Part shown: positions 1 to 64,000 of the stretch, one piece after another
Layout: each line of letters opens with the position of its first letter
How positions within the stretch are numbered: the first letter of the stretch is position 1
Assembly: GCA_016868855.1 (NCBI GenBank)
Contig: VGFP01000001.1
Span: forward strand, 434,001-498,000
Reading direction: 5' to 3'
DNA: 64,000 nt
Origin: Bacteroidota bacterium
GTDB lineage: Bacteria; Bacteroidota; Bacteroidia; Chitinophagales; Chitinophagaceae
Made by a program: the position numbers and the translations under genes
The notes under the pieces: generated by a model
Seen by the model: the letters and a program-made list of their open reading frames with translations, nothing else
The model's database searches: none
What the model was told of the DNA's origin: nothing

Positions 1-1445
1 TTTTTATCCAACGGGCACTCCTGAATATAGATGACAATAAACATATGCCTCCAAAGGGCAAGATGCAATTGACACAAGAAGAACTCTTTCTGTTCAAGGA
101 GTGGACAAAAAGAAATGCAGATACACTTTTGCAATTCCACCAAATTGACTTGAAAGACACCTTGCATGCCATCCTGTCTAAAATGGTAGAGGTGAAGTCA
201 ATTGAAAACACAGCCAAGGTGTATCCATTCTCAAAAGCAGTTGATGACAATATTCAATCATTGAATTCTCCTTTTAGAAGAATCATGCCGGTGGATATAA
301 ACTCCCCTGCCCTGGTTGTAAAATTTTATTTGAAAGAGAAATTCTCCCTGCAGTTGTTGGAAGAATGTTCACCCATTGCAAAACAGGTTATAGAAATCAA
401 TCTGTCGTCCATGCCTGCAGATGATGCAGTCTTCAAACATCTTTCCATGTTTGAAAACCTTGAAAAATTGAACTTGAATGGAACAATGATCAGTGGAAAG
501 CAACTCTCATCATTGAAATCCAACAAACATCTATCATCCATTAAACTTGCCAATACTGCTGTACGCGCAAATGAAATTGAAACGCTGGGAACACTGCCAT
601 CTTTACAATCAGTTTACTTGTGGAACAGCCAGGTGACGAGTGATGAGATTACGCTGCTTCAAAAAAAATATTCAAGCATAAAATGGGATATTGGCTATAT
701 ACCGGATGAAAAAGAATTGCTGAAGCTAACACCTCCTTCAACTGCAAATGCAGAAAAGATGATTCTTGATCCAGGTGAACTTGTTCAGTTGAAACATCCA
801 CTTCCGGGTGCACAAATAAAATATACCACAGATGGATCGGTTCCTGATTCATCCAATGGAATGATCTATACAAAACCATTTAATATCAGTGGACTCACAC
901 AGATCAACGCCATTGCCGTATCAGATGGTTGGATGTCGAGCAACCCCTCCAACTTTACCTATTTCCTTAAAGGAGCAAAAGTAGACTCAGCTGTGTTGAT
1001 CCATCGCCCAGCTGATAGATACAAGTCAAACGGATCTGTTGCACTGATTGATTTCAACAAGGGAATAACTACAAATTTGAATTTGAACTGGCTGGGATTC
1101 AGGGATGAGACGATGAAAGCTGGATTTTATTTTAGTCAGCCTGCCGTTATCAAGCAAGCTGTATTGAGCATAGCAGACAACACGTATTCCTATGTATTTC
1201 CACCTGAAAAAATCATCATAAAAGGAGGCAGCAACAAATCAAACTTAAAAGTGATTGGGTCTTTTAGTCCCATTCAACCAAAAGCTCAACGAAACGCTGG
1301 TATCATCCCAATTACAGTCCAGCTAATCCCTGGCCTTTATCCCTTCATCGAAGTGGAGGCCATCAATCTGCAGCGACTTCCTCCATGGCACCCTGGCAAG
1401 AAAGAAAAAGGATGGGTGTTTGTCGATGAGGTCTTTTTCTATTAA
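1..1445 (+). CDS. Planctomycete-type cytochrome c / LRR / chitobiase-C-terminal-like protein (5' end outside window)
   Basis: The frame is open to the first base of the window, so this is the 3' part of a longer gene; the first ATG at 45 is internal. The residues just before and after it read as the end of a Planctomycete-type cytochrome c domain (N-DDNKHMPPKGK, where the Met of HMPP is the usual haem axial ligand). Counting from that Met, residues about 100-215 hold leucine-rich-repeat-like units (LEKLNLNGT, LSSIKLANT, LQSVYLWNS), followed at about 235-310 by a FN3_assoc/CHB_HEX_C-type beta domain (KYTTDGSVPDSSNG) and a C-terminal discoidin-like jelly-roll region. The family is known from Bacteroidota and Planctomycetes as membrane or periplasmic cytochrome-linked proteins of uncertain role. 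The stop lies 22 bases before the chosen dnaG start. Domain assignment is fairly firm; function is not known. Confidence 0.8.
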   Translation, partial: FIQRALLNIDDNKHMPPKGKMQLTQEELFLFKEWTKRNADTLLQFHQIDLKDTLHAILSKMVEVKSIENTAKVYPFSKAVDDNIQSLNSPFRRIMPVDINSPALVVKFYLKEKFSLQLLEECSPIAKQVIEINLSSMPADDAVFKHLSMFENLEKLNLNGTMISGKQLSSLKSNKHLSSIKLANTAVRANEIETLGTLPSLQSVYLWNSQVTSDEITLLQKKYSSIKWDIGYIPDEKELLKLTPPSTANAEKMILDPGELVQLKHPLPGAQIKYTTDGSVPDSSNGMIYTKPFNISGLTQINAIAVSDGWMSSNPSNFTYFLKGAKVDSAVLIHRPADRYKSNGSVALIDFNKGITTNLNLNWLGFRDETMKAGFYFSQPAVIKQAVLSIADNTYSYVFPPEKIIIKGGSNKSNLKVIGSFSPIQPKAQRNAGIIPITVQLIPGLYPFIEVEAINLQRLPPWHPGKKEKGWVFVDEVFFY

Positions 1446-1467
1446 TTTCACGGGTTCATATATTTTT

Positions 1468-3402
1468 TTGATCTCTCAGCAAACCATACAGGAAATCCAA
1501 AGCCGGATTGACATCATGGATGTCGTTGGCAACTTCGTGAAACTGAAAAGAAGGGGTACCAACTACCTCGGACTATGCCCATTTCACAATGAAAAAACGC
1601 CCTCTTTTACCGTTTCTCCTTCAAAAGAAATTTACAAATGCTTTGGTTGTGGGAAAAGTGGCAATGCGATCGGATTTGTCATGGATCATGAAAAATTCAC
1701 CTATCCGGAGGCGCTCAAATGGCTGGCCAACAGATACAATGTCGAAATTGAGGAAACAGAAAGCAGTCCCGAATACAAAGAACAACAACAGGTAGCGGAC
1801 AGTCTTCACATCATCAATCAATTTGCTGCCAAATATTTTTCCAAGCAATTGTTGGAATCAGAGGAAGGCCAATTGAATGCGCTTGAATACCTCAAAGAAA
1901 GAGGATTCAATGATGCAACCATTGAAAAATTTCAAATCGGTTATTGTCCGGAGACTGGTGATGCATTCACCAAGGAAGCCATCAAACAACAATACAGCAG
2001 TGAATTGTTGAAGAAAAGCGGATTGACTGCAGAGCGAAATGGTCAATTGGTCGACAACTACCGGGGAAGAATAATATTCCCCATCCACAATCAAAGCGGA
2101 AAGATCATTGGATTTGGAGCAAGGGTTATCGGCAGCAGTGATCGCGGACCCAAATACATCAACACACCAGAGAATGAGCTCTATGTAAAAAGTAAAATTC
2201 TCTATGGTTCCTATTTTGCAAGACATCCGATTGACAAAGCAGACGAGTGTTTTTTGGTGGAAGGATATACTGATGTTACTGCCATGCACCAGGCTGGAGT
2301 TGAAAATGTAGTTGCATCCGGCGGTACTTCCCTCACCCCTGATCAATTAAGACTGATCAGGAAGTACACCAACAATCTTACGATTATTTATGATGGTGAC
2401 AATGCCGGCATCAAGGCTGCACTGAGGGGATTGGATCTTGCCATTGAAGAGGGATTGAATGTACAATTGGTATTGATCCCTGACAAGGAAGATCCTGACA
2501 GCTATGTGAAAAAAGTCGGTGCAGATGCATTCAGGGCTTTTGTAAAGGAACATAAAAAAGATTTCATTCTCTTTCAACTGGATATTTCATTGCAGGATGC
2601 AGGTTCCGACAGCAACAAGAAGGCTGCTGTGGTCAATCAAATTGCAGAATCTATTTCCAAATTGAACCGTGCAGAAGATTTCACCAGGCAGCAAGACTAT
2701 ATCAAGCGTTGTTCACACTTGTTGAAAATTGATGAACAGGGACTCACAGCGCTTGTCCAGAAATTTAGCAGAGAAAAAATAGGCAAAGAAGAAAAGAAAC
2801 TACAGCGAGAAGAAGCCGGACAGGAACAGATCATTGCAGATGAACAGCAGGAAGCAGTGATTGATTTGTTGTTCAAAGATGAAATGAATGAGCAGGCTGT
2901 ATTGAGATCGCTGATAGAATTTGGTTCAAAATCATGGAATGAGGAAATGACTGTTGCAGGATATATTTTCGATGAAATTGAAAAAGATGGACTAGAAGAA
3001 TTGTTTGACAACAAATCACTGCTCCAGCTGCTGCAGCATTACAAATCTCTTCACTTGAATGGACAATCGCCTACCGAAAAGCATTTTTTATATCATGCAG
3101 ACCCTGCCATCAACCAAATGGCTGTATCACTTTTGACAGAAAAACACAGCATCAGTCCCAACTGGGATAAATTTTACAAAGGAGAAATCCTTGGCAGAGA
3201 TGATAGATACAAGGAAGAAGTCGTCTCCAGCATGACCTATCTCAAACTCAAAAAAATCAAAAGACTCATTCTGGAAAATCAGAGGGACTTGGAAAACAAT
3301 CCAACTGGAGATGATATGATCATCCTCTTGCAAACACATCGCCACTTGAAGGAACTGGAGATGGAGCTGATGAAAAACATCGGGACTGTCATTTTCAAAT
3401 AA
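1468..3402 (+). CDS. dnaG: DNA primase DnaG
   Basis: DnaG makes RNA primers for lagging-strand synthesis. The N-terminal CHC2 zinc finger is complete (Cys37, His40, Cys58, Cys61 in CPFHNEKTPSF...YKCFGCGKSG), followed by the catalytic TOPRIM core with FLVEGYTDV near residue 262 and YDGDNAG near 307, then a helicase-binding C-terminal region rich in charged helices. The start chosen is TTG at 1468, which gives the usual N terminus (M)ISQQTIQEI; an in-frame ATG at 1420 would add 16 residues not typical of the family and overlap the upstream gene by 26 bases. Length (644 aa) is normal. It faces priA with only 6 bases between the two stop codons, so two replication and restart enzymes sit tail to tail. 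Confidence 0.95.
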   Translation: MISQQTIQEIQSRIDIMDVVGNFVKLKRRGTNYLGLCPFHNEKTPSFTVSPSKEIYKCFGCGKSGNAIGFVMDHEKFTYPEALKWLANRYNVEIEETESSPEYKEQQQVADSLHIINQFAAKYFSKQLLESEEGQLNALEYLKERGFNDATIEKFQIGYCPETGDAFTKEAIKQQYSSELLKKSGLTAERNGQLVDNYRGRIIFPIHNQSGKIIGFGARVIGSSDRGPKYINTPENELYVKSKILYGSYFARHPIDKADECFLVEGYTDVTAMHQAGVENVVASGGTSLTPDQLRLIRKYTNNLTIIYDGDNAGIKAALRGLDLAIEEGLNVQLVLIPDKEDPDSYVKKVGADAFRAFVKEHKKDFILFQLDISLQDAGSDSNKKAAVVNQIAESISKLNRAEDFTRQQDYIKRCSHLLKIDEQGLTALVQKFSREKIGKEEKKLQREEAGQEQIIADEQQEAVIDLLFKDEMNEQAVLRSLIEFGSKSWNEEMTVAGYIFDEIEKDGLEELFDNKSLLQLLQHYKSLHLNGQSPTEKHFLYHADPAINQMAVSLLTEKHSISPNWDKFYKGEILGRDDRYKEEVVSSMTYLKLKKIKRLILENQRDLENNPTGDDMIILLQTHRHLKELEMELMKNIGTVIFK

Positions 3403-3408
3403 TCCACA

Positions 3409-5853
3409 TTACATAGGATCCACATTGATTTGTACATGCACTGATTTGAGTGATGCCTCGCTTTGCAACATCAATACACTCTGCTGAATCATCATCCTTG
3501 CCTGTGAATTTTGTTCACTGCTCCTGGGCAGTTTCAGGAGAATTTCATAGATGTATTTAGTTCTGACACGATTGATGACCGGCTCTGCAGGACCAATCAA
3601 ATAATCACCAAACGTTGAAGACAATCGATTGGCTATGAATGACGCCGCATTCAATGCCTTTGTTTTATCTGTATGCTTGAAAAATATTTGAACAAGCCGG
3701 GTGAATGGCGGATAATGAAATAATTTTCTTGATGCATATTCTTTTTCAAACATGGATGAATAGTCGTGCGCAACAACCCATTCAATGACTGGATGAGCCA
3801 GTTGTGTGCCTTGTATAATCACCCTACCTTTTTCCTGTCTCCTACCGGCCCTGCCGCTGACCTGCTCCATCAATTGAAAGGCTCTCTCATTGACCCTGAA
3901 ATCAGTGAATGAAAGCAATCCATCAGAATCGAGAATTCCTACCAGCATGACATTTTCGAAATCCAATCCCTTCACAACCATTTGGGTACCGACCAATATA
4001 TCCATGCGTCGTTGCTCAAAATTCCTGATCAGGTCTTCATGTGCAGCTTTCCCTTTGACTGTATCTACATCCATTCTGGCAACGGTATGATTTGGAAACA
4101 TCTCCTGCAAATGTTCTTCCACCTTTTCTGTTCCAAAATTCTTTTCAATCCAATTGTTTGAACCACAAGCAACACAGGTATTGAATACAGGATAGCTGGT
4201 TCCGCAATAGTGACATTGAAGTTTGTGTTGCAACTTGTGATAAGTGAGGGTAACATCACAATGATCACAATGCGGAATGTTTCCGCAGGTGCCGCAAATT
4301 TTATAAGGAGTATAACCTCTTCTGTTTTGAAAAAGAATGACCTGCTTTTGCTGGTTCAATGTATCCTCTATCGCTTGTTTGAGGGTTTCTGAAATAATTT
4401 TTCTGACCACTTTATTTCCTTCGAGCGCACGCAAATCTGCCAACTCAATTGATGGCATTTCAACACCTCCATATCGCTCGAAAAGTTCAACCAATCCGTA
4501 TTTTCCCTGGATGGCTTGTGCATAAGATTCAATACTTGGGGTTGCACTTCCCAAAACAACTTGTGCATTGCATTGCTTCGCATAATAAAGAGCTGCATCC
4601 CTGGCATTATATCTAGGTGATGGCTCTTGTTGTTTGAACGAAGCATCCTGCTCTTCATCTACTATGATCAACGAGAGATTGGAAAATGGTAAAAACAGCG
4701 AGGATCTCGCTCCAAGCACAATCCTGATCTCCCCTTTTTTTACCCTGTTCCACAATTCTACCCTCTCGTTGGGATTGAATTTTGAATGATAAATGGCAAT
4801 GTACCCTCCAAAATACTTCTCCAGTCTTCTTATGATTTGAGCAGTGAGCGCAATTTCAGGAAGCATATAAAGGACCTGTTTGCCTTTTTTGATTTGTTCT
4901 TCAATCAGCTGAATGTAAAGCAATGTTTTGCCGCTGGATGTGACTCCGTGCAGGAGACAAATATTTTTTTCATTTAAATGCTTCTTTACAGCACTCAATG
5001 CATTCAATTGTTTCGGGGTGAGTTCAAAATCAATCAATACCTCTTTCTCTTTGAGATGAATGCGATCAACATTTTCTTTGGTAACCAATAAAATAGCTTT
5101 ATCAATCAGCCCCTTTAGTTGTGCACTGCTTGCACCGGATTTCTTGAGTAAATCAGCCTGTTTGACGACTCCATCTTTTTTGAGCAAATGGATATAGGCC
5201 AGTAACAGCTCCAGCTGTTTCGGTGCCTTGGTTGTCCACTGGTTCAACAAATTGGCAAGCGCTTCCTCATTTTGATAATTCGGATGCAGCCTGATGAAAT
5301 TTTCTTTTTTAACAGTGTACTTTTCCTTGAGTGATTCCCATGCAAAGCAAACACGTTTTTCAAGGAGACTCTTTACAACGGGATACACATGCGTGATATC
5401 TAATATTTCCTGTACTTCATCCAGCTTCAATTCTTTTTTTAGCAGCAGTCCTTCTGCAACCAAGTATTCCTTGTCATCCAAATCTGTGAAGTCCTCTCCA
5501 AATTCATCATTCCAAATCAGGATCGTCTCGCTGCTCAGTTTCAAATGTGTAGGCAAAGCCGCTGCCATCACTTCCCCCTCTGAACACATATAATAATGTG
5601 CGATCCATGTCCACAGCTTCAACTGCTCCTCATACACGATCGGCTCAGGGTCAAGTATTTGAATGATGGGCTTAGGTTCGAATCCTTTTGGAGCGGCATC
5701 AGTAATGGATTTAACTACTCCTGCATACCTTTTTTTCTTTCCAAAACTAACTTCAACGCGAACGCCAGGAATGACCATTGATTCCATCGATGCAGGAACA
5801 TGATAGGTATATGTTTTGGGGATGGGGATTGGTATGATGACTTCCGCGTACAA
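3409..5853 (-). CDS. priA: Primosomal protein N' (replication restart helicase PriA)
   Basis: PriA recognises stalled forks and reloads the replicative helicase. The 814-residue protein has the N-terminal 3'-DNA-binding domain (start YAEVIIPIPIPKTYTY), Walker A GVTSSGKT at about 303-310, a DEEQ Walker B at about 399-402 (DEEH in many homologues), GSATPSIES at about 435, and four CxxC pairs at 520/523, 529/532, 547/550 and 560/563 that bind two zinc ions. The helicase C-terminal motif VSGRAGR is present. The start codon is TTG (5853-5851); no in-frame ATG gives a complete N terminus. The gene begins 6 bases after the plsC stop on the same strand, so the two are probably co-transcribed. Confidence 0.96.
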   Translation of the reverse strand: MYAEVIIPIPIPKTYTYHVPASMESMVIPGVRVEVSFGKKKRYAGVVKSITDAAPKGFEPKPIIQILDPEPIVYEEQLKLWTWIAHYYMCSEGEVMAAALPTHLKLSSETILIWNDEFGEDFTDLDDKEYLVAEGLLLKKELKLDEVQEILDITHVYPVVKSLLEKRVCFAWESLKEKYTVKKENFIRLHPNYQNEEALANLLNQWTTKAPKQLELLLAYIHLLKKDGVVKQADLLKKSGASSAQLKGLIDKAILLVTKENVDRIHLKEKEVLIDFELTPKQLNALSAVKKHLNEKNICLLHGVTSSGKTLLYIQLIEEQIKKGKQVLYMLPEIALTAQIIRRLEKYFGGYIAIYHSKFNPNERVELWNRVKKGEIRIVLGARSSLFLPFSNLSLIIVDEEQDASFKQQEPSPRYNARDAALYYAKQCNAQVVLGSATPSIESYAQAIQGKYGLVELFERYGGVEMPSIELADLRALEGNKVVRKIISETLKQAIEDTLNQQKQVILFQNRRGYTPYKICGTCGNIPHCDHCDVTLTYHKLQHKLQCHYCGTSYPVFNTCVACGSNNWIEKNFGTEKVEEHLQEMFPNHTVARMDVDTVKGKAAHEDLIRNFEQRRMDILVGTQMVVKGLDFENVMLVGILDSDGLLSFTDFRVNERAFQLMEQVSGRAGRRQEKGRVIIQGTQLAHPVIEWVVAHDYSSMFEKEYASRKLFHYPPFTRLVQIFFKHTDKTKALNAASFIANRLSSTFGDYLIGPAEPVINRVRTKYIYEILLKLPRSSEQNSQARMMIQQSVLMLQSEASLKSVHVQINVDPM

Positions 5854-5859
5854 GTTGGA

Positions 5860-6636
5860 TTATGATTGATAATATTTTTGATCGATCCAGGTAGCTTTAT
5901 ACTGCAAGAGTTTCTCACTCAACTTCGCTTCAACAATTTTATTCAACGCTTTGTAATCCGCATCGGGATATTGGGCAGGATCGATAGGATCCAAATAGAC
6001 AGAGCGGGACTTCCCTGGAGTGAGTGTAAAAAAGTGACGGTAATGCATACGATCAAATGCATCCAAGAATATAATGGGCTGAAGAGGTTTACCGGTTTCT
6101 ACAGCGAGCTTGAAGGCGCCGTCATACATTTCTTTGAGAGGAGCATCTGCCATGTTGAAAGTGCCTTCAGGAAATACCACGATAGAAATTCCTCTTGCAA
6201 GGACCTTGCGTAAATCATCCAAGCTGCGTGCCCTGTCCTCTGCACTCGAACGATCAACTGTTACTACACAAAACTTATAGATAAATCCAAAAATCGGGAT
6301 TTTCAGCAGTTCTGCTTTCCCTATTGGCCGAAAATGATGTTTGACCGATAGGACAGTGATCACGGCATCTACATAAGCAATATGATTGGCGATGAATATA
6401 TATTGTTGATTTGGGTCAGGGGTAGATTCGTAAATAAACGATTGATTTATACCAATCAGTTTGAACCATCCATTACCGAAAAACCTGAACAAATCATACA
6501 TGATGTTTCCGCCCCTTATTCTTCCCAGCGGAAAGCAAATCAAAACACAGGGAAAAAAAATCAGAATCATCAAAATGAAGAGTGAGTAGGCATAGAGGCA
6601 ATAGAGCAACTGAAAGGGAAAAAGTAGGTACTTCAC
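5860..6636 (-). CDS. plsC: 1-acyl-sn-glycerol-3-phosphate acyltransferase (PlsC family)
   Basis: Transfers an acyl chain to lysophosphatidic acid in phospholipid synthesis. The acyltransferase motifs are visible: NHxxxxD (ANHIAYVDAV) and FPEGT, with an N-terminal hydrophobic segment (YSLFILMILIFFPCVLICF) that should anchor the enzyme in the inner membrane. The open frame reaches a TTG at 6657, but that codon lies inside a TATATTTG promoter element (minus strand), so it is unlikely to be translated; the GTG at 6636 is preferred and gives 258 residues starting (M)KYLLFPFQLLY. The stop is 6 bases before the priA TTG, suggesting a plsC-priA transcript. The gene is divergent from mtaB. Confidence 0.85.
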   Translation of the reverse strand: MKYLLFPFQLLYCLYAYSLFILMILIFFPCVLICFPLGRIRGGNIMYDLFRFFGNGWFKLIGINQSFIYESTPDPNQQYIFIANHIAYVDAVITVLSVKHHFRPIGKAELLKIPIFGFIYKFCVVTVDRSSAEDRARSLDDLRKVLARGISIVVFPEGTFNMADAPLKEMYDGAFKLAVETGKPLQPIIFLDAFDRMHYRHFFTLTPGKSRSVYLDPIDPAQYPDADYKALNKIVEAKLSEKLLQYKATWIDQKYYQS

Positions 6637-6644
6637 TCGACAAT

Positions 6645-6690
6645 AGATTATGTTCAAATATACACCTTAGGCGTTGTATCTTTGCTGCCT
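6645..6690. promoter_or_regulatory. Back-to-back plsC / mtaB promoters
   Basis: Two Bacteroidota -7 elements point away from each other in about 45 bases. On the plus strand TATCTTTG (6678-6685 or so) precedes the mtaB GTG at 6692 by only a few bases; on the minus strand TATATTTG (about 6662-6655) precedes the plsC GTG at 6636. Both match TAnnTTTG exactly. A clear -33 TTTG is not evident for either. The positions argue for the downstream GTG starts in both genes and for very short leaders. Confidence 0.6.
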
Positions 6691-6691
6691 T

Positions 6692-7957
6692 GTGGAAACA
6701 GCCAAAACCATCGCACTGCATACCCTTGGATGCAAATTGAACTTCTCTGAAACCTCCACCCTAGGTCGTTTGATGGAGCAGGAAGGGTTTGTAAAAAAGG
6801 AGTTCGAGGATCAGGCAGATATCTATGTCATCAACACCTGCTCTGTAACAGAGAATGCTGACAAAGAGTGTCGTCAACTGGTGCGGAGAATTCAACGCAA
6901 AAATGAGAAAGCAGTTGTTGTGGTTACAGGATGTTATGCCCAACTGAAGCCAGAAGAAATTGCGAAGATTCCTGGGGTGGATTTGGTACTGGGTGCTGCT
7001 GAAAAATTCAATCTGCCCAAACACCTGAAAGATTTCACAAAAGGTGATGATACAAAAATATGCAGCTGCGACATCGAAGATGTTCATCAGTTCCATGGAT
7101 CATATTCACTCACCGACAGGACCCGAACTTTCCTGAAAGTACAAGATGGATGCGATTATAATTGCTCCTTTTGCACCATCCCCATGGCAAGAGGCAAAAG
7201 CAGAAGCAATCAGATTGAACAGGTTTTGAATGATGCAACCAATCTGGCATCCAGGGGCGTGAAAGAAATTGTGTTGACAGGTGTCAATTTGGGTGACTTT
7301 GGCATCATTGATGGTAAAAGAATAACTGATTTTCATAGCCTATGTAAAGCGCTTGACGAAGTTGAAGGCATCCAGCGCTTCAGAATTTCTTCTATCGAGC
7401 CCAATTTGTTGACCGATGATTTGATTGAATGGGTCTCTGTCAGTAAAAAATTCATGCCTCACTTTCACATTCCCCTGCAAAGTGGCAGCAACAATATTCT
7501 TGGTAAAATGAGGAGAAGATACAAGAGGGAGTTATACGCTGATAAGGTTGCACAAATCAAATCACTCATGCCTGATTGCGCCATCGGTGTAGATGTCATT
7601 GTGGGATTCCCTTCAGAAGATGATGTAGCTTTTCAGGAGACCTTTGATTTTTTACATGGATTGGATGTATCCTACCTGCATGTATTTACTTATTCTGAAA
7701 GAGATCATACAAAAGCACTGGAGATCAAAGAAGTCGTTTCCGTGCAGGTTAGAAATCAGCGTAACAATATATTACGCAATCTCTCATTCCAAAAAATGCA
7801 ATATTTCACCGCCTCTCAACATGGTAAAAAAAGAACAGTGCTGTTTGAGCAGGAGAATAAAAATGGAATGATGGAAGGATATACTGACAACTATATCCGC
7901 ATCTCCACACCATTTCGTGCTGAATGGGTGAATCAGGAAGTAGATTGGCAGCTTTGA
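6692..7957 (+). CDS. mtaB: tRNA (N6-threonylcarbamoyladenosine(37)-C2)-methylthiotransferase MtaB
   Basis: Radical-SAM methylthiotransferase that converts t6A37 to ms2t6A37 in ANN-decoding tRNAs. The N-terminal UPF0004 domain carries the three auxiliary-cluster cysteines (LGCKLNFSET, NTCSVTENAD, TGCYAQLKPEE) and the radical-SAM CxxxCxxC motif reads CDYNCSFC in DGCDYNCSFCTIPMARG; a C-terminal TRAM-like segment follows. LGCKLNFSET is typical of the MtaB/YqeV branch rather than MiaB or RimO. The start chosen is GTG 6692, because the TTG at 6674 overlaps the putative -7 element; this gives 421 residues with the usual short N terminus. The t6A-forming enzyme Sua5 (48693-49646) supplies its substrate modification. 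Its stop codon abuts the stop of the convergent amidohydrolase. Confidence 0.93.
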   Translation: METAKTIALHTLGCKLNFSETSTLGRLMEQEGFVKKEFEDQADIYVINTCSVTENADKECRQLVRRIQRKNEKAVVVVTGCYAQLKPEEIAKIPGVDLVLGAAEKFNLPKHLKDFTKGDDTKICSCDIEDVHQFHGSYSLTDRTRTFLKVQDGCDYNCSFCTIPMARGKSRSNQIEQVLNDATNLASRGVKEIVLTGVNLGDFGIIDGKRITDFHSLCKALDEVEGIQRFRISSIEPNLLTDDLIEWVSVSKKFMPHFHIPLQSGSNNILGKMRRRYKRELYADKVAQIKSLMPDCAIGVDVIVGFPSEDDVAFQETFDFLHGLDVSYLHVFTYSERDHTKALEIKEVVSVQVRNQRNNILRNLSFQKMQYFTASQHGKKRTVLFEQENKNGMMEGYTDNYIRISTPFRAEWVNQEVDWQL

Positions 7958-9397
7958 TTACTGCTTTCTGTAATCCAATGGAGCCTTGCGATCTCCAGCA
8001 AGTGATTCATACTTGAAACTGGCTCCTCCCCTTGCTTTTTGCAACTCATCTGCAGCAGATTGAATAACAGATGGCTTTTGGAAAATTTCCTGTGCAGTTA
8101 AAGCAATTGTTTTGGCCGCAACCATCATGCTCTTGAATCCAATGCTCATCCCATCGCATGCCACAGCCTGCCAGCTATGTGCCGGAATCCCGGAAACCCA
8201 TGTAGCAGTTGACAATCCAGCTGTAGGAACTACCCAGCTTACATCTCCCACATCTGTGGAGGCTGAAGTGAGTCCATTTAATGCATAGGGCTCGATCGAT
8301 GCTGCAGTTTCAATAGAAGGCAAACTGGTTGAAGCGACTGTCAACCTGATTTTTTCTGCGAACAAAGTTTCTTCTGCCGTGTATTTGATCCCGCCCACTT
8401 TTTCCAAATGCTTCTGCATCATCTTCGCCAATGTTTCATTCGGCAATGTATTGTACAAACCTGTCATCACTTCATGGTTCACCGTGGTTCCAGTACCCAG
8501 TGCAGCTGCCTCAGCAGTATTCAAGAGTCTTGTCCAGATGTTTTTAAGTCCATCGATTGTTGGTGTACGGAGCGTGTATTCCACCTCAGCAAAATCCGGT
8601 ACAATATTGGAAGTAACCCCTCCTTTTTTGATCACATAATGAATTCTGGTCTCTTGTGGAACGTGCTCTCGCATCATGTTCACCATAAAATTCATCGCTT
8701 CCACTCCATCAAGTGCAGATCGACCCTTGTCGGGCGCTGCTGCCGCATGGGCAGCCAATCCGTTGAATCTAAAGAGAGCGACTTTATAAGCCAATGTAGA
8801 AGAGGGACTCGCACTGTTGTGATCTCCAGGGTGCCAATGCAGTACAGCATCGACATCATTGAATAAGCCTGCACGCACCAAATAAGTTTTTCCTCCACCA
8901 GCACCTTCTTCAGCAGGTGTACCATAGAGACGAATGGTTCCATTGATTTTATTTTCACGCATCCAGTTCTTCACAGCAATGGCCGCTGCAATCGATCCTG
9001 TTCCAAACAAATTATGTCCACAGCCATGACCATACCCACCATTGACCAGCGCTTTTCTTTCTGCCACCGGTTCCTGAGACAATCCTGGCAATGCATCCAT
9101 CTCAGCCAATATACCAATGACAGGTTTGCCGGATCCGAAAGAGGCAATGAAAGCCGTTGGTATGTCTGCAACACCTTTTTGAATGGTGAATCCTGCTGTA
9201 CTCAATTCCTATTGCATCAGCGATGTTGTCTTTTCCTCCATATAGCCCGGCTCTGCCCATTTCCAGATGGTTGCAGCCATAGAATCATATTTGGTTCTCT
9301 GAGCATCCAGGTAACTCAATATTCCTTTTGATGCGTCTTGAGAAAATCCCTCGCAAAAAAACATTGATGCCAGGATTGAAAAGAAAAAAGGTCTCAT
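7958..9397 (-). pseudogene. M20-family amidohydrolase (AbgB-like), interrupted by an in-frame TAG
   Basis: The reading frame 9397-7958 encodes an exported M20 metallo-amidohydrolase like p-aminobenzoyl-glutamate hydrolase subunit B, but a TAG at 9211-9209 follows codon 62. The upstream piece has a signal peptide (FFFSILASMFFCEGFSQ) and the family's N-terminal helix (WKWAEPGYMEEKTTSLMQ); the downstream piece resumes in the same frame (ELSTAGFTIQKGVADIPTAF) without loss of any residues expected from the family. Metal-ligand motifs are intact: HGCGHN, EEGAGGG, HWHPGD and the AHAAAAPDKG dimerisation/substrate loop. A CAG or AAG to TAG change would explain the break. A TTG at 9205-9203 could restart translation but would give a protein without signal peptide. 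It may be a true pseudogene, a sequencing error or a suppressed stop. Confidence 0.8.
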
Positions 9398-9449
9398 CTG
9401 AAGAAATTGAGACCTAATTTAAATAGATTTTGCTGACTTTGAAACTTCC

Positions 9450-12107
9450 TTACAGATTGGCCAGGCTTTCCTGCAGCAATCGGATCTTTTCCATAGCATC
9501 CGATTGTTTCTTCTTCTCCATGTCCACCACTTCAGGCTTGGCATTTTGCACAAACTTTTCATTGGAGAGTTTCTTTTCAACAGAGGCAAGAAATCCTTTG
9601 TAATAATTCATCTCATCTTCCAATTGTTTTCTTTGTGCCGATGTATCAATGGCCTGATTCGAAGTGATGAAAAACTTATCTCCGCCAATCACCAATTGTA
9701 TAGAACCAACTACTGCCTCAGTGGTGAATTCGAAAGATGCTGCATTCACTTGCTTGCAAAGCAATTCTTTGATGGCATTCCATTGTTGCTGCTCCTTGGA
9801 TTGGCAATTCAGTTGAATGGCTTCCTTGTTTTTGATATTTGATTTGATACGGGCATCTCTGATAGCAGATATAGCCTCTTTCAATTGTTCACCGTTTTGA
9901 AGTATTGAATGACTGATCTGTTGACTTCTATATGATTGGTCGATTTGTTTCACACAAATATCGACTGGCTGATCTTTTAGCAAGTGATACATTTCTTCCG
10001 TAACGAAAGGCATGAATGGATGCAATCTCTCAAGCAGTATTTCAAAAAATGAGATAGCTTTTTCAATATGCCGCTGATCCATTGGCTTTTCAAAACCCGG
10101 CTTGATCCACTCCAAATACCAACTGCAATAATCGTCCCATATCAGTGAGTAGAGTGTTTTGAGTGCCTCACTCAATTTGAACTGATCCATCAGTTGATCT
10201 ACCTCCTGCAAAGCCTGATGCAGGCGTGACTCAAACCATTCATGTGGCCAGTCATTTGATAAAGTTGCTTCGTCAGCTGTGAGATTTGATTTGGATTTTT
10301 CTTTCCAAAGCTGAATCAACTTGAGTGCATTCCAGATTTTATTGATGAAATTTCTTCCTTGTTCATTGGATGCTTTGTCCCACAATAAATCATTTCCGGC
10401 AGGTGATGCAATCAAAATACCAAAGCGAACTGCATCTGCTCCAATCTCGTCGATCATTTCCAATAGATCGGGTGAATTCCCCAACTGCTTCGACATTTTT
10501 CTACCAAGGTTATCACGAACGATGCCGGTAAAATAAACATCCTTGAAAGGCTTCTCGCCGATGAACTCATATCCAGCAATGATCATGCGTGCTACCCAGA
10601 AGAAAATAATCTCAGGTGCTGTAACGAGTGTTTGTGTAGGATAATAATACTTCACATCCTTGTTACCCGGATTGGAGAGTCCCTTGAAAACCTCAAAAGG
10701 CCAGAGCCATGATGAGAACCAGGTATCCTGACAATCCTCGTCTTGCTTCAAGGTTGGATTTGATATGTTGAATTGATCAGTGAATTTTCTTTTGGCATCT
10801 TCCTCATTCATCGCAACTACAAATCTTCCCTGATCGTCGTACCATGCAGGAATCTGATGTCCCCACCAAAGTTGTCTAGAGATGCACCAATCTTTGATGT
10901 TTTCCATCCAGTGCCTGTAAAGATTTTTAAATTTCGCAGGATGAAAATCAATCTCACCATCGTTGACCGCGTGCAATGCAGGAGCAGAAATCTTCTTCAT
11001 GTCTACCCACCACTGCAAAGAGAGACGGGGCTCTACAACCACATCTGTTCTCTCTGAAAATCCCACCTGATGTATATACTCTTCAATCTTATCTACATGT
11101 CCCTTTTGCTGAAGCATGTCAACAATTTCTTTTCTGGCCTCAAAGCGATCTTTACCAACCAATAATTGTGCATCAGCATTCAGTGTTCCGTCTTCATTCA
11201 GTATTTCATGTACTTCGAGTCCATGTTTAGAGCCGATTTGATAATCGTTCATATCATGTGCAGGAGTGATTTTCAATGCGCCCGTTCCAAAATCCATCGC
11301 GACATACTCATCGCCGATGATAGGAATTTTCCTGTTGATCAACGGCACCAATGCATAGGATCCGATCAGGTGTTTGAAACGTTCATCATTTGGATGCACA
11401 GCAATGGCAGCATCTCCCAAAATGGTTTCGGGTCTTACGGTTGCAATGGTGATGGAATTTTTTTCCAATGGAAGTGGTGAACCAACTGTATCGGCAAGCT
11501 GGTATTTGAGGTGATAGAGCTTACCCTGCACCTCTTTGAAGATCACTTCTTCATCGCTCAATGCAGTTTTAGCGCGTGGATCCCAATTGATCATTCTTTT
11601 GCCGCGGTAGATATATCCTTTTTCGTAGAGTGTATTGAAAACCTGGATGACAGATCTATAGTACTCCGGATCCATCGTAAAACTGGTCCTGTTCCAATCG
11701 AGCGAGCACCCGAGTTTCTTCAACTGCTGCAGGATGATTCCACCGTATTTTTCTTTCCATTCCCATGCATACTTCAAAAATTCATCACGGCTCAAACTCG
11801 CTTTCTGAATGCCGCGCTCTCTGAGCATTTGAACAACTTTTGCCTCTGTGGCGATGGACGCATGATCGGTTCCAGGAACCCAGCAGGCATTTTTTCCCAT
11901 CATCCTGGCACGACGAACCAGAATATCTTGGATGGTATTGTTGAGACAGTGTCCCATGTGCAAAATACCGGTAACATTGGGTGGAGGGATAACGACAGTA
12001 TATGGCTCACGCTCGTCGGGTGTGCTTTCAAAATATTTTTTATCCAACCAGTGATGGTACCACTTGGCTTCAGCGGATTTGAAGTCAAAATTCTTGGACA
12101 TCTCCAT
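9450..12107 (-). CDS. valS: Valyl-tRNA synthetase
   Basis: Charges tRNA-Val and edits misactivated threonine. Class I motifs are clear: HIGH as HMGH in PPPNVTGILHMGHC, KMSK as RKMSKQLGNSP, a CP1 editing domain between them, and a C-terminal coiled coil (RKQLEDEMNYYKGFLASVEKKL) as in ValS. The frame extends to 12191, but the extra 28 residues are basic and unlike the family, and a TACCTTTA (-7-like) element lies in that stretch near 12135; ATG 12107 (MEMSKNFDFKSAEAKWYHHW) is chosen, with ATG 12101 as alternative. Length 885 aa is usual. Both valine tRNAs of this window lie within 6 kb upstream on the map. Confidence 0.96.
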   Translation of the reverse strand: MEMSKNFDFKSAEAKWYHHWLDKKYFESTPDEREPYTVVIPPPNVTGILHMGHCLNNTIQDILVRRARMMGKNACWVPGTDHASIATEAKVVQMLRERGIQKASLSRDEFLKYAWEWKEKYGGIILQQLKKLGCSLDWNRTSFTMDPEYYRSVIQVFNTLYEKGYIYRGKRMINWDPRAKTALSDEEVIFKEVQGKLYHLKYQLADTVGSPLPLEKNSITIATVRPETILGDAAIAVHPNDERFKHLIGSYALVPLINRKIPIIGDEYVAMDFGTGALKITPAHDMNDYQIGSKHGLEVHEILNEDGTLNADAQLLVGKDRFEARKEIVDMLQQKGHVDKIEEYIHQVGFSERTDVVVEPRLSLQWWVDMKKISAPALHAVNDGEIDFHPAKFKNLYRHWMENIKDWCISRQLWWGHQIPAWYDDQGRFVVAMNEEDAKRKFTDQFNISNPTLKQDEDCQDTWFSSWLWPFEVFKGLSNPGNKDVKYYYPTQTLVTAPEIIFFWVARMIIAGYEFIGEKPFKDVYFTGIVRDNLGRKMSKQLGNSPDLLEMIDEIGADAVRFGILIASPAGNDLLWDKASNEQGRNFINKIWNALKLIQLWKEKSKSNLTADEATLSNDWPHEWFESRLHQALQEVDQLMDQFKLSEALKTLYSLIWDDYCSWYLEWIKPGFEKPMDQRHIEKAISFFEILLERLHPFMPFVTEEMYHLLKDQPVDICVKQIDQSYRSQQISHSILQNGEQLKEAISAIRDARIKSNIKNKEAIQLNCQSKEQQQWNAIKELLCKQVNAASFEFTTEAVVGSIQLVIGGDKFFITSNQAIDTSAQRKQLEDEMNYYKGFLASVEKKLSNEKFVQNAKPEVVDMEKKKQSDAMEKIRLLQESLANL

Positions 12108-12257
12108 GAGTGGGCGCGATTTGGGGCGTAAAGGTAACAATAAAATCTTGGTCCTCAGAGGATTACCACCCAATCGAATGAGCTCCATCATTTTATTGGT
12201 TGCTGTGAAGAATGAAATTGGATTTTCAAAATAAATAAATGAAAATCAGATTATTAT

Positions 12258-12692
12258 ATGAAGAAACCACAACAGCAAAACAGGTATGGCATTTGGATTG
12301 ATAAAAAACAGGCTACCATCATCAAGGTCACGCCAGATGGCAAGAAAGATTATATCAAGGTTAAGTCGCATGTTCCCTTCATGGAAAGATTTCGGGGGGA
12401 GTCGACTGCCAAAACGGGACTCTTTGGCACCACGCTTTCTCGTGAGAAACAAATCCAAGGCAAACAGAATAATTCGGTTCATCATTTCATCAAAGAGGTA
12501 GTATCCAACCTCGATCATGCGAATGCTATTTTGATACTCGGATCGGGAGACACCAGGTTTGAACTGCAAAATGCCATTCACAAGAGCAAATCCATGAATG
12601 GCGTCTGGGTAGAGAACAGGGCGAGCCAGAAGTTACCCATCCGCTCCATAGAATCAGAAATGGAGAAGCATTTCAACTTGCATTTCAAATAA
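12258..12692 (+). CDS. Small uncharacterised protein, possible eRF1-domain-like (baeRF-type) protein
   Basis: A basic, soluble 144-residue protein without signal peptide or membrane segment. The N terminus GIWIDKKQATII and the C-terminal half (HHFIKEVVSNLDHANAILI then LGSGDTRFELQNAI) follow the layout of small bacterial proteins related to domain 2 of eukaryotic release factor 1 / archaeal Pelota-like proteins, where an RNase-H-like core carries a conserved GxGxxR/K-E segment. This likeness is from memory of the family and is moderate. Start ATG 12258 lies 66 bases from the divergent valS frame. It stands between translation genes (valS, tRNA-Val, clpS), which would fit a ribosome-linked role, but this is context only. 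Confidence 0.6.
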   Translation: MKKPQQQNRYGIWIDKKQATIIKVTPDGKKDYIKVKSHVPFMERFRGESTAKTGLFGTTLSREKQIQGKQNNSVHHFIKEVVSNLDHANAILILGSGDTRFELQNAIHKSKSMNGVWVENRASQKLPIRSIESEMEKHFNLHFK

Positions 12693-12755
12693 TCATCAAC
12701 AGAACCTCCTTCGAAAAATTTTAGTCACTAATTTTGGACTTCTATTTCTTTGAAG

Positions 12756-14126
12756 GTGTATGCAATTGTAGATATAGAAACAACAGGTGGTAATGCGAGC
12801 ACAGGCAGCATTACTGAAATTGCCATCGTCATCACCGATGGAAAGGAAATCATGCATACCTACAACAGCCTTGTCAATCCACTTCAACCCATCCCTCTTT
12901 TCATTGAGAAGCTTACCGGTATTTCAGATGACATGGTGAAAAACGCACCGGTGTTCGGACAAATAGCACAGGAAGTATTCGAGCTTTTACAGCACAAGAC
13001 ATTTGTGGCACACAATGTCAATTTTGATTTTTCTTTTGTTGCGCATCAGTTGATGCAACATGGACTCACATTGCAGAGCAGAAAATTATGCACTGTTCGG
13101 CTCAGTCGAAAAATATTTCAAAACATGCCCAGTTACAGCTTGGGGAATCTGTGCCGTTCACTTGGCATCTCTATCAAACAAAGGCATCGTGCAATGGGTG
13201 ATGCGCATGCCACTGCAATATTATTTCATCAATTGTTGGAAAACGACAAATACAAACATATCCAACAGATGTTGAAGAAAGGAAGCAAGGACGCCTACCT
13301 TCCCATTCATCTGAACAACGAAGACCTGGATAAAATGCCGAATACACCTGGCATCTACTATTTCCATGATGGAAAGGGCAAAGTCGTATATGTTGGAAAA
13401 GCCAAACGATTGCAAAAAAGAGTCATCAGTCATTTTTCCAACAATTCAACCAGCAAAAGAAAACAGGAATTGATCCGGCTTGTTAATAAAATCAGCTACA
13501 AAGAGTGCGGCAATGAAGTAATGATGAGCATCATGGAAAGCATAGAGATTAAAAAAATTTGGCCACGTTTCAATCGCTCCCAAAAAAAGTTTGAGCACAA
13601 GTTTGGGATCTGCAGCTATGTTGATCAGCGTGGTGTAATGAGGTTGGGCATCGTCAAGAAAAAAAAGAGCATCATCACCCATCATACTTTTCCACTGCAG
13701 AACGATGGACTCAACATCATGAATAAACTTGCAAGGGCACACAATCTTTGTCCCAAGATGTGTTTTCTTCAGGATGAAAAAATTGACTGTGTAGGGAAAG
13801 AAGAAAATTTCTGTGAAGGCATTTGTGATGAACAGGAGGGCATCGAAAAGTATAATGAGAAAGTCACACACGCCATACATGCATTAAATAATTTCAATCC
13901 ATCTATGGCCATCTTCGGACAAGGAAGAAATGAAAAAGAATTTTCATGTGTAATGCTCGATAAAAATGATTTTCTGGCACTGGGTTTTGTTCCTGTTCAT
14001 GCCATAAAATGGAAAAAAGATAAATTGAAAAGAAGTCTAGAGCCTGCAGCGATCAATGAATTCATCCGCTCCTTGGTGCTCTCAGCGGCTGAATCCGACC
14101 CAGAAATGACAGTGGAGTTTGATTAG
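12756..14126 (+). CDS. DEDDh 3'-5' exonuclease fused to GIY-YIG endonuclease domain
   Basis: Residues 1 to about 170 form a DnaQ-like exonuclease with all DEDDh motifs: VDIETTG (Exo I), HNVNFDFSFV (Exo II) and HRAMGDAHAT (Exo III, HxxxxD). Residues about 190-290 form a UvrC/Cho-type GIY-YIG nuclease: PNTPGIYYF, VVYVGKAKRLQKRV with the catalytic Arg, and IMESIEIKKIWPRFN with the metal-binding Glu and the terminal Asn. The last 170 residues contain a few Cys (NLCPKMCF, ENFCEGICDE) but no UVR, RNase-H-like or HhH region of UvrC. The architecture is known in several phyla and is thought to act in DNA repair as a Cho-like nuclease. The start is GTG 12756 by family match (MYAIVDIETTGG); TTG 12750 is the alternative. 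Its stop overlaps the convergent clpS stop by 4 bases. Confidence 0.85.
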   Translation: MYAIVDIETTGGNASTGSITEIAIVITDGKEIMHTYNSLVNPLQPIPLFIEKLTGISDDMVKNAPVFGQIAQEVFELLQHKTFVAHNVNFDFSFVAHQLMQHGLTLQSRKLCTVRLSRKIFQNMPSYSLGNLCRSLGISIKQRHRAMGDAHATAILFHQLLENDKYKHIQQMLKKGSKDAYLPIHLNNEDLDKMPNTPGIYYFHDGKGKVVYVGKAKRLQKRVISHFSNNSTSKRKQELIRLVNKISYKECGNEVMMSIMESIEIKKIWPRFNRSQKKFEHKFGICSYVDQRGVMRLGIVKKKKSIITHHTFPLQNDGLNIMNKLARAHNLCPKMCFLQDEKIDCVGKEENFCEGICDEQEGIEKYNEKVTHAIHALNNFNPSMAIFGQGRNEKEFSCVMLDKNDFLALGFVPVHAIKWKKDKLKRSLEPAAINEFIRSLVLSAAESDPEMTVEFD

Positions 14127-14413
14127 GATTTTATCTCTTCAACAGTAGCCCCAATCCCTCTTTCTACAATGGCTTCACACATGGTTTTGAGCTCTTCGTA
14201 AGAACCTCTCTTCACATCTGTTTTCCCTTTGTAATGAATAAGAATGGCGCACTGTTCGGCCTGTTCAGGCTCATGTTTGCACACTTCAATGAGTGTTTTG
14301 ATTACCCAGTCAAACGTGTTGACATCGTCGTTCCAAACGATGAGTGCATAGCGAGCGCTGTCGAGCACTTCGACTTCCAATTCTTCCTGATACAGTGGAT
14401 TGTTCAGTGGCAT
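14123..14413 (-). CDS. clpS: ATP-dependent Clp protease adaptor ClpS
   Basis: ClpS delivers N-degron substrates to a Clp ATPase. The 96-residue protein has the core motif IVWNDDVNTFDWVI (family YNDDxNTxxxVI), the conserved HYKGKTDVKRGSYEE region with the Lys/Arg-Gly turn, and the C-terminal AIVERGIGATVE. The open frame begins at an ATG at 14437, but that ATG is within the acceptor stem of tRNA-Val, so ATG 14413 (MPLNNPLYQEELEVEV) is the start. It follows the tRNA by 16 bases on the same strand and probably shares its transcript. The window's only Clp ATPase is ClpC at 49698-52232. Confidence 0.93.
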   Translation of the reverse strand: MPLNNPLYQEELEVEVLDSARYALIVWNDDVNTFDWVIKTLIEVCKHEPEQAEQCAILIHYKGKTDVKRGSYEELKTMCEAIVERGIGATVEEIKS

Positions 14414-14429
14414 GTTTGGTGGGTGGATG

Positions 14430-14504
14430 TGGAACATACTGGACTCGAACCAGTGACCCCTACTCTGTCAAAGTAATGCTCTAAACCAACTGAGCTAATG
14501 TTCC
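14430..14504 (-). tRNA. tRNA-Val(GAC)
   Basis: A cloverleaf folds on the minus strand: acceptor GGAACAT with ATGTTCC and discriminator A, D arm GCTC...GAGC, anticodon arm TTACT-TTGACAG-AGTAG with anticodon GAC (34-36), and T arm ACTGG-TTCGAGT-CCAGT. CCA is not encoded. GAC reads GTC and GTT codons. Confidence 0.93.
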
Positions 14505-14513
14505 TAGGTGGCG

Positions 14514-14546
14514 CAAAGGTAATCATTCAAGGAATGATTCAAAACA
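14514..14546 (-). promoter_or_regulatory. Promoter of tRNA-Val(GAC)-clpS
   Basis: On the minus strand TACCTTTG (14521-14514) matches TAnnTTTG exactly and lies 9 bases before the tRNA 5' end; a TTTTG about 18 bases further upstream fits the -33 element. It is the only visible promoter for the tRNA and for clpS behind it. Confidence 0.65.
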
Positions 14547-15708
14547 ATGGCCATTTGAAAGATGATGTTAAATATATTTTTTTGCCTTCCGCTGAAGATT
14601 TACGGGCTGCTTCGATGATTTCCAAGACATGCAGTGCGTGTTCAACATTTATCTTGGGATTGGTATTGTTCACCAGAGATTCTGCAACCTTGGTTGCACC
14701 TTCCTGCCATTGATAGCCACCTGTTTCAGCTACATATAATTTAGCCTGGTTTTCCCATGAGTCATCCAGATAAACGCCATTGGTTTCCCAATCATATCCA
14801 ATCAACCGCATATTGGCTTTGTCGCCAAATATTTGAATCGAATGCAACTGTTGACCCTTCGCTTCATGTCCGTGTGGGTCAAAATAATTGAATCCGCACA
14901 TAATGTGGCTGATGATGCCTTTGCCATGATCCAGCAGCAGGTGTGCATTGTCTTCTGCTTCAACTTTTACTGTTCCTCTGTTATCGATTTCACGGGTTGG
15001 ATTCACAATGCTTGTCATTGCCATGATGGATTGGGCGGGTCCCAACAATGCCGTAAGAGTTGCAATATTATAAACGCCCAGATCAGGCATGCTGCCACCT
15101 CCTTTTTCATAAAAGAAAGCAGACCATGTGGGTCCAGTGTGACCATATTGCCCATGTGCACTTGCAATTCTTCCCAGTTTTCCTTCCTGGATCATTTTGT
15201 TCATGAATGCGAATTGCGGAGAATTCACAACTGCAGGGGCGCCCCATAGTTTGAGTTTTTTTGATTTCGCCAATGCAAGCAGTGCCTTTCCTTCAGCATA
15301 TGTATTGGCCATGGGTTTTTCACTCCAAACATGTTTACCCGCTTGCAATGCTTTTTTGTTGAGCTCGCCATGCACCTGCATATCTGTTAGGGTAACCATC
15401 ATATCAAAGGCAACACCATTCAACAGTGAGTCGATATTATTATATGTTTCAGCATTGAGTTGATATTGTTTTTTTTGTTCGAGTGTTCGTTCGTATTTAA
15501 TATCACACAATGCAACAATTTCAACCAAATTGGATGATTGAAGATGTGGTATGTAGCGGTTGCTCACGCTGCCACAACCGATGATGGCCATGCGCAATTT
15601 GGATATTTTTTGTTCCTCTGCATGGATCTCGAGTGCGTTCAACAACAAGGCAGCACCTGTTGAAGCAGCGTATTGAATAAAAGTTTTGCGGGACAAATGT
15701 TGGTCCAT
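14539..15708 (-). CDS. Gfo/Idh/MocA-family oxidoreductase with export signal
   Basis: A 389-residue NAD(P)-binding sugar-type dehydrogenase. The Rossmann fold starts at about residue 40 (MAIIGCGSVSNRYIPHL), the family motif EKP is at SEKPMANTYAEGKALL, and the C-terminal alpha/beta domain holds GGGSMPDLGVYNIATL with the conserved Asp and a His-rich turn. Before it is an N-terminal extension LSRKTFIQYAASTGAALLL that looks like a Tat signal but has Arg-Lys in place of twin Arg; such exported Gfo/Idh/MocA proteins are common in Bacteroidota. The substrate is not predictable. The promoter of tRNA-Val(GAC) overlaps the 3' end of the gene. Confidence 0.85.
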   Translation of the reverse strand: MDQHLSRKTFIQYAASTGAALLLNALEIHAEEQKISKLRMAIIGCGSVSNRYIPHLQSSNLVEIVALCDIKYERTLEQKKQYQLNAETYNNIDSLLNGVAFDMMVTLTDMQVHGELNKKALQAGKHVWSEKPMANTYAEGKALLALAKSKKLKLWGAPAVVNSPQFAFMNKMIQEGKLGRIASAHGQYGHTGPTWSAFFYEKGGGSMPDLGVYNIATLTALLGPAQSIMAMTSIVNPTREIDNRGTVKVEAEDNAHLLLDHGKGIISHIMCGFNYFDPHGHEAKGQQLHSIQIFGDKANMRLIGYDWETNGVYLDDSWENQAKLYVAETGGYQWQEGATKVAESLVNNTNPKINVEHALHVLEIIEAARKSSAEGKKIYLTSSFKWPLF

Positions 15709-15751
15709 AAATCAGGGTTTGATCCTCAATTTACAAAACTGTGTTTATGGC

Positions 15752-15781
15752 TTGGAAATAATCTGAAAAAACTTATATTTG
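15752..15781 (+). promoter_or_regulatory. Promoter of tRNA-Val(TAC)
   Basis: TATATTTG at 15774-15781 is an exact TAnnTTTG element ending 10 bases before the tRNA; TTG at 15752-15754 is 19 bases upstream of it, the usual spacing for a Bacteroidota -33 element. Confidence 0.7.
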
Positions 15782-15791
15782 CAACCCCAAA

Positions 15792-15866
15792 GGGAGTTTA
15801 GCTCAGCTGGTTTAGAGCATCTGCCTTACAAGCAGAGGGTCGGCGGTTCGATCCCGTCAACTCCCA
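15792..15866 (+). tRNA. tRNA-Val(TAC)
   Basis: Cloverleaf: acceptor GGGAGTT/AACTCCC plus discriminator A, D arm GCTC...GAGC, anticodon arm TCTGC-CTTACAA-GCAGA with anticodon TAC (Val, GTA and wobble), T arm GGCGG-TTCGATC-CCGTC with one G-T pair. CCA is not encoded. Confidence 0.95.
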
Positions 15867-15869
15867 CAG

Positions 15870-15897
15870 AAGGTCACTGAAAAGTGGCCTTTTTTAT
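15870..15897 (+). terminator. Terminator after tRNA-Val(TAC)
   Basis: Hairpin AAGGTCACT-GAAA-AGTGGCCTT (one G-T pair) followed by a T-run. It lies two bases before the stop of the convergent PKD gene and may serve that gene too. Confidence 0.75.
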
Positions 15898-15898
15898 T

Positions 15899-18800
15899 TT
15901 ACCTCATCATCGTTACATACCCTACAATTTCCTTTCGACCTGATTTGGGATAAACTACATAATAATATGTACCAGCGGGCAGATCTACCCCATCCTTTTT
16001 CCCATCCCATGGGTTATCATATCCGACATTTTTAAATACCATTTTACCGTTGGGTGAATACACCTCTACTATACAATCCGGATAAATTTCAAGATGCTTG
16101 ATGACCCACTTATCATTGATGCCATCGCCATTGGGCGTGAATGTATTGGGGATGAGCGGTTTTCTGAGCACGTTCATCTTCACCTGATCTCTGCTGATGC
16201 AATTTCCTGCACCGGTTACTGTTAGTAGGTACAGAATATCTGACTGCGGACTCTCAATGAATGGTTGAAGTGAATCGATCTGTGATAAATAAGTGGCTGG
16301 CGTCCACTGATAGCGCAGCCGATTACCGGTTGCTGTCGCGTTGATCCTTGTATTTGCATCATCCAAAGCAAATATCTCCGGACCCGCATCAATCTTAGGA
16401 TATGCATGCACTGTGATTGCTCTTTTAAGTGTATCAGAAAAACATCCCACATCAGTACGTGCATAAAAAATCAAGTTATAGATATTGGGTGACTTGTAAT
16501 TGTGTGTGGGGTTTTTAGAATTACTTCCAGTGCTGTCACCAAAATTCCAATACCATGCATTGATCGGTTTCACTATTCCATCTGACTTGTCAACAAAAGA
16601 AATGGCTGTCCCGATACAAACAGAATCCAAACCCTCTATTACAGCTTTGGGTTGAGGAAAAACATTCACCAATGATTGTATAAGAGAGTCCCTGCATTTA
16701 TTTATGCTTGTTACAATCAACTTCACATTGTATGCGCCCAATTGTTTGTAAAAATGAACAGGATTGACTTCGCTACTTGTTATTGTATCCTTGGCATTCC
16801 CAAAATTCCATTTGTATGCCAGTGAGGATGCTGTTCCATCTGCAATACTGGTTTTGTTGAGAAACAAAGCCTTTCCTTCTGGCAAACAGACTATTGGTAA
16901 ATCAAACTTCACCTGAGGCAATGGATGTACATTGACGGGAATAATTTTGGGGATGCTTACACATCCATTATCAGTGCTCACCACCAGCGCAACTTCATAG
17001 CTGGCACTCGCATCGAAAACATGGTTAAATGGATTTTCAAGGTTTTGAATTACTTTATCCTTGCCATCGCCAAAGTCCCACTCCCATTTCACCAACTTAC
17101 CAACCAATGGCTTTGACAATGTATTGAATGCAATGTCATTTTTCTCACATGTGATGTCACTGAACTTGAAATCAGCAATGGGTTGTGGCCATATAACTTG
17201 CTGCCTTGATGCAGAATCTCGACAACCAGATTGTGCAACATATAAATAGTTGACTTTGACCGTATCAGCACTGCCAACAAGACTTGGATCAAACAAACCC
17301 GTTGATGATACTCCTCTACCGTCAAATGAAAAAATACCGGGAACATTTGGATCAAATTTAGCTTGGGTGATTTGTCTGGCTGTTCCATCTAGACAAATTC
17401 CAGGCAATGAGTCAAATTGAACCTTCGGACTCGCCAAGAGATTTACTTCAGCAGAAAATGTTTTACTGCATGAAAATGCAGATCCTGAATATGCCCTCAA
17501 TGTTATTTTGTATTTTTTGTCAGCCGGCAATTGGAATGAATTGTATCTGAACGCGTACTGCTTTCCAATGAAAGGTGTCTCATCAATATAATTCTTCGAG
17601 GTATCTGTCTCATCCCAATAAACAACCAGTCTGGTAACATCTCCAAAATCTACCGTCGATCGATTGACGATGCGAACAGAATCATTGCTGCAGAGTTGAG
17701 TAGATGCATTTACTTCAAAGAAAGGAATAGGATTAGCACCATTAACCGTAAATGTTCTTGCAACAGAGTCTATGCACCCATTGGAGGTAACGATGAGTTT
17801 TACTTTGTAATACCCCGTATCGTTGTACTTGATCTTGGGATCCTTCTCAGTTGTATTTTCAGACTTGAAACTAGGTCCATTTTTGATTGGCACTTCCCCA
17901 TAATTGAAATACCATTGGTAAGAAAATTGTTTATTCCCATCCGGAGAAGATGTCGTGTCTTTGAATTGTGCGAACGCATCATTCAAGCACACTTCTGGAA
18001 CGACAAAACCTGGCACTGGATTGGGATTGACCACCAATGCAGAAATACTAAAAGTATCACTCACACATCCCGTTGAAGATTCTGCAACCAACTTAACCTT
18101 TTTGGGTCCATATGTATTGTATATCAAGCTATGTGACGAAGAAGCAGTATCCTGAATAAAAGTTCTGCTTGTATCAAAATCCCACCGCCATTTGACAATT
18201 GAACCTGTATCGATCTTCGATGCATCATCAAATTGAATGGTCTTATCAATACACTTGATATCCTGTACCTTGTATGAAGACTTGGGCTTTGAACTCAGCT
18301 TGACCACTTTCACACTGTCATCTGAAAAGCAACCCCTCACAGAAGCGATCTTGAGTTTCACATTGTAGTCGACTGCTTTAGGAAGTTTGACCTTTGGCTC
18401 TATTTGCTTGTTGGTATCCAGCTTTTCGCCGTTTGCAAAATCCCATACCCATCTCACAGCTGCAGATGAGTCAGCCTTGAAAACCACACTGTCACCACTA
18501 CAGCCATTGGTGGAAAAATTAAAATTGGCAAATGGATGATCAATTAAAAGCCTGATACTGTCTTTAGCTGTCCCACAAGATGAAGTGGTTGCAGTAAGCA
18601 CATACATGCCAGTATCCTTTACAGAAAAATTCTTAACCGAAATAACTGAGTCCGAGCCAGTAAAATTATTAGGACCTACCCAAGCAAAATCTTTAGCCTC
18701 TTCCACTTGAGCACGGATTTTAGGATTTGTGCTGTAACAGATTGTATCTTTTTCCAACAAATAGACTCCTGGCTTTAATTCGTTTGTAAATAATACGGTA

Positions 18801-20164
18801 TTAGAACTGAAATCAGAGAAAAATCCAAAACGAGCTGTTGACTGAGCACCACCCTGGATAACACCCACATGAAATTTACCAAGACTATTCTCAATTAAAA
18901 TTCTGTCGCCACCAGAAACAATATTTGTAGCAATTGGAACTCTTGCAAAATACCACCGATCAGAAGACCCGGTAACAACAGAGAAGCGGCTTGAATCTAC
19001 CAAAGAAGATTTTGATCCGTTGATTGTAAATTTCGATATGATGCTTTTAGGCGCAAGAATATTAATAAAAAAACTTTCATTAGAAGATGCTCGGGTAACG
19101 CTTACTTGAGTAGAACCAGTACATTTTATTGATGGAATGACAGAGCCTCCAATTTCACATCCGAATCCGGATACCTGAAATACTTGTACAGGTTTATCTG
19201 TTTCAACAAAATCTGCAAGGCTTCCAGAGGACCCCAATCGACCAACATAGTAATCACCCGCTTGAGACAAAAGATCAACTCTGGTACCATTAACTTTTAT
19301 CTCAGTATTGTTCTCAGTAGCAAAAACATAATAGTAATCTGGATTTGTCCCAGTAAAATAACCTGCAATCAGAGCAAATTGATTTCCAGCAAGTCGGTCA
19401 GGTATAAGTTGATCACCAGCTGTATCAGAACAAAATTGTCCAGGATATGCAATTGAATCGTCTTTTGTGGAAATGGCAATAGGTTTATTTGATTTTACCA
19501 ATGCCCCACCCGGCCTTCCTACTGCAGTTGTTGCGGGAGTAGAAAAAACATATGTTTCTCCTCTGTTTAAGGTAATTGAAAAGTTTTTTTGATTTTGACC
19601 ATTCAAATTTACAGGAGATACAACTTCTATTTTTGTGCTGTCTTCAGTAGCCAAAACAACAAAATCAGATGAGTATGTTGCACCGCCAATCGGTCTTCTA
19701 TCAAAAACCATCTGAAATGGAACAGTAAATTTTGTGCCCAATGCGTTTCGACCTTTCAGTGCAAAAAGATCTCCATTGGATCCATTTGCAATATCATAGT
19801 AACAAGTAACCCTAGCAGTTGATTGAATTCTTATTCCATTTTTTAAAACAGCATTGGGGATTCCATTTTCAATCAAATCAATAAATGGAGTTAGATCAAC
19901 AGAAATTGAGGTATCAGCCGAAATACTATAATTAAGAGGTTTAAAATTTATATTGGCTGGTAAGCTGATGGTTAAATCTGCTGGTACTTTAGCGGTTGCA
20001 ATTCTCAAAAAAACTGGACGGTCACCATGCGTCCTCTGCAAATCCGGTGCAGCAAACCAAAAATCAATATCGGATTGTGCGAAAACAGCACATGCCTGGA
20101 GCAACATGATTAGAAACCCAAAAAGGGTTCTCTTAAGCAGCTTTGATTTCAGACATTGGACCAT
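15899..20164 (-). CDS. Giant surface protein: IgGFc-binding-like N domain, PKD repeats, T9SS type B C-terminal domain
   Basis: A 1421-residue secreted protein. A signal peptide (FGFLIMLLQACAVFAQ) precedes an N-terminal region of about 440 residues resembling the IgGFc-binding/hemicentin-like domain (SDIDFWFAAPD, TYVFSTPATTAVGR, DKPVQVFQVSGFGCEIG, AGDQLIPDRLAGNQFAL). At least five PKD-type Ig folds follow, marked by WDF/WNFGD cores (RWVWDFANG, KWRWDFDTS, KWEWDFGDGKD, YKWNFGNAKD, AWYWNFGDSTG), each with paired Cys. The last 85 residues are the gliding-motility (CHU_C, type B) sorting domain: PNTFTPNGDGINDKWVI, VEVYSPNGKMVF, NPWDGKKDG, PAGTYYYVV. Such proteins are exported by T9SS and attached or released at the surface, often as adhesins. 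The binding partner is unknown. Confidence 0.88.
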   Translation of the reverse strand: MVQCLKSKLLKRTLFGFLIMLLQACAVFAQSDIDFWFAAPDLQRTHGDRPVFLRIATAKVPADLTISLPANINFKPLNYSISADTSISVDLTPFIDLIENGIPNAVLKNGIRIQSTARVTCYYDIANGSNGDLFALKGRNALGTKFTVPFQMVFDRRPIGGATYSSDFVVLATEDSTKIEVVSPVNLNGQNQKNFSITLNRGETYVFSTPATTAVGRPGGALVKSNKPIAISTKDDSIAYPGQFCSDTAGDQLIPDRLAGNQFALIAGYFTGTNPDYYYVFATENNTEIKVNGTRVDLLSQAGDYYVGRLGSSGSLADFVETDKPVQVFQVSGFGCEIGGSVIPSIKCTGSTQVSVTRASSNESFFINILAPKSIISKFTINGSKSSLVDSSRFSVVTGSSDRWYFARVPIATNIVSGGDRILIENSLGKFHVGVIQGGAQSTARFGFFSDFSSNTVLFTNELKPGVYLLEKDTICYSTNPKIRAQVEEAKDFAWVGPNNFTGSDSVISVKNFSVKDTGMYVLTATTSSCGTAKDSIRLLIDHPFANFNFSTNGCSGDSVVFKADSSAAVRWVWDFANGEKLDTNKQIEPKVKLPKAVDYNVKLKIASVRGCFSDDSVKVVKLSSKPKSSYKVQDIKCIDKTIQFDDASKIDTGSIVKWRWDFDTSRTFIQDTASSSHSLIYNTYGPKKVKLVAESSTGCVSDTFSISALVVNPNPVPGFVVPEVCLNDAFAQFKDTTSSPDGNKQFSYQWYFNYGEVPIKNGPSFKSENTTEKDPKIKYNDTGYYKVKLIVTSNGCIDSVARTFTVNGANPIPFFEVNASTQLCSNDSVRIVNRSTVDFGDVTRLVVYWDETDTSKNYIDETPFIGKQYAFRYNSFQLPADKKYKITLRAYSGSAFSCSKTFSAEVNLLASPKVQFDSLPGICLDGTARQITQAKFDPNVPGIFSFDGRGVSSTGLFDPSLVGSADTVKVNYLYVAQSGCRDSASRQQVIWPQPIADFKFSDITCEKNDIAFNTLSKPLVGKLVKWEWDFGDGKDKVIQNLENPFNHVFDASASYEVALVVSTDNGCVSIPKIIPVNVHPLPQVKFDLPIVCLPEGKALFLNKTSIADGTASSLAYKWNFGNAKDTITSSEVNPVHFYKQLGAYNVKLIVTSINKCRDSLIQSLVNVFPQPKAVIEGLDSVCIGTAISFVDKSDGIVKPINAWYWNFGDSTGSNSKNPTHNYKSPNIYNLIFYARTDVGCFSDTLKRAITVHAYPKIDAGPEIFALDDANTRINATATGNRLRYQWTPATYLSQIDSLQPFIESPQSDILYLLTVTGAGNCISRDQVKMNVLRKPLIPNTFTPNGDGINDKWVIKHLEIYPDCIVEVYSPNGKMVFKNVGYDNPWDGKKDGVDLPAGTYYYVVYPKSGRKEIVGYVTMMR

Positions 20165-20246
20165 CGTTGAAATAGAAAATCAAGTTAGTTTAAAATTCAA
20201 TTGATTGATTTTCATCGTATAACTTTTAAACCTTCCACCCTAAATT

Positions 20247-20276
20247 TTGTTAAGATTATAATATATACTAATTTTG
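20247..20276 (+). promoter_or_regulatory. Promoter of the nitroreductase gene
   Basis: TAATTTTG at 20269-20276 matches TAnnTTTG; TTG at 20247-20249 is 19 bases upstream. The start codon follows 17 bases downstream. Confidence 0.65.
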
Positions 20277-20293
20277 ATGTTTAAACATTAATT

Positions 20294-20932
20294 ATGAAAG
20301 AAACACAGTTTTTAGAGGCCTTGAAATGGAGATATGCAGCCAAGAAAATGAGCGGCAAGGAAATTCCAGCTGAGAAACTGGACGCTGTCATGGAGGCCAT
20401 CAGATTGGCACCGAGTTCATTCGGACTCACACCGTACTCTGTTGTAGTCGTGCAGGACAAAGAAATTCAAGCCAAATTGCTCCCACATTGTTACAACCAA
20501 TCTCAAATTGTAGATGCCTCTGCCCTGCTGGTTTTTGCACCATGGAAAAATATCCATGCTGAACAAGTAGATGCGTACATGAATGAAATAGCTGAGACAC
20601 GCAAAATCCCGGTTGAGTCACTCAATGATTTTGCCAATGCCATCAAAGGAAAAATCAATCACAGCTCAACTGAGGATCTCCATACATGGGCCAGCAAACA
20701 GGCATATATCGCATTGGGCTTCGGACTTGCTGCAGCAGCAGTAGAAAAGATTGATTCCACCCCGATGGAAGGTTTCAATCCGGATGCTGTCAATGAGGTA
20801 CTTGGATTCAAAGAAAAAGGATTGCATGCCTCTTGCATTCTCGCACTTGGATACAGAGATGAGGAAAAAGACTTCCTTGCGTCTGCCATCAAAGTGAGAA
20901 GAAAAAAAGAAGCTCTTTTTATTGAAGCTTGA
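20294..20932 (+). CDS. NAD(P)H-dependent oxidoreductase, nitroreductase family
   Basis: FMN-dependent reductase of quinones or nitro compounds, 212 residues. The N terminus KWRYAAKKMSGKEIP contains the FMN-phosphate-binding Arg (family RRSxRxF), LAPSSFGLTPYSVVVV is the flavin-binding loop, and ALGFGLAAAAVEKIDSTPMEGF plus LALGYRDEEKDF are the C-terminal family motifs, nearest to NfsB/YdgI-like enzymes. The substrate cannot be named. It has its own promoter and a perfect terminator downstream. Confidence 0.87.
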   Translation: MKETQFLEALKWRYAAKKMSGKEIPAEKLDAVMEAIRLAPSSFGLTPYSVVVVQDKEIQAKLLPHCYNQSQIVDASALLVFAPWKNIHAEQVDAYMNEIAETRKIPVESLNDFANAIKGKINHSSTEDLHTWASKQAYIALGFGLAAAAVEKIDSTPMEGFNPDAVNEVLGFKEKGLHASCILALGYRDEEKDFLASAIKVRRKKEALFIEA

Positions 20933-20967
20933 CATCGATCATTCGTTAAATAATCAAACAAATACTG

Positions 20968-20995
20968 AACCATCTTGCCTTGAGATGGTTTTGTA
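20968..20995 (+). terminator. Terminator after the nitroreductase gene
   Basis: Perfect 8-bp stem AACCATCT/AGATGGTT with a 7-base loop, followed by TTTTG. It lies inside the longest open frame of the next gene and argues that the receptor starts at 21015 rather than 20922. Confidence 0.75.
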
Positions 20996-21014
20996 TTTAG
21001 ATCAATACCGTGTT

Positions 21015-23456
21015 ATGAAAAAACTGCTTCTCTTCTGTTTGGTTCTCATTACTTCCCTATTCACCAATGCCCAGGTTGGTCCAGTTGCTAAAATCAGTGG
21101 CTATGTCGTTGATAAGAACACGCAAAAACCATTGACAGGTGCAAGCGTTCAAATCCAAAATGGAAAAGGAACACTTACAGACAGCAGCGGATTTTTCAGG
21201 ATCAGTGCGAGTCCGGGTAGCTACAATCTTATCATCTCCCTGCTCAATTATGCAGAGAAATCCATCAACAACATCGTATTGACATCCGGAAACGAATCCA
21301 CCATCAATATAGAAATGGAACCCAGTGCAAAAAAGCTGGATGAGATTGTCATCGTCAACCGAAGAAGCACTGCTAGAGCAGCAAGCTTGGAATCACCCTT
21401 GAGCATTCAAAGAATGACCACCGAAGAAATCAAAAGAAATCCAGGGGGTAACTTTGATATCAGCAAAGTGATCCAATCACTGCCAGGTGTGGGAGGCGGC
21501 GTTGGTGGAGGCGGATATAGAAACGACATCATCATACGTGGAGGTGCGCCAAGTGAAAACGTATATTACCTGGATGGAATTGAAATCCCCATCCTCAATC
21601 ACTTCGGAACACAAGGCAGCGGCGGCGGTCCTCAGGGTATTCTCAATGCCAATTTCATCGAGGAAGTCAAAATCAGCACCAGCGCTTTTGATGCACGATA
21701 TGACAATGCATTGAGCAGTGTGTTGCAATTCAAACAAAAAAACGGAAACAACAACAGAACACAGGGCAATGCGATTTTAAGCGCAACGGATCTGGCGTTG
21801 ACACTCGATGGACCAATCAACTCAAAAACCACTTACCTGGCTTCAGTGAGAAGAAGTTATCTGCAGTTTTTGTTCCAAGCACTTGATTTGCCGATCAGGC
21901 CAAATTACTGGGACTTCCAATTCAAAACCACCACCAAGATTGATGAAAAAACTACTTTGAATTTCATTGGACTCGGTGCGATAGATGAATTCAGTTTTGC
22001 GGCCCCCAAAGAAGCGAGTCTTGAAAAACTTTATGTGCTCAACTCCAATCCACTCATCAATCAGTGGAATTATACTTTTGGAAGCAGCTTGAAGAGACTT
22101 ACCAAAAATGGATATTGGAATCTTGCATTGAGCAGAAATATGTTGGATAACCAGTTGGATAAATTCGAGGACAATGAAACTCCCTCTGAAGATACCAGAA
22201 CCCTGCTAACGAATAGCAGAGAGGCAGAAAACAAGTTGAGATTCGATGCTAGCATCTTGAAAAACGGATGGAAGATCAATTATGGTGCATCAACGCAATA
22301 CGTAGATTTCAACAATGATTTTTTTGCATTGATCAGAAAAGCCATCAAAGATGCGAGCGGAAACATCGTTCAAAATGGCTTGAGCATCAACAGTGAAAAC
22401 ATGATTGACTTTTTCAAGTACGGTGCATTTATTCAAGTCAGCAAAAAAATATTAAATGAAAGAATGTCATTGAGTCTGGGTACCAGAATCGACGGCAACT
22501 CACTGTCTACAAGCGAAAGAAATCCTTTCAAACAATTCTCCCCGAGACTCTCTATGAGCTACGCAGCTTCCGACAAAGTAAACCTGAACGCAAGCATCGG
22601 GAGATACTACAAACTTCCCCCCTATACACAACTCGGATTCGGCAACAGACTTTCATCTTCTATCATCCGTAATCCGGGTGAATACATATCGAGCACTCAC
22701 TATGTAAGTGGTATAGAATACATTCCCAACAATGCCTTCCGTCTCACAGTAGAAGGTTTCTATAAATACTATGACAAATATCCCATCAGCATCATCGACG
22801 GGGTGAGCCTCGCCAATAAGGGAACAGAAATCGGCAGCATCGGCAACGAACCTGTTGTGCAAGTTGGAAATGGAAAAGCATATGGTATTGAGTTGTTGGC
22901 CCAAAAAAAACTGACAAAAAGATTCTTCGGAATCTTGAGCTACACATATTACCATTCCAAGTTTACAGACAGAACAGGAATATTCCTACCGGCCAGTTGG
23001 GACAATAGACATTTGCTGAGTATAACATGGGGTTATAAATTCAGAAAGAACTGGGAACTGGGTTTGAAATTCCGCTATCAAGGTGCCGCCCCATATACTC
23101 CATTTGATTTGCTGAACTCCAGAATCAACTACCTCACACAAGGAGTGGGTATTCTCGACAATACACGTTACAATACTTTGAGATTGGCGCCATTCAATTC
23201 AAGCGATGTGAGGATTGATAAAAAATGGAATTTCAGCAGATTTACTTTAAATCTATTCATGGATGTATCGAATTGGTACGCATCAAAAATTGCAGGAAGA
23301 CCAGAATATACCTTTGAGAGAACCTCAGATGGAAGCAATTTCTCAACAAATGATGGTAAACCAATCCGACCTGATGGATCGAACGCCATTCCTGTGATCC
23401 TACCAAACATTTCATCCATCACTACCCCAACAATTGGATTTATCGTAGAGTTTTAA
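21015..23456 (+). CDS. TonB-dependent receptor with carboxypeptidase-like regulatory domain
   Basis: Outer-membrane active transporter, 813 residues. Signal peptide KKLLLFCLVLITSLFTNAQ, then a carboxypeptidase-regulatory-like beta-sandwich (ISGYVVDKNTQKPLTGASVQ ... GTLTDSSGFFRI), a plug domain (IQSLPGVGGGVGGGGYRNDI, IIRGGAPSENVYYLDGIEIP) and a 22-strand-type barrel ending in aromatic Phe (GFIVEF). It is not of the SusC type, as no SusD partner is adjacent; the ligand is unknown. ATG 21015 is chosen because the 31 extra residues from 20922 overlap a terminator and are not signal-like. The stop overlaps by 4 bases the stop of the convergent gluzincin gene. Confidence 0.9.
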   Translation: MKKLLLFCLVLITSLFTNAQVGPVAKISGYVVDKNTQKPLTGASVQIQNGKGTLTDSSGFFRISASPGSYNLIISLLNYAEKSINNIVLTSGNESTINIEMEPSAKKLDEIVIVNRRSTARAASLESPLSIQRMTTEEIKRNPGGNFDISKVIQSLPGVGGGVGGGGYRNDIIIRGGAPSENVYYLDGIEIPILNHFGTQGSGGGPQGILNANFIEEVKISTSAFDARYDNALSSVLQFKQKNGNNNRTQGNAILSATDLALTLDGPINSKTTYLASVRRSYLQFLFQALDLPIRPNYWDFQFKTTTKIDEKTTLNFIGLGAIDEFSFAAPKEASLEKLYVLNSNPLINQWNYTFGSSLKRLTKNGYWNLALSRNMLDNQLDKFEDNETPSEDTRTLLTNSREAENKLRFDASILKNGWKINYGASTQYVDFNNDFFALIRKAIKDASGNIVQNGLSINSENMIDFFKYGAFIQVSKKILNERMSLSLGTRIDGNSLSTSERNPFKQFSPRLSMSYAASDKVNLNASIGRYYKLPPYTQLGFGNRLSSSIIRNPGEYISSTHYVSGIEYIPNNAFRLTVEGFYKYYDKYPISIIDGVSLANKGTEIGSIGNEPVVQVGNGKAYGIELLAQKKLTKRFFGILSYTYYHSKFTDRTGIFLPASWDNRHLLSITWGYKFRKNWELGLKFRYQGAAPYTPFDLLNSRINYLTQGVGILDNTRYNTLRLAPFNSSDVRIDKKWNFSRFTLNLFMDVSNWYASKIAGRPEYTFERTSDGSNFSTNDGKPIRPDGSNAIPVILPNISSITTPTIGFIVEF

Positions 23457-26260
23457 TTCGGTATGAGATTGACCGGCATGATGATTTCCCACCTGTTGGC
23501 ACTGGGTGGATCAGTGAATTGTTTTGTATCAAGCAACCTGCTGTATCGCACGCCAAAAGAAACAGGATGCTGATTCCACCATTTGGTATCAAAATGAATC
23601 TCCATCCCTGTACTGCGTAGTTGAATGGTTCGCCCGGTTCGTAGACTTTTCAAATGCATGTCATCAAAAAATAAATTAGAGCGGATCCGTCTGAAATAAA
23701 CAATCTGTGCTATACCAAAATCTGGATAAGCCACTGGTAAATGATAATTGAATGAGAAACGCCACATTCTTGGATAATTAAAGGCTGCATATCCCCTTGC
23801 CATGGCAAAATTATTGGTATAAATATATTGTCTAAGTGTATCTCGCTGCTGGTATGCTGCACTCATGTTGAATGAATGTGTTCGCATGAATCCTGGCAGG
23901 TAAATCCTCATACCAGCAAATGATTGCTTTGCATCTGTTTTTCCGAATGAAGCTCTGTGCTGAAGATTCAAGGTCCAGCCAAAACGTGGATTCACCTGTT
24001 GGATGGCCTGTTGTGACAAAATAGATGCGGTAAGCTGAAGATGCAAATAGGAAATAAATTTATCAGCTGACTTGGGAATAGAAGCTGCCTCATAATTGTA
24101 AAATACATTGTTCAAGGTTGAAGAAAAATCAACTGTCCTGAAAACCCTTCCACCATTGTTGCTTAGTGGAATGCGCAAGCCAAGATTTCCATTCCACTCA
24201 TTCCATTGCAGGTTTCTTGTACTGTCTTTGAAATTTCTGTTCATGGTATAGTTTGTTCCGCCAACTATCCATGGAAACAATGCACCATAGGTAGCATAAG
24301 CACCCAATTGATGCGATCGTTCATTTTCATTGTACACATATTGGTAAGTGGATTGAAAAGTATTCAATACATTTTGTCCATAAATTGAAAAACTCCAGTT
24401 TGGCATATCATAATAAGGTCTCCAACTGTGGATATTGACCAACCCTTCAGCATTTTTATACGGCTTGATTTGAAAATTGCTGTCAGGCAACTGACTGATG
24501 GATGTTGCATGAGAAAACTTTACACCATGAAGGGGTATAACATCATGAAACTTGATTTCAGAAAATGTCTTGTTATTCAAACCTGCAGTGAAGAGTTGAT
24601 CCCCCTCCGCTGTGGGTCTGCTGTAAACAATGCGCTTGGAGTCAAGATCCAGATCTCCTGCATAACTACCTGTATTGACACTTGACTGCCTCGCAGCTTT
24701 CTTTTGCTCTAAATCGTAAACCCATATTTCATTTCTTCCTGATTGCGTGATGCTAAAAATTAAATGCTGGTTTTTGTATCTCAAAAAAGCAATTGGAGCA
24801 TTCACATATGGCATCAGTTCCTGAAATTCCTTTTTGATACGATCATAAAGAAGTAATGTAGACGAGCCACTGGTTTTTTTGGCAACCATGTAAAGCATTT
24901 GATCATTGTCCCCAAATACCGGAAAACTGAGCATGAGTCCATCGGGATGAGAAACAGTTGATAGAAGTGATTTATCAGAAAGGCTCCAGCACTGCAAAAC
25001 CGAACCTCCTGCAGCAGGCATTTCGACAGCAACCATGGTTTGATGGTCGCTTGAAATATCAGGTGAAAACAAACGCTGGTTCTTTGTAATGCGAACAGTT
25101 GATCGATCATTTACATCAAAAACATATACATCGTTGAATTCCTTCCAGTCCCACCGAGGATCAGTGGTATAGCCCGCATAAATGATCTTTCCATTTTTGT
25201 AATTGAAATAATCATCAATGCCAATGAACTTGAGACCAATTCTTATTGATTGCTGATTGGACAATAGAACCCAATGCGGAAGCTGGTTATAGGGTTTTCG
25301 CAGTGCAAGCACTGTGTCCTGATTTATCCAAACCGGATGGAGGTAGTCGACCACTCTTTTTGCATTTGATTTGGACAATGCCGACTCTTTGTTGATATTT
25401 TGTTCTGGAGGCATCTGGCTCCTGAATGATCCCATGGCATCATTGACGAATTGTCGATAAGATATGCCGGTATGTTTTTTTATTGCCTTTTGAAATGGAT
25501 ATATGAGTCCCTTGAACCTCGCAGCATCACTCGTCACCTTCCCCCAAAATCCATCACCAAATTTCTCATACCCATGCGCAACCAACATATATCCCAACTG
25601 ATAGTGGTTGGGTACAACATCCTTGAGAGATCCGCTTCTTAGTTTTTGGTAACCATACTTTTTATCCGCATTCCAAATTGCATGATATGTGTCAAAAAAA
25701 TAAGGCAACCGGCCCCTTCCTTGTCCCAGGTATTTTGTTTCTGAATAGACTGCATCCCCTTCGAAGAACCAATCTGGTATGGTAGCCGCATTTGCCAATG
25801 ATTGTCCCTCCTGGCCAGCCAACAAATACAAAAGCTTGGAAGCACCCTTGCGAAAATTGCTGAATTGATGCACATGCCTAAACTCATGAACTGCAAGATT
25901 GTCTATCCAGTTGGTTGACCCCAATTCGAGTCCATTTTGAAGCGGATTCATGTAAAATTCACTCCTCCATGGTGCAAGTCCCACGTAACCATTTGAGACC
26001 AGGGGCAGGGTTTGCAGCACAATTGGAATCTTCTTTAATTCATTTCCAATTCCACCGATGGTATCATGACTCATTTTTGCCACAATCTGGAGCACCCTTT
26101 GCGCATCCATTTTCCTGTTTTCAGGGTAAATGATTCTTGCTGCAGATGACTCCATTTGATTCCATTTCAGAGAGGGGGGATTTCCACCAAATCGCTGTGA
26201 CCTAGAAACCAGGGATATCATCATACATAGGGAGAGTAATATGGTTAACCTGTGTATCAA
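23453..26260 (-). CDS. Predicted exported gluzincin metallopeptidase with propeller and outer-membrane barrel regions
   Basis: A 935-residue protein with a signal peptide (LTILLSLCMMISLVSRSQ). Residues about 25-280 look like a peptidase-MA/gluzincin domain: H125-E126-F-R-H129 (HExxH) and, 38 residues on, WFFEGDAVYSE with E167 in the place of the third zinc ligand. Residues about 310-600 carry repeated YxxxxxDPRWDWKEFNDVYV, RLFSPDISSDHQTM and IWVYDLEQKK segments typical of TolB-like beta-propellers. The last 300 residues are rich in alternating aromatic strands (FRTVDFSSTLNNVFYNYEA, WRFSFNYHLPVAYPDFG), as in an outer-membrane barrel. No named family fits the whole chain. Its ATG overlaps the stop of the PQQ dehydrogenase gene (ATGA), so the two are coupled. 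Function is inferred, not known. Confidence 0.75.
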   Translation of the reverse strand: MIHRLTILLSLCMMISLVSRSQRFGGNPPSLKWNQMESSAARIIYPENRKMDAQRVLQIVAKMSHDTIGGIGNELKKIPIVLQTLPLVSNGYVGLAPWRSEFYMNPLQNGLELGSTNWIDNLAVHEFRHVHQFSNFRKGASKLLYLLAGQEGQSLANAATIPDWFFEGDAVYSETKYLGQGRGRLPYFFDTYHAIWNADKKYGYQKLRSGSLKDVVPNHYQLGYMLVAHGYEKFGDGFWGKVTSDAARFKGLIYPFQKAIKKHTGISYRQFVNDAMGSFRSQMPPEQNINKESALSKSNAKRVVDYLHPVWINQDTVLALRKPYNQLPHWVLLSNQQSIRIGLKFIGIDDYFNYKNGKIIYAGYTTDPRWDWKEFNDVYVFDVNDRSTVRITKNQRLFSPDISSDHQTMVAVEMPAAGGSVLQCWSLSDKSLLSTVSHPDGLMLSFPVFGDNDQMLYMVAKKTSGSSTLLLYDRIKKEFQELMPYVNAPIAFLRYKNQHLIFSITQSGRNEIWVYDLEQKKAARQSSVNTGSYAGDLDLDSKRIVYSRPTAEGDQLFTAGLNNKTFSEIKFHDVIPLHGVKFSHATSISQLPDSNFQIKPYKNAEGLVNIHSWRPYYDMPNWSFSIYGQNVLNTFQSTYQYVYNENERSHQLGAYATYGALFPWIVGGTNYTMNRNFKDSTRNLQWNEWNGNLGLRIPLSNNGGRVFRTVDFSSTLNNVFYNYEAASIPKSADKFISYLHLQLTASILSQQAIQQVNPRFGWTLNLQHRASFGKTDAKQSFAGMRIYLPGFMRTHSFNMSAAYQQRDTLRQYIYTNNFAMARGYAAFNYPRMWRFSFNYHLPVAYPDFGIAQIVYFRRIRSNLFFDDMHLKSLRTGRTIQLRSTGMEIHFDTKWWNQHPVSFGVRYSRLLDTKQFTDPPSANRWEIIMPVNLIPN

Positions 26261-28359
26261 TTCCTGTCATTTTTAAGCTTGTAAGCAATAAAGCTATCTC
26301 CCTTTTTCGCACCGAGCTTTGTACCACCTACATTTAATACTATATATTGGATATCATTTATTTGATATGTACTTGATGAAGCAAAGCTTGATGTTGGCAA
26401 TGCAGTTTCCCACAATAATTTTCCACTCATTTTATCATAGGCCCTGAAAATATTATCATTGGTCGCAGCAATCAGAAAGAGTCCGCCTTTTGTTACAATA
26501 CCCCCTCCATAATTTTCTGTCCCGGTCACGGGCATTCCCTTGGCCGTCAACTCTTTAAATTCCCCAAGAGGCCTCCTCCAAACATGCTCGCCGGTATTCA
26601 AATCAATTGCTGTGAGTGTCCCCCAGGGTGGAGTGATGGCAGGATAACCATTCTTATCAAGAAACTTGTTGTATCCGGCAAAGCTGTATGGGATGGGTGC
26701 GGGTTCGGATACCGCCATCGATCCATCCTTCTTTTTCTCTTCACCCACTAAAAAGTCAATCACTGCATTTTTTTGTGCAGCGGATAATTGTGGGAATCCG
26801 GGCATCATCCCTTTACCACCGGATATGATCTTTTGCAAATATGTTCGATCAATCTTAGTACCAATGCGCTTCAATGAGGGGTAACCACTGTTTACATCTC
26901 CTGACAAATTTGGCTTGTGACATGTTGAGCAATGCTTAATATATAATTGATTACCTACTGATAGTGATTTATTTATGATGGTATTAGTTTTATTCAACTG
27001 CAGTATCCAAGGCATTTCGTTTGCATTGACATACAGATAGCCTGTCTCTGGATCAAAGGATGCACCACCCCATTCAGCCCCTCCATCAAAACCCGGAAAA
27101 ATGATGGTCCCCTGCAGTGAAGGAGGATCATAAAGATTCTTTCTGTAAGATCTGAAGCGAGTAAGCAGTTCAGGATAATTTTCAGCAGCTGGATTGATGT
27201 CTTTTTCTGTGATTGTATTTCGTGCAAAGGGCTTGGGCAGTGTTGGGATTGGCTGGGTTGCTGAAAGCAGCTCGCCTGGCACTCCATCCGTTGCAAAAGG
27301 GACCTCCTTGATTTCGAAAACCGGTTTACCCGTTTCTCGCTCAAAAACATATACATATCCCTGTTTGGTAATTTGAGCTACCGCATCAATGGACTTACCA
27401 TTTCGCTTGATATTAATCAAGTTAGGGGGTGCAGGAAGATCGCGATCCCATACGTCATGATGGGTAAACTGAAAGTGCCAAATCCTCTTACCATTGTTGG
27501 CATCCAATGCCAAGAGACAGTTTGCAAAGAGATTGTTACCCTTTCTGTTTCCACCATAAAAGTCAAATGCTGCCGATCCAGTGGGGACAAACAGGATCCC
27601 CCTCTTTCTTTCTACACTCATGCCCGACCAGGCATTGGCTCCTCCCACCTGACCGTCTCGGTAATTTTCCTTCTCCCAAGTATCATAGCCGAATTCCCCC
27701 GGACCCGGAATCGTTTTGAATATCCATTCCAACTTCCCCGATCTGATATTGAAAGCCTGAATGAATCCAGGGGCAGCCCCGGCAGATTCTGAAAGATGCA
27801 GTGGCATGATGATAAAGTCCTTGTAGACAGTCCCAGGTGTTGGCGCTGCCACAAATTTATCCTCCATATTTTCCCCCAATCCGGTCTTCAGGTCAACATA
27901 CCCACTATCGCCAAATGACTGAATCAAGGTCCCCTTCATGGCATCAAGTGCATACAGAAAATGTCCAGCTGCAAATAGAATACGTTTATCTTCTCCATCC
28001 TCCCAATAGACCACGCCTCTGCTTTTACTGAACCATTGTGTATCCCTTGCATTCCTGTATCTCCATTTCTCTCTTCCTGTTGCCGCATCCAATGCAAAAA
28101 CCTCTACGGATGCAGTAGTTGCATATAAGATACCATCCACTATAATAGGATTGCACTGATTCTGTGCGGAGCTGTCACCAGTATGGTATTCCCAAGCCTT
28201 TTCCAGTTCATGAACATTGCTTGTATTGATTTGATCCAAAGCTGAATAATGATTGCGTTCAGGTCCACCAAGGTATTCCCTCCACTCCTGTTTGCTTTTG
28301 CATGAGAAGAAGATCATGCAACATGCAATCATTGATATGATGTTATGTATATTTTTCAT
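26257..28359 (-). CDS. PQQ-dependent dehydrogenase lipoprotein with inserted cytochrome c domain
   Basis: A 700-residue quinoprotein of the membrane glucose dehydrogenase/alcohol dehydrogenase group. Lipobox CCMIFFSC places it as a lipoprotein, with Cys20 as the anchor. Propeller motifs run from WREYLGGPERNHYSALDQIN through VFALDAATGREKWRY, LALDANNGKRIWHFQ and AIDLNTGEHVWRRP. Between blades, at about 465-550, is a class I cytochrome c: CSTCHKPNLSG (CxxCH) and GKGMMPGFPQLSAAQ with the Met ligand. It should oxidise an alcohol or sugar and pass electrons to the respiratory chain; the substrate is unknown. The 3' end overlaps the start of the gluzincin gene by 4 bases. An element like TAAATTTA lies upstream near 28372. 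Confidence 0.88.
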   Translation of the reverse strand: MKNIHNIISMIACCMIFFSCKSKQEWREYLGGPERNHYSALDQINTSNVHELEKAWEYHTGDSSAQNQCNPIIVDGILYATTASVEVFALDAATGREKWRYRNARDTQWFSKSRGVVYWEDGEDKRILFAAGHFLYALDAMKGTLIQSFGDSGYVDLKTGLGENMEDKFVAAPTPGTVYKDFIIMPLHLSESAGAAPGFIQAFNIRSGKLEWIFKTIPGPGEFGYDTWEKENYRDGQVGGANAWSGMSVERKRGILFVPTGSAAFDFYGGNRKGNNLFANCLLALDANNGKRIWHFQFTHHDVWDRDLPAPPNLINIKRNGKSIDAVAQITKQGYVYVFERETGKPVFEIKEVPFATDGVPGELLSATQPIPTLPKPFARNTITEKDINPAAENYPELLTRFRSYRKNLYDPPSLQGTIIFPGFDGGAEWGGASFDPETGYLYVNANEMPWILQLNKTNTIINKSLSVGNQLYIKHCSTCHKPNLSGDVNSGYPSLKRIGTKIDRTYLQKIISGGKGMMPGFPQLSAAQKNAVIDFLVGEEKKKDGSMAVSEPAPIPYSFAGYNKFLDKNGYPAITPPWGTLTAIDLNTGEHVWRRPLGEFKELTAKGMPVTGTENYGGGIVTKGGLFLIAATNDNIFRAYDKMSGKLLWETALPTSSFASSSTYQINDIQYIVLNVGGTKLGAKKGDSFIAYKLKNDRN

Positions 28360-28385
28360 ATGTCATCTAAATTTAATGACTTAAC

Positions 28386-28393
28386 TAGATTTG
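28386..28393 (+). promoter_or_regulatory. -7 element before the GNAT gene
   Basis: TAGATTTG matches TAnnTTTG and is 27 bases before the ATG at 28421. No TTTG at the -33 position is apparent. Confidence 0.5.
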
Positions 28394-28420
28394 CAGAACG
28401 TTTTCATGTAATTTGTTGCT

Positions 28421-28945
28421 ATGAGCGGACCATTTGAAATCAGAAAGGCAGGTATAGATCAAATTGAAACCATTAGGAGATTGAGCAGAGAAATTTGGAT
28501 GGAGGTCTATCCTTCCATCATTTCGGTTGAACAGATAGCATATATGCTCGATCTTATTTATAGTGCAGACGCTCTCAAACATCAAATACATGAACAAGGA
28601 CATACTTTCATCTTGCTTACAGAAAATGATACCCCAATTGGATACGCTTCCTTTTCAAAAAAAGAACCAATTACGAACGGACTATTTAGGCTTCATAAAT
28701 TCTATCTCCAACCCGCATATCACGGAAAAGGCCTGGGCAAAGGGATGTTGAATGAAATAATCAAGGATGTGATATCTCAATCAGGCAACTCATTGGAGCT
28801 GAATGTAAACAAGTACAATCCAACTGTAGGCTTCTATAAAAAAATTGGATTCAGTATCATTAGCGAGGAAGTCATTGATATTGGCAATGGATACGTAATG
28901 GATGATTATATCATGGAGCTAAAGCCCTTAAAATATCCAATATAA
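28421..28945 (+). CDS. GNAT-family N-acetyltransferase
   Basis: A 174-residue acetyl-CoA-dependent acyltransferase. The GNAT fold is seen in IGYASFSKKE (beta 4), KFYLQPAYHGKGLGKGMLNE (acetyl-CoA loop, Q/R-x-x-G-x-G/A as YHGKGLGKG), and SLELNVNKYNPTVGFYKKIGFSI (the NxxAxxFYxxxGF end motif). The N terminus IRKAGIDQIETIRRLSREIW is usual for the family. The acceptor is not predictable. It stands alone on its transcript, 52 bases before ahcY. Confidence 0.88.
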   Translation: MSGPFEIRKAGIDQIETIRRLSREIWMEVYPSIISVEQIAYMLDLIYSADALKHQIHEQGHTFILLTENDTPIGYASFSKKEPITNGLFRLHKFYLQPAYHGKGLGKGMLNEIIKDVISQSGNSLELNVNKYNPTVGFYKKIGFSIISEEVIDIGNGYVMDDYIMELKPLKYPI

Positions 28946-28969
28946 TTAGGCATTTAATGCAATTAATGA

Positions 28970-28977
28970 TAGCTTTG
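28970..28977 (+). promoter_or_regulatory. -7 element before ahcY
   Basis: TAGCTTTG matches TAnnTTTG and lies 20 bases before the ahcY ATG. The short leader leaves no room for a SAH riboswitch. Confidence 0.55.
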
Positions 28978-28997
28978 CCAAAAATTTTCAATCGCAT

Positions 28998-30326
28998 ATG
29001 TCAACTACCGCACAACACCACATCTACTTTAACCTAAAGCACAAAGTAAAAGATATTACCCTCGCAGAATGGGGAAGAAAAGAAATACGTCTGGCTGAAG
29101 CTGAAATGCCTGGCTTGATGGCGATCAGAAAAGAGTTAGGCCCCTCTCAACCTTTGAAAGGCGCAAGAATCGCAGGATGTCTGCACATGACCATTCAAAC
29201 AGCTGTATTAATTGAAACATTGATTGCATTGGGCGCAGAGGTTAAATGGAGCTCTTGTAATATTTTCTCCACGCAAGACCAAGCTGCTGCTGCCATTGCT
29301 GCTGCAGGTATTGGCGTATTTGCATGGAAGGGACAAACCATTGAAGAAGCTGACTGGTGCATTGAGCAAACACTTTTCTTTGGTGGTGCCGACAAGCCTC
29401 TCAACATGATCCTGGATGATGGTGGTGATTTGACCAATATGGTGTTGGATAAATATCCTGAACTCGTTCAACATGTAAAAGGAATATCTGAAGAAACCAC
29501 AACGGGTGTTCACAGATTGTATGAGCGTGTTGCGAAAGGAACCTTGCCTATGCCGGCGATCAATGTAAACGACTCTGTAACAAAATCTAAGTTCGATAAC
29601 AAATACGGTTGTAAAGAATCATTGGTAGATGCCATCAGAAGAGCAACAGATGTGATGCTCGCTGGTAAAGTTGCCGTTGTTGGTGGATATGGTGATGTGG
29701 GTAAAGGATCTGCTGCTTCCCTTGCAGGTGCAGGTTGCCGTGTAATTGTTACTGAGATCGATCCTATTTGCGCATTGCAAGCAGCAATGGATGGATTCGA
29801 AGTGAAGAAGATGAAAGATGCTGTGAAAGAGGCAGATATCGTTGTAACTGCTTCAGGTTGCCGTGATTTGATCACAGGAGAACACTTCAAACTGATGAAG
29901 GATAAGACAATTGTATGCAACATCGGACACTTTGATATCGAAATTGACGTTGCCTGGTTGAATACCAATTACGGACATACAAAAGATACCATCAAACCTC
30001 AGGTTGATATCTACAATGTTGATGGAAACGACATCATCCTTCTGGCAGAGGGACGTCTGGTAAATCTTGGATGTGCAACAGGACACCCAAGTTTTGTGAT
30101 GAGTAATTCATTCACCAACCAAACCTTGGCACAGATAGAATTGTGGACCAACCACAAGAACTACGACAACAAGGTATATGTCCTTCCTAAACACCTCGAT
30201 GAGAAAGTGGCAACCTTGCACCTTTCAAAAATCGGAGTGGAGTTGGATGTGTTGACCAAGGATCAAGCAGATTACCTGGGCATACCATTGAACGGACCAT
30301 TCAAGTCTGAACACTACCGCTATTAA
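28998..30326 (+). CDS. ahcY: Adenosylhomocysteinase (S-adenosylhomocysteine hydrolase)
   Basis: Hydrolyses S-adenosylhomocysteine to adenosine and homocysteine, keeping methylation reactions running. The 442-residue chain shows [15 protein letters not shown], the Cys/His-rich substrate site [29 protein letters not shown], the NAD-binding loop [17 protein letters not shown] and the C-terminal [16 protein letters not shown] and KSEHYRY, which closes the neighbouring subunit's cofactor site. Length and motifs are standard. It is followed after 6 bases by pdxJ, so the two are likely one transcript. Confidence 0.97.
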
Positions 30327-30332
30327 TTGAGC

Positions 30333-31061
30333 ATGACGCGACTCTCAGTCAATATCAATAAGATTGCAACACTGAGAAACAGCAGAGGTGGAAACAATCC
30401 AGATCTGATCAAAACTGCTTTGGATATAGAAGCGTTTGGAGCAGAAGGCATAACCGTGCATCCACGTCCAGATGAACGCCATATCCGCTATGCCGATGTC
30501 AGAGCCCTGAAAAAAGCAATCCGCACCGAATTCAACATCGAAGGCAATTGCCGAGAAGAAAAATTCATAGAACTGGTATTGGAGGTTAAACCCGCACAAG
30601 TTACTTTGGTGCCCGATACCGGTCAACAACTTACTTCCGATCATGGATGGGATACTGTGCAACACAAATCCTATCTCTCTGAAATGATTGCCCTCTTTAA
30701 AAATGCAGGTATCCGAACAAGCATTTTCTGCGATCCCGATCTCCATATGGTCGAAGGAGCCAAAGCAACAGGAACCGATCGCATTGAACTTTACACAGAG
30801 GGATATGCCAAACAGTTCAATCAAGATCCCATGAAAGCCATCAAGCCCTATGTGGATGCTGCTGGCAGGGCAAGGGAGCTAGGCATGGGAATCAATGCCG
30901 GACATGACCTGGATTTGCATAATCTTAACTTTCTGGCCCAAAATATTCCCTACCTTGATGAAGTAAGCATCGGTCACGCATTGATCTCGGATGCGCTGTA
31001 CTATGGACTGGAAAATACCGTTCAGATGTACAAAAGAAAATTAGATTTAAAACCATCTTAA
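30333..31061 (+). CDS. pdxJ: Pyridoxine 5'-phosphate synthase PdxJ
   Basis: Condenses 1-deoxyxylulose 5-phosphate with 3-amino-2-oxopropyl phosphate in vitamin B6 synthesis. Motifs of the TIM barrel are clear: [33 protein letters not shown] (catalytic His and phosphate contacts), [16 protein letters not shown] and [13 protein letters not shown], with [12 protein letters not shown]-type phosphate site near the end. ATG 30333 is chosen ([10 protein letters not shown]); TTG 30327, right after the ahcY stop, is less likely. It is 242 residues, as usual, and 13 bases separate it from the DUF2911 gene. Confidence 0.96.
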
Positions 31062-31074
31062 ATAAAGCAACCAC

Positions 31075-31578
31075 ATGAGAAAAATTTTATTTGGATTAGC
31101 AACATTGTTGACGCTTACTGCAACGAACATTTTCGCTCAACAAGCCGCTCAGAGTCCCGCTAGCAATGCAACAGGCAAAATCGGAAATGCTACTATCACC
31201 ATCAACTATGGATCGCCTTCTGTAAAAGGCAGGACCATCTGGGGTGAACTTGTTCCCTACGGAAAAGTATGGAGAACTGGTGCCAACAAAGCAACCACAT
31301 TTGAAACCGATGCAGATATTACTGTAGAGGGTCAGCCACTCAAAAAAGGAAAATATGCATTGTTCAGCATTCCTGAGAAGAATGAGTGGACCATCATTTT
31401 CAATAAAACAACCGATCAGTGGGGTGCATTCAACTACAAGCAGGACGATGATGTGCTTCGCGTGAAGGCAAAATCAGCAAGCTCTAACGAATCTGTAGAA
31501 GCTTTGAAATTTGAAGTTGGAAAAAATGGAGTTAGCATGAAGTGGGAAAAATTAGCCGTTTCTTTTGGAGTTAAATAA
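31075..31578 (+). CDS. DUF2911 domain exported protein
   Basis: A 167-residue protein with signal peptide (FGLATLLTLTATNIFAQ) and a single DUF2911 domain: ITINYGSPSVKGRTIWGELV, YGKVWRTGANKATTFE, LKKGKYALFSIPEKNEWTII, NKTTDQWGAFNYKQDDD. The family is common in Bacteroidota, probably periplasmic, and has no known function. It closes the ahcY-pdxJ run and is followed by a strong terminator. Confidence 0.92.
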   Translation: MRKILFGLATLLTLTATNIFAQQAAQSPASNATGKIGNATITINYGSPSVKGRTIWGELVPYGKVWRTGANKATTFETDADITVEGQPLKKGKYALFSIPEKNEWTIIFNKTTDQWGAFNYKQDDDVLRVKAKSASSNESVEALKFEVGKNGVSMKWEKLAVSFGVK

Positions 31579-31596
31579 TTCTTACAAAAACATCAT

Positions 31597-31627
31597 TGAA
31601 AGGCATCTTCACCAAGATGCCTTTTTT
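31597..31627 (+). terminator. Terminator after the DUF2911 gene, probably bidirectional
   Basis: Stem AAAGGCATCTT with AAGATGCCTTT around a short CACC loop, flanked by A-run and T-run, so it can act for the + transcript and for the convergent esterase. Confidence 0.8.
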
Positions 31628-32417
31628 ATTTCATATACAACCAAGAGAGAAAAATAGGCATCACGCTCGACCAGGTAGCAACATCATGCGTTCCGTCGGG
31701 CAACTCAACATAGGTTATTTGTCGCTCCCGCTGAAAACCTATCTTCTCCAATTCATGTATGATATCAAGCGTATCATCAATCGAATCGATGATACCGTTT
31801 TTATTGCGATCCGCTTTCTCATCCTTTGCTCCCGTTTGAAGAAAAAACCGCTGATGTAAATTGTTTTGTTTTGTCCTGATTTTGGCGTGCATGATTCGAT
31901 CACGCTCTTCCACATAATCATCTTTCAAATTAATCGAACGCCACCAGAATGAACCACTGAAAACCCCTGCTGCATTGAATTCAGCGGGGAATTCCAATGC
32001 CAAATCAAATGCCATCAATCCGCCCAGTGAAAATCCGGCTGCATATTTATTTCTGACCTCCCAACCTCCCATCTTTTTCTTCAGATATGGCAACATCTCC
32101 TGAAGGAGAAAAAATGTATATAAATCTGCTTTTGAACCCCTGTTCATAAAATCAGGCTTCCCCGTTACGCCATATTCTAATTTGCGCTCTGCACCAGCAT
32201 GTACCCCCATCACCCACAAAGGAGTCTCCTCATTTCCCATCTTGTCCAACCAGCGCCTCAGATCCATTTTCAATACATCTTGTCCATCGTTTACAATGAG
32301 CAAATCAACCGCATTTGCATGGGCCATTTGCTTTGGGGAGTAAAGATCAACCCTCACCTCTCTTTTAAGTGCAAGTGACTGAATGTGATGAACCGTAAAT
32401 GATGTGGTATTGATCAT
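31626..32417 (-). CDS. Alpha/beta-hydrolase esterase (Esterase_D-like) with calcium-loop insert
   Basis: A cytosolic 263-residue esterase with no signal peptide. The nucleophile elbow GFSLGG has Ser130; His244 in DGTHDVATW and an acid near Asp199-Glu200 (TGAKDE) complete the likely triad. Strand pattern and the VNDGQD oxyanion segment fit the enterochelin-esterase/esterase D group. Just after TGAKDE is DRNKNGIIDSIDD (203-215), which matches the DxNxNGxIDxxD calcium-binding loop of EF-hands and dockerins. The substrate is unknown. Confidence 0.82.
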   Translation of the reverse strand: MINTTSFTVHHIQSLALKREVRVDLYSPKQMAHANAVDLLIVNDGQDVLKMDLRRWLDKMGNEETPLWVMGVHAGAERKLEYGVTGKPDFMNRGSKADLYTFFLLQEMLPYLKKKMGGWEVRNKYAAGFSLGGLMAFDLALEFPAEFNAAGVFSGSFWWRSINLKDDYVEERDRIMHAKIRTKQNNLHQRFFLQTGAKDEKADRNKNGIIDSIDDTLDIIHELEKIGFQRERQITYVELPDGTHDVATWSSVMPIFLSWLYMK

Positions 32418-32478
32418 TTGAAGAAAGAGGACAAAATTAAGAAATGCATTAATTTAGGAAGACAAGGAATCAAATATT

Positions 32479-33447
32479 ATGAAGAAAATAGGCATCCTCC
32501 ACGGCAAAGAACGCTCTTTCCCCGAAGCATTCGTTGAGCGCGTCAACCAGAAAAAAGCAAAAGGTATCATTGCAGAACCTGTAAAAATTGACAAAGTAAT
32601 TCAAGGTGCGGCATCTGACTATGCCGTCATCATCGACAGGATTTCACAGGATGTTCCTTTTTACAGAGCATTTTTAAAAAATGCCGCCATCAGCGGAACA
32701 GCTGTGATCAACAATCCATTCTGGTTCAGTGCCGATGAAAAATTCTTCAACAATGCCTTGGCTACTAAAATTGGAGTACCCGTTCCTAAAACTGTTATTC
32801 TTCCTTCAAGAGAACTTCCTGATGACACATCAGCTGAGTCGTTTTCGAATCTTGCCTATCCATTGGACTGGAAAGGAATCTTTGAATATGTTGGATTTCC
32901 GGCATACATGAAACCATTTTCCGGAGGTGGATGGAAAAATGTATACAAGCTGAACAACATGGAAGAGTTTTTTGAACGACATGCAGAAACAGGACAACTT
33001 GTGATGCTGCTTCAGGAAGAAATCATTTTCACTGAATATTACAGATGTTATTGCATTGGCAGAAAACATGTAAGGATTATGCCTTATGAACCAAGAAATC
33101 CACATCACCTCAGATATGTCGCAGAACACAAACCCTCTGCAAAGCTCTTGAAAGAAATGGAAAGCATTGTTCTTAAGATCAACCAATACCTGGGATATGA
33201 TTTTAATACGGTAGAACTTGCTGTAAGAGATGGCATACCTTATGCCATTGATTTCTGTAATCCCGCACCAGATGCAGATCTCAAGAGTGTTGGCAAAGAA
33301 AATTTTGAATGGGTAGTAGAAGCTGCAGCCAGCTATGCCATTGAGTTGGCAGAACAACATACTGACAAGAGAGATAACCTCGTTTGGGGTGAGTTTGTTA
33401 AAAGAAGTGCAAACCAACAGCCATTGATCAACAGCTCAAAAAAATAA
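32479..33447 (+). CDS. ATP-grasp ligase (first gene of amidoligase cluster)
   Basis: A 322-residue cytosolic protein with an ATP-grasp fold of the RimK/D-Ala-ligase kind. After an N-terminal pre-ATP domain (MKKIGILHGKERSFPEAFV) come Lys88 in DEKFFNNALA, Lys145 in AYMKPFSGGGWKN (glycine-rich lid), LLQEEIIFTEYYRCYCIG, and the metal-binding end E246 (NTVELAVRDG) and D258-x-x-N261 (AIDFCNPAPDAD), where Asp takes the place of the usual Glu. ATP-grasp enzymes couple an acyl phosphate to an amine or thiol. The substrate is not evident. The next gene starts 2 bases after the stop, and five genes run in the same direction. Confidence 0.85.
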   Translation: MKKIGILHGKERSFPEAFVERVNQKKAKGIIAEPVKIDKVIQGAASDYAVIIDRISQDVPFYRAFLKNAAISGTAVINNPFWFSADEKFFNNALATKIGVPVPKTVILPSRELPDDTSAESFSNLAYPLDWKGIFEYVGFPAYMKPFSGGGWKNVYKLNNMEEFFERHAETGQLVMLLQEEIIFTEYYRCYCIGRKHVRIMPYEPRNPHHLRYVAEHKPSAKLLKEMESIVLKINQYLGYDFNTVELAVRDGIPYAIDFCNPAPDADLKSVGKENFEWVVEAAASYAIELAEQHTDKRDNLVWGEFVKRSANQQPLINSSKK

Positions 33448-33449
33448 AT

Positions 33450-34556
33450 ATGGTCGATTACAAAGTCTTTACAATTGGCATTGAGGAAGAGTACATGGTG
33501 ATTGATCCTGTTTCAAAAGAATTGGTCAGCCATGAGCAACAGATTGTAAGCGAGGGACAAAAGATATTCAAGGACAAAGTAAAAGCAGAAATGCACCAGG
33601 CGGTGGTGGAAGTTGGTACAGACGTATGTGCCAATATTGAAAATGCACGCAAAGACATCACACACCTGAGGGCAACCATCAAAGAAATAGCTACCTCCAA
33701 AGGATTCAGCGTGGGTGCTGCGGGTACACACCCATTCAGCACCTGGAGAAAACAATTGATCACCGATCATGAGAGATACCAAGAAATTGTAAATGAAATG
33801 CAAGATGCTGCAAGATCAAATCTGATATTTGGTCTTCATGTACATGTTGGCATGCCCTCAAAGGAAATGGCCATTCACATAGCAAATGCTGCGAGGTATT
33901 TTCTTCCGCATGTATTTGCTTTAAGCACCAATTCACCTTTTTGGGAAAGAAGAAATACCGGTTTCAAATCATACAGGACCAAGGTATTTGACAAATTTCC
34001 CAGGACGGGTATTCCCGATTATTTTGATAGCTACAGCGTATATGAAAATTATGTAAACCTGTTGATCAAAACAAAGTGCATCGACAACGCAAAAAAAATA
34101 TGGTGGGACCTGCGCGTACATCCTTTTTATGGAACGGTCGAATTCAGGGTATGTGATGTACCCATGACGGTAGATGAAAGTGTGGCTTTTGCTGCTCTTT
34201 TTCAATGTATCTGTGCCAAACTCTTCAAACTTAGACTATCCAATCTAACCTTCATGATTTATCCCCGCGCGCTGGTCAATGAAAATAAATGGAGAGCTTC
34301 CAGGTATGGAATTGACGACAAACTGATTGATTTTGGAATTGAGCAGGAAGTCCCTACCAAAGACCTGATCATGGAATTACTTGATTTTGTTGATGATGTT
34401 GCAGATGAATTGGGGTGCAGATCTGAATTGAAAACAATTGAAAAAATTATTCAAAATGGAACCGGGGCTGACAGGCAACTAAAGGTTTTTCATGAGAAGC
34501 AGGACCATGAATCAGTTGCAGCATACATAGAGTCTAATTTTCTCGCCAATCTCTAA
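33450..34556 (+). CDS. Carboxylate-amine ligase, GCS2/YbdK-like
   Basis: A 368-residue enzyme of the glutamate-cysteine-ligase type 2 (COG2170, YbdK) family, which is built on the glutamine-synthetase fold. The hallmark metal and ATP site GIEEEYMVID is at residues 9-18; HQAVVEVGTDVC, GAAGTHPFSTW, LHVHVGMPSKE, SPFWERRNTGFKSYRTKVF and WDLRVHPFYGTVEFRVCD follow in family order. YbdK enzymes join glutamate or another carboxylate to an amine, but the acceptor here is unknown. It is separated by 2 bases from the ATP-grasp gene. Confidence 0.92.
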   Translation: MVDYKVFTIGIEEEYMVIDPVSKELVSHEQQIVSEGQKIFKDKVKAEMHQAVVEVGTDVCANIENARKDITHLRATIKEIATSKGFSVGAAGTHPFSTWRKQLITDHERYQEIVNEMQDAARSNLIFGLHVHVGMPSKEMAIHIANAARYFLPHVFALSTNSPFWERRNTGFKSYRTKVFDKFPRTGIPDYFDSYSVYENYVNLLIKTKCIDNAKKIWWDLRVHPFYGTVEFRVCDVPMTVDESVAFAALFQCICAKLFKLRLSNLTFMIYPRALVNENKWRASRYGIDDKLIDFGIEQEVPTKDLIMELLDFVDDVADELGCRSELKTIEKIIQNGTGADRQLKVFHEKQDHESVAAYIESNFLANL

Positions 34557-34561
34557 AATTG

Positions 34562-34569
34562 TACTTTTG
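34562..34569 (+). promoter_or_regulatory. Internal -7 element before the amidotransferase-like gene
   Basis: TACTTTTG matches TAnnTTTG and ends 8 bases before ATG 34578, in the 21-base gap after the ligase. It may give a second transcript for the last three genes of the cluster. Confidence 0.5.
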
Positions 34570-34577
34570 CAGGCAAG

Positions 34578-35417
34578 ATGAGTACCCTGAAAATCGCTGT
34601 GTTAGATCTGAACGAAGGAATGAAAAATGAAGGGATGAGGTGTATCAGGGAAATCCTTGAAAGAGTCCAATCTTCCCACTGTAAAAATCTTACCTGGGAG
34701 GAATTTGAAGTCAGAAAATCCATACAGATTCCTTCGCTTGATTTTGATATCTACATTTCATCCGGTGGACCAGGAAGTCCACTGGAAAGCAAAAATACCG
34801 CTTGGGAAAATTCCTATTTCAACTGGCTGAACACTGTGAATCAATGGAACAATGATTCCAGCAACGCAAGGAAGAAATATGTTTTTCTGATTTGTCATTC
34901 TTTTCAATTGGCCTGCCGTTGTTTTGGCATTGCCGAAGTCATCAAAAGAAAATCAACCTCCTTCGGTATATTCCCCATTCATATGCTGAAACACCATGGA
35001 GCTATTGATATGATTTTTAACGGGCTGCAAGATCCCTTTTTTGGTGTCGACAGCCGAGATTATCAAGTAATACAACCAGATAAAAAGAAAGTGCAAGAGA
35101 TGGGAGGAGAAATCCTCTGCATAGAAAAAGAGCGTCCGCATATCCCTCTCGAAAGAGCTGTAATGGCGATTCGTTTCAATCCTTATATGGTGGGGACCCA
35201 ATTCCATCCAGAAGCGGATGCATCTGGCATGAGCATGTATTTGATGCAAGATGATAAAAAGAAGCATGTAATTGAGAACCACGGACTTGAAAAGTGGGAG
35301 TCGATGATTGAACACTTGAATGATCCAGATAAAATCAGTCTGACCAATAGCCAGATTCTTCCCAATTTTATCATGCAATCCATAGCAGCACTGAACAATC
35401 CCTATTCTTTGTCATGA
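34578..35417 (+). CDS. Class I glutamine amidotransferase-like enzyme
   Basis: A 279-residue GATase1-fold protein. IYISSGGPGSPLES matches the oxyanion loop GGPxxP, C106 in LICHSFQLAC is in the nucleophile-elbow place (usually CxGxQ), and H210-P-E212 in GTQFHPEADASG completes the triad. The elbow differs from the standard GICLGHQ, so it may be a gamma-glutamyl hydrolase or amidase like PuuD rather than an ammonia donor; no synthetase domain is fused. The stop overlaps the next start by 4 bases (ATGA). Confidence 0.85.
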   Translation: MSTLKIAVLDLNEGMKNEGMRCIREILERVQSSHCKNLTWEEFEVRKSIQIPSLDFDIYISSGGPGSPLESKNTAWENSYFNWLNTVNQWNNDSSNARKKYVFLICHSFQLACRCFGIAEVIKRKSTSFGIFPIHMLKHHGAIDMIFNGLQDPFFGVDSRDYQVIQPDKKKVQEMGGEILCIEKERPHIPLERAVMAIRFNPYMVGTQFHPEADASGMSMYLMQDDKKKHVIENHGLEKWESMIEHLNDPDKISLTNSQILPNFIMQSIAALNNPYSLS

Positions 35418-36607
35418 TTTCAACTTTAAGAAAAGCATATAACCAGTCCTTCACAAAAGAGAAGTACGAAGCTTTTTTAAAAGAATTGAACAGCCTGCAT
35501 CCAGGTGCGATCGATTTCAGGATTGCAGAAACACCTATTTACATTGATAAAAGGCTTAAACAGCAAATGCTTGACACAAGCTCTTATATCATACAGCATA
35601 TCCAATCACCCGCATTTAAACAGGAAGTCGCGCATGCCATTCCGAATGGAGAGTTTTTCCCAAATCAGAATAAAATACCCCACTGCCTTGTATTTGACTT
35701 TGGTATTTGCAAGAATAAAAAAAACGAAATGTTCCCAGCCTTGATTGAACTGCAAGGCTTTCCCTCCCTTTATGCCTTTCAGGGCGTGTACCCGGCTATG
35801 TTTGAAAAATACTTTCCAGCTCCGGATGGATACTCAACTTTTTTCAATGGATACCAATATCAAACCTATCTGGATACATTGAAAAATTTCTTTTTGGGAA
35901 GCCATCAGCCATCAGAAGTTATTTTGCTGGAGATCAAACCGCATGAGCAAAAAACAAGGATTGATTTTTATCTGACCGAATCATTGTTTGGAATAAAATC
36001 AGTATGTGTCTCAGAGTTAAAATTGGAGGGAAATAAACCCTATTACTTATTGAACAAGGAGAAAAAATATATAAAAAGAATTTACAACCGTGTGATCATT
36101 GATGAACTGAATCAAGAGAAAGATGCATTGGGAACATTGATTGACTTTCAGGGTGACATCGATGTAGAATGGTTGCCGCACCCCAATTGGTTCTATCAGA
36201 TTTCAAAATATTTGCTTCCTTACCTTCATCATCCATTTATTCCTGCAACTTCGTTTCTGGATGATCTTACTGAAATTCCAAACGATCTGGAAAATTATGT
36301 ACTGAAACCACTTTTTTCATTTGCAGGACAAGGTGTAATCATTGACGTAAAGGCATCTGACATTGAAAATATAAAAGACCCATCTAACTGGATTTTACAG
36401 AAAAAGGTACAATATGCAGACTGTATTGAAACACCCGACGGAAATGCAAAGGCGGAAATCAGACTGATGTACATTTGGATTGAGGAGGATGATGAACCAA
36501 TCCTTCTTACCAATCTCGCAAGACTGAGCAAGGGCAAGATGATCGGTACACGCTACAACAAAGACAAAGAATGGGTGGGAGGAACAGTCGCTTACTTTGA
36601 AAAATAA
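35414..36607 (+). CDS. Uncharacterised ATP-grasp-like protein
   Basis: A 397-residue soluble protein with no clear named family. The N-terminal half contains YFPAPDGYSTFFNGYQYQTY; the middle has KRIYNRVIIDEL; and the C-terminal third has ATP-grasp-like features: K298 in NYVLKPLFSFAGQGVIID (Lys plus glycine-rich lid), WILQKKVQYADCIE, AEIRLMYIWIEEDDEPILL and LSKGKMIGTRYNKDKEWVGG. The order recalls atypical or permuted ATP-grasp ligases such as glutathionylspermidine synthetase-like proteins. Start ATG overlaps the stop of the amidotransferase-like gene by 4 bases. The call rests on local motifs only. Confidence 0.7.
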   Translation: MISTLRKAYNQSFTKEKYEAFLKELNSLHPGAIDFRIAETPIYIDKRLKQQMLDTSSYIIQHIQSPAFKQEVAHAIPNGEFFPNQNKIPHCLVFDFGICKNKKNEMFPALIELQGFPSLYAFQGVYPAMFEKYFPAPDGYSTFFNGYQYQTYLDTLKNFFLGSHQPSEVILLEIKPHEQKTRIDFYLTESLFGIKSVCVSELKLEGNKPYYLLNKEKKYIKRIYNRVIIDELNQEKDALGTLIDFQGDIDVEWLPHPNWFYQISKYLLPYLHHPFIPATSFLDDLTEIPNDLENYVLKPLFSFAGQGVIIDVKASDIENIKDPSNWILQKKVQYADCIETPDGNAKAEIRLMYIWIEEDDEPILLTNLARLSKGKMIGTRYNKDKEWVGGTVAYFEK

Positions 36608-36612
36608 ATGCC

Positions 36613-36933
36613 ATGCCGCATATCAATACAATAAAAAAGAAATTATTGAGTCAAGGAATTAGTGGACAGTATGTACATGGACAACAACTGACAACTGGCT
36701 GGGTAACCATTGAAAAAGGAAGTAAGCTGCAATTGCACCATCATCCCCATGAACAAATAACGATCATGCTAGAGGGACAATTGGAAATGCAGATTGGGGA
36801 TGAAACTGTCCTATTGGAGAAAGGCATGATACAGGTAATACCCTCGATGGTTCCACACAGCGCTGTTGCACATGAGGACTGCATACTGATTGATGTGTTC
36901 AATCCGGTTAGAGAGGATTACAGGGAAGCTTGA
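36613..36933 (+). CDS. Single-domain cupin protein
   Basis: A 106-residue cupin. Motif 1 (HHHPHEQITIMLEGQLEMQIG, ligands His44, His46 and Gln48 or Glu47) and motif 2 (PSMVPHSAVA with His82) provide a full metal site. It starts 5 bases after the preceding gene and ends the five-gene run; its stop TGA is directly followed by the stop of the convergent CusB gene. Cupins of this size are isomerases, dioxygenases or ligand sensors; the role here is unknown. Confidence 0.88.
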   Translation: MPHINTIKKKLLSQGISGQYVHGQQLTTGWVTIEKGSKLQLHHHPHEQITIMLEGQLEMQIGDETVLLEKGMIQVIPSMVPHSAVAHEDCILIDVFNPVREDYREA

Positions 36934-38064
36934 TTACTCTGCACTGTTCTTCAGTATTCCCAGCAACTTGAATGCATTGTTGAGTACAATGGAGTTGTCT
37001 GGAATGTTTTCGAGTCCCGAGATGATTTCAGTGTTCCCATCTTTGCACATACCGGCAACAATCGCCTTCATCTCATAATGATTTTCCTTTCGCCTGACAA
37101 AAACATATTGATTTCCGCCTGATCGTACAATCGCTTCGTCTGGCAATGCAGACACAATTTTATTGGTTATATCAACCTGCCCCTCTACAAACATACCGGG
37201 TAGTAAATCCTTTGGCTTTGATTTGAAATGACAGTGCGCCAGTGCTGTGCGATTGTCATCCAGTCCCCGGTTTACAAGAATGACCTCAGCAGTATAATGC
37301 TTAGAGGGATCATTGAGAAAATGAATTTTTACTTCGTCACCCTTGTGAACATTGTTCAGATCTTTTTCAAAAATGGTCAGTGCCACATGGATATCATCCG
37401 GATCAATCAACTCAAACATGGTTTCCACGGGCTGCACATATTTACCGGTATTGACATTTACTTTGGATACATACCCATTGATGGTTGATCTCAACTGGAC
37501 TTGCCCTGTTATATTGGTTTCATTCAATGCAGCTGGATCCATACCAATCAACTTTAATTTCTCCGCCAACCCTTTTACCAATACCTGTTGCATCTTGAGC
37601 TCGGCCTCTGCTTGTTGAAAATTCTTGGATGTTCCAGCATTTGCGTCTACCAGATTTCTTTGGCGCTCAAATTCCAAAGATGCCAATGCGGATTTAGCTT
37701 TGGCAGAGAGATAGTCCTGTTGCAACTGAACAATTGCCTGATCTTCCATGATGGCAATCACCTCGCCCTTTTGCACACGCATGCCCGGAATCAATTTTGT
37801 GCTGCGCAAGTATCCTCCCAATGGAAAATTGACTGATATGATATTTTGTGGGGGAAGGTCAATTTTTCCTTGGATATCAAGCGTGGAGCTCATCATGACA
37901 TTTTGGGCATTGCCCATATTCAATGCAAGCAATTTTTGCTGATCGGCATTGAGGATGATTTCATTGCCCTGCAATACTTCATTTGACTCGACATTTTCTT
38001 GTTTTGCACCTCTACAGGCTACTAGGAGCAATACAAAAGGAATGAAAAGGGATGGGATACGCAT
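36934..38064 (-). CDS. cusB: RND efflux periplasmic adaptor lipoprotein, CusB/CzcB-like
   Basis: Membrane-fusion subunit that joins the inner-membrane pump to the outer-membrane channel. Lipobox VLLLVAC gives Cys17. The 376 residues show the barrel-sandwich/lipoyl halves (GYLRSTKLIPGMRVQKGEVIAI and NGYVSKVNVNTGKYVQP), a helical hairpin with QAEAELKMQQVLVKG between them, and a beta-barrel domain (PDDIHVALTIFEKDLNNVHKGD). It is coded 3 bases after the pump gene, in the same transcript. The metal is not fixed by this sequence; Cu(I), Ag(I), Co, Zn and Cd pumps share this form. Confidence 0.9.
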   Translation of the reverse strand: MRIPSLFIPFVLLLVACRGAKQENVESNEVLQGNEIILNADQQKLLALNMGNAQNVMMSSTLDIQGKIDLPPQNIISVNFPLGGYLRSTKLIPGMRVQKGEVIAIMEDQAIVQLQQDYLSAKAKSALASLEFERQRNLVDANAGTSKNFQQAEAELKMQQVLVKGLAEKLKLIGMDPAALNETNITGQVQLRSTINGYVSKVNVNTGKYVQPVETMFELIDPDDIHVALTIFEKDLNNVHKGDEVKIHFLNDPSKHYTAEVILVNRGLDDNRTALAHCHFKSKPKDLLPGMFVEGQVDITNKIVSALPDEAIVRSGGNQYVFVRRKENHYEMKAIVAGMCKDGNTEIISGLENIPDNSIVLNNAFKLLGILKNSAE

Positions 38065-38067
38065 AGC

Positions 38068-41000
38068 TTATTTTTTCTCGGTTAAATATTTGAACTCAGC
38101 CAATGAGAATTGAAGTGACTTTACAACATCGGCATACGATATCTTGATTTGAAGTGCCTGATTTACCAGCAATGCCCATTCGGCAAATGAAATATCACCA
38201 CTCTTGAAACGAACAGATGCCTGTCGGGTCATTTCATCAGACATTTTCAAACCTTCACGTCTGTAATACTGAAATATTTCAATTTGTTTCTGATAAGTTG
38301 ATGACAATTTGGTGAACTGTGTATGAAGCTGCTCCAATTTCTGACTCCTATTCAGTTCGGTGATTTCCAATCCAATTTTAGATGACTTAATCTTGGCTTT
38401 TGCTGCACCATTGAAAATAGGTAGTCCCATGCCAAATTGATAAATACCAAAGCGAGTGTTTCCACCATAATACTTCAAAGAAATACCATCGGGTGATTGC
38501 CAGCCAATAATTGACAAATTGCTATACCCCAGGTTAAAATCCGGAAGCAATTTATTTTTCTCAATATTGATGAGTGATTTTTGTTGTGCAACCAAGGCAT
38601 CGGAAACACCCAACAGCGGATGAGATTGAAATGAATACATATTGGTTTGCAGCCATTCAAATTGAAGTGAATCAGCCTGAGGCAGTATTTCGGATCCGTT
38701 GTTTTTAAGTAAAATATTGAGTTCTGCAATCAAACCATTTTTTTCTGCAATCAGCAACTGCTTTTGCAAGGCCTGTTGAGCTGATTGCACTTTGATGGCA
38801 TTCAACACACTGTTGTTTATTTCGCCCTGATCTTTTTGTACGGTCGCAACCCTCGACCATTCTGCAAAATTTTGTTCGACTTCGTTCAAAATATCTTCTC
38901 TTCTGTCAAGATCCAGTATGGAATAACAAATCTGCCTTACGCGCCAATTCAATTCAGCCTTTGTCAATGCAGTTTGTGAAACCCCCAAGTTAATTTGTTG
39001 ATCGTATAACTTTTGCTGTGCCTTGTATACCATCGGCAACTGAAATCCCTGGTTGAAAAATATCCTGGTATCATTGAACGCACTGTTGATATTTCCGTAC
39101 TCCAGTCCGGTTAACGTTTTAGCTATTTCTGCAGGTCTGGCACGCAACGCCCGATATGATTCGGTATTTTTCTCTGAGACCTTGATCAAATATGATTTAC
39201 TGTCTGCCATTGAAACAATGGAATCAATTGGCAGGAATTGTTTGGATTGAGAGAATCCTGTTGAAGAAGCAAAGATTCCAATCAACAGAATAGATAAAGA
39301 TTTTGACATAGTAACTTTCTTTTTCTCTACCCAAGCAAACAGCACAGGCAATACAAACAGGGTCAAGAATGTTGCTGATATGAGTCCACCAATCACAACC
39401 GTTGCCAGTGGCCTCTGTACCTCAGCACCGGAGCTGATGCTCAGTGCCATGGGTAAGAAACCAAGGGATGCAACAGCAGCAGTCATCAATACTGGTCTGA
39501 GTCGGCTGGTAGTCCCTCTAATCACCAATTCCTTCACATCAATTTCAGTTTCTTTTTTAAGCTTGTTGAATTCATTGATCAACACAATGCCATTGAGCAC
39601 CGCCACTCCAAACAATGCGATAAATCCAATACCTGCAGAAATACTGAATGGCATATCTCGAGCCCAGAGCATGAGGATTCCACCGATGACAGATAGGGGG
39701 ATAGCTGTATAGATTAGTAAACCATAGCGCAGCGATCTAAATGAAAAATACAATATGAGTAGAATCAGCAACAATGCGATGGGGACTGCAATCATCAGCC
39801 TTCCTTTTGCCTCAACCAAATTCTCAAATTGCCCCCCGAATGTTACATAATATCCAGAAGGTAGTTGAATTTTTTCTGCGTTTCGTCGAACATCTTCCAC
39901 GACAGATTGCACATCTCTATCACGCACATTGAAAGCAACGGTGATGCGGCGTTTGGCATCTTCCCTCTGTACTTGGTTCGGACCATCTTCAATAGTAATT
40001 TCTGCCAATTGTTCCAGCGGAACACTGACTCCCTCATTGTTGGTAAGAAGCAAGGTTCTCAAATCTTCCAAATCATCTCTCCTATCTCCTGCGAGCCTAA
40101 CCACCAAATCAAATTTTCTTTCATTCTCATATATTTTTCCGGCTGACTCACCCGCAAAGGAAGTACGCAGCACTTTATTTACCTCTGCAATACTCAGTCC
40201 ATATGCTGCAATGGCATTCTTTTTATACTTGATTACAATTTGAGGCAAACCGGTCACCCGCTCTGCAAATACATCTTTTGCACCGGGAACCTGTTTGATG
40301 ATTTCTGCATATTTCTCAGCATGCGCAGCGAGTGTATCCAGATTTTCTCCAAAAATTTTACACACCACATCCTGCTTTGCTCCAGCAATCAGCTCATTGA
40401 ATCGCATTTGCACCGGATATTGAAATCCCCCTGTCAAACCAGGCACTTTTCCAATGGCAGCACTCATCTTGTTTGCCAACTCATCGTAGGAATCCGCACT
40501 GGTCCATTCTTTTTTATCTTTCAAATTGACGATGATATCTGTCATTTCAATGGGCATTGGATCGGTGGGAATTTCACTCGCACCAATTCTTGTAACAATT
40601 TTCTCTACCTCCGGAAATTTTTGCAGTTCTGAAACAGCTTTTTGCGTCGACTCAATGGTTTCACTCAACGAGGCTCCTGTCATCAGTCTTGCATCAATGG
40701 CAAAATCACCTTCTTCCAATTCCGGAATAAATTCACCTCCCAAACGGGATGCCACCATGATTGAAATAATGAAAAGAGCAATTGCAGCAGTAATTATTTT
40801 TTTGGGATGATCAATCAATTTGCTCAATACATTCATGAATGATGACTGTAATTTGTTCATCCATTTGTCAGAAAACGAATCTTCCCCTGACAATTTTTTA
40901 CTGAGCACCAGGCTGGTCATCATCGGCACATAGGTCAGTGATAATACAAATGCCCCTATCAATGCAAACGCCACAGTTTGTGCCATGGGTTTGAACATTT

Positions 41001-42417
41001 TTCCTTCAATGCCAGTGAGACTGAGAATGGGTATATAAACAATCAAAATGATGATCTGGCCGAAAACAGCTGCGCCCATCATCCTTCCGGCAGATTGTTC
41101 TACCGTGTTATCCATCTGGGTCTGTTGCAACTGCAACACATTCTGTTTATTACCGTGAAGCCGATGCAAGACTGCTTCGACAATGATGACTGCTCCATCA
41201 ACGATCAATCCAAAATCCAATGCACCCAAACTCATCAGATTTCCAGAAACCCTAAACAGGTTCATCATCCCCACCGCAAAAAGCATGGCCAGCGGAATAA
41301 CCGAGGCAACAATGAGTCCCGCACGCAAATTCCCGAGAAACAGGACCAGGATCAGTAGCACAATCAATGCACCCTCCAGCAAATTGGTTTGAACGGTATT
41401 GAGTGTACGTCCTACCATCTTTTTTCTATCCAAGAAGGTGTCTATTTCAATTCCTTCTGGCAATGTCTTTTTGATTTGTTCCATGCGTGCATCGATGCCC
41501 TTGATAACTTCAGATGCATTTTCGCCCTTGAGCATCAATACAACTGCCCCGGAAACCTCTCCCTGATCACGGTAAGTCAATGCCCCATAGCGAATGGGAC
41601 TGCCAATGCGGACATTTGCAACATCACGGATGTAAACAGGTGTGCCCGCGGCAGACTTGGAAACGTATATATTTTGAATTTCTTCGATCCCCTTTGCGAG
41701 TCCCTCTGTTCTGATGAACAGCAGCGCTGGACCCTTTTCGATGTATGCGGCACCAGAGTTTTGGTTATTGGATTCCAACGCATTGAAAACGTCCTGCAAT
41801 GTGACCCCAATTGCTTTAAGTTTTACTGGATCCAATGCAACCTCATATTGTTTGAGTTTTCCGCCAAAACTGCTTATATCTGCCACACCGGGAGTTCCCA
41901 GGAGTTGGCGTCTGACGATCCAATCCTGTATGGTTCTGAGTTCTGTTAAATCATACTTGCTTTCAAATCCTTTTTTGGGACGAACAACATACTGATAAAT
42001 TTCACCAAGTCCGGTCGTTACAGGAGCCAATTCAGGCGAACCGGCTTCTTTTGGAATTTCATCTCTGAACAAGATCATGCGTTCGCTGACCTGTTGACGA
42101 CACCAATAAATATCACGGTCATCATCAAATACAATTGTCACCACCGATAAACCAAATCGAGAGATGGATCTGATTTCTTTGATTCCTGGAATATTAGAAG
42201 ATACCTGCTCAATGGGAAAAGTGATGAGGCGCTCAACTTCCAATGAACCCAGTGTTGGTGAAACAGTTATCACTTGAACTTGATTAGAGGTGATATCAGG
42301 AAGTGCATCCACTGGCAATCGAAGGAGTTCGACTGTTCCCCAAACAATCCAAGCCATCGTGAAGAGTCCGATTACTAACTTATTTCTAACAGAAAATCGA
42401 ATGATGGCATTGAGCAT
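38068..42417 (-). CDS. cusA: Heavy-metal RND pump (CusA/CzcA) fused to TolC-like outer-membrane factor
   Basis: A 1449-residue polypeptide. Residues 1-1036 are a full HME-RND transporter: LPVDALPDITSNQVQVIT, DFGLIVDGAVIIVE with D401, D407 and E414 as in CzcA, and FALFGVAVLNGIVLI-type TM segments near 960. Residues 1037-1449 start at an internal ATG (39309) with a signal-peptide-like MSKSLSILLIGIFASSTGFSQ followed by a TolC/OEP coiled-coil domain (AELNWRVRQICYSILDLDRR; KSSKIGLEITELNRSQKLE). Fusions of this kind occur in Bacteroidota. The internal segment could act as a signal for export and cleavage, or the ATG, preceded by GAAAAAGAAAG, could allow separate synthesis. The adaptor gene follows directly. 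Confidence 0.93.
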   Translation of the reverse strand: MLNAIIRFSVRNKLVIGLFTMAWIVWGTVELLRLPVDALPDITSNQVQVITVSPTLGSLEVERLITFPIEQVSSNIPGIKEIRSISRFGLSVVTIVFDDDRDIYWCRQQVSERMILFRDEIPKEAGSPELAPVTTGLGEIYQYVVRPKKGFESKYDLTELRTIQDWIVRRQLLGTPGVADISSFGGKLKQYEVALDPVKLKAIGVTLQDVFNALESNNQNSGAAYIEKGPALLFIRTEGLAKGIEEIQNIYVSKSAAGTPVYIRDVANVRIGSPIRYGALTYRDQGEVSGAVVLMLKGENASEVIKGIDARMEQIKKTLPEGIEIDTFLDRKKMVGRTLNTVQTNLLEGALIVLLILVLFLGNLRAGLIVASVIPLAMLFAVGMMNLFRVSGNLMSLGALDFGLIVDGAVIIVEAVLHRLHGNKQNVLQLQQTQMDNTVEQSAGRMMGAAVFGQIIILIVYIPILSLTGIEGKMFKPMAQTVAFALIGAFVLSLTYVPMMTSLVLSKKLSGEDSFSDKWMNKLQSSFMNVLSKLIDHPKKIITAAIALFIISIMVASRLGGEFIPELEEGDFAIDARLMTGASLSETIESTQKAVSELQKFPEVEKIVTRIGASEIPTDPMPIEMTDIIVNLKDKKEWTSADSYDELANKMSAAIGKVPGLTGGFQYPVQMRFNELIAGAKQDVVCKIFGENLDTLAAHAEKYAEIIKQVPGAKDVFAERVTGLPQIVIKYKKNAIAAYGLSIAEVNKVLRTSFAGESAGKIYENERKFDLVVRLAGDRRDDLEDLRTLLLTNNEGVSVPLEQLAEITIEDGPNQVQREDAKRRITVAFNVRDRDVQSVVEDVRRNAEKIQLPSGYYVTFGGQFENLVEAKGRLMIAVPIALLLILLILYFSFRSLRYGLLIYTAIPLSVIGGILMLWARDMPFSISAGIGFIALFGVAVLNGIVLINEFNKLKKETEIDVKELVIRGTTSRLRPVLMTAAVASLGFLPMALSISSGAEVQRPLATVVIGGLISATFLTLFVLPVLFAWVEKKKVTMSKSLSILLIGIFASSTGFSQSKQFLPIDSIVSMADSKSYLIKVSEKNTESYRALRARPAEIAKTLTGLEYGNINSAFNDTRIFFNQGFQLPMVYKAQQKLYDQQINLGVSQTALTKAELNWRVRQICYSILDLDRREDILNEVEQNFAEWSRVATVQKDQGEINNSVLNAIKVQSAQQALQKQLLIAEKNGLIAELNILLKNNGSEILPQADSLQFEWLQTNMYSFQSHPLLGVSDALVAQQKSLINIEKNKLLPDFNLGYSNLSIIGWQSPDGISLKYYGGNTRFGIYQFGMGLPIFNGAAKAKIKSSKIGLEITELNRSQKLEQLHTQFTKLSSTYQKQIEIFQYYRREGLKMSDEMTRQASVRFKSGDISFAEWALLVNQALQIKISYADVVKSLQFSLAEFKYLTEKK

Positions 42418-42614
42418 GATCCTTTCTAAATGGTTCAGGAGTTAAATTCGGCTCAATCAAACTGCAGCATGGAAATTTCAAGGCTCCAACAACATTCAAT
42501 TCAACCTGCCTAAATGTACAACTTTAGGATAAATTATTAGATGACTTATTTACAGCAATCCTTCTTGACAAAGAGTCCAGCGATAAAGGATAATATCTTC
42601 TTTAAAATAGCAGG

Positions 42615-42644
42615 CATAAAAAAAGTCCGACGATTGTCGGACTT
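42615..42644 (-). terminator. Terminator after the HMA-domain gene
   Basis: On the minus strand a perfect 9-bp stem AAGTCCGAC/GTCGGACTT with a 4-base loop is followed by a T-run; it separates the HMA gene from the downstream efflux operon on the same strand. The remaining bases between 42418 and 42614 show no gene; a TACATTTA -7-like element is at 42518-42511 on the minus strand. Confidence 0.85.
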
Positions 42645-42653
42645 CAAAATTAA

Positions 42654-42998
42654 TTATTTTTTCTCAGCTCCTTTTCGGGGATATTGGCAGCATTCAGCGA
42701 GATTTCCATAAGCCTCGGCTGTAGCGGCGATGTCTTGTGTATCATATCCTGCATTGGCAATGGCTTGCTGGATTTTTTGCATATCCGTCTTTTTTTCCTT
42801 GAACTCAATGTTCAATACCTTGGAATCTTTGTTCCAATTCGCAGTTTTTGCACCTGCTTTGATGGCGGCTGCTTCGATTGTTTTTTTGCACATGCCGCAA
42901 TTGCCCCAAACCTTGATTTCTTCCGTTTTCTGAGCAAAGCTGTTTACGCTGAAGAACAAAGTCAACGCTGTAAATAATCCAATGTATTTCATTTTCAT
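42654..42998 (-). CDS. Exported heavy-metal-associated (HMA) domain protein
   Basis: A 114-residue periplasmic protein. Signal peptide (YIGLFTALTLFFSVNSFAQ) is followed by an HMA ferredoxin-like fold with the metal-binding CxxC in WGNCGMCKKTIEAAA (usual GMTCxxC replaced by GNCGMC), SKVLNIEFKEKKTD and IQQAIANAGYDTQDI. A short C-terminal tail has a vicinal CC (AECCQYPRK). It may be a periplasmic copper or similar metal carrier for the CusA-CusB pump downstream; a terminator lies between them. -7 element TACATTTG is at 43025-43018. Confidence 0.9.
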   Translation of the reverse strand: MKMKYIGLFTALTLFFSVNSFAQKTEEIKVWGNCGMCKKTIEAAAIKAGAKTANWNKDSKVLNIEFKEKKTDMQKIQQAIANAGYDTQDIAATAEAYGNLAECCQYPRKGAEKK

Positions 42999-43017
42999 AA
43001 CAAATAATTTTAGAATA

Positions 43018-43025
43018 CAAATGTA
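43018..43025 (-). promoter_or_regulatory. -7 element before the HMA-domain gene
   Basis: TACATTTG on the minus strand, an exact TAnnTTTG, ends 19 bases before ATG 42998. Confidence 0.55.
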
Positions 43026-43074
43026 TACCAGAACGATAATCCCTGCATATGATCGTGCTAATTTAACATTTCAA

Positions 43075-45114
43075 TTAATTCACAAAATTCCAAAAAACAC
43101 CCAACCTGAATACCAATCCCGGGGTGGGATAAAGGGGAGCAGCAAAATTGTTCTGTTTGAACCCAAATCCATACTGGCTACTGGCTGTATTCAGGTTTTC
43201 AAGCCTGACAAAACCCGTAAAGCTTCTGATCCTGAAATTGTTATAAATATGAATATCTGGACGATTGTTGATCCTCTCGGCTGATTGATAAAAAAACTGA
43301 CCATTGAGCGGTGAATATCCATCTGCATAGTAAGCAGTGTGGTAACGAACCTCGATGCCTGTAGCCAGGATCAGGTTCCTGAAAGGATTTCCCTCATAGC
43401 CAATCCTGTTTCTCGTGAAAAATGATGGCAGATGGATGGGGGCATTGGAGGGTATGGATTGAATAAATACCTCCGTACTCCATTTGAAATTTCTGTAGAG
43501 CCTGATTTCCTTGGTCAATCCGCCTCTGAGCAGCTGAAAAACTGTATTGTATTGATCAACATCTGTAAAGTTTTTCAAATAAGTATAATTGGATATCAAA
43601 AAATAATTAAACTGAAGAAAAGCATTGATTTTTTTCAGGTACAATACTCCATATAGATTGGCAATATTTTCATCTGCCAGTGTTGTATTGTATTTCAGAG
43701 GAAAGGCAGTTGGATTTTTATATATGTATGAAGGGGTGCGATTGGCATTTTCAAATCCGATTTGCAAATTGCCAACATTAGAACCAAGTGATCGCTGAAG
43801 ATGGGCCTTCACAGCGTAATTTCCAATATCCCTGCCTGCAGTAATGAACTCACCATAAAGAAGCATGTCCCATTTCTTGTTGCGCGTCAAATTACGATAC
43901 TCTCCGTGCAATAGAATATTCGTGAAGGGATCATTGTATACTCCAGAGACGTTTCGGTATTGCAGTAAACTTATACCCGCTTTGAAAAACTGCAAGAGAT
44001 TGTTGGCATCTGGAAATTGTATGATGGAAAAATCATTTTTCAATGCAGTATTTTTCATTGAAAACCTGACAGTATCGGGCAGTTGTGTTATTCCATAATG
44101 AGTGCTGTAAAAAGTTGAAGCCCCAATGGGCTGCACATCAAGATATTCATAATTGTTGCTGGAGGATTCAATGGTATGCTCCAGTCGAAGTCTAGGTAAA
44201 TAATATCTGATCACTGTCGAATCTGTAACAGTCGAATCTTTTTTCCCAAAATCAAATTGATGGCGGTACAACAAATTCATGTTGGTATATCGATTGCCAG
44301 TCAGCAGATTCACTTTGAAAAAATTTCTGGAACTGTAAATCGATGGTGCCAAGTTGGTTGGGACATTGAATCGATCGTTGTAAGCGGGATTTTCGTTGAC
44401 CAAAAATGCGGGATCTCTGATTCCTCCATTTTCAGCTGATTGTAAAGTATTGGACAAAATAATCACATATGCATGATATCTTCTGTTTTTGGATGTATAA
44501 TCACTGTTGATACGGATGTTATTGTGACTAGAATTTTGTGAATTGAAGGTCCCGGGTGCCGTTATCAGTCTATACTGAGCAACTGCATTCCAATCTGGTG
44601 ATATATTTTGTGTGTGCAAGACACTGATTTGTTGTTCTGCTTTGCTGCCAACCAGGTAGCCCAACTCTGTATATGCCTTGGTAGTATTCATGAACCTCGA
44701 CTCCTGAACAGTAAATGCAAACGGATCCAATGCATGAAATCCTCCGTCCCAACCAATACCTCTCATGGGATTGAACAAGAGTGAACGTGTCGGATTTCCA
44801 TTGTAACCAATGTTGGCCAACCAGGGTTTGAGTGGAACCCGCTTGTAAAAATCACTGATGCTGGAATCAAAAGTCAGGTATTTGGCAGTATCTAAATATT
44901 TGTACTGCACGTTGACAGAGTCAGCGGCAAAATTTCTTTTTTCAAAACTGAGTGAATCACTTCCACCACTGGAAGCTGGTCGCATGCCCCCACCCGACCC
45001 GCCCATGTTCTGCATCCTGCGCATCATACCTGGCATCTGGGCCTGTAAATCTTCCTGAAGCATGAGCAACAGAAAAAGCATAGAGAGCCTGAAAAAATTA
45101 TTGAGTAGCCGCAT
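43075..45114 (-). CDS. Bacteroidetes putative porin
   Basis: An outer-membrane barrel protein of 679 residues from the putative-porin family of Bacteroidota. Signal peptide (NNFFRLSMLFLLLMLQEDLQAQ) is followed by a low-complexity Met/Gly stretch (MPGMMRRMQNMGGSGGG) and then by a long chain of alternating strands, with IGYNGNPTRSLLFNPMRG and DPFAFTVQESRF as family landmarks and the terminal aromatic strand VFRLGVFWNFVN. The frame allows TTG 45132 and ATG 45129, both at the punA stop, but a TACATTTG element covers that stop, so ATG 45114 is preferred. No transported substrate can be assigned. Confidence 0.88.
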   Translation of the reverse strand: MRLLNNFFRLSMLFLLLMLQEDLQAQMPGMMRRMQNMGGSGGGMRPASSGGSDSLSFEKRNFAADSVNVQYKYLDTAKYLTFDSSISDFYKRVPLKPWLANIGYNGNPTRSLLFNPMRGIGWDGGFHALDPFAFTVQESRFMNTTKAYTELGYLVGSKAEQQISVLHTQNISPDWNAVAQYRLITAPGTFNSQNSSHNNIRINSDYTSKNRRYHAYVIILSNTLQSAENGGIRDPAFLVNENPAYNDRFNVPTNLAPSIYSSRNFFKVNLLTGNRYTNMNLLYRHQFDFGKKDSTVTDSTVIRYYLPRLRLEHTIESSSNNYEYLDVQPIGASTFYSTHYGITQLPDTVRFSMKNTALKNDFSIIQFPDANNLLQFFKAGISLLQYRNVSGVYNDPFTNILLHGEYRNLTRNKKWDMLLYGEFITAGRDIGNYAVKAHLQRSLGSNVGNLQIGFENANRTPSYIYKNPTAFPLKYNTTLADENIANLYGVLYLKKINAFLQFNYFLISNYTYLKNFTDVDQYNTVFQLLRGGLTKEIRLYRNFKWSTEVFIQSIPSNAPIHLPSFFTRNRIGYEGNPFRNLILATGIEVRYHTAYYADGYSPLNGQFFYQSAERINNRPDIHIYNNFRIRSFTGFVRLENLNTASSQYGFGFKQNNFAAPLYPTPGLVFRLGVFWNFVN

Positions 45115-45128
45115 GTAAACTTGGTGCA

Positions 45129-45965
45129 TCAAATGTATGAAGCATGCTCGAATGATTGTATCATAGAAGTTAAAACTGCCGTTAATTTAGGGGCAGCAGC
45201 ATTGGCAGCATCCAGTACATCCTTGTGTGAAATGATATTATCCTCTTCACGCACCCCTATGTCTGTAATCACACTGATGGCAAAAACCTGCATGCCTGCA
45301 TGCACTGCTGTGATGACTTCCTGTACGGTACTCATTCCAACTGCATCAGCACCAAGATGATGTATCAATTTATATTCTGCCCTTGTTTCGAACGATGGTC
45401 CGGTTACTCCAAAATAAACCCCCTCTTTCAATTCAAATCCATGTTGCTTTGCAATGTTGTGCGCCTTTGCAATCAGCTTTTTTGAGTAAGGTTCACTCAT
45501 ATCTGGAAACCTTGTTCCAAGTGATTCAATATTTTTTCCAATCAAGGGATTTACAATCGCAAAACTGATATGGTCTTTGATCACCATCAAGTCGCCCACC
45601 TTGAAGCTGGTGTTGGTTCCACCCGCAGCATTGGTAATCATTAAATTTTTTATTCCCATTTTTTGCAATACACGTATGGGAAATACTACTTCCTCTGTAC
45701 TGTATCCTTCATAATAATGAAATCTTCCTGAGAGGGTTATGATTGTCTTCCCCCCTATGGATCCTATCAAGATTTTTCCGCTATGCCCTTCAACAGTGGA
45801 TACCGGAAAATGAGGAATATCCGCGTAATCAATTTCCTGATCAATCTTCATTTCTTCCGTAAAACCACCCAAACCACTTCCTAGTATCACCCCGATCAAA
45901 GGCTGATTTGAACAGGTTGATTGTATATATGCTGCTGCCTCACCGATCCTTTTCAATAAATCCAT
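45129..45965 (-). CDS. punA: Purine nucleoside phosphorylase I
   Basis: Splits inosine and guanosine (family I, trimeric type) to base and ribose 1-phosphate. The 278-residue enzyme has the phosphate loop GVILGSGLGG, HFPVSTVEGHSGK, LSGRFHYYEGYS, the ITNAAGGTN substrate motif and VGMSTVQEVITAVHAGM with the conserved Met. It starts 16 bases after the NIPSNAP gene on the same strand. The last codons overlap the -7 element of the porin gene. Confidence 0.94.
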   Translation of the reverse strand: MDLLKRIGEAAAYIQSTCSNQPLIGVILGSGLGGFTEEMKIDQEIDYADIPHFPVSTVEGHSGKILIGSIGGKTIITLSGRFHYYEGYSTEEVVFPIRVLQKMGIKNLMITNAAGGTNTSFKVGDLMVIKDHISFAIVNPLIGKNIESLGTRFPDMSEPYSKKLIAKAHNIAKQHGFELKEGVYFGVTGPSFETRAEYKLIHHLGADAVGMSTVQEVITAVHAGMQVFAISVITDIGVREEDNIISHKDVLDAANAAAPKLTAVLTSMIQSFEHASYI

Positions 45966-45981
45966 TGTTCGTCTTGTTGAA

Positions 45982-46755
45982 TTAATAATCTGAATATGGG
46001 CGCGCTTTTAAAAAGAGCGTCACGTTTTTACTCACTGTTTTTTCATATTCCTTTCTGGAGGAAAGTTCTTTCCATTGTGGATCATTAGAGAAAGTCTTCC
46101 AATGGGCATCTCTGTCTTCCTTGTTTTCAAAACTGGTCATGTACATCAGGTTGGGCATGGTTGGGCCGCTGATAACTTCTCCATAGAAAACAGCATTGAA
46201 ATTGAGACGAGCAAAAAGATCAATCTCTCCTCCTTCGTTGAACATCTCTACTTTCTTCCTGTATCGCTTTTCAGTTGGACCCTCATAACTTCTTAATTCA
46301 TATACCTTGTCCTCGTATGAACTTTTCAATTTGGGGAGCGTAAGGGTTGGCGAGAACCTGAATCCCTCTATGATATAAGTAACGATCCTGTCATATGGAA
46401 CTGCTGAAGGATCTGCATCGAGATAGGCTGCGCCTTTCTGAGCAACTTCAGGATCACTGAACAATGCATTGTTGATGGCAGGAATTTCGTCTATGCGCTT
46501 GTACGGAATCAATACATATAACTTTTTAATGATCGACGTATCATTGGCCCTGCCGGTGAAAGCTCCAATATGTTTAATTCCTTTGCGGTGCGTGTATGGT
46601 ATAAAGGCATCCGCTAAATACTGATCAATGACTGCCTCTTGTTGCTTGGTTTTATACTCATATACTTTTAATTCATAAAAATGCTTTCCCTTTTTTTGTT
46701 GACCGATGACTGACAAAGATGTCAGCATCACTGCAAACAGAATGCTTATTCTCAT
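45982..46755 (-). CDS. NIPSNAP-family exported protein
   Basis: A 257-residue protein with signal peptide (ISILFAVMLTSLSVIGQ) and two NIPSNAP (ferredoxin-like) domains: FYELKVYEYKTKQQE ... IGAFTGRAN and VYELRSYEGPTEKRY ... NLMYMTSFENKEDRDAHW. The family is widespread with no settled function. TAACTTTG at 46779-46772 is an exact -7 element upstream. It is probably co-transcribed with punA. Confidence 0.9.
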   Translation of the reverse strand: MRISILFAVMLTSLSVIGQQKKGKHFYELKVYEYKTKQQEAVIDQYLADAFIPYTHRKGIKHIGAFTGRANDTSIIKKLYVLIPYKRIDEIPAINNALFSDPEVAQKGAAYLDADPSAVPYDRIVTYIIEGFRFSPTLTLPKLKSSYEDKVYELRSYEGPTEKRYRKKVEMFNEGGEIDLFARLNFNAVFYGEVISGPTMPNLMYMTSFENKEDRDAHWKTFSNDPQWKELSSRKEYEKTVSKNVTLFLKARPYSDY

Positions 46756-46771
46756 ATTGACTGATTTGGGT

Positions 46772-46820
46772 CAAAGTTATTGATTCTTTACTGAGTTGCC
46801 TATCACTTACAGTATCTTTG
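46772..46820. promoter_or_regulatory. Divergent promoters of the NIPSNAP gene and the ABC-F gene
   Basis: Minus strand TAACTTTG at 46779-46772 serves the NIPSNAP gene; plus strand TATCTTTG at 46813-46820 is only 4 bases before the ABC-F ATG at 46825, so that mRNA should be leaderless or nearly so. Confidence 0.6.
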
Positions 46821-46824
46821 CGCC

Positions 46825-48696
46825 ATGCATTTTGTAAGTGTAGAAAAGATCGGGAAAGCATATGGCATCAAACCACTTTTTAGAGGCATCAGTTTTCACA
46901 TCAATGAAGGCAACAATATTGCCCTGATTGCCAGAAATGGTTCAGGAAAATCTACGCTGCTGAATATACTCGCCGGTAAAGAAACAGCGGATGAGGGGAC
47001 GGTATGGATTCACAAGGACGTGAAAGTGGTCCTTTTTGAACAGGACCCAAGCTTTGATGAGCAATCCAGCGTATTGGACAATATATTTTCCCATGAACAT
47101 CCTGTACTGGATGCCATCAAACAATATGAGGCAGCAGAAGATGCCAACGATGCAGAGTTGATCACGAAGGCCATTGTAGAAATGGATGAGAAGAATGCGT
47201 GGGATTTCGATGCCAAGGTGAAGCAAATACTGAGCAAGCTGAACATTCATCAACTTGAACAAAAAATCAAATTTTTAAGTGGTGGCCAAAGAAAAAGAAT
47301 CGCATTGGCCAAAACCCTTATAGATATTGGATTTGAACATCAGCACTGTCTGTTGATCATGGATGAACCAACCAATCACCTGGATGTTGAAATGGTGGAA
47401 TGGTTGGAAAACTACCTTGACAAAGAAAATGTAACACTGCTGTTGGTAACACACGACAGGTATTTCCTGGACAATGTTTGCAATGAGATTTGGGAACTGG
47501 ACAATGAGAAAATATATACATATAAGGGCGACTATGAAAATTATATAGAGAAAAAAGCTGCAAGAATCAAAAGTGAAATTTCTACAATAGATAAGGCAAG
47601 AAATACGTTCAGAAAGGAACTGGAGTGGATTAGAAAACAGCCAAAAGCCAGAACCACCAAATCAAAAAGCAGGCAAGATGCTTTTTATGAAATTGAAAAA
47701 GTAGCCAAACAAAAAATAGAAGACAAGCGAGTTGAACTCCAGATGAAAATGAATCGCCTTGGAGGGAAAGTAGTCGAGATGAAAAAAGTATACAAGAGCT
47801 TTGGTGAGAAAAAAATATTGAGCGGATTTGACTATACTTTCAAAAAAGGAGAAAGGGTCGGCATCATCGGTAAAAACGGTGCGGGGAAATCCACATTTGT
47901 CAATATACTTCAGGGAATAGAAGAGGCCGACAGCGGAAAAATCAATATTGGCGAGACGGTCGTATTCGGCTATTATTCACAGCAGGGACTCATCCTCAAA
48001 CAAGACATGCGGGTGATTGAATACGTTAAAACAATTGCTGAAAGTTTTCCATTAACCAAAGGCGGGTCTCTGAGCGCAGCACAATTTCTGGAACTATTTT
48101 TATTCAGTCCCAATCAACAATACAGCTTCATCAGTCACTTGAGCGGCGGGGAAAAAAGAAGACTCCAATTACTCACCATCCTGTTTAAAAATCCGAATTT
48201 CCTGATCCTGGATGAACCTACAAACGACCTCGAATTACCTACCCTGACTGTACTTGAAAACTTTTTATTTGAATTTCCAGGCTGTCTGCTGGTGATCAGC
48301 CACGACCGGTATTTCATGGACAGAATTGTTGACCATCTATTTGTGTTTGAAGGTGAAGGAATCATCCATGACTTTCCGGGAAATTATGCCACCTATAGAG
48401 TTGAGAAAGATTGGATCGAAAACAAAAGTGTCACTCCCGTCATCCCATCTAAGCAACAGGCAGCAGAGTCAACTCATTCTAAAAAGAAAGCCGGCTTCAA
48501 CGAGAAAAGGGAGTTTGATCTTCTGACCAAAGAGTTGGAGAAAATGAACAAAGAAAAAGAGCAACTTGCTGTTCAATTGTATGCTGGAAATTTAGAATAC
48601 CAACAATTACAGGAAATCTCAGAACGATTCAAACATGTATCCGAACAAATCAATGAAAAGGAAATGAGGTGGCTTGAATTAAGTGAGCTTCTTTAA
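46825..48696 (+). CDS. ABC-F family ATPase, Uup-like
   Basis: A 623-residue soluble twin-ATPase. Walker A motifs ARNGSGKST and GKNGAGKST, signatures LSGGQRKR and LSGGEKRR, and Walker B LLIMDEPTNHLD and LILDEPTNDLE are complete. A linker with basic QPKARTTKSKSRQ lies between the domains, and the final 80 residues form a coiled coil (LTKELEKMNKEKEQ) as in Uup. ABC-F proteins act on ribosomes or branched DNA structures and lack membrane domains. It is convergent with sua5, with a 4-base overlap at the stop codons. Confidence 0.93.
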   Translation: MHFVSVEKIGKAYGIKPLFRGISFHINEGNNIALIARNGSGKSTLLNILAGKETADEGTVWIHKDVKVVLFEQDPSFDEQSSVLDNIFSHEHPVLDAIKQYEAAEDANDAELITKAIVEMDEKNAWDFDAKVKQILSKLNIHQLEQKIKFLSGGQRKRIALAKTLIDIGFEHQHCLLIMDEPTNHLDVEMVEWLENYLDKENVTLLLVTHDRYFLDNVCNEIWELDNEKIYTYKGDYENYIEKKAARIKSEISTIDKARNTFRKELEWIRKQPKARTTKSKSRQDAFYEIEKVAKQKIEDKRVELQMKMNRLGGKVVEMKKVYKSFGEKKILSGFDYTFKKGERVGIIGKNGAGKSTFVNILQGIEEADSGKINIGETVVFGYYSQQGLILKQDMRVIEYVKTIAESFPLTKGGSLSAAQFLELFLFSPNQQYSFISHLSGGEKRRLQLLTILFKNPNFLILDEPTNDLELPTLTVLENFLFEFPGCLLVISHDRYFMDRIVDHLFVFEGEGIIHDFPGNYATYRVEKDWIENKSVTPVIPSKQQAAESTHSKKKAGFNEKREFDLLTKELEKMNKEKEQLAVQLYAGNLEYQQLQEISERFKHVSEQINEKEMRWLELSELL

Positions 48697-49646
48697 AATG
48701 ATGCTCTCATCAATCGATCATTGATTGCTTTTCCAATGCCCTCATTTGGTACAAGTTCAGCAAGGATAGTTTCGATATTCATTTCATCCATCTCACGCAT
48801 AACACTGAACAGCCTGGACGCTGCCTCTGCCATGTCCCCTTTGCTGGATAAAATCATCTGTGGATGATTGGTATTGTATGAACGCTGAAAAGAGATGATA
48901 CCGATTTTATTATCCCCATATTGCTTCAACAATTGCTCAACATCTCCAACAATCAACTTTTTTCGAGTGGAATAATGGCTCTTTAATTGCCCTGGTGTAT
49001 CAGGAGCATCATGTGTAATGGACAGCTTGACCGACTTACCCAATACATCTTCTATCGCCTCAATAGAGAGTCCGCCCAAACGATGCACAACAACTTCGCC
49101 GTCTTTGAATCCAACAATGGTTGATTCCAATCCAACTGTTGCATTTCCTCCATCCAATATATAAGGTATTTTGCCATGGAGACCATCAAGCACATGTTGT
49201 GCTGTAACCGGACTCACATAGCCGGAGGGATTGGCACTTGGAGCAGCAAGCGGAAAATTCAATTGGGCAAGCAATGCAAGTGTGAGAGGATGTTGAGGAA
49301 TCCTCACGGCAACATATTTACTGCCTGCGGTAGTGATATCCGGAATGATTGATTTTTTTTTCAGAAGGTATGTGAGAGGCCCAGGTGAAAAGGCTTGTAT
49401 CAATCTAATGCAGTCCGTTGGAATCTCCTCAACGCAAGATTTCAACTGTTCAATATCTGCCACATGAATAATCAAAGGATTGAACTGTGGACGGTTTTTT
49501 GCTTCATAAATCTTTGCAACGGCATGCACATCCAATGCATTAGCGGCAAGTCCGTACACTGTCTCAGTTGGTATTGCAACCAACTCGCCTTGCTCCAGCA
49601 AATGTCTTGCCTTCTGCAAATCTTTTCCAATCTCAGTTGTAAACAT
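48693..49646 (-). CDS. L-threonylcarbamoyladenylate synthase (Sua5/YwlC type)
   Basis: Makes the threonylcarbamoyl-AMP used for t6A37 on tRNA. The YrdC domain has the KxR(SxN) substrate residues: IPTETVYGLAANA, YEAKNRPQFNPLIIHV, SPGPLTYLL, FPLAAPSANPSGYVSP and STIVGF. A C-terminal Sua5 extension (PGQLKSHYSTRKKLIVG to the end) marks the long form. ATG 49646 is chosen: the longer frame to 49676 would be encoded by the hairpin of the preceding terminator. 317 residues. Its product feeds MtaB (6692-7957). Confidence 0.93.
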   Translation of the reverse strand: MFTTEIGKDLQKARHLLEQGELVAIPTETVYGLAANALDVHAVAKIYEAKNRPQFNPLIIHVADIEQLKSCVEEIPTDCIRLIQAFSPGPLTYLLKKKSIIPDITTAGSKYVAVRIPQHPLTLALLAQLNFPLAAPSANPSGYVSPVTAQHVLDGLHGKIPYILDGGNATVGLESTIVGFKDGEVVVHRLGGLSIEAIEDVLGKSVKLSITHDAPDTPGQLKSHYSTRKKLIVGDVEQLLKQYGDNKIGIISFQRSYNTNHPQMILSSKGDMAEAASRLFSVMREMDEMNIETILAELVPNEGIGKAINDRLMRASF

Positions 49647-49681
49647 AAAAAAGCCGCAACAACTGTTGCGGCACAAAGTTA
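49647..49681 (-). terminator. clpC terminator overlapping the sua5 promoter
   Basis: On the minus strand an 8-bp stem GCCGCAAC/GTTGCGGC with a 4-base loop and a T6 run ends one base before the sua5 ATG. Just upstream, TAACTTTG (49681-49674) is an exact -7 element whose start site would fall inside the first arm of the hairpin. Confidence 0.75.
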
Positions 49682-49697
49682 TTTGATTGTAGCAGAA

Positions 49698-52232
49698 CTA
49701 AACCTTTGATTTTTCTTTCTTCTCAGGCAACTGCTTGATGTTAAAGACAATCTTTTGGTTCTCTTTATCAAGATCAGCTATCATCACATCACCCTCTTTG
49801 ATGTTCATATTGAGGATCTCCTCTGCAAGGGGATCTTCCAAATATTTTTGGATGGCCCTGTGCAGTGGTCTGGCTCCGAATTGCTGATCGTATCCTTTTT
49901 CTGCTATAAAATCCTTTGCATCACCTGTCAATTCAAGTGTAAATCCAAGTGTATTCAATCGCTTGAGCACACCCTTCATTAAAATATCAATGATCTGGAA
50001 GATATGTTCTTTTTCAAGTGTGTTGAAGATGATGACATCATCTACTCTGTTGAGAAATTCTGGAGAGAAGGTACGCTTCAGTGCCTTTTCAATGACAGCT
50101 TTATTGGCCTCTTCTGCATTGGCCTGACGTGCAGATGTTGCAAAACCAACACCATCACCAAAGTCTTTTAACTGACGAACACCAATATTGGACGTCATGA
50201 TGATCAGTGTATTCTTGAAATCGACTTTGCGTCCGAGTCCATCTGTCAATTGTCCATCATCCAATACCTGCAGCAAAATATTGTAAATATCAGGATGAGC
50301 TTTTTCTATCTCGTCCAGCAAAATAACCGAATAAGGCTTTCTCCTTACACGTTCTGTAAGCTGACCACCCTCTTCGTAACCTACATAACCGGGAGGAGCA
50401 CCGATCAGTCTGCTGACTGTAAACTTCTCCATGTATTCACTCATATCTATGCGGATCAATGCATCTTCAGAGTCAAACATATTTCTGGATAGTGCTCTTG
50501 CGAGCTCAGTCTTTCCTACACCAGTTGGACCGAGAAATATGAAAGTCCCGATTGGCTTTTTGGGATCCTTCAATCCAACACGGTTGCGTTGAATGGCTTT
50601 CACCACCTTGGAGATGGCGTCATCTTGTCCAACAACCATGCCTTTCATATCGACCGACATATTCCTCAATTTCTCTGTCTCCGCTTGCACCATGCGTTTC
50701 ACCGGAATACCGGTCATCATGCTCACTACCTCTGCAATATCTTCTTCAGAAATCGGATAATGTTTGTTTTTGGATTCTTCTTCCCATGAGTTCTTGGTGG
50801 ATTCCAACTCCTCTTGAAGTTTCTTCTCTCTGTCTCTCAAACTTGCAGCTTCTTCAAAGCGCTGGCTTTTGACGACTTTATTTTTCTCGAGCTTGATATC
50901 TTCAATTTTCTTTTCAAGTTCAATGATGTCATCGGGCACGTTGATATTTTTCAAATGCACCCTGGCACCAACTTCATCCAATACATCGATGGCTTTGTCT
51001 GGCAGCAAACGATCGGTCATGTAGCGATCACTCAACTTTACGCAAGCCTGAATGGCATCGTCAGAATAATCAACACTGTGGTAATCTTCGTAACGCGATT
51101 TGATATTATTGAGTATTTGGATGGTCTCGTCAACAGAAGGTGGTTCAACAATTACTTTTTGAAACCTCCTGTCCAGTGCACCGTCTTTTTCAATGTGCAT
51201 GCGGTATTCATCCAATGTAGAAGCTCCAATGCATTGAAGTTCTCCTCTTGAAAGCGCGGGTTTGAAAATATTGGAAGCATCAAGAGATCCACTTGCGCCC
51301 CCAGCGCCTACGATGGTATGGATCTCATCTATAAAGAGGATGACATCACGATTTTTTTCCAACTCGGTCATGATCGCTTTCATTCGCTCCTCAAACTGTC
51401 CACGGTACTTTGTGCCTGCAACGAGTGCAGCTAGATCCAGTGAAACAACGCGTTTATCAAATAACACACGTGAAACTTTTCTCTGAACAATGCGCAATGC
51501 GAGTCCCTCTACAATCGCCGTTTTACCCACACCGGGCTCTCCGATCAAAATAGGATTGTTCTTTTTTCTTCTGGAAAGAATCTGCGAGACTCTTTCGATT
51601 TCATTTTCTCTCCCAACGATTGGGTCCAATGAACCAGACTCGGCAAGCTTGGTGATATCCCTGCCGAAATTGTCCAATACTGGAGTCTTGCTTTTGGAAC
51701 CTGCAGCAGCAGGACGCGCTTTTGCCTGTGCACCTTTTCTTTCTTCATCAAATTCCTCTTCAGGCTCTTCAGAAAATTCACTTTTTACATCGTTGTTTCT
51801 GACAACACCCAGTTCATTTCTGAACATGTCATAGTCAACATCAAATTGATTCAGTATTTGTGTAGCGATGTTCTCTTTGTTCTTGAGAATGGAGAGCAGA
51901 AGATGTTCAGTCTCAACCATCGCACTCTTCAGTGCTTTGGCCTCTAATACAGTTACACGTATTACTTTTTCTGCCTGACGGGTGAGTGGCAAACTGTTGA
52001 TATTTTGGATATTCTTGCCTGACTTGTCCTTTACCGCCATTTCAACTTCTTTCCTCAATTCATAGAGATCGACATTTAAGTTTTGCAGTACTTTCAATGC
52101 AGTATTTTCTCCTTCACGAATGACGCCTAACAACAGATGCTCTGTTCCGATAAAATCATTTCCCAACCTCAACGCTTCTTCTCTGCTGTAGGAAATGATT
52201 TCCTTTACCTGTGCTGAAAAATTGTTATCCAT
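49698..52232 (-). CDS. clpC: ATP-dependent Clp protease ATPase subunit ClpC
   Basis: Class I AAA+ unfoldase that works with ClpP. The 844-residue protein has two Clp-N repeats ([20 protein letters not shown] and [16 protein letters not shown]), Walker A GEPGVGKT and GPTGVGKT, an UVR motif ([20 protein letters not shown]) between the two ATPase domains that defines ClpC, arginine fingers, and a C-terminal IGF-type loop region consistent with ClpP binding. It is likely the partner of ClpS (14123-14413). No CtsR-type repressor operon surrounds it. Confidence 0.95.
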
Positions 52233-52345
52233 AAATTTTGTTTGTTAGTCCCTTACAATAATACCGAATAATTCCCAAATTCTGCCGACTCCAATTCCTG
52301 TAGAATCGCATATTTGTCAACATTAACCGAACTTAAACAAATCGG

Positions 52346-52353
52346 TATCTTTG
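52346..52353 (+). promoter_or_regulatory. -7 element before the STAS gene
   Basis: TATCTTTG, an exact TAnnTTTG, 30 bases before ATG 52384. Confidence 0.55.
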
Positions 52354-52383
52354 TTGCTTCAAACACATGCAAAAGGGTACTGA

Positions 52384-52758
52384 ATGAAAGTCAAAATTGA
52401 TACCAAAGAAGTATTTAATGTCATAACCATTGAAGAGAAAGTTTTCACTGCAATTATGGCAGCAGAACTTATCAAAGCAATTGAAGACATTCAACAGCAA
52501 GAATGTTTAAATATCATTTTAAATTTTCAACATGTTCAAGAAGTTGAAACTGCATTGTTGACCGTATTGGAAGATATACAACAATTACAAAAAGGCATCG
52601 GTAAATCCTTCGTGGTATGCTCAATGTCGGGCGAAATACAACAAAAACTAGGAGTAGACAAAGAATATGAAAAATTTCATCTCCCCCCTACTGAGTCGGA
52701 AGCCTGGGACATCGTTCAAATGGAGGAAATCGAAAGAGAGCTGGGATTAGATATTTAG
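52384..52758 (+). CDS. STAS-domain protein (anti-sigma-factor antagonist-like)
   Basis: A 124-residue acidic cytosolic protein with the STAS fold order: VFNVITIEEKVFTAIMAAELIKAIED, LNIILNFQHVQEVETALLTVLEDI and KSFVVCSMSGEIQQKLGV. In the usual place of the phosphorylatable DSS motif it reads VETALL, with a Thr. No kinase (RsbW-like) or sigma factor is near. It may act in a partner-switching system elsewhere or have lost phosphorylation. Confidence 0.75.
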   Translation: MKVKIDTKEVFNVITIEEKVFTAIMAAELIKAIEDIQQQECLNIILNFQHVQEVETALLTVLEDIQQLQKGIGKSFVVCSMSGEIQQKLGVDKEYEKFHLPPTESEAWDIVQMEEIERELGLDI

Positions 52759-52790
52759 CTTTTTGATTTTACGATTTGAAAGGAAATATT

Positions 52791-52798
52791 TACATTTG
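52791..52798 (+). promoter_or_regulatory. -7 element before tRNA-Asp
   Basis: TACATTTG, 13 bases before the tRNA 5' end; the upstream TTTTG at 52761-52765 is a possible -33 element with long spacing. Confidence 0.55.
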
Positions 52799-52811
52799 CA
52801 GCCCATTGAAT

Positions 52812-52885
52812 GGATCGGTAGTTCAGTTGGTTAGAATGCCGCCCTGTCACGGCGGAGGTCGCGGGTTCGAGTCCCGTCCGGTCCG
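52812..52885 (+). tRNA. tRNA-Asp(GTC)
   Basis: Cloverleaf: acceptor GGATCGG with CCGGTCC (one G-T) and discriminator G, D arm GTTC...GAAT region, anticodon arm CCGCC-CTGTCAC-GGCGG with GTC, T arm GCGGG-TTCGAGT-CCCGT. CCA is not encoded. Confidence 0.95.
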
Positions 52886-52887
52886 CA

Positions 52888-52921
52888 GAAGGTTCACAAG
52901 ATTAATTGTGAGCCTTTTTTG
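52888..52921 (+). terminator. Terminator after tRNA-Asp
   Basis: Hairpin AAGGTTCACAA with TTGTGAGCCTT (one G-T pair) around a 6-base loop, followed by a T-run. It overlaps the last codons of the convergent CPBP gene. Confidence 0.75.
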
Positions 52922-53640
52922 TTTCTGTATTGCAAGAGTAAAAAATTCAAAACAATAAAACCAAGCATCGGTAGATAAAAAATCAGGAAGTAGGTCCCGT
53001 ACCCTACTGTAATCTGTGGACTCGGTTTTGCAAGGATCCAAATTCCTCTACCAATGCTTCCACTGGAGAATGCAAATCCCTGTGTAACATTCCAACCCAG
53101 GTGCATGGCAATGGTTGCATACAATGAACCCGACTTTGCATATCCCCATGCATACAAACAACCAACAATGGATGTAGTGAGAAAAACTTGCACCATAGCT
53201 GGAATATTTCCCCATACTTCAAAGCTGAACCAGTGATAGATGCCAAATGAAACAGAAGAGATCAACAAAGCATTTATTTTCCCAAGCCATTTGATCAACA
53301 AATAAAACAGCACACCGCGGAAGATCAATTCTTCAAACAAAACTGACTTGATATTCCACCAAACACCTTTCAACAATAAAAGCAAATCAAATGCGGGATT
53401 CAACACCCAAGATTCCTGAGCAAATAAGATTCTGAAAACAAATCCCATTGCACAGGTTCCCATTGAAACCATCAGAAAAATGAAAAAATCAGTCACCCGC
53501 TTTTGATTGGGCATCCATCCAAGCACCTCCAACCTCCTGCTGTCGAAGTAATATATCAGGGCATAAGAAAGTAACAACTGAACGATCAATCCAAGCATAG
53601 TGCCTAAAACTATTGAATCTTTAATTATCCACATAAACAA
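52894..53640 (-). CDS. CPBP-family intramembrane glutamic endopeptidase
   Basis: A 248-residue membrane protein with about six to eight hydrophobic segments. The Abi/CPBP catalytic motif EExxxR reads FEELIFRGVLFY; the second motif is SFGIYHWFS (FxxxH) and the third HLGWNVTQG (HxxxN). Homologues are CAAX-type proteases or bacteriocin self-immunity proteins; no bacteriocin gene is adjacent. The 3' end overlaps the tRNA-Asp terminator. Confidence 0.9.
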   Translation of the reverse strand: MFMWIIKDSIVLGTMLGLIVQLLLSYALIYYFDSRRLEVLGWMPNQKRVTDFFIFLMVSMGTCAMGFVFRILFAQESWVLNPAFDLLLLLKGVWWNIKSVLFEELIFRGVLFYLLIKWLGKINALLISSVSFGIYHWFSFEVWGNIPAMVQVFLTTSIVGCLYAWGYAKSGSLYATIAMHLGWNVTQGFAFSSGSIGRGIWILAKPSPQITVGYGTYFLIFYLPMLGFIVLNFLLLQYRNKKGSQLIL

Positions 53641-53730
53641 CTTGCATCAAGCTGAATTTCAATGATTTAATGCCATAATTCATTTCTATTTTATTTTCTA
53701 CCTTTACACCCCTGAAACCAAACCAAAACT

Positions 53731-54717
53731 ATGGCAGAGAGCAGCGCTAGACAATATTTGGATTTCGAAAAGCCCATCAAAGATTTATACGATCAAATAA
53801 ATCAACTCAAGGCAACTGCAGAAAAAAACAGGGTTGACCTTACCTCATTGATAAAAGAGTTGGAAGAGAAAATACTTGAGAAAAAAGAAGAAATAAACAA
53901 GGGACTCACCAGTTGGCAAAAAGTTCAGCTGAGCAGGCACCCTGATCGGCCATATACCCTCTCCTACATCGAAAGAATCTGCACCGACTTTGTTGAAATG
54001 CACGGAGATAGAAATTTTAAAGATGACAAAGCCATTGTAGGGGGATTCGGAAAAATCGATGGACAAACAGTCATGATCCTTGGTCAGCAAAAAGGAACCA
54101 ATACCAAAACCCGCCAGCTTAGAAATTTTGGAATGGCCAATCCGGAAGGATACAGAAAAGCATTGCGCTTGATGAAGCTGGCAGAGAAATTCAACAAACC
54201 AATAGTTACACTGGTAGATACCCCCGGCGCATTCCCCGGCATTGAAGCCGAAGAACGCGGACAAGGAGAAGCCATCGCCAGAAACATATATGAAATGCTT
54301 CGCTTAAAAGTCCCGGTTGTTTGTGTAATCATCGGCGAAGGGGCCAGTGGCGGTGCAATGGGAATTGGAGTGGGTGACAGGGTTTTCATGATGGAGAATA
54401 CCTGGTATACCGTGATTTCTCCTGAGAGCTGCAGCTCCATCCTATGGAGAAGTTGGGACCAAAAAGAAAAGGCAGCAGAAGAATTGAAACTGACGTCTGA
54501 CCATATGCTCAAATTCGGACTGGTTGACGGAGTGATACCAGAACCATTGGGCGGAGCACACTGGGACCATGACCTGGCTGCTTCAATGGTGAAAGAGCAA
54601 GTGGTAAAATCAATCCAAGAACTCAAATCGCTCGATCCCGAAAAAAGAATTGACGAGAGGATAGAAAAATTTGCAAAAATGGGCAGATGGGAAGAAGCAT
54701 CCGCCAATCAATCATAA
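53731..54717 (+). CDS. accA: Acetyl-CoA carboxylase carboxyltransferase subunit alpha
   Basis: Alpha half of the carboxyltransferase that makes malonyl-CoA for fatty-acid synthesis. The 328-residue sequence has an N-terminal coiled coil ([20 protein letters not shown]), [31 protein letters not shown], the carboxybiotin site [20 protein letters not shown] and [24 protein letters not shown] -7-like element is at 53699-53706. dapA follows after 3 bases. Confidence 0.97.
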
Positions 54718-54720
54718 CCA

Positions 54721-55605
54721 ATGAAAGTCAAGCATCCATTCGCAGGTACCGGTGTGGCTATAGTAACTCCTTTTTTGGAAAATGGTGAAATCGATACCGC
54801 TTCTCTAGAAAAGCTGGTCAATCATATGGCAGACGGCGGGGTTGAATATATCGTTGCATTGGGCACCACAGGTGAAAATCCAACGCTAAACAAAAATGAA
54901 AGACAACAAGTGTATTCACTTGTAAATCAATTTAATAAAGGAAGATTAAGATTGGTGGCTGGTATCGGAGGGAATGACACCAGGGCTGTGGTCCAATCCA
55001 TGAAGGATTTTGATCTTACCGGATACAGCGCAATCCTTTCTGTGAGCCCCTACTACAACAAACCCAACAACGAGGGACTCGTTCAACACTATAAGGCAAT
55101 CAATGACAACAGTCCCCTTCCTGTCATCATGTACAATGTTCCAGGAAGAACAGGCATGAATGTAAATGTTGACACCACCCTCAGAATTGCGAGGGAATGC
55201 AAGAAAATTATTGCCACCAAGGAAGCATCAGGGAACATTGAACAAATCATGCAAATCATCAGGGACAAGCCTGAGGGATTTGAAGTGATCAGCGGCGATG
55301 ACGGCATCACACTGCCGATTATGGCCTGCGGTGCCATTGGGGTGATATCCGTAGTTGGAAATGCATACCCAAAACTGATATCGGACATGGTCAGGAACTG
55401 CCAGGATGGAAAATTTGCAGAAGCCAGACCGGCACATGAAAAAATGTTACCGCTCATTTCAAGCATGTTTGCAGAAGGCAATCCAAGTGGCATCAAAGCT
55501 TATTTATCTGAGCTGGGCATCACCAAAAACACTTTCAGACTTCCAGTTGTGGGTGTGAGCGATGCATTGATGCAAACGATCCAATCACTTATGAAATCCG
55601 TCTAA
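54721..55605 (+). CDS. dapA: 4-hydroxy-tetrahydrodipicolinate synthase
   Basis: Condenses pyruvate and aspartate semialdehyde, the first step to lysine and meso-diaminopimelate. The 294-residue TIM barrel has GTTGENPTLNKNER (Thr pair), YNVPGRTG with Tyr138, the Schiff-base Lys167 in ATKEASGNIEQI, and ISGDDG (substrate loop). It shares a transcript with accA, a link between lipid and cell-wall precursors. 28 bases separate its stop from the convergent TonB receptor stop; no clear terminator is seen. Confidence 0.96.
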   Translation: MKVKHPFAGTGVAIVTPFLENGEIDTASLEKLVNHMADGGVEYIVALGTTGENPTLNKNERQQVYSLVNQFNKGRLRLVAGIGGNDTRAVVQSMKDFDLTGYSAILSVSPYYNKPNNEGLVQHYKAINDNSPLPVIMYNVPGRTGMNVNVDTTLRIARECKKIIATKEASGNIEQIMQIIRDKPEGFEVISGDDGITLPIMACGAIGVISVVGNAYPKLISDMVRNCQDGKFAEARPAHEKMLPLISSMFAEGNPSGIKAYLSELGITKNTFRLPVVGVSDALMQTIQSLMKSV

Positions 55606-55633
55606 GGATTCGTTGGCATTCCGGAACGATTGA

Positions 55634-57982
55634 TCAGAAATCAACCTTGTAGCCAAATACCGGTATTCTTCCCAACAAATAATTATAGGTGATTTTTCCC
55701 TGATTTGCATCGTAGCGATGGCTGATGGGATTTTTTCTGTTGGTGGCATTTTGAACACCCAATATCAAACTGCCGGTTGTTTTTTTATATTGAACCTTCC
55801 ACTCGAATTGCGTATCCAATCGAAATATACTCCTGAGCTTTTCTTCATTGTACCTAGATATAATTGTTACGGTGGTTCTACGAATGGCAGATTGCACGAG
55901 ATCGATGGGTGTAACCCGAACACCTCCCATTGAAATCAGTTTCATATCGAATCCAATATAAGAGGGACGCCTGGTTTTCAATACCCACTCCTTTCCTAAC
56001 AGAAGGGTGAATGAGTTGTTGGAATTGTAGCGGGTGCTTCTCCAAAATTTATCTGAAGGCCTGTATTCGGATTGATATAAACTCAGTGTGCTCAATAAAT
56101 AAAATCGATCGTTCCAATACCTGTCCAACGTAAACTCCAAACCATAATTCTGTCCGAGTCCCTTGTTGGCCAGCGTTTCGATGGAAAAGTCATCATCCAG
56201 GTTGATGACACTGTAATTGCTCGTACGCAAAGCATGTATAGGAATATTAAACAGCCATTGGTAATACACTTCTGTCCTCAGGTTCCAGTCTTTTGCAATT
56301 TGAATGGAATATCCCAACACATAATGCTTCGATTTGCTGAAGTCAAGCATTTTGTTGGGCATCACGGTATCATTGCCAACGCGGATGCGTGCAAAGTAAT
56401 TACCAAGTGGTTGGATTTGTGCGTGCATGCCATATCCAAAACTAAGTGACTGGCTGTTGTCAATTTGGTAGCGGAGTCCGAATCTGGGCTGAAAAGCACT
56501 TGACTGGTTGAGTGAGAGCTGCTGTCCGTGTCCACCTAACTGAAATGAAAACTTATTGGATGCATCCCATTTCCATTGAACAAAATAATTGGTTAACCAA
56601 GTGGACCCGTTGTTTTTGATTTTATCTCTCAGCACATTGCTAACAGCCTCTCGTTGCTGAAGATTGAATGCAATATCTTTTGTATAGGCTCCCAATTTAA
56701 ACAAATGATGTTTGCTTGCCTTGAATGTGATGATGGATGAAAACTGAGTATTCCATTCGGAAAACTTGTTGATCCTCGAGAACACAACTGGTGCATTGAA
56801 CTTATCCAGTCGGCTGTCTTCTTCACGGTAGAGGTAGCCATTTTTACTCAGTACTGATCTCCATAATATTCTTTTTCCGATATTGATTTGGTGGGAAATC
56901 CCCAGTGCACCTGCATTTGCAGCATCGAGCGAGCTGCTTCGAGTGGAGGGATCGTTTACCCAAGTGATGCTGTCTCTTGCCAATTCATCATACTGCTTGC
57001 TCAGTCCACCGAACCCAAATACTGAGAAACTGCCGATTTTCTTGGTGGGCAGATGAATATTGAGTGAAAGGTCTTGAAATGAAGTGGGCTTATCAGAAAT
57101 ATTGAAGCCCAATTTTTGCATGAGCGTGAGAAATCCATATCGGTAGTTGATCAGATAGGATCCGCCATATCCTTTTTTGAAATACCCTTCCGTTGCAAAA
57201 TCAATCCCCAATGTACTCAGTGAAAAAGTATGTTCTCTTTTGTCCTTGTTTCCTTTTCTCAATTTGATATCAAATACGCCGGAGAGGGCATTGCCGTATT
57301 CTGCAGGAAAGGCACTTGTCATGAAATCGGAATTGGCCAGCAGTTGTGCGCTCAACATGGAAATGGCACCACCGGATGTACCTACCCGGGCAAAGTGATT
57401 TGGATTGGGAATATCTACTCCTTCCATCCGCCACAGCAGACCATTCGGTGCATTGCCTCTGATGATCAGACCGTTTCCATCTCCAGCACTTGCCACTCCA
57501 GCAAAATTGGCTGCGATTCTTGCGGGGTCATTCAGTCCAGCTGCAAATCTCCGGGTTTCCTCCACGCTGAACATCCGAGCGCTCACCATCGCAAGATCAT
57601 TAATGGGCCTGGATTTATTTCGACTTGATCGGATGATGATTTCTTTGGAGGTGGAAAGATCCTCGTCCATCTCTACCGTCAGTACCAATTCTTTTCCAGA
57701 TTCCACCAGCAGGTTGTTCAGCAGAACTGGCCTGAATCCGATATGGGTGATGATAACAGATGTTCTTCCAACCGGAATATTGTTCAGTTGAAAGAATCCA
57801 GTTGAATCAGAAATGGCTGACTTTCCTTCCGTACCGATAATTTTGATGGTAGCAGATGAAATGACTGTTTTGATGTTTCGCTCTGTGATCCTTCCTTTGA
57901 TGGATTGCAGTGGGACTGGCTGTCCACCTACCCACATAACAAGGAAGCAGCCCAATAGTATGAACAATAGTTTTTTCCACAT
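55634..57982 (-). CDS. TonB-dependent receptor with carboxypeptidase-like regulatory domain
   Basis: An outer-membrane transporter of 782 residues. Signal peptide (WKKLLFILLGCFLVMWVGGQ), regulatory beta domain (IKGRITERNIKTVISSATIK, ISDSTGFFQLNNIPVG), plug (VASAGDGNGLIIRGNAPN, GLLWRMEGVDIPNPNHF) and a large barrel ending in VFGYKVDF. ATG 57982 is chosen; TTG 57994 would add 4 residues. It is a member of the same broad group as 21015-23456 but clearly diverged. The ligand is unknown. Confidence 0.9.
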   Translation of the reverse strand: MWKKLLFILLGCFLVMWVGGQPVPLQSIKGRITERNIKTVISSATIKIIGTEGKSAISDSTGFFQLNNIPVGRTSVIITHIGFRPVLLNNLLVESGKELVLTVEMDEDLSTSKEIIIRSSRNKSRPINDLAMVSARMFSVEETRRFAAGLNDPARIAANFAGVASAGDGNGLIIRGNAPNGLLWRMEGVDIPNPNHFARVGTSGGAISMLSAQLLANSDFMTSAFPAEYGNALSGVFDIKLRKGNKDKREHTFSLSTLGIDFATEGYFKKGYGGSYLINYRYGFLTLMQKLGFNISDKPTSFQDLSLNIHLPTKKIGSFSVFGFGGLSKQYDELARDSITWVNDPSTRSSSLDAANAGALGISHQINIGKRILWRSVLSKNGYLYREEDSRLDKFNAPVVFSRINKFSEWNTQFSSIITFKASKHHLFKLGAYTKDIAFNLQQREAVSNVLRDKIKNNGSTWLTNYFVQWKWDASNKFSFQLGGHGQQLSLNQSSAFQPRFGLRYQIDNSQSLSFGYGMHAQIQPLGNYFARIRVGNDTVMPNKMLDFSKSKHYVLGYSIQIAKDWNLRTEVYYQWLFNIPIHALRTSNYSVINLDDDFSIETLANKGLGQNYGLEFTLDRYWNDRFYLLSTLSLYQSEYRPSDKFWRSTRYNSNNSFTLLLGKEWVLKTRRPSYIGFDMKLISMGGVRVTPIDLVQSAIRRTTVTIISRYNEEKLRSIFRLDTQFEWKVQYKKTTGSLILGVQNATNRKNPISHRYDANQGKITYNYLLGRIPVFGYKVDF

Positions 57983-58067
57983 CGGTACCGGCAATATAGC
58001 TTCTGCATTTTAATTTGATGGGGAATGATTGCATATTTTTTCGGATATTCATTGAAACCAAGACTGC

Positions 58068-58745
58068 ATGCGGCATATAACCATGGATCCGTTTAGCCTG
58101 GAGTGGCTGATTTGCATCACTGCAGTATTGCTGGTCATGTTAATGTTGATATACCTTCCCGATTACATCGAAACAGCCAGGCATCCTAATTATGGGAAGC
58201 TCATCGGACTGGCATTGTTCCTGAATCTCATCATCGAAAACTGGTATTGTTGGCAATCTGGTATTTGGGATTTGAGAAGCAATCTTCCTTTGCATTTATG
58301 TGGTATCAGCGGACTCCTTTCAATCATCCTCTATTTCAGATACAATGAAACACTGGCCAACTTACTTTTTTATTGGGGCATCACAGGGGGGATCCATTCG
58401 TTGATAACGCCTGAATTTGATCTGGGCAATGAGGGGTATTTATACTATGGATACTTTGTGAGTCACGGTGGACTTATACTCACCAGTCTTTTCATGATCA
58501 AGCACAGAGGATTCAAGCCCTTGGAGGGATCATGGTTGAAGGCATTTTTTCATATCCAATTGGCTGTGTTGGTAATTGGATTGTTCAACTGGTCAACCGG
58601 TTCCAATTATATGTATTTGTCTGCTCCGCCCATTGTCGATAACCCACTGATCATTGGAGATTGGCCTTGGCTTTTGCTCATTTCTATATCTTGTACAAGG
58701 GATTTCATATCAAAAAAGTTTTCAGGTCCTGACCGATTAATATGA
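58068..58745 (+). CDS. YwaF-like (TIGR02206) integral membrane protein
   Basis: A 225-residue protein with about seven predicted membrane helices (LEWLICITAVLLVMLMLIYL, LIGLALFLNLIIENW, GLLSIILYFR, LTSLFMIKHR and others). The conserved family motif is LHLCGISGLLSIILYF with LPLHLCG, and NYMYLSAPP follows near the C terminus. No function is known. ATG 58083 (MDPFSLEWL) is an alternative start. Confidence 0.85.
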   Translation: MRHITMDPFSLEWLICITAVLLVMLMLIYLPDYIETARHPNYGKLIGLALFLNLIIENWYCWQSGIWDLRSNLPLHLCGISGLLSIILYFRYNETLANLLFYWGITGGIHSLITPEFDLGNEGYLYYGYFVSHGGLILTSLFMIKHRGFKPLEGSWLKAFFHIQLAVLVIGLFNWSTGSNYMYLSAPPIVDNPLIIGDWPWLLLISISCTRDFISKKFSGPDRLI

Positions 58746-58862
58746 AGTTCACAATAGGATAACAGTCCACTAACCATTCCATCATATTGAAATTTGACTT
58801 TCGCTCTAGCCGAAAGGTCAAGGTAAAATGAGGCGCAAACCTTATTTTCTTTTAATTGCAAA

Positions 58863-58891
58863 GCCCCTCTATTCCTGGAGGGGCGATTTTT
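58863..58891 (+). terminator. Terminator in the 58746-58980 gap
   Basis: Stem GCCCCTC/GAGGGGC, 8-base loop, then GATTTTTT. It closes the YwaF-like gene's transcript. The rest of the gap has a bulged hairpin near 58797-58820 (GACTTTCG with CGAAAGGTC) without a T-run. Confidence 0.8.
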
Positions 58892-58980
58892 TGAGATTTG
58901 GTAACAATTTGATAATACAGAATTGTGTGTAAGCTCTGACTGATTTTTGACTTTTGTGCAGCAATTAAAAGAAACTTATC

Positions 58981-60192
58981 TTGAAAAGAATAACAGTCCC
59001 CCTGCTGTGTATTTTCACCATTTTTATGATTTCTCCATCAAGAAGCCTTTCGCAATCACAAGAGAAAAAACCAACAAAAGCGTGGTATGAAACCATTTCT
59101 CTGAGGGGTTATGTACAAGTCAGGTACAACCGTCTTCTTGAAACAAATAAAAATTTAAAATGTGAGCAATGCGATGTTTCGTGGGGTGACAATGGAGGAT
59201 TTGCAATCAGAAGAGGTCGACTGATTTTCAGTGGTAATCTGACAGACAGGATATTTTTTTACATTCAACCAGATTTTGGAAGCAGAACTGGTACTACCCT
59301 TCAGATTTTTCAATTGAGGGATGCTTATATAGACATTGGCTTTGATAAAAAAAATGAATTCCGATTGAGAGTTGGACAGAGCAAAGTCCCCTTTGGATTT
59401 GAAAATCTGCAGTCCTCTCAAAACAGGATTCCCCTTGATCGCGCAGATGCATTTAACTCCGCTGTTTCCAATGAAAGAGACATGGGTGCTTTTTTTTACT
59501 ACGCACCTGCCAGCACCAGGGCATTGTTTGCTTCGCTTGTGCGTGATAATTTGAAAGGTTCAGGTGATTATGGCGTGTTTGGTTTGGGTGTTTACAATGG
59601 TCAAACAGCCAACAGGCCAGAATTGAACAATACATTGCATATTGTCAGCAGACTGAGCTATCCAATTGAGATAGGTAGTCAAATCATTGAGCCAGGCATA
59701 CAAGCTCATATAGGAAAATTTGTTGTTCCTGCGGAAAACAGAAGTACCGGAGTAAAATCAATCAAATCATTTGAGTTCAATGATAAACGCATGGCAGGAT
59801 CTTTTGTACTCTATCCAAAGCCATTTGGTATTCAGGCAGAGTACAATATTGGGAATGGTCCACAATACAACCCAATAAAGGATTCTATAGAACAAAGAAA
59901 TTTGAAAGGAGGCTATGCAACATTCACCTACAAGGCCAAAGGAAAAAGAAAAGATGAATATTTCTTCCCCTTTACAAGATTACAAACATACGACGGAGGA
60001 AAGAAACACGAGTTGGACGCAAGAAGTTACCGGGTTAGAGAAATTGAATCTGGAGTAGAGTGGCAAGTGAATAAGTCTCTTGAAATCACTGCATCCTATG
60101 TGATCTCAGACAGAAGATTCGAAGACAGCAGGCTCAAAAACAACAGCCAAAAAGGAAGATTGCTGAGGTTACAAGCACAATTAAATTTTTAA
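58981..60192 (+). CDS. Phosphate-selective porin O/P-like outer-membrane protein
   Basis: A 403-residue barrel porin of the OprO/OprP group. Signal peptide (VPLLCIFTIFMISPSRSLSQ) is followed by SLRGYVQVRYN, FAIRRGRLIFSGNLTDRIFF, QLRDAYIDIGFDKKNEFRLR, GQSKVPFGFENLQSSQ and a final strand LLRLQAQLNF. The start is TTG at 58981; there is no in-frame ATG before the signal sequence. DUF47 and PiT genes follow at 18 and 29 bases, a layout that supports phosphate uptake. Confidence 0.9.
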   Translation: MKRITVPLLCIFTIFMISPSRSLSQSQEKKPTKAWYETISLRGYVQVRYNRLLETNKNLKCEQCDVSWGDNGGFAIRRGRLIFSGNLTDRIFFYIQPDFGSRTGTTLQIFQLRDAYIDIGFDKKNEFRLRVGQSKVPFGFENLQSSQNRIPLDRADAFNSAVSNERDMGAFFYYAPASTRALFASLVRDNLKGSGDYGVFGLGVYNGQTANRPELNNTLHIVSRLSYPIEIGSQIIEPGIQAHIGKFVVPAENRSTGVKSIKSFEFNDKRMAGSFVLYPKPFGIQAEYNIGNGPQYNPIKDSIEQRNLKGGYATFTYKAKGKRKDEYFFPFTRLQTYDGGKKHELDARSYRVREIESGVEWQVNKSLEITASYVISDRRFEDSRLKNNSQKGRLLRLQAQLNF

Positions 60193-60210
60193 TCATTAAA
60201 ATATATCAAG

Positions 60211-60858
60211 ATGGCAGCCAATTCATTTTTTAAAATTTTCCTCCCAAAAGACAGGGTTTTCTACAGCCTATTTGAAGAAGTAGCAGAAACCGTTCACAAA
60301 ATGGCAATTACTCTACAGGATATGGTAAATGAAACCGATGAGGACAAAAGATCAAGCATTTTGGTTAAGTTGGCTGACCTCGAACACAAAAATGACGATC
60401 TCACCCATACAGTATTTACCGAGTTGGGCAGAAACTTTATCACCCCATTTGACAGAGAAGACATCCACCATTTGGCAACAGCGCTTGATGATATTGCCGA
60501 TTATATCTATGCATCAGGTAAAAAAATCAATTTCTACAAAATCAATCCAAATGATACAGGCATTAAAAAAATGACTGAGATGATTTTACAGGGAAGCATT
60601 GAGACAAAAAAAGCAGTGTGTGGATTGAGAGATATGAAAAATCTCAGAGAAATGACAGAGGCATTGGTTAAAATCAACAGCATCGAAAATCAGGCGGACG
60701 ATGTATTTGACATGAGTATTGAAATGTTGTTCAGCAATGAGCAAGATTTCAAAGAAGTGATCAAAAAAAGAGAAATCTATCAGGTGCTTGAAATAGCAAC
60801 CGATAAATGTGAGGATGTCGGAAATGTCATTGAGTCCATCATCATCAAATATGCGTAA
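60211..60858 (+). CDS. DUF47-family PhoU-like protein
   Basis: A 215-residue all-helical cytosolic protein of the DUF47/YkaA type. Family landmarks are FFKIFLPKDRVFYSLFEE, ITPFDREDIHHLATALDDIADYI with the conserved FDREDI metal-binding segment, and a final CEDVGNVIESI. These proteins pair with PiT transporters and are thought to tune phosphate import; the PiT gene follows after 29 bases. Confidence 0.92.
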   Translation: MAANSFFKIFLPKDRVFYSLFEEVAETVHKMAITLQDMVNETDEDKRSSILVKLADLEHKNDDLTHTVFTELGRNFITPFDREDIHHLATALDDIADYIYASGKKINFYKINPNDTGIKKMTEMILQGSIETKKAVCGLRDMKNLREMTEALVKINSIENQADDVFDMSIEMLFSNEQDFKEVIKKREIYQVLEIATDKCEDVGNVIESIIIKYA

Positions 60859-60887
60859 GCATTTCAATCAAGCATAAATTCAGCAAC

Positions 60888-62606
60888 ATGTCAATGCTTA
60901 TCGTCATCATCGTTCTGGCTCTTCTATTCGACTACATCAATGGATTTCATGATGCTGCCAATTCCATTGCAACGGTCGTGTCTACAAAAGTGCTTACCCC
61001 CTTTCAGGCAGTCCTTTGGGCAGCGATCTTCAACTTTGCCGCCTATTGGATTTTCGAGGACCATGCAGTCGCCAATACCATTAGCAAAACGGTCAACAAA
61101 GAGTTCATAACGCTGCAGGTTATATTAGCCGGACTTATAGCAGCCATTTTTTGGAACCTGCTTACTTGGTGGTATGGGATTCCTTCCTCTTCTTCGCACA
61201 CACTGATTGGCGGATTCGCTGGAGCAGCCATAGCACATGCGATACAAGACAAGGGCCTATCCATTTCATGGGATAAGATTGTTGAAAGTCAGACAATCAT
61301 GAAAACAGTGTTATTCATTTTCCTTGCGCCCTTGATTGGGATGGCCATATCGATTTTCATCACCATCATTACCATCATGAGAAATATTTGGTTGAGAATC
61401 GCGTTGATTGCTCTCACCACAGCGCTGACCGTTTTTCTTTTTGATCGATTTGAGGAATCAAAAATGGATGAAGGATTGCAAAAATTCATAAAACTTGATA
61501 AATACAAATCAGATTTTACAAAAGCAGAAAATGTATTGATTGCATCACCAACAGATGAAAAAGCCAAAGAAGAATGGAACAGTGCAGATAAGAAATTGAA
61601 CAAGGCGAAAGATATCTATAATCAAATTGCTCCCCAGATTAAAAATTATGACAAGTTGGGTGCAGATTCCATTGCAGCATTTGCCTATAACAATGGGTTG
61701 CTTGCAGACATTGAAGTCAGCAAATTGAAAGATGAAGTAAGAAATGCCAACAGTTATCTGGTTCTGGAAGCTCTCTCGGCTGACAACATAGAAAAACACG
61801 ATGAATTTGAAATCGCCAAAAAAGAAACCGAGAAATACAAAGAACCGCTGAAAGCCTTTTTGAAAAAAGAAATTTCAGTCGATAGTGCCATGGTGTCGAT
61901 CAACGCCATATATCCCATTGATCCAAAGAATGCTGAAAAGATCAAATCCAAAATCGAAAAATTCAACATCCGTCAATCTTTCAAAAAAGACATTGAAAAA
62001 TCGGACAATGGAGGCATAGTATGGGGTATTATTTTTACTTCAATTCTCTTTGCACTGATTTATCTCTATGTGGAAAAAATCAAAACACCAACCGCCTATT
62101 CCATTGCCTCTATGTTCAAAAAACTTCAATTGTTCAGTTCTGCTGCGTTCAGCATTGGTCATGGTGGGAATGATGCACAAAAAGTAATGGGCATCATTGG
62201 TGCTGCACTGATTGCCAATGGAAGCATACAGGATTTCGGCCAGCTCCCCAATTGGGTTCCGGTGGCATGTTACCTTGCGATTGGAGTTGGAACCATGAGT
62301 GGTGGATGGAAGATTGTAAAAACGATGGGAACTAAAATCACAAAGGTCACTCCCTTGGAAGGTGTGGCAGCTGAAACAGCTGGTGCATTTACCCTTTTCT
62401 TCACTGGACAAATGGGTATTCCGGTTTCAACAACCCATACCATCACCGGATCGATCATTGGTGTTGGTGCAACAAAGAGATTAAGTGCCGTAAGATGGGG
62501 CGTTACCTCTTCCCTGATGGTGGCCTGGATCCTGACAATACCCGTCAGCGGATTGCTTGCAGCAATTTGCTATTGGCTGATACGACTTTGGATGTATACT
62601 TACTAA
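60888..62606 (+). CDS. Inorganic phosphate transporter, PiT family, with hydrophilic insert
   Basis: A low-affinity metal-phosphate symporter of 572 residues. The two PiT repeats carry FDYINGFHDAANSIATVVS near residue 15 and FSIGHGGNDAQKVMGIIG near residue 422, plus PSSSSHTLIGGFAG and PVSTTHTITGSIIG. Between TM segments, at about 185-370, a charged coiled-coil-rich insert (EEWNSADKKLNKAKDIYNQ, EIAKKETEKYKEPLKAFLK) replaces the usual central loop; such inserts are seen in some Bacteroidota PiT proteins. It is cotranscribed with DUF47. Confidence 0.93.
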   Translation: MSMLIVIIVLALLFDYINGFHDAANSIATVVSTKVLTPFQAVLWAAIFNFAAYWIFEDHAVANTISKTVNKEFITLQVILAGLIAAIFWNLLTWWYGIPSSSSHTLIGGFAGAAIAHAIQDKGLSISWDKIVESQTIMKTVLFIFLAPLIGMAISIFITIITIMRNIWLRIALIALTTALTVFLFDRFEESKMDEGLQKFIKLDKYKSDFTKAENVLIASPTDEKAKEEWNSADKKLNKAKDIYNQIAPQIKNYDKLGADSIAAFAYNNGLLADIEVSKLKDEVRNANSYLVLEALSADNIEKHDEFEIAKKETEKYKEPLKAFLKKEISVDSAMVSINAIYPIDPKNAEKIKSKIEKFNIRQSFKKDIEKSDNGGIVWGIIFTSILFALIYLYVEKIKTPTAYSIASMFKKLQLFSSAAFSIGHGGNDAQKVMGIIGAALIANGSIQDFGQLPNWVPVACYLAIGVGTMSGGWKIVKTMGTKITKVTPLEGVAAETAGAFTLFFTGQMGIPVSTTHTITGSIIGVGATKRLSAVRWGVTSSLMVAWILTIPVSGLLAAICYWLIRLWMYTY

Positions 62607-62615
62607 TTGAGGATT

Positions 62616-62645
62616 CTAAAAAGGCCTCCGCTTCGCGGAGGCCTT
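62616..62645 (-). terminator. Strong terminator after rpoB (bidirectional stem)
   Basis: Perfect 11-bp stem AAGGCCTCCGC/GCGGAGGCCTT with a short TTC-type loop; on the minus strand a TTTTTT run follows directly, 25 bases after the rpoB stop. It may also slow the convergent PiT transcript. Confidence 0.88.
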
Positions 62646-62670
62646 ACAGTTATATTTGGTTTGGTGTTGA

Positions 62671-64000
62671 CTAGTTGTCGAACTTCAGATCCAATCCCAA
62701 TCCTCGCAACTCGTGAACCAAAACATTGAAGGATTCAGGTATTCCAGCTCTTGGAACGTTGTCACCTTTTACGATTGACTCATAGGTCTTGGCTCTTCCA
62801 ATGATATCATCAGACTTCAGTGTGAGCAATTCCTGCAGGATATTCGATGCACCATATGCTTCAAGTGCCCAAACTTCCATCTCACCAAAACGCTGTCCAC
62901 CGAACTGTGCCTTACCACCAAGCGGCTGCTGGGTGATGAGAGAATATGGACCAATTGAACGTGCGTGCATCTTATCATCCACCATGTGGTGCAGTTTCAA
63001 CATGTAAATGATACCCACAGTTGCTTTTTGGTGGAATCTTTCACCTGTTTCACCATCATAGAGGTAAGTGTGTCCGAAGCTTGGCAATTGAGCCTTGTCG
63101 ATTAAATTCTTGATTTCATCTACAGAAGCACCGTCAAAAATGGGTGTTGAAAATCTCATGCCCAATTTCTCACCTGCCCAACCGAGGATCGTTTCATAGA
63201 TCTGTCCGAGGTTCATACGGGAAGGTACCCCCAATGGATTCAACACGATATCTACAGGTGTTCCATCCTCGAGGAATGGCATGTCTTCTGCACGTACGAT
63301 CTTAGCAACAATACCTTTGTTACCGTGGCGACCCGCCATCTTATCTCCCACTTTCAACTTGCGTTTGACAGCGAGGTAAACTTTGGCAAGTTTCAACACA
63401 CCGGCAGGAAGTTCATCACCAATGGAGATGTTGAATTTCTCTCTCTTGTATCTACCCAATTCTTCGTTGTAACGGATATTGTAATTGTGCAAGAGTGTAT
63501 TGATGGCGTCATCGATTTTTGCATCGCCTGTCCAACCCAATGGATTGATGTTTTGATAATCAATACCAGCCAATGCTTTGGCATTAAATTTGGAACCTTT
63601 TCCGATGATTACTTCACCGAAGTTATTGGAAACACCTGCTGAAGTTTTATCCTTCAACAATGTTTGCAATTTATTCACCAACAAATCAAGAATATCTTTT
63701 TCTGTCTGGTTGTGAATTGATTCCAATTTCTCAAGAGCAGCTTTCTCTTTTGCTTTTGAGTTTTTGTCTTTTTTGGCGCGTTGGAACAATTTTTTTCCAA
63801 TCACCACACCTTCAGTTCCACTTGGTGCTTTCAACGAAGCATCTTTTGCATCACCTGCTTTGTCACCAAAGATGGCACGCAACAGTTTCTCTTCAGGAGT
63901 TGGATCGCTTTCGCCTTTGGGTGTAATCTTTCCAATCAGGATGTCTCCTTCTTTTACTTGAGCACCTATGCGGATGATACCATACTGATCCAAATCCTTT
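62671..64000 (-). CDS. rpoB: DNA-directed RNA polymerase subunit beta, C-terminal part (runs out of window)
   Basis: The 3' part of rpoB, open to the right edge. [20 protein letters not shown]-type text near the edge, [102 protein letters not shown] and [10 protein letters not shown] follow the beta-subunit C-terminal order. The TTG at 63993 is internal. Unusually, rpoC does not follow: after the stop there is a strong terminator and then the convergent PiT gene. Confidence 0.97.

Follow-up and report, generated by a model that had tools for sequence, protein, structure and literature searches.

What do the five closely packed genes near the middle of this stretch of Chitinophagaceae DNA make together? 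The initial annotation took them for a single unit within the window, by which we mean the whole 64,000 nucleotides analysed, and supposed that they build and trim a small gamma-linked peptide, thiol or amide. The ORF coordinates confirm five co-directional frames across 32479-36933, with gaps of 2, 21, -4 and 5 bases (Table 1), and the family types proposed for Y (GCS2), G (class I glutamine amidotransferase, GATase) and C (Cupin_2) hold, each protein scoring above its Pfam cut-off. We suggest, with a probability of about 0.5, that these genes specify a single non-ribosomal amide-ligase pathway leading to a short peptide or peptidyl-amine, probably via a gamma-glutamyl intermediate.

Table 1. 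Coordinates of the cluster genes and associated features in the window
Feature	Position	Strand	Basis or remark
E1, PF00756 esterase	31626-32417	-	77.4 bits, cut-off 22
A1	32479-33447	+	ORF call
Y	33450-34556	+	ORF call
Bacteroidota-type -7-like element TACTTTTG	34562-34569	+	21-base gap upstream of G
G	34578-35417	+	ORF call
A2	35414-36607	+	ORF call
C (cupin)	36613-36933	+	ORF call

On profile and motif evidence, Y is a carboxylate-amine ligase of the GCS2/YbdK family, for which gamma-glutamyl-amine ligase activity is predicted: it scores 192.8 bits against PF04107 (GCS2; cut-off 21) and 522.2 bits against the NCBIfam carboxylate-amine ligase equivalog PRK13515 (NF010039; cut-off 371), and it matches E. 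coli YbdK (1r8g) at E 1.1e-50. The GhExE metal/ATP motif described for GCS2/YbdK proteins (PMC2588565) is present near the N terminus as GIEEE, and G[IVL]ExE was found in Y of 42 of 43 loci. Neither A1 nor A2 passed a curated cut-off in the profile searches. A1 is, judging by its sequence, an ATP-grasp ligase that is RimK/LysX-like but lies under every such cut-off; its relatives resemble the RimK/LysX glutamate ligases in that 13 of 13 match TIGR00768 (RimK; best E 2.5e-10), whereas the window's A1 falls far short of that model (28.8 of 143.4 bits) and has invariant motifs of its own, KPxxGGGW (60 of 62 A1 proteins) and ID[FY]xNPAPDA (58 of 62). Its residues run in the order K145, then E246, D258 and N261, and its matches to PDB sequences were weak ones to ATP-grasp proteins alone, the best, with a profile, at E 0.0028.

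A2 had been described as atypical and ATP-grasp-like, a description that its AF2 model (pLDDT 89.7) allows us to sharpen: it is predicted to be a ligase of the glutathione synthetase/glutathionylspermidine synthetase/YgiC fold. All 26 Foldseek matches at E ≤ 0.001 fall in the glutathione synthetase/GSP_synth/YgiC fold group, among them eukaryotic glutathione synthetase, GspS, trypanothione synthetase, YgiC/YjfC and the E-64 ligase Cp1B (identity to fold relatives 9-16%, TM-scores 0.43-0.61 by query length), and ordinary ATP-grasp proteins enter the list from E 0.022 onward. D95, E112 and Q114, which we take to be metal ligands, precede K298, presumably the ATP lysine, and all are invariant in 16 of 16 aligned proteins; with the roles so assigned, A2 has the permuted order also seen in YgiC/YjfC and glutathionylspermidine synthetase, in which the metal ligands lie on the N-terminal side of the ATP lysine. 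That group carries an E-x-N metal motif, whereas A2 has E112-x-Q114, with Q for N in all 16 proteins, and the surrounding motif E[LM]Q[GA]F occurs in 64 of 70 A2 proteins. A2 also stays below the GSP_synth cut-off (PF03738; 15.2 of 29.3 bits), a model that 1 of 16 A2 relatives matches at E ≤ 0.01; none of the families in the curated profile libraries reaches its cut-off with A2, and a profile search of the PDB returned YgiC as the sole match, which is not significant (E 0.12).

The five-gene extent is unsupported, because the cupin is lineage-specific and the esterases were missed. What is conserved in the loci of relatives is A1-Y-G-A2, frequently accompanied by PF00756 esterases, and the cupin is a Chitinophagaceae-type addition. 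Among loci L051-L150, 56 of 101 runs of core genes hold at least two different members, the order A1-Y-G-A2 being kept in all 56, and A2 stands by itself in 29 of the 101, counts in which some core genes of the fetched loci (L123, L124, L125 and L130) were overlooked because the ORF caller retains the longest frames. C, a small single-domain cupin (52.1 bits against Cupin_2; cut-off 27.2), is a lineage-specific companion of G-A2: its homologues are confined, at BLASTP E ≤ 1e-6, to loci of the window's family type, it follows A2 at a distance of at most four genes in 20 of 80 loci and in 9 same-genus loci of another set, and within L051-L150 it appears in L131 alone, which belongs to the window's family. 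The esterase E1, which has a GFSLG nucleophile elbow and is divergent from A1, is a probable associated enzyme of the cluster; of 58 loci, 19 have an E1-type gene near A1, and 36 have either E1 or a second esterase, E2. Neither E2 nor the amidohydrolase considered below has a match in the window's own genome, and this is weak evidence because that genome is 87% complete.

That the genes are conserved together in related genomes, the point on which the initial annotation had staked its reading, is borne out by linkage and by co-inheritance across 296 Bacteroidota genomes, the window's own among them. A2 is present in 91 and A1 in 107 of these; A1 accompanies A2 in 88 of the 91 A2 genomes and is found in 69 of the 70 genomes with G. 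Once 16 of the 102 Y genomes (33-46% identity) are set aside as another YbdK subfamily, a close Y occurs in 86 of the 91 A2 genomes, and A2 is absent from none of those 86. The p-values of these co-occurrences over the 296 genomes take no account of phylogeny. Co-occurrence holds even for unlinked genes, both for A1 and A2 (in G072 and G331) and for G (in G105, G163 and G223), and within a single genus of 17 sampled genomes, three have A2, Y and G (G193, one of the three, lacks A1) and the other 14 carry no core gene at all. The grouping of these genes is not chance. A sister version of the cluster, in 15 genomes without A2, has another permuted-type ATP-grasp protein (CP_ATPgrasp-like) in A2's place, and 8 of the 15 are without any Y at E ≤ 1e-20; kinship between that protein and A2 is not established by sequence, because their profile-profile match is weak (probability 8.9, E 0.0037), and A2 against A1 gives a probability of 0.2. 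Plasmid-borne copies of A2 were considered and rejected, a tblastn search of 72,556 plasmid records having found nothing for it at E ≤ 1e-10.

Whether anything is trimmed turns on G, which scores 34 bits against the class I GATase model PF00117 (cut-off 22.8). Its Cys106-His210-Glu212, picked out at the start, does not vary among the 14 aligned proteins, and G, modelled at pLDDT 92.5, is an enzyme of the class I glutamine-amidotransferase fold and a probable gamma-glutamyl peptidase or amidase. The first Foldseek matches are 9k7i and 9k7k, the Arabidopsis gamma-glutamyl peptidase GGP1, with amidotransferases scoring close behind; many of the 107 matches at E ≤ 0.001 are plain amidotransferases, and the top TM-score among the first ranks, 0.68, belongs to one. 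Those matches by fold, together with the full catalytic triad of the class I amidotransferases and the occurrence of G without Y in some lineages, would suit a different role, that of a glutaminase subunit feeding ammonia to A1 or A2, so that the pathway yields a primary amide with no later trimming. We consider this unlikely. The first matches are to gamma-glutamyl peptidase structures; the usual elbow of class I amidotransferases is C-x-G-x-Q, whereas 34 of 38 loci show C-[HY]-S-F-Q in G; several genomes carry G apart from the ligase genes, an odd arrangement for a channelling subunit; and a close M29-type peptidase (59-100% identity) is restricted to genomes of the set that lack G.

The M29-type protein occurs in six of the 296 genomes, each of which has A1, A2 and Y but lacks G (46 of 52 matching genomes, at 40% identity or less, having been set aside), and its gene lies directly after Y and before A2 in five of the six, being unlinked to A2 in the sixth, G247. 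Because this peptidase is found in place of G and never co-occurs with it, G more likely trims than feeds ammonia. The original idea of a set that builds and trims an amide thus stands for the amide-building, co-conserved genes, and its trimming half is favoured by the GGP1 fold and the M29 exclusion, if not proven; ammonia donation, the other role that had been offered for GATase1 enzymes, is less so. For the amidohydrolase, 80 of the 296 genomes were covered and 74 matched at E ≤ 1e-20, with the line drawn at 44% identity, which favours the query's clade; 12 of 36 A2-positive, G-negative genomes have neither a close M29 nor a close amidohydrolase. In four genomes of one family G is present without Y, A1-G-A2 being linked in all three that were fetched, and the A2-less version adds its 8 genomes of 15 that lack any Y; G therefore cannot act solely on Y's product. 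That G is found also without Y is the main weakness of the amide-ligase explanation. Also weighing against it are the 12 genomes with neither a close M29 nor a close amidohydrolase, the unlinked M29 gene of G247, the amidotransferases among the fold matches of G, the low similarity of A2 to its fold relatives and the runs in which A2 stands by itself.

A ligase paired with a GATase1-fold hydrolase is also the logic of PuuA/PuuD-like amine routes, and hydrolases and esterases are frequent neighbours of the cluster, so one might suppose that it serves the salvage or degradation of gamma-glutamyl amines and not biosynthesis. The presence of two extra ATP-grasp ligases makes this quite improbable, as does the finding of no oxidase or dehydrogenase among the recurrent core genes when about 20 neighbour proteins were family-searched. 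The fold of A2 suggests another product, a peptide-polyamine conjugate like glutathionylspermidine, for which A2 would be the peptide-polyamine ligase and G the amidase freeing the amine. GspS, trypanothione synthetase and YgiC/YjfC are among the fold matches, the one, non-significant, PDB profile match points the same way, and published work places YgiC and YjfC among the peptidyl-polyamine synthetases (PMC12568646). The same fold group, however, also holds glutathione synthetase and Cp1B, described with other acceptors, and a polyamine conjugate seems to us somewhat doubtful.

Graspetide ligases are ATP-grasp enzymes too, and graspetide clusters are reported from Bacteroidetes (PMC8939145); the graspetide macrocyclase AMdnB is even a weak fold match of A2 (E 0.022). 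It is nevertheless scarcely credible that this is a graspetide-type RiPP cluster, with the ATP-grasp enzymes closing rings in a ribosomal precursor peptide, and we rejected it, since no cluster protein matched a graspetide model at E ≤ 0.1 and the window's cluster, with its gaps of -4 to 21 bases, has no space for a precursor; Y and G, moreover, are unexpected in such clusters. Replacement of bacillithiol was likewise rejected. Because 290 of 296 genomes have bshC (PF10079) whether or not they carry the cluster, a bacillithiol substitute is not indicated, and of the thiol product originally allowed for, what is left is that the pathway may make an additional thiol. An anti-phage defence system was discarded after a PADLOC search with six proteins gave 0 matches at E ≤ 0.001.

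In the amide-ligase pathway that we prefer, Y, A1 and A2 would spend ATP joining amino acids or amines, much as glutathione or glutathionylspermidine is put together. Y most likely forms a gamma-glutamyl amide, which A2 would extend; we infer this order because Y was never found without A2. G would most likely strip the gamma-glutamyl (N-terminal) residue afterwards, or recycle the product, and in other lineages its job may be taken by the M29-type metallopeptidase and possibly by the amidohydrolase. For the esterases E1 and E2 the probable target is the carboxyl end or an ester form. Glutathione synthesis and turnover offer the same combination of a GCS2 enzyme (Y), a eukaryotic glutathione synthetase fold (A2) and a GGP1-like fold (G), whereas the cluster adds the RimK-like A1 and frequent esterases, its A2 is 9-16% identical to the glutathione synthetase group, and some lineages do without its Y and some without its G.

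It is possible, and we propose it tentatively, that about a third of the sampled Bacteroidota use a glutathione-like ligase route to make, beside bacillithiol, a small peptide or peptidyl-amine not described before, that A2 represents a previously unassigned permuted ATP-grasp family, and that the trimming enzymes (GATase1, M29 and perhaps amidohydrolase) and the second ligases (A2, in most cases together with Y, or the CP_ATPgrasp-like protein) are interchangeable. If this is true, a sizeable part of a major environmental phylum harbours a small-molecule pathway that has gone unrecognised, and A2 would add a new bacterial branch to the glutathione synthetase/peptide-polyamine ligase fold. Curated libraries name the genes of this pathway generically at best, or not at all, and their nested distribution, together with the mutual exclusion of G and M29, provides a testable scheme. 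Among the literature matches listed, no description of this cluster was seen in titles or abstract openings; such neighbourhoods are likeliest to have been described by Iyer et al. 2009.

The -7 element reported in the gap before G is present, as TACTTTTG. A stricter -7 pattern was found upstream of G in 35 of 62 loci, with a -33-like TTG in just 3 of the 35 (spacing of promoter elements from PMC6847099), and of the 62 loci in the named set that could be used, 52 have a TAnnTTTG in the 80 nt before G, against a background of 2.75% per 80 nt. The first T of TACTTTTG is 16 nt from the start codon of G, and the leader would therefore be very short if the element is used.

The distribution of these genes among the Bacteroidota, together with their arrangement, suggests that they form a joint pathway, a reading to which we assign a probability of about 0.9. 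Each protein was searched for in one even draw of 296 Bacteroidota genomes, among them the genome containing the window (14 contigs totalling 1.43 Mb; completeness 87%). The permuted-type ligase A2 is present in 91 genomes and 64 of 140 genera, the RimK/LysX-like ATP-grasp protein A1 in 107 genomes, the GCS2/YbdK ligase Y in 102 (E ≤ 1e-20), 86 of these at ≥51% identity, and the GATase1-fold enzyme G in 70 (E ≤ 1e-10). Y without A2 was found in no genome, and A2 without Y in five (four of family f17, plus G251); A1 and A2 are found jointly in 88, A2 without A1 in three and G without A1 in one. The co-occurrence p values (5.8e-52 for A1/A2, 3.1e-69 for A2/Y) are descriptive only, as they ignore shared ancestry; this concern is reduced because the genes co-occur even when far apart, as A1 and A2 do in genomes G072 and G331, and because close relatives differ by the whole set, three of the 17 sampled genomes of genus g33 having A2, Y and G and the other 14 none of the four core genes. 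One of these three (G193, locus L101) carries Y, G and A2 in order, with no A1 match at E ≤ 0.001. The bacillithiol gene bshC is near-universal in the same sample (290/296).

In the window, the five ORFs and the spacing proposed in the initial annotation are borne out by the ORF positions.

Features of the gene set and its surroundings (window positions)
Feature	Position	Strand	Description
E1	31626-32417	-	gene preceding the cluster; PF00756 esterase
A1, Y, G, A2, C (cupin)	32479-36933	+	five ORFs; gaps of 2, 21, -4 and 5 bases
-7-like element	34562-34578		immediately 5' of G
1449-aa ORF	38068-42417	-	by eye, CzcA-type RND pump with outer-membrane-factor-like continuation

The neighborhood search that the annotation had called for found the order A1-Y-G-A2 kept in all 56 runs with at least two different core genes, none showing an inversion when read in transcription order. 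These belong to 101 core-gene runs, one foreign gene being allowed between neighbors, in 100 fetched neighborhoods (L051-L150): A2 alone (29), A1-Y-G-A2 (19), A1 alone (12) and A1-Y-A2 (11) are commonest, followed by A1-Y (9), A1-G (6), G-A2 (4), G alone, A1-G-A2 and Y-G-A2 (3 each), and Y-A2 and a split A1 (1 each). Gaps are shorter than 100 bases in 32 of 39 A1-Y, 16 of 21 Y-G and 25 of 28 G-A2 pairs. Another esterase, E2, with a median length of 239 aa, occurs in 31 loci, in 26 of them directly 5' of A1 on the same strand; its motif GxSFG is found in 29, both E2 proteins tested belong to PF00756, and 36 of 58 loci have E1 or E2 close to A1. Within the window's genus, most covering fetched loci hold the set as one merged stretch flanked by SahH-PdxJ and by a heavy-metal RND pump, with the cupin present in nine and absent in some; homologues of the 1449-aa ORF adjoin the cluster in most same-genus loci. 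Among the best 80 of 581 relatives (named loci, L151-L230), the typical unit is G-A2: A1 or Y is shown around A2 in 14 and neither is displayed in 66, some through contig ends, and a C homologue follows A2 within four genes in 20.

Family searches identify Y as a full GCS2/YbdK enzyme and place G and C above the class I GATase and Cupin_2 cut-offs; A1 resembles RimK/LysX at scores far under their cut-offs. A2 reached no family cut-off, its weak matches being TupA-like ATP-grasp and glutathionylspermidine synthase. Its AlphaFold model is good (pLDDT 89.7), and all 26 PDB fold matches at E ≤ 0.001 fall in one group, led by the putative glutathionylspermidine synthase 3n6x (1.3e-14) and including yeast, human and plant glutathione/homoglutathione synthetases, related nematode effector proteins, YgiC/YjfC, GspS, trypanothione synthetase and the E-64 ligase Cp1B; the best match to an ordinary ATP-grasp enzyme comes only at E 0.022. 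Since identity to these relatives is 9-16% and the TM-score 0.43-0.61 by query length, the model relates A2 to the glutathione synthetase/GspS/YgiC group by fold, not as a family member. In an alignment of 16 A2 proteins, invariant D95, E112 and Q114 lie N-terminal to invariant K298, with Q329 nearly invariant, whereas the active-site residues of A1 align in the ordinary order. We take the reversed order of these presumed active-site residues in A2 to be the permutation typical of this group.

The G model (pLDDT 92.5) has 107 fold matches at E ≤ 0.001, first among them the Arabidopsis gamma-glutamyl peptidase GGP1, with amidotransferases and homoserine transsuccinylases close behind. Of 38 loci, 34 have C-[HY]-S-F-Q as the Cys106 elbow and all retain Q-[FY]-H-P-E. 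Whether G hydrolyzes or donates ammonia is addressed by the 36 A2 genomes that lack it. In five fetched G-less loci an M29-type gene lies directly after Y and before A2, abutting A2 in four, with an extra 137-aa ORF between them in L067; Pfam places the two proteins tested in Peptidase_M29, and the other three share 61-65% identity with one of these. Exactly 6 of 296 genomes have close copies (59-100% identity); all six also carry A1, A2 and Y, and none carries G. G247 is the sixth, and its M29-type gene is unlinked. That a peptidase-type protein and G exclude each other argues that G is a hydrolase rather than an ammonia donor. Another 18 G-less A2 genomes encode a distinct Amidohydro_3-type protein (≥44% identity), possibly a third trimming enzyme; its gene neighbors A2 in 11 of them, all from families f39 and f42. 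Of the 36, 12 have neither protein. Related amidohydrolases (33% identity) adjoin G in G072 and G154. The Amidohydro_3 gene directly precedes A2 in one group of families (L051, L052, L053, L059, L111, L114, L116), and in L066, from the window's family, it lies between Y and G.

We suggest that Y provides a substrate for A2, since Y never occurs without A2, and that A1 would work in the portion common to all versions, since A2 seldom occurs without A1. The chemistry at hand would comprise three ATP-dependent amide-forming steps and at least one hydrolytic step, and the product we favor is a short peptide or peptidyl-amine made via a gamma-glutamyl intermediate. For such a gamma-glutamyl protect-and-trim scheme we consider the odds about even. 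The main point against its simplest form is the independence of G from Y, seen in a sister version without A2. Fifteen A2-less genomes have A1 at 51-55% identity, and all 15 have G; in 8 of them no Y is found at E ≤ 1e-20, so G is not tied to Y. In four further genomes without A2, the only A1 is a remote one (35-43%) and G is absent as well. Ten of the 15 were fetched; the core is readable in seven, other frames being called over it in three, and in these seven a protein of ~470 aa, 58-61% identical to the first, lies beside A1 and/or G. Of these proteins, that of L070 was tested, and its similarity to circularly permuted ATP-grasp is weak and below the cut-off. The set A1, CP_ATPgrasp-like protein, G, often with esterases, is seen in L070, L121, L122, L125, L126, L127 and L128. 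A variant to be taken seriously is that the product is a polyamine conjugate. In place of the E-x-N of glutathionylspermidine synthetases, A2 carries E-x-Q. PMC12568646 describes YgiC and YjfC as peptidyl-polyamine synthetases.

The -7 element noted before G in the initial annotation proves to be conserved: among the best 80 of 581 relatives, to which all the following counts refer, TAnnTTTG lies within 80 nt upstream of 52 of 62 G genes, against a background of 2.75%, and upstream of E1 in 13/17, A1 in 4/17, A2 in 2/78, and Y and C in 1/20 each. The stricter TAHHTTTG precedes 35 of the 62, and 17 of these matches stand at a distance of exactly 12 nt from the start codon, which a script chose as the methionine nearest the reference length. 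A full consensus promoter is disfavored because TTG occupies the expected -33 place in only 3 of these 35. Since the first T of the -7 element stands at -12, according to PMC6847099, messages of this kind would start at the AUG or no more than a few bases from it, and the position of the element, judged from sequence, would imply leaderless G messages. The same paper gives leaders >10 nt for 87% of predicted transcripts in F. johnsoniae. The -7-like element lies immediately 5' of G in the window, and across loci L151-L230 it is conserved there at the frequencies given above.
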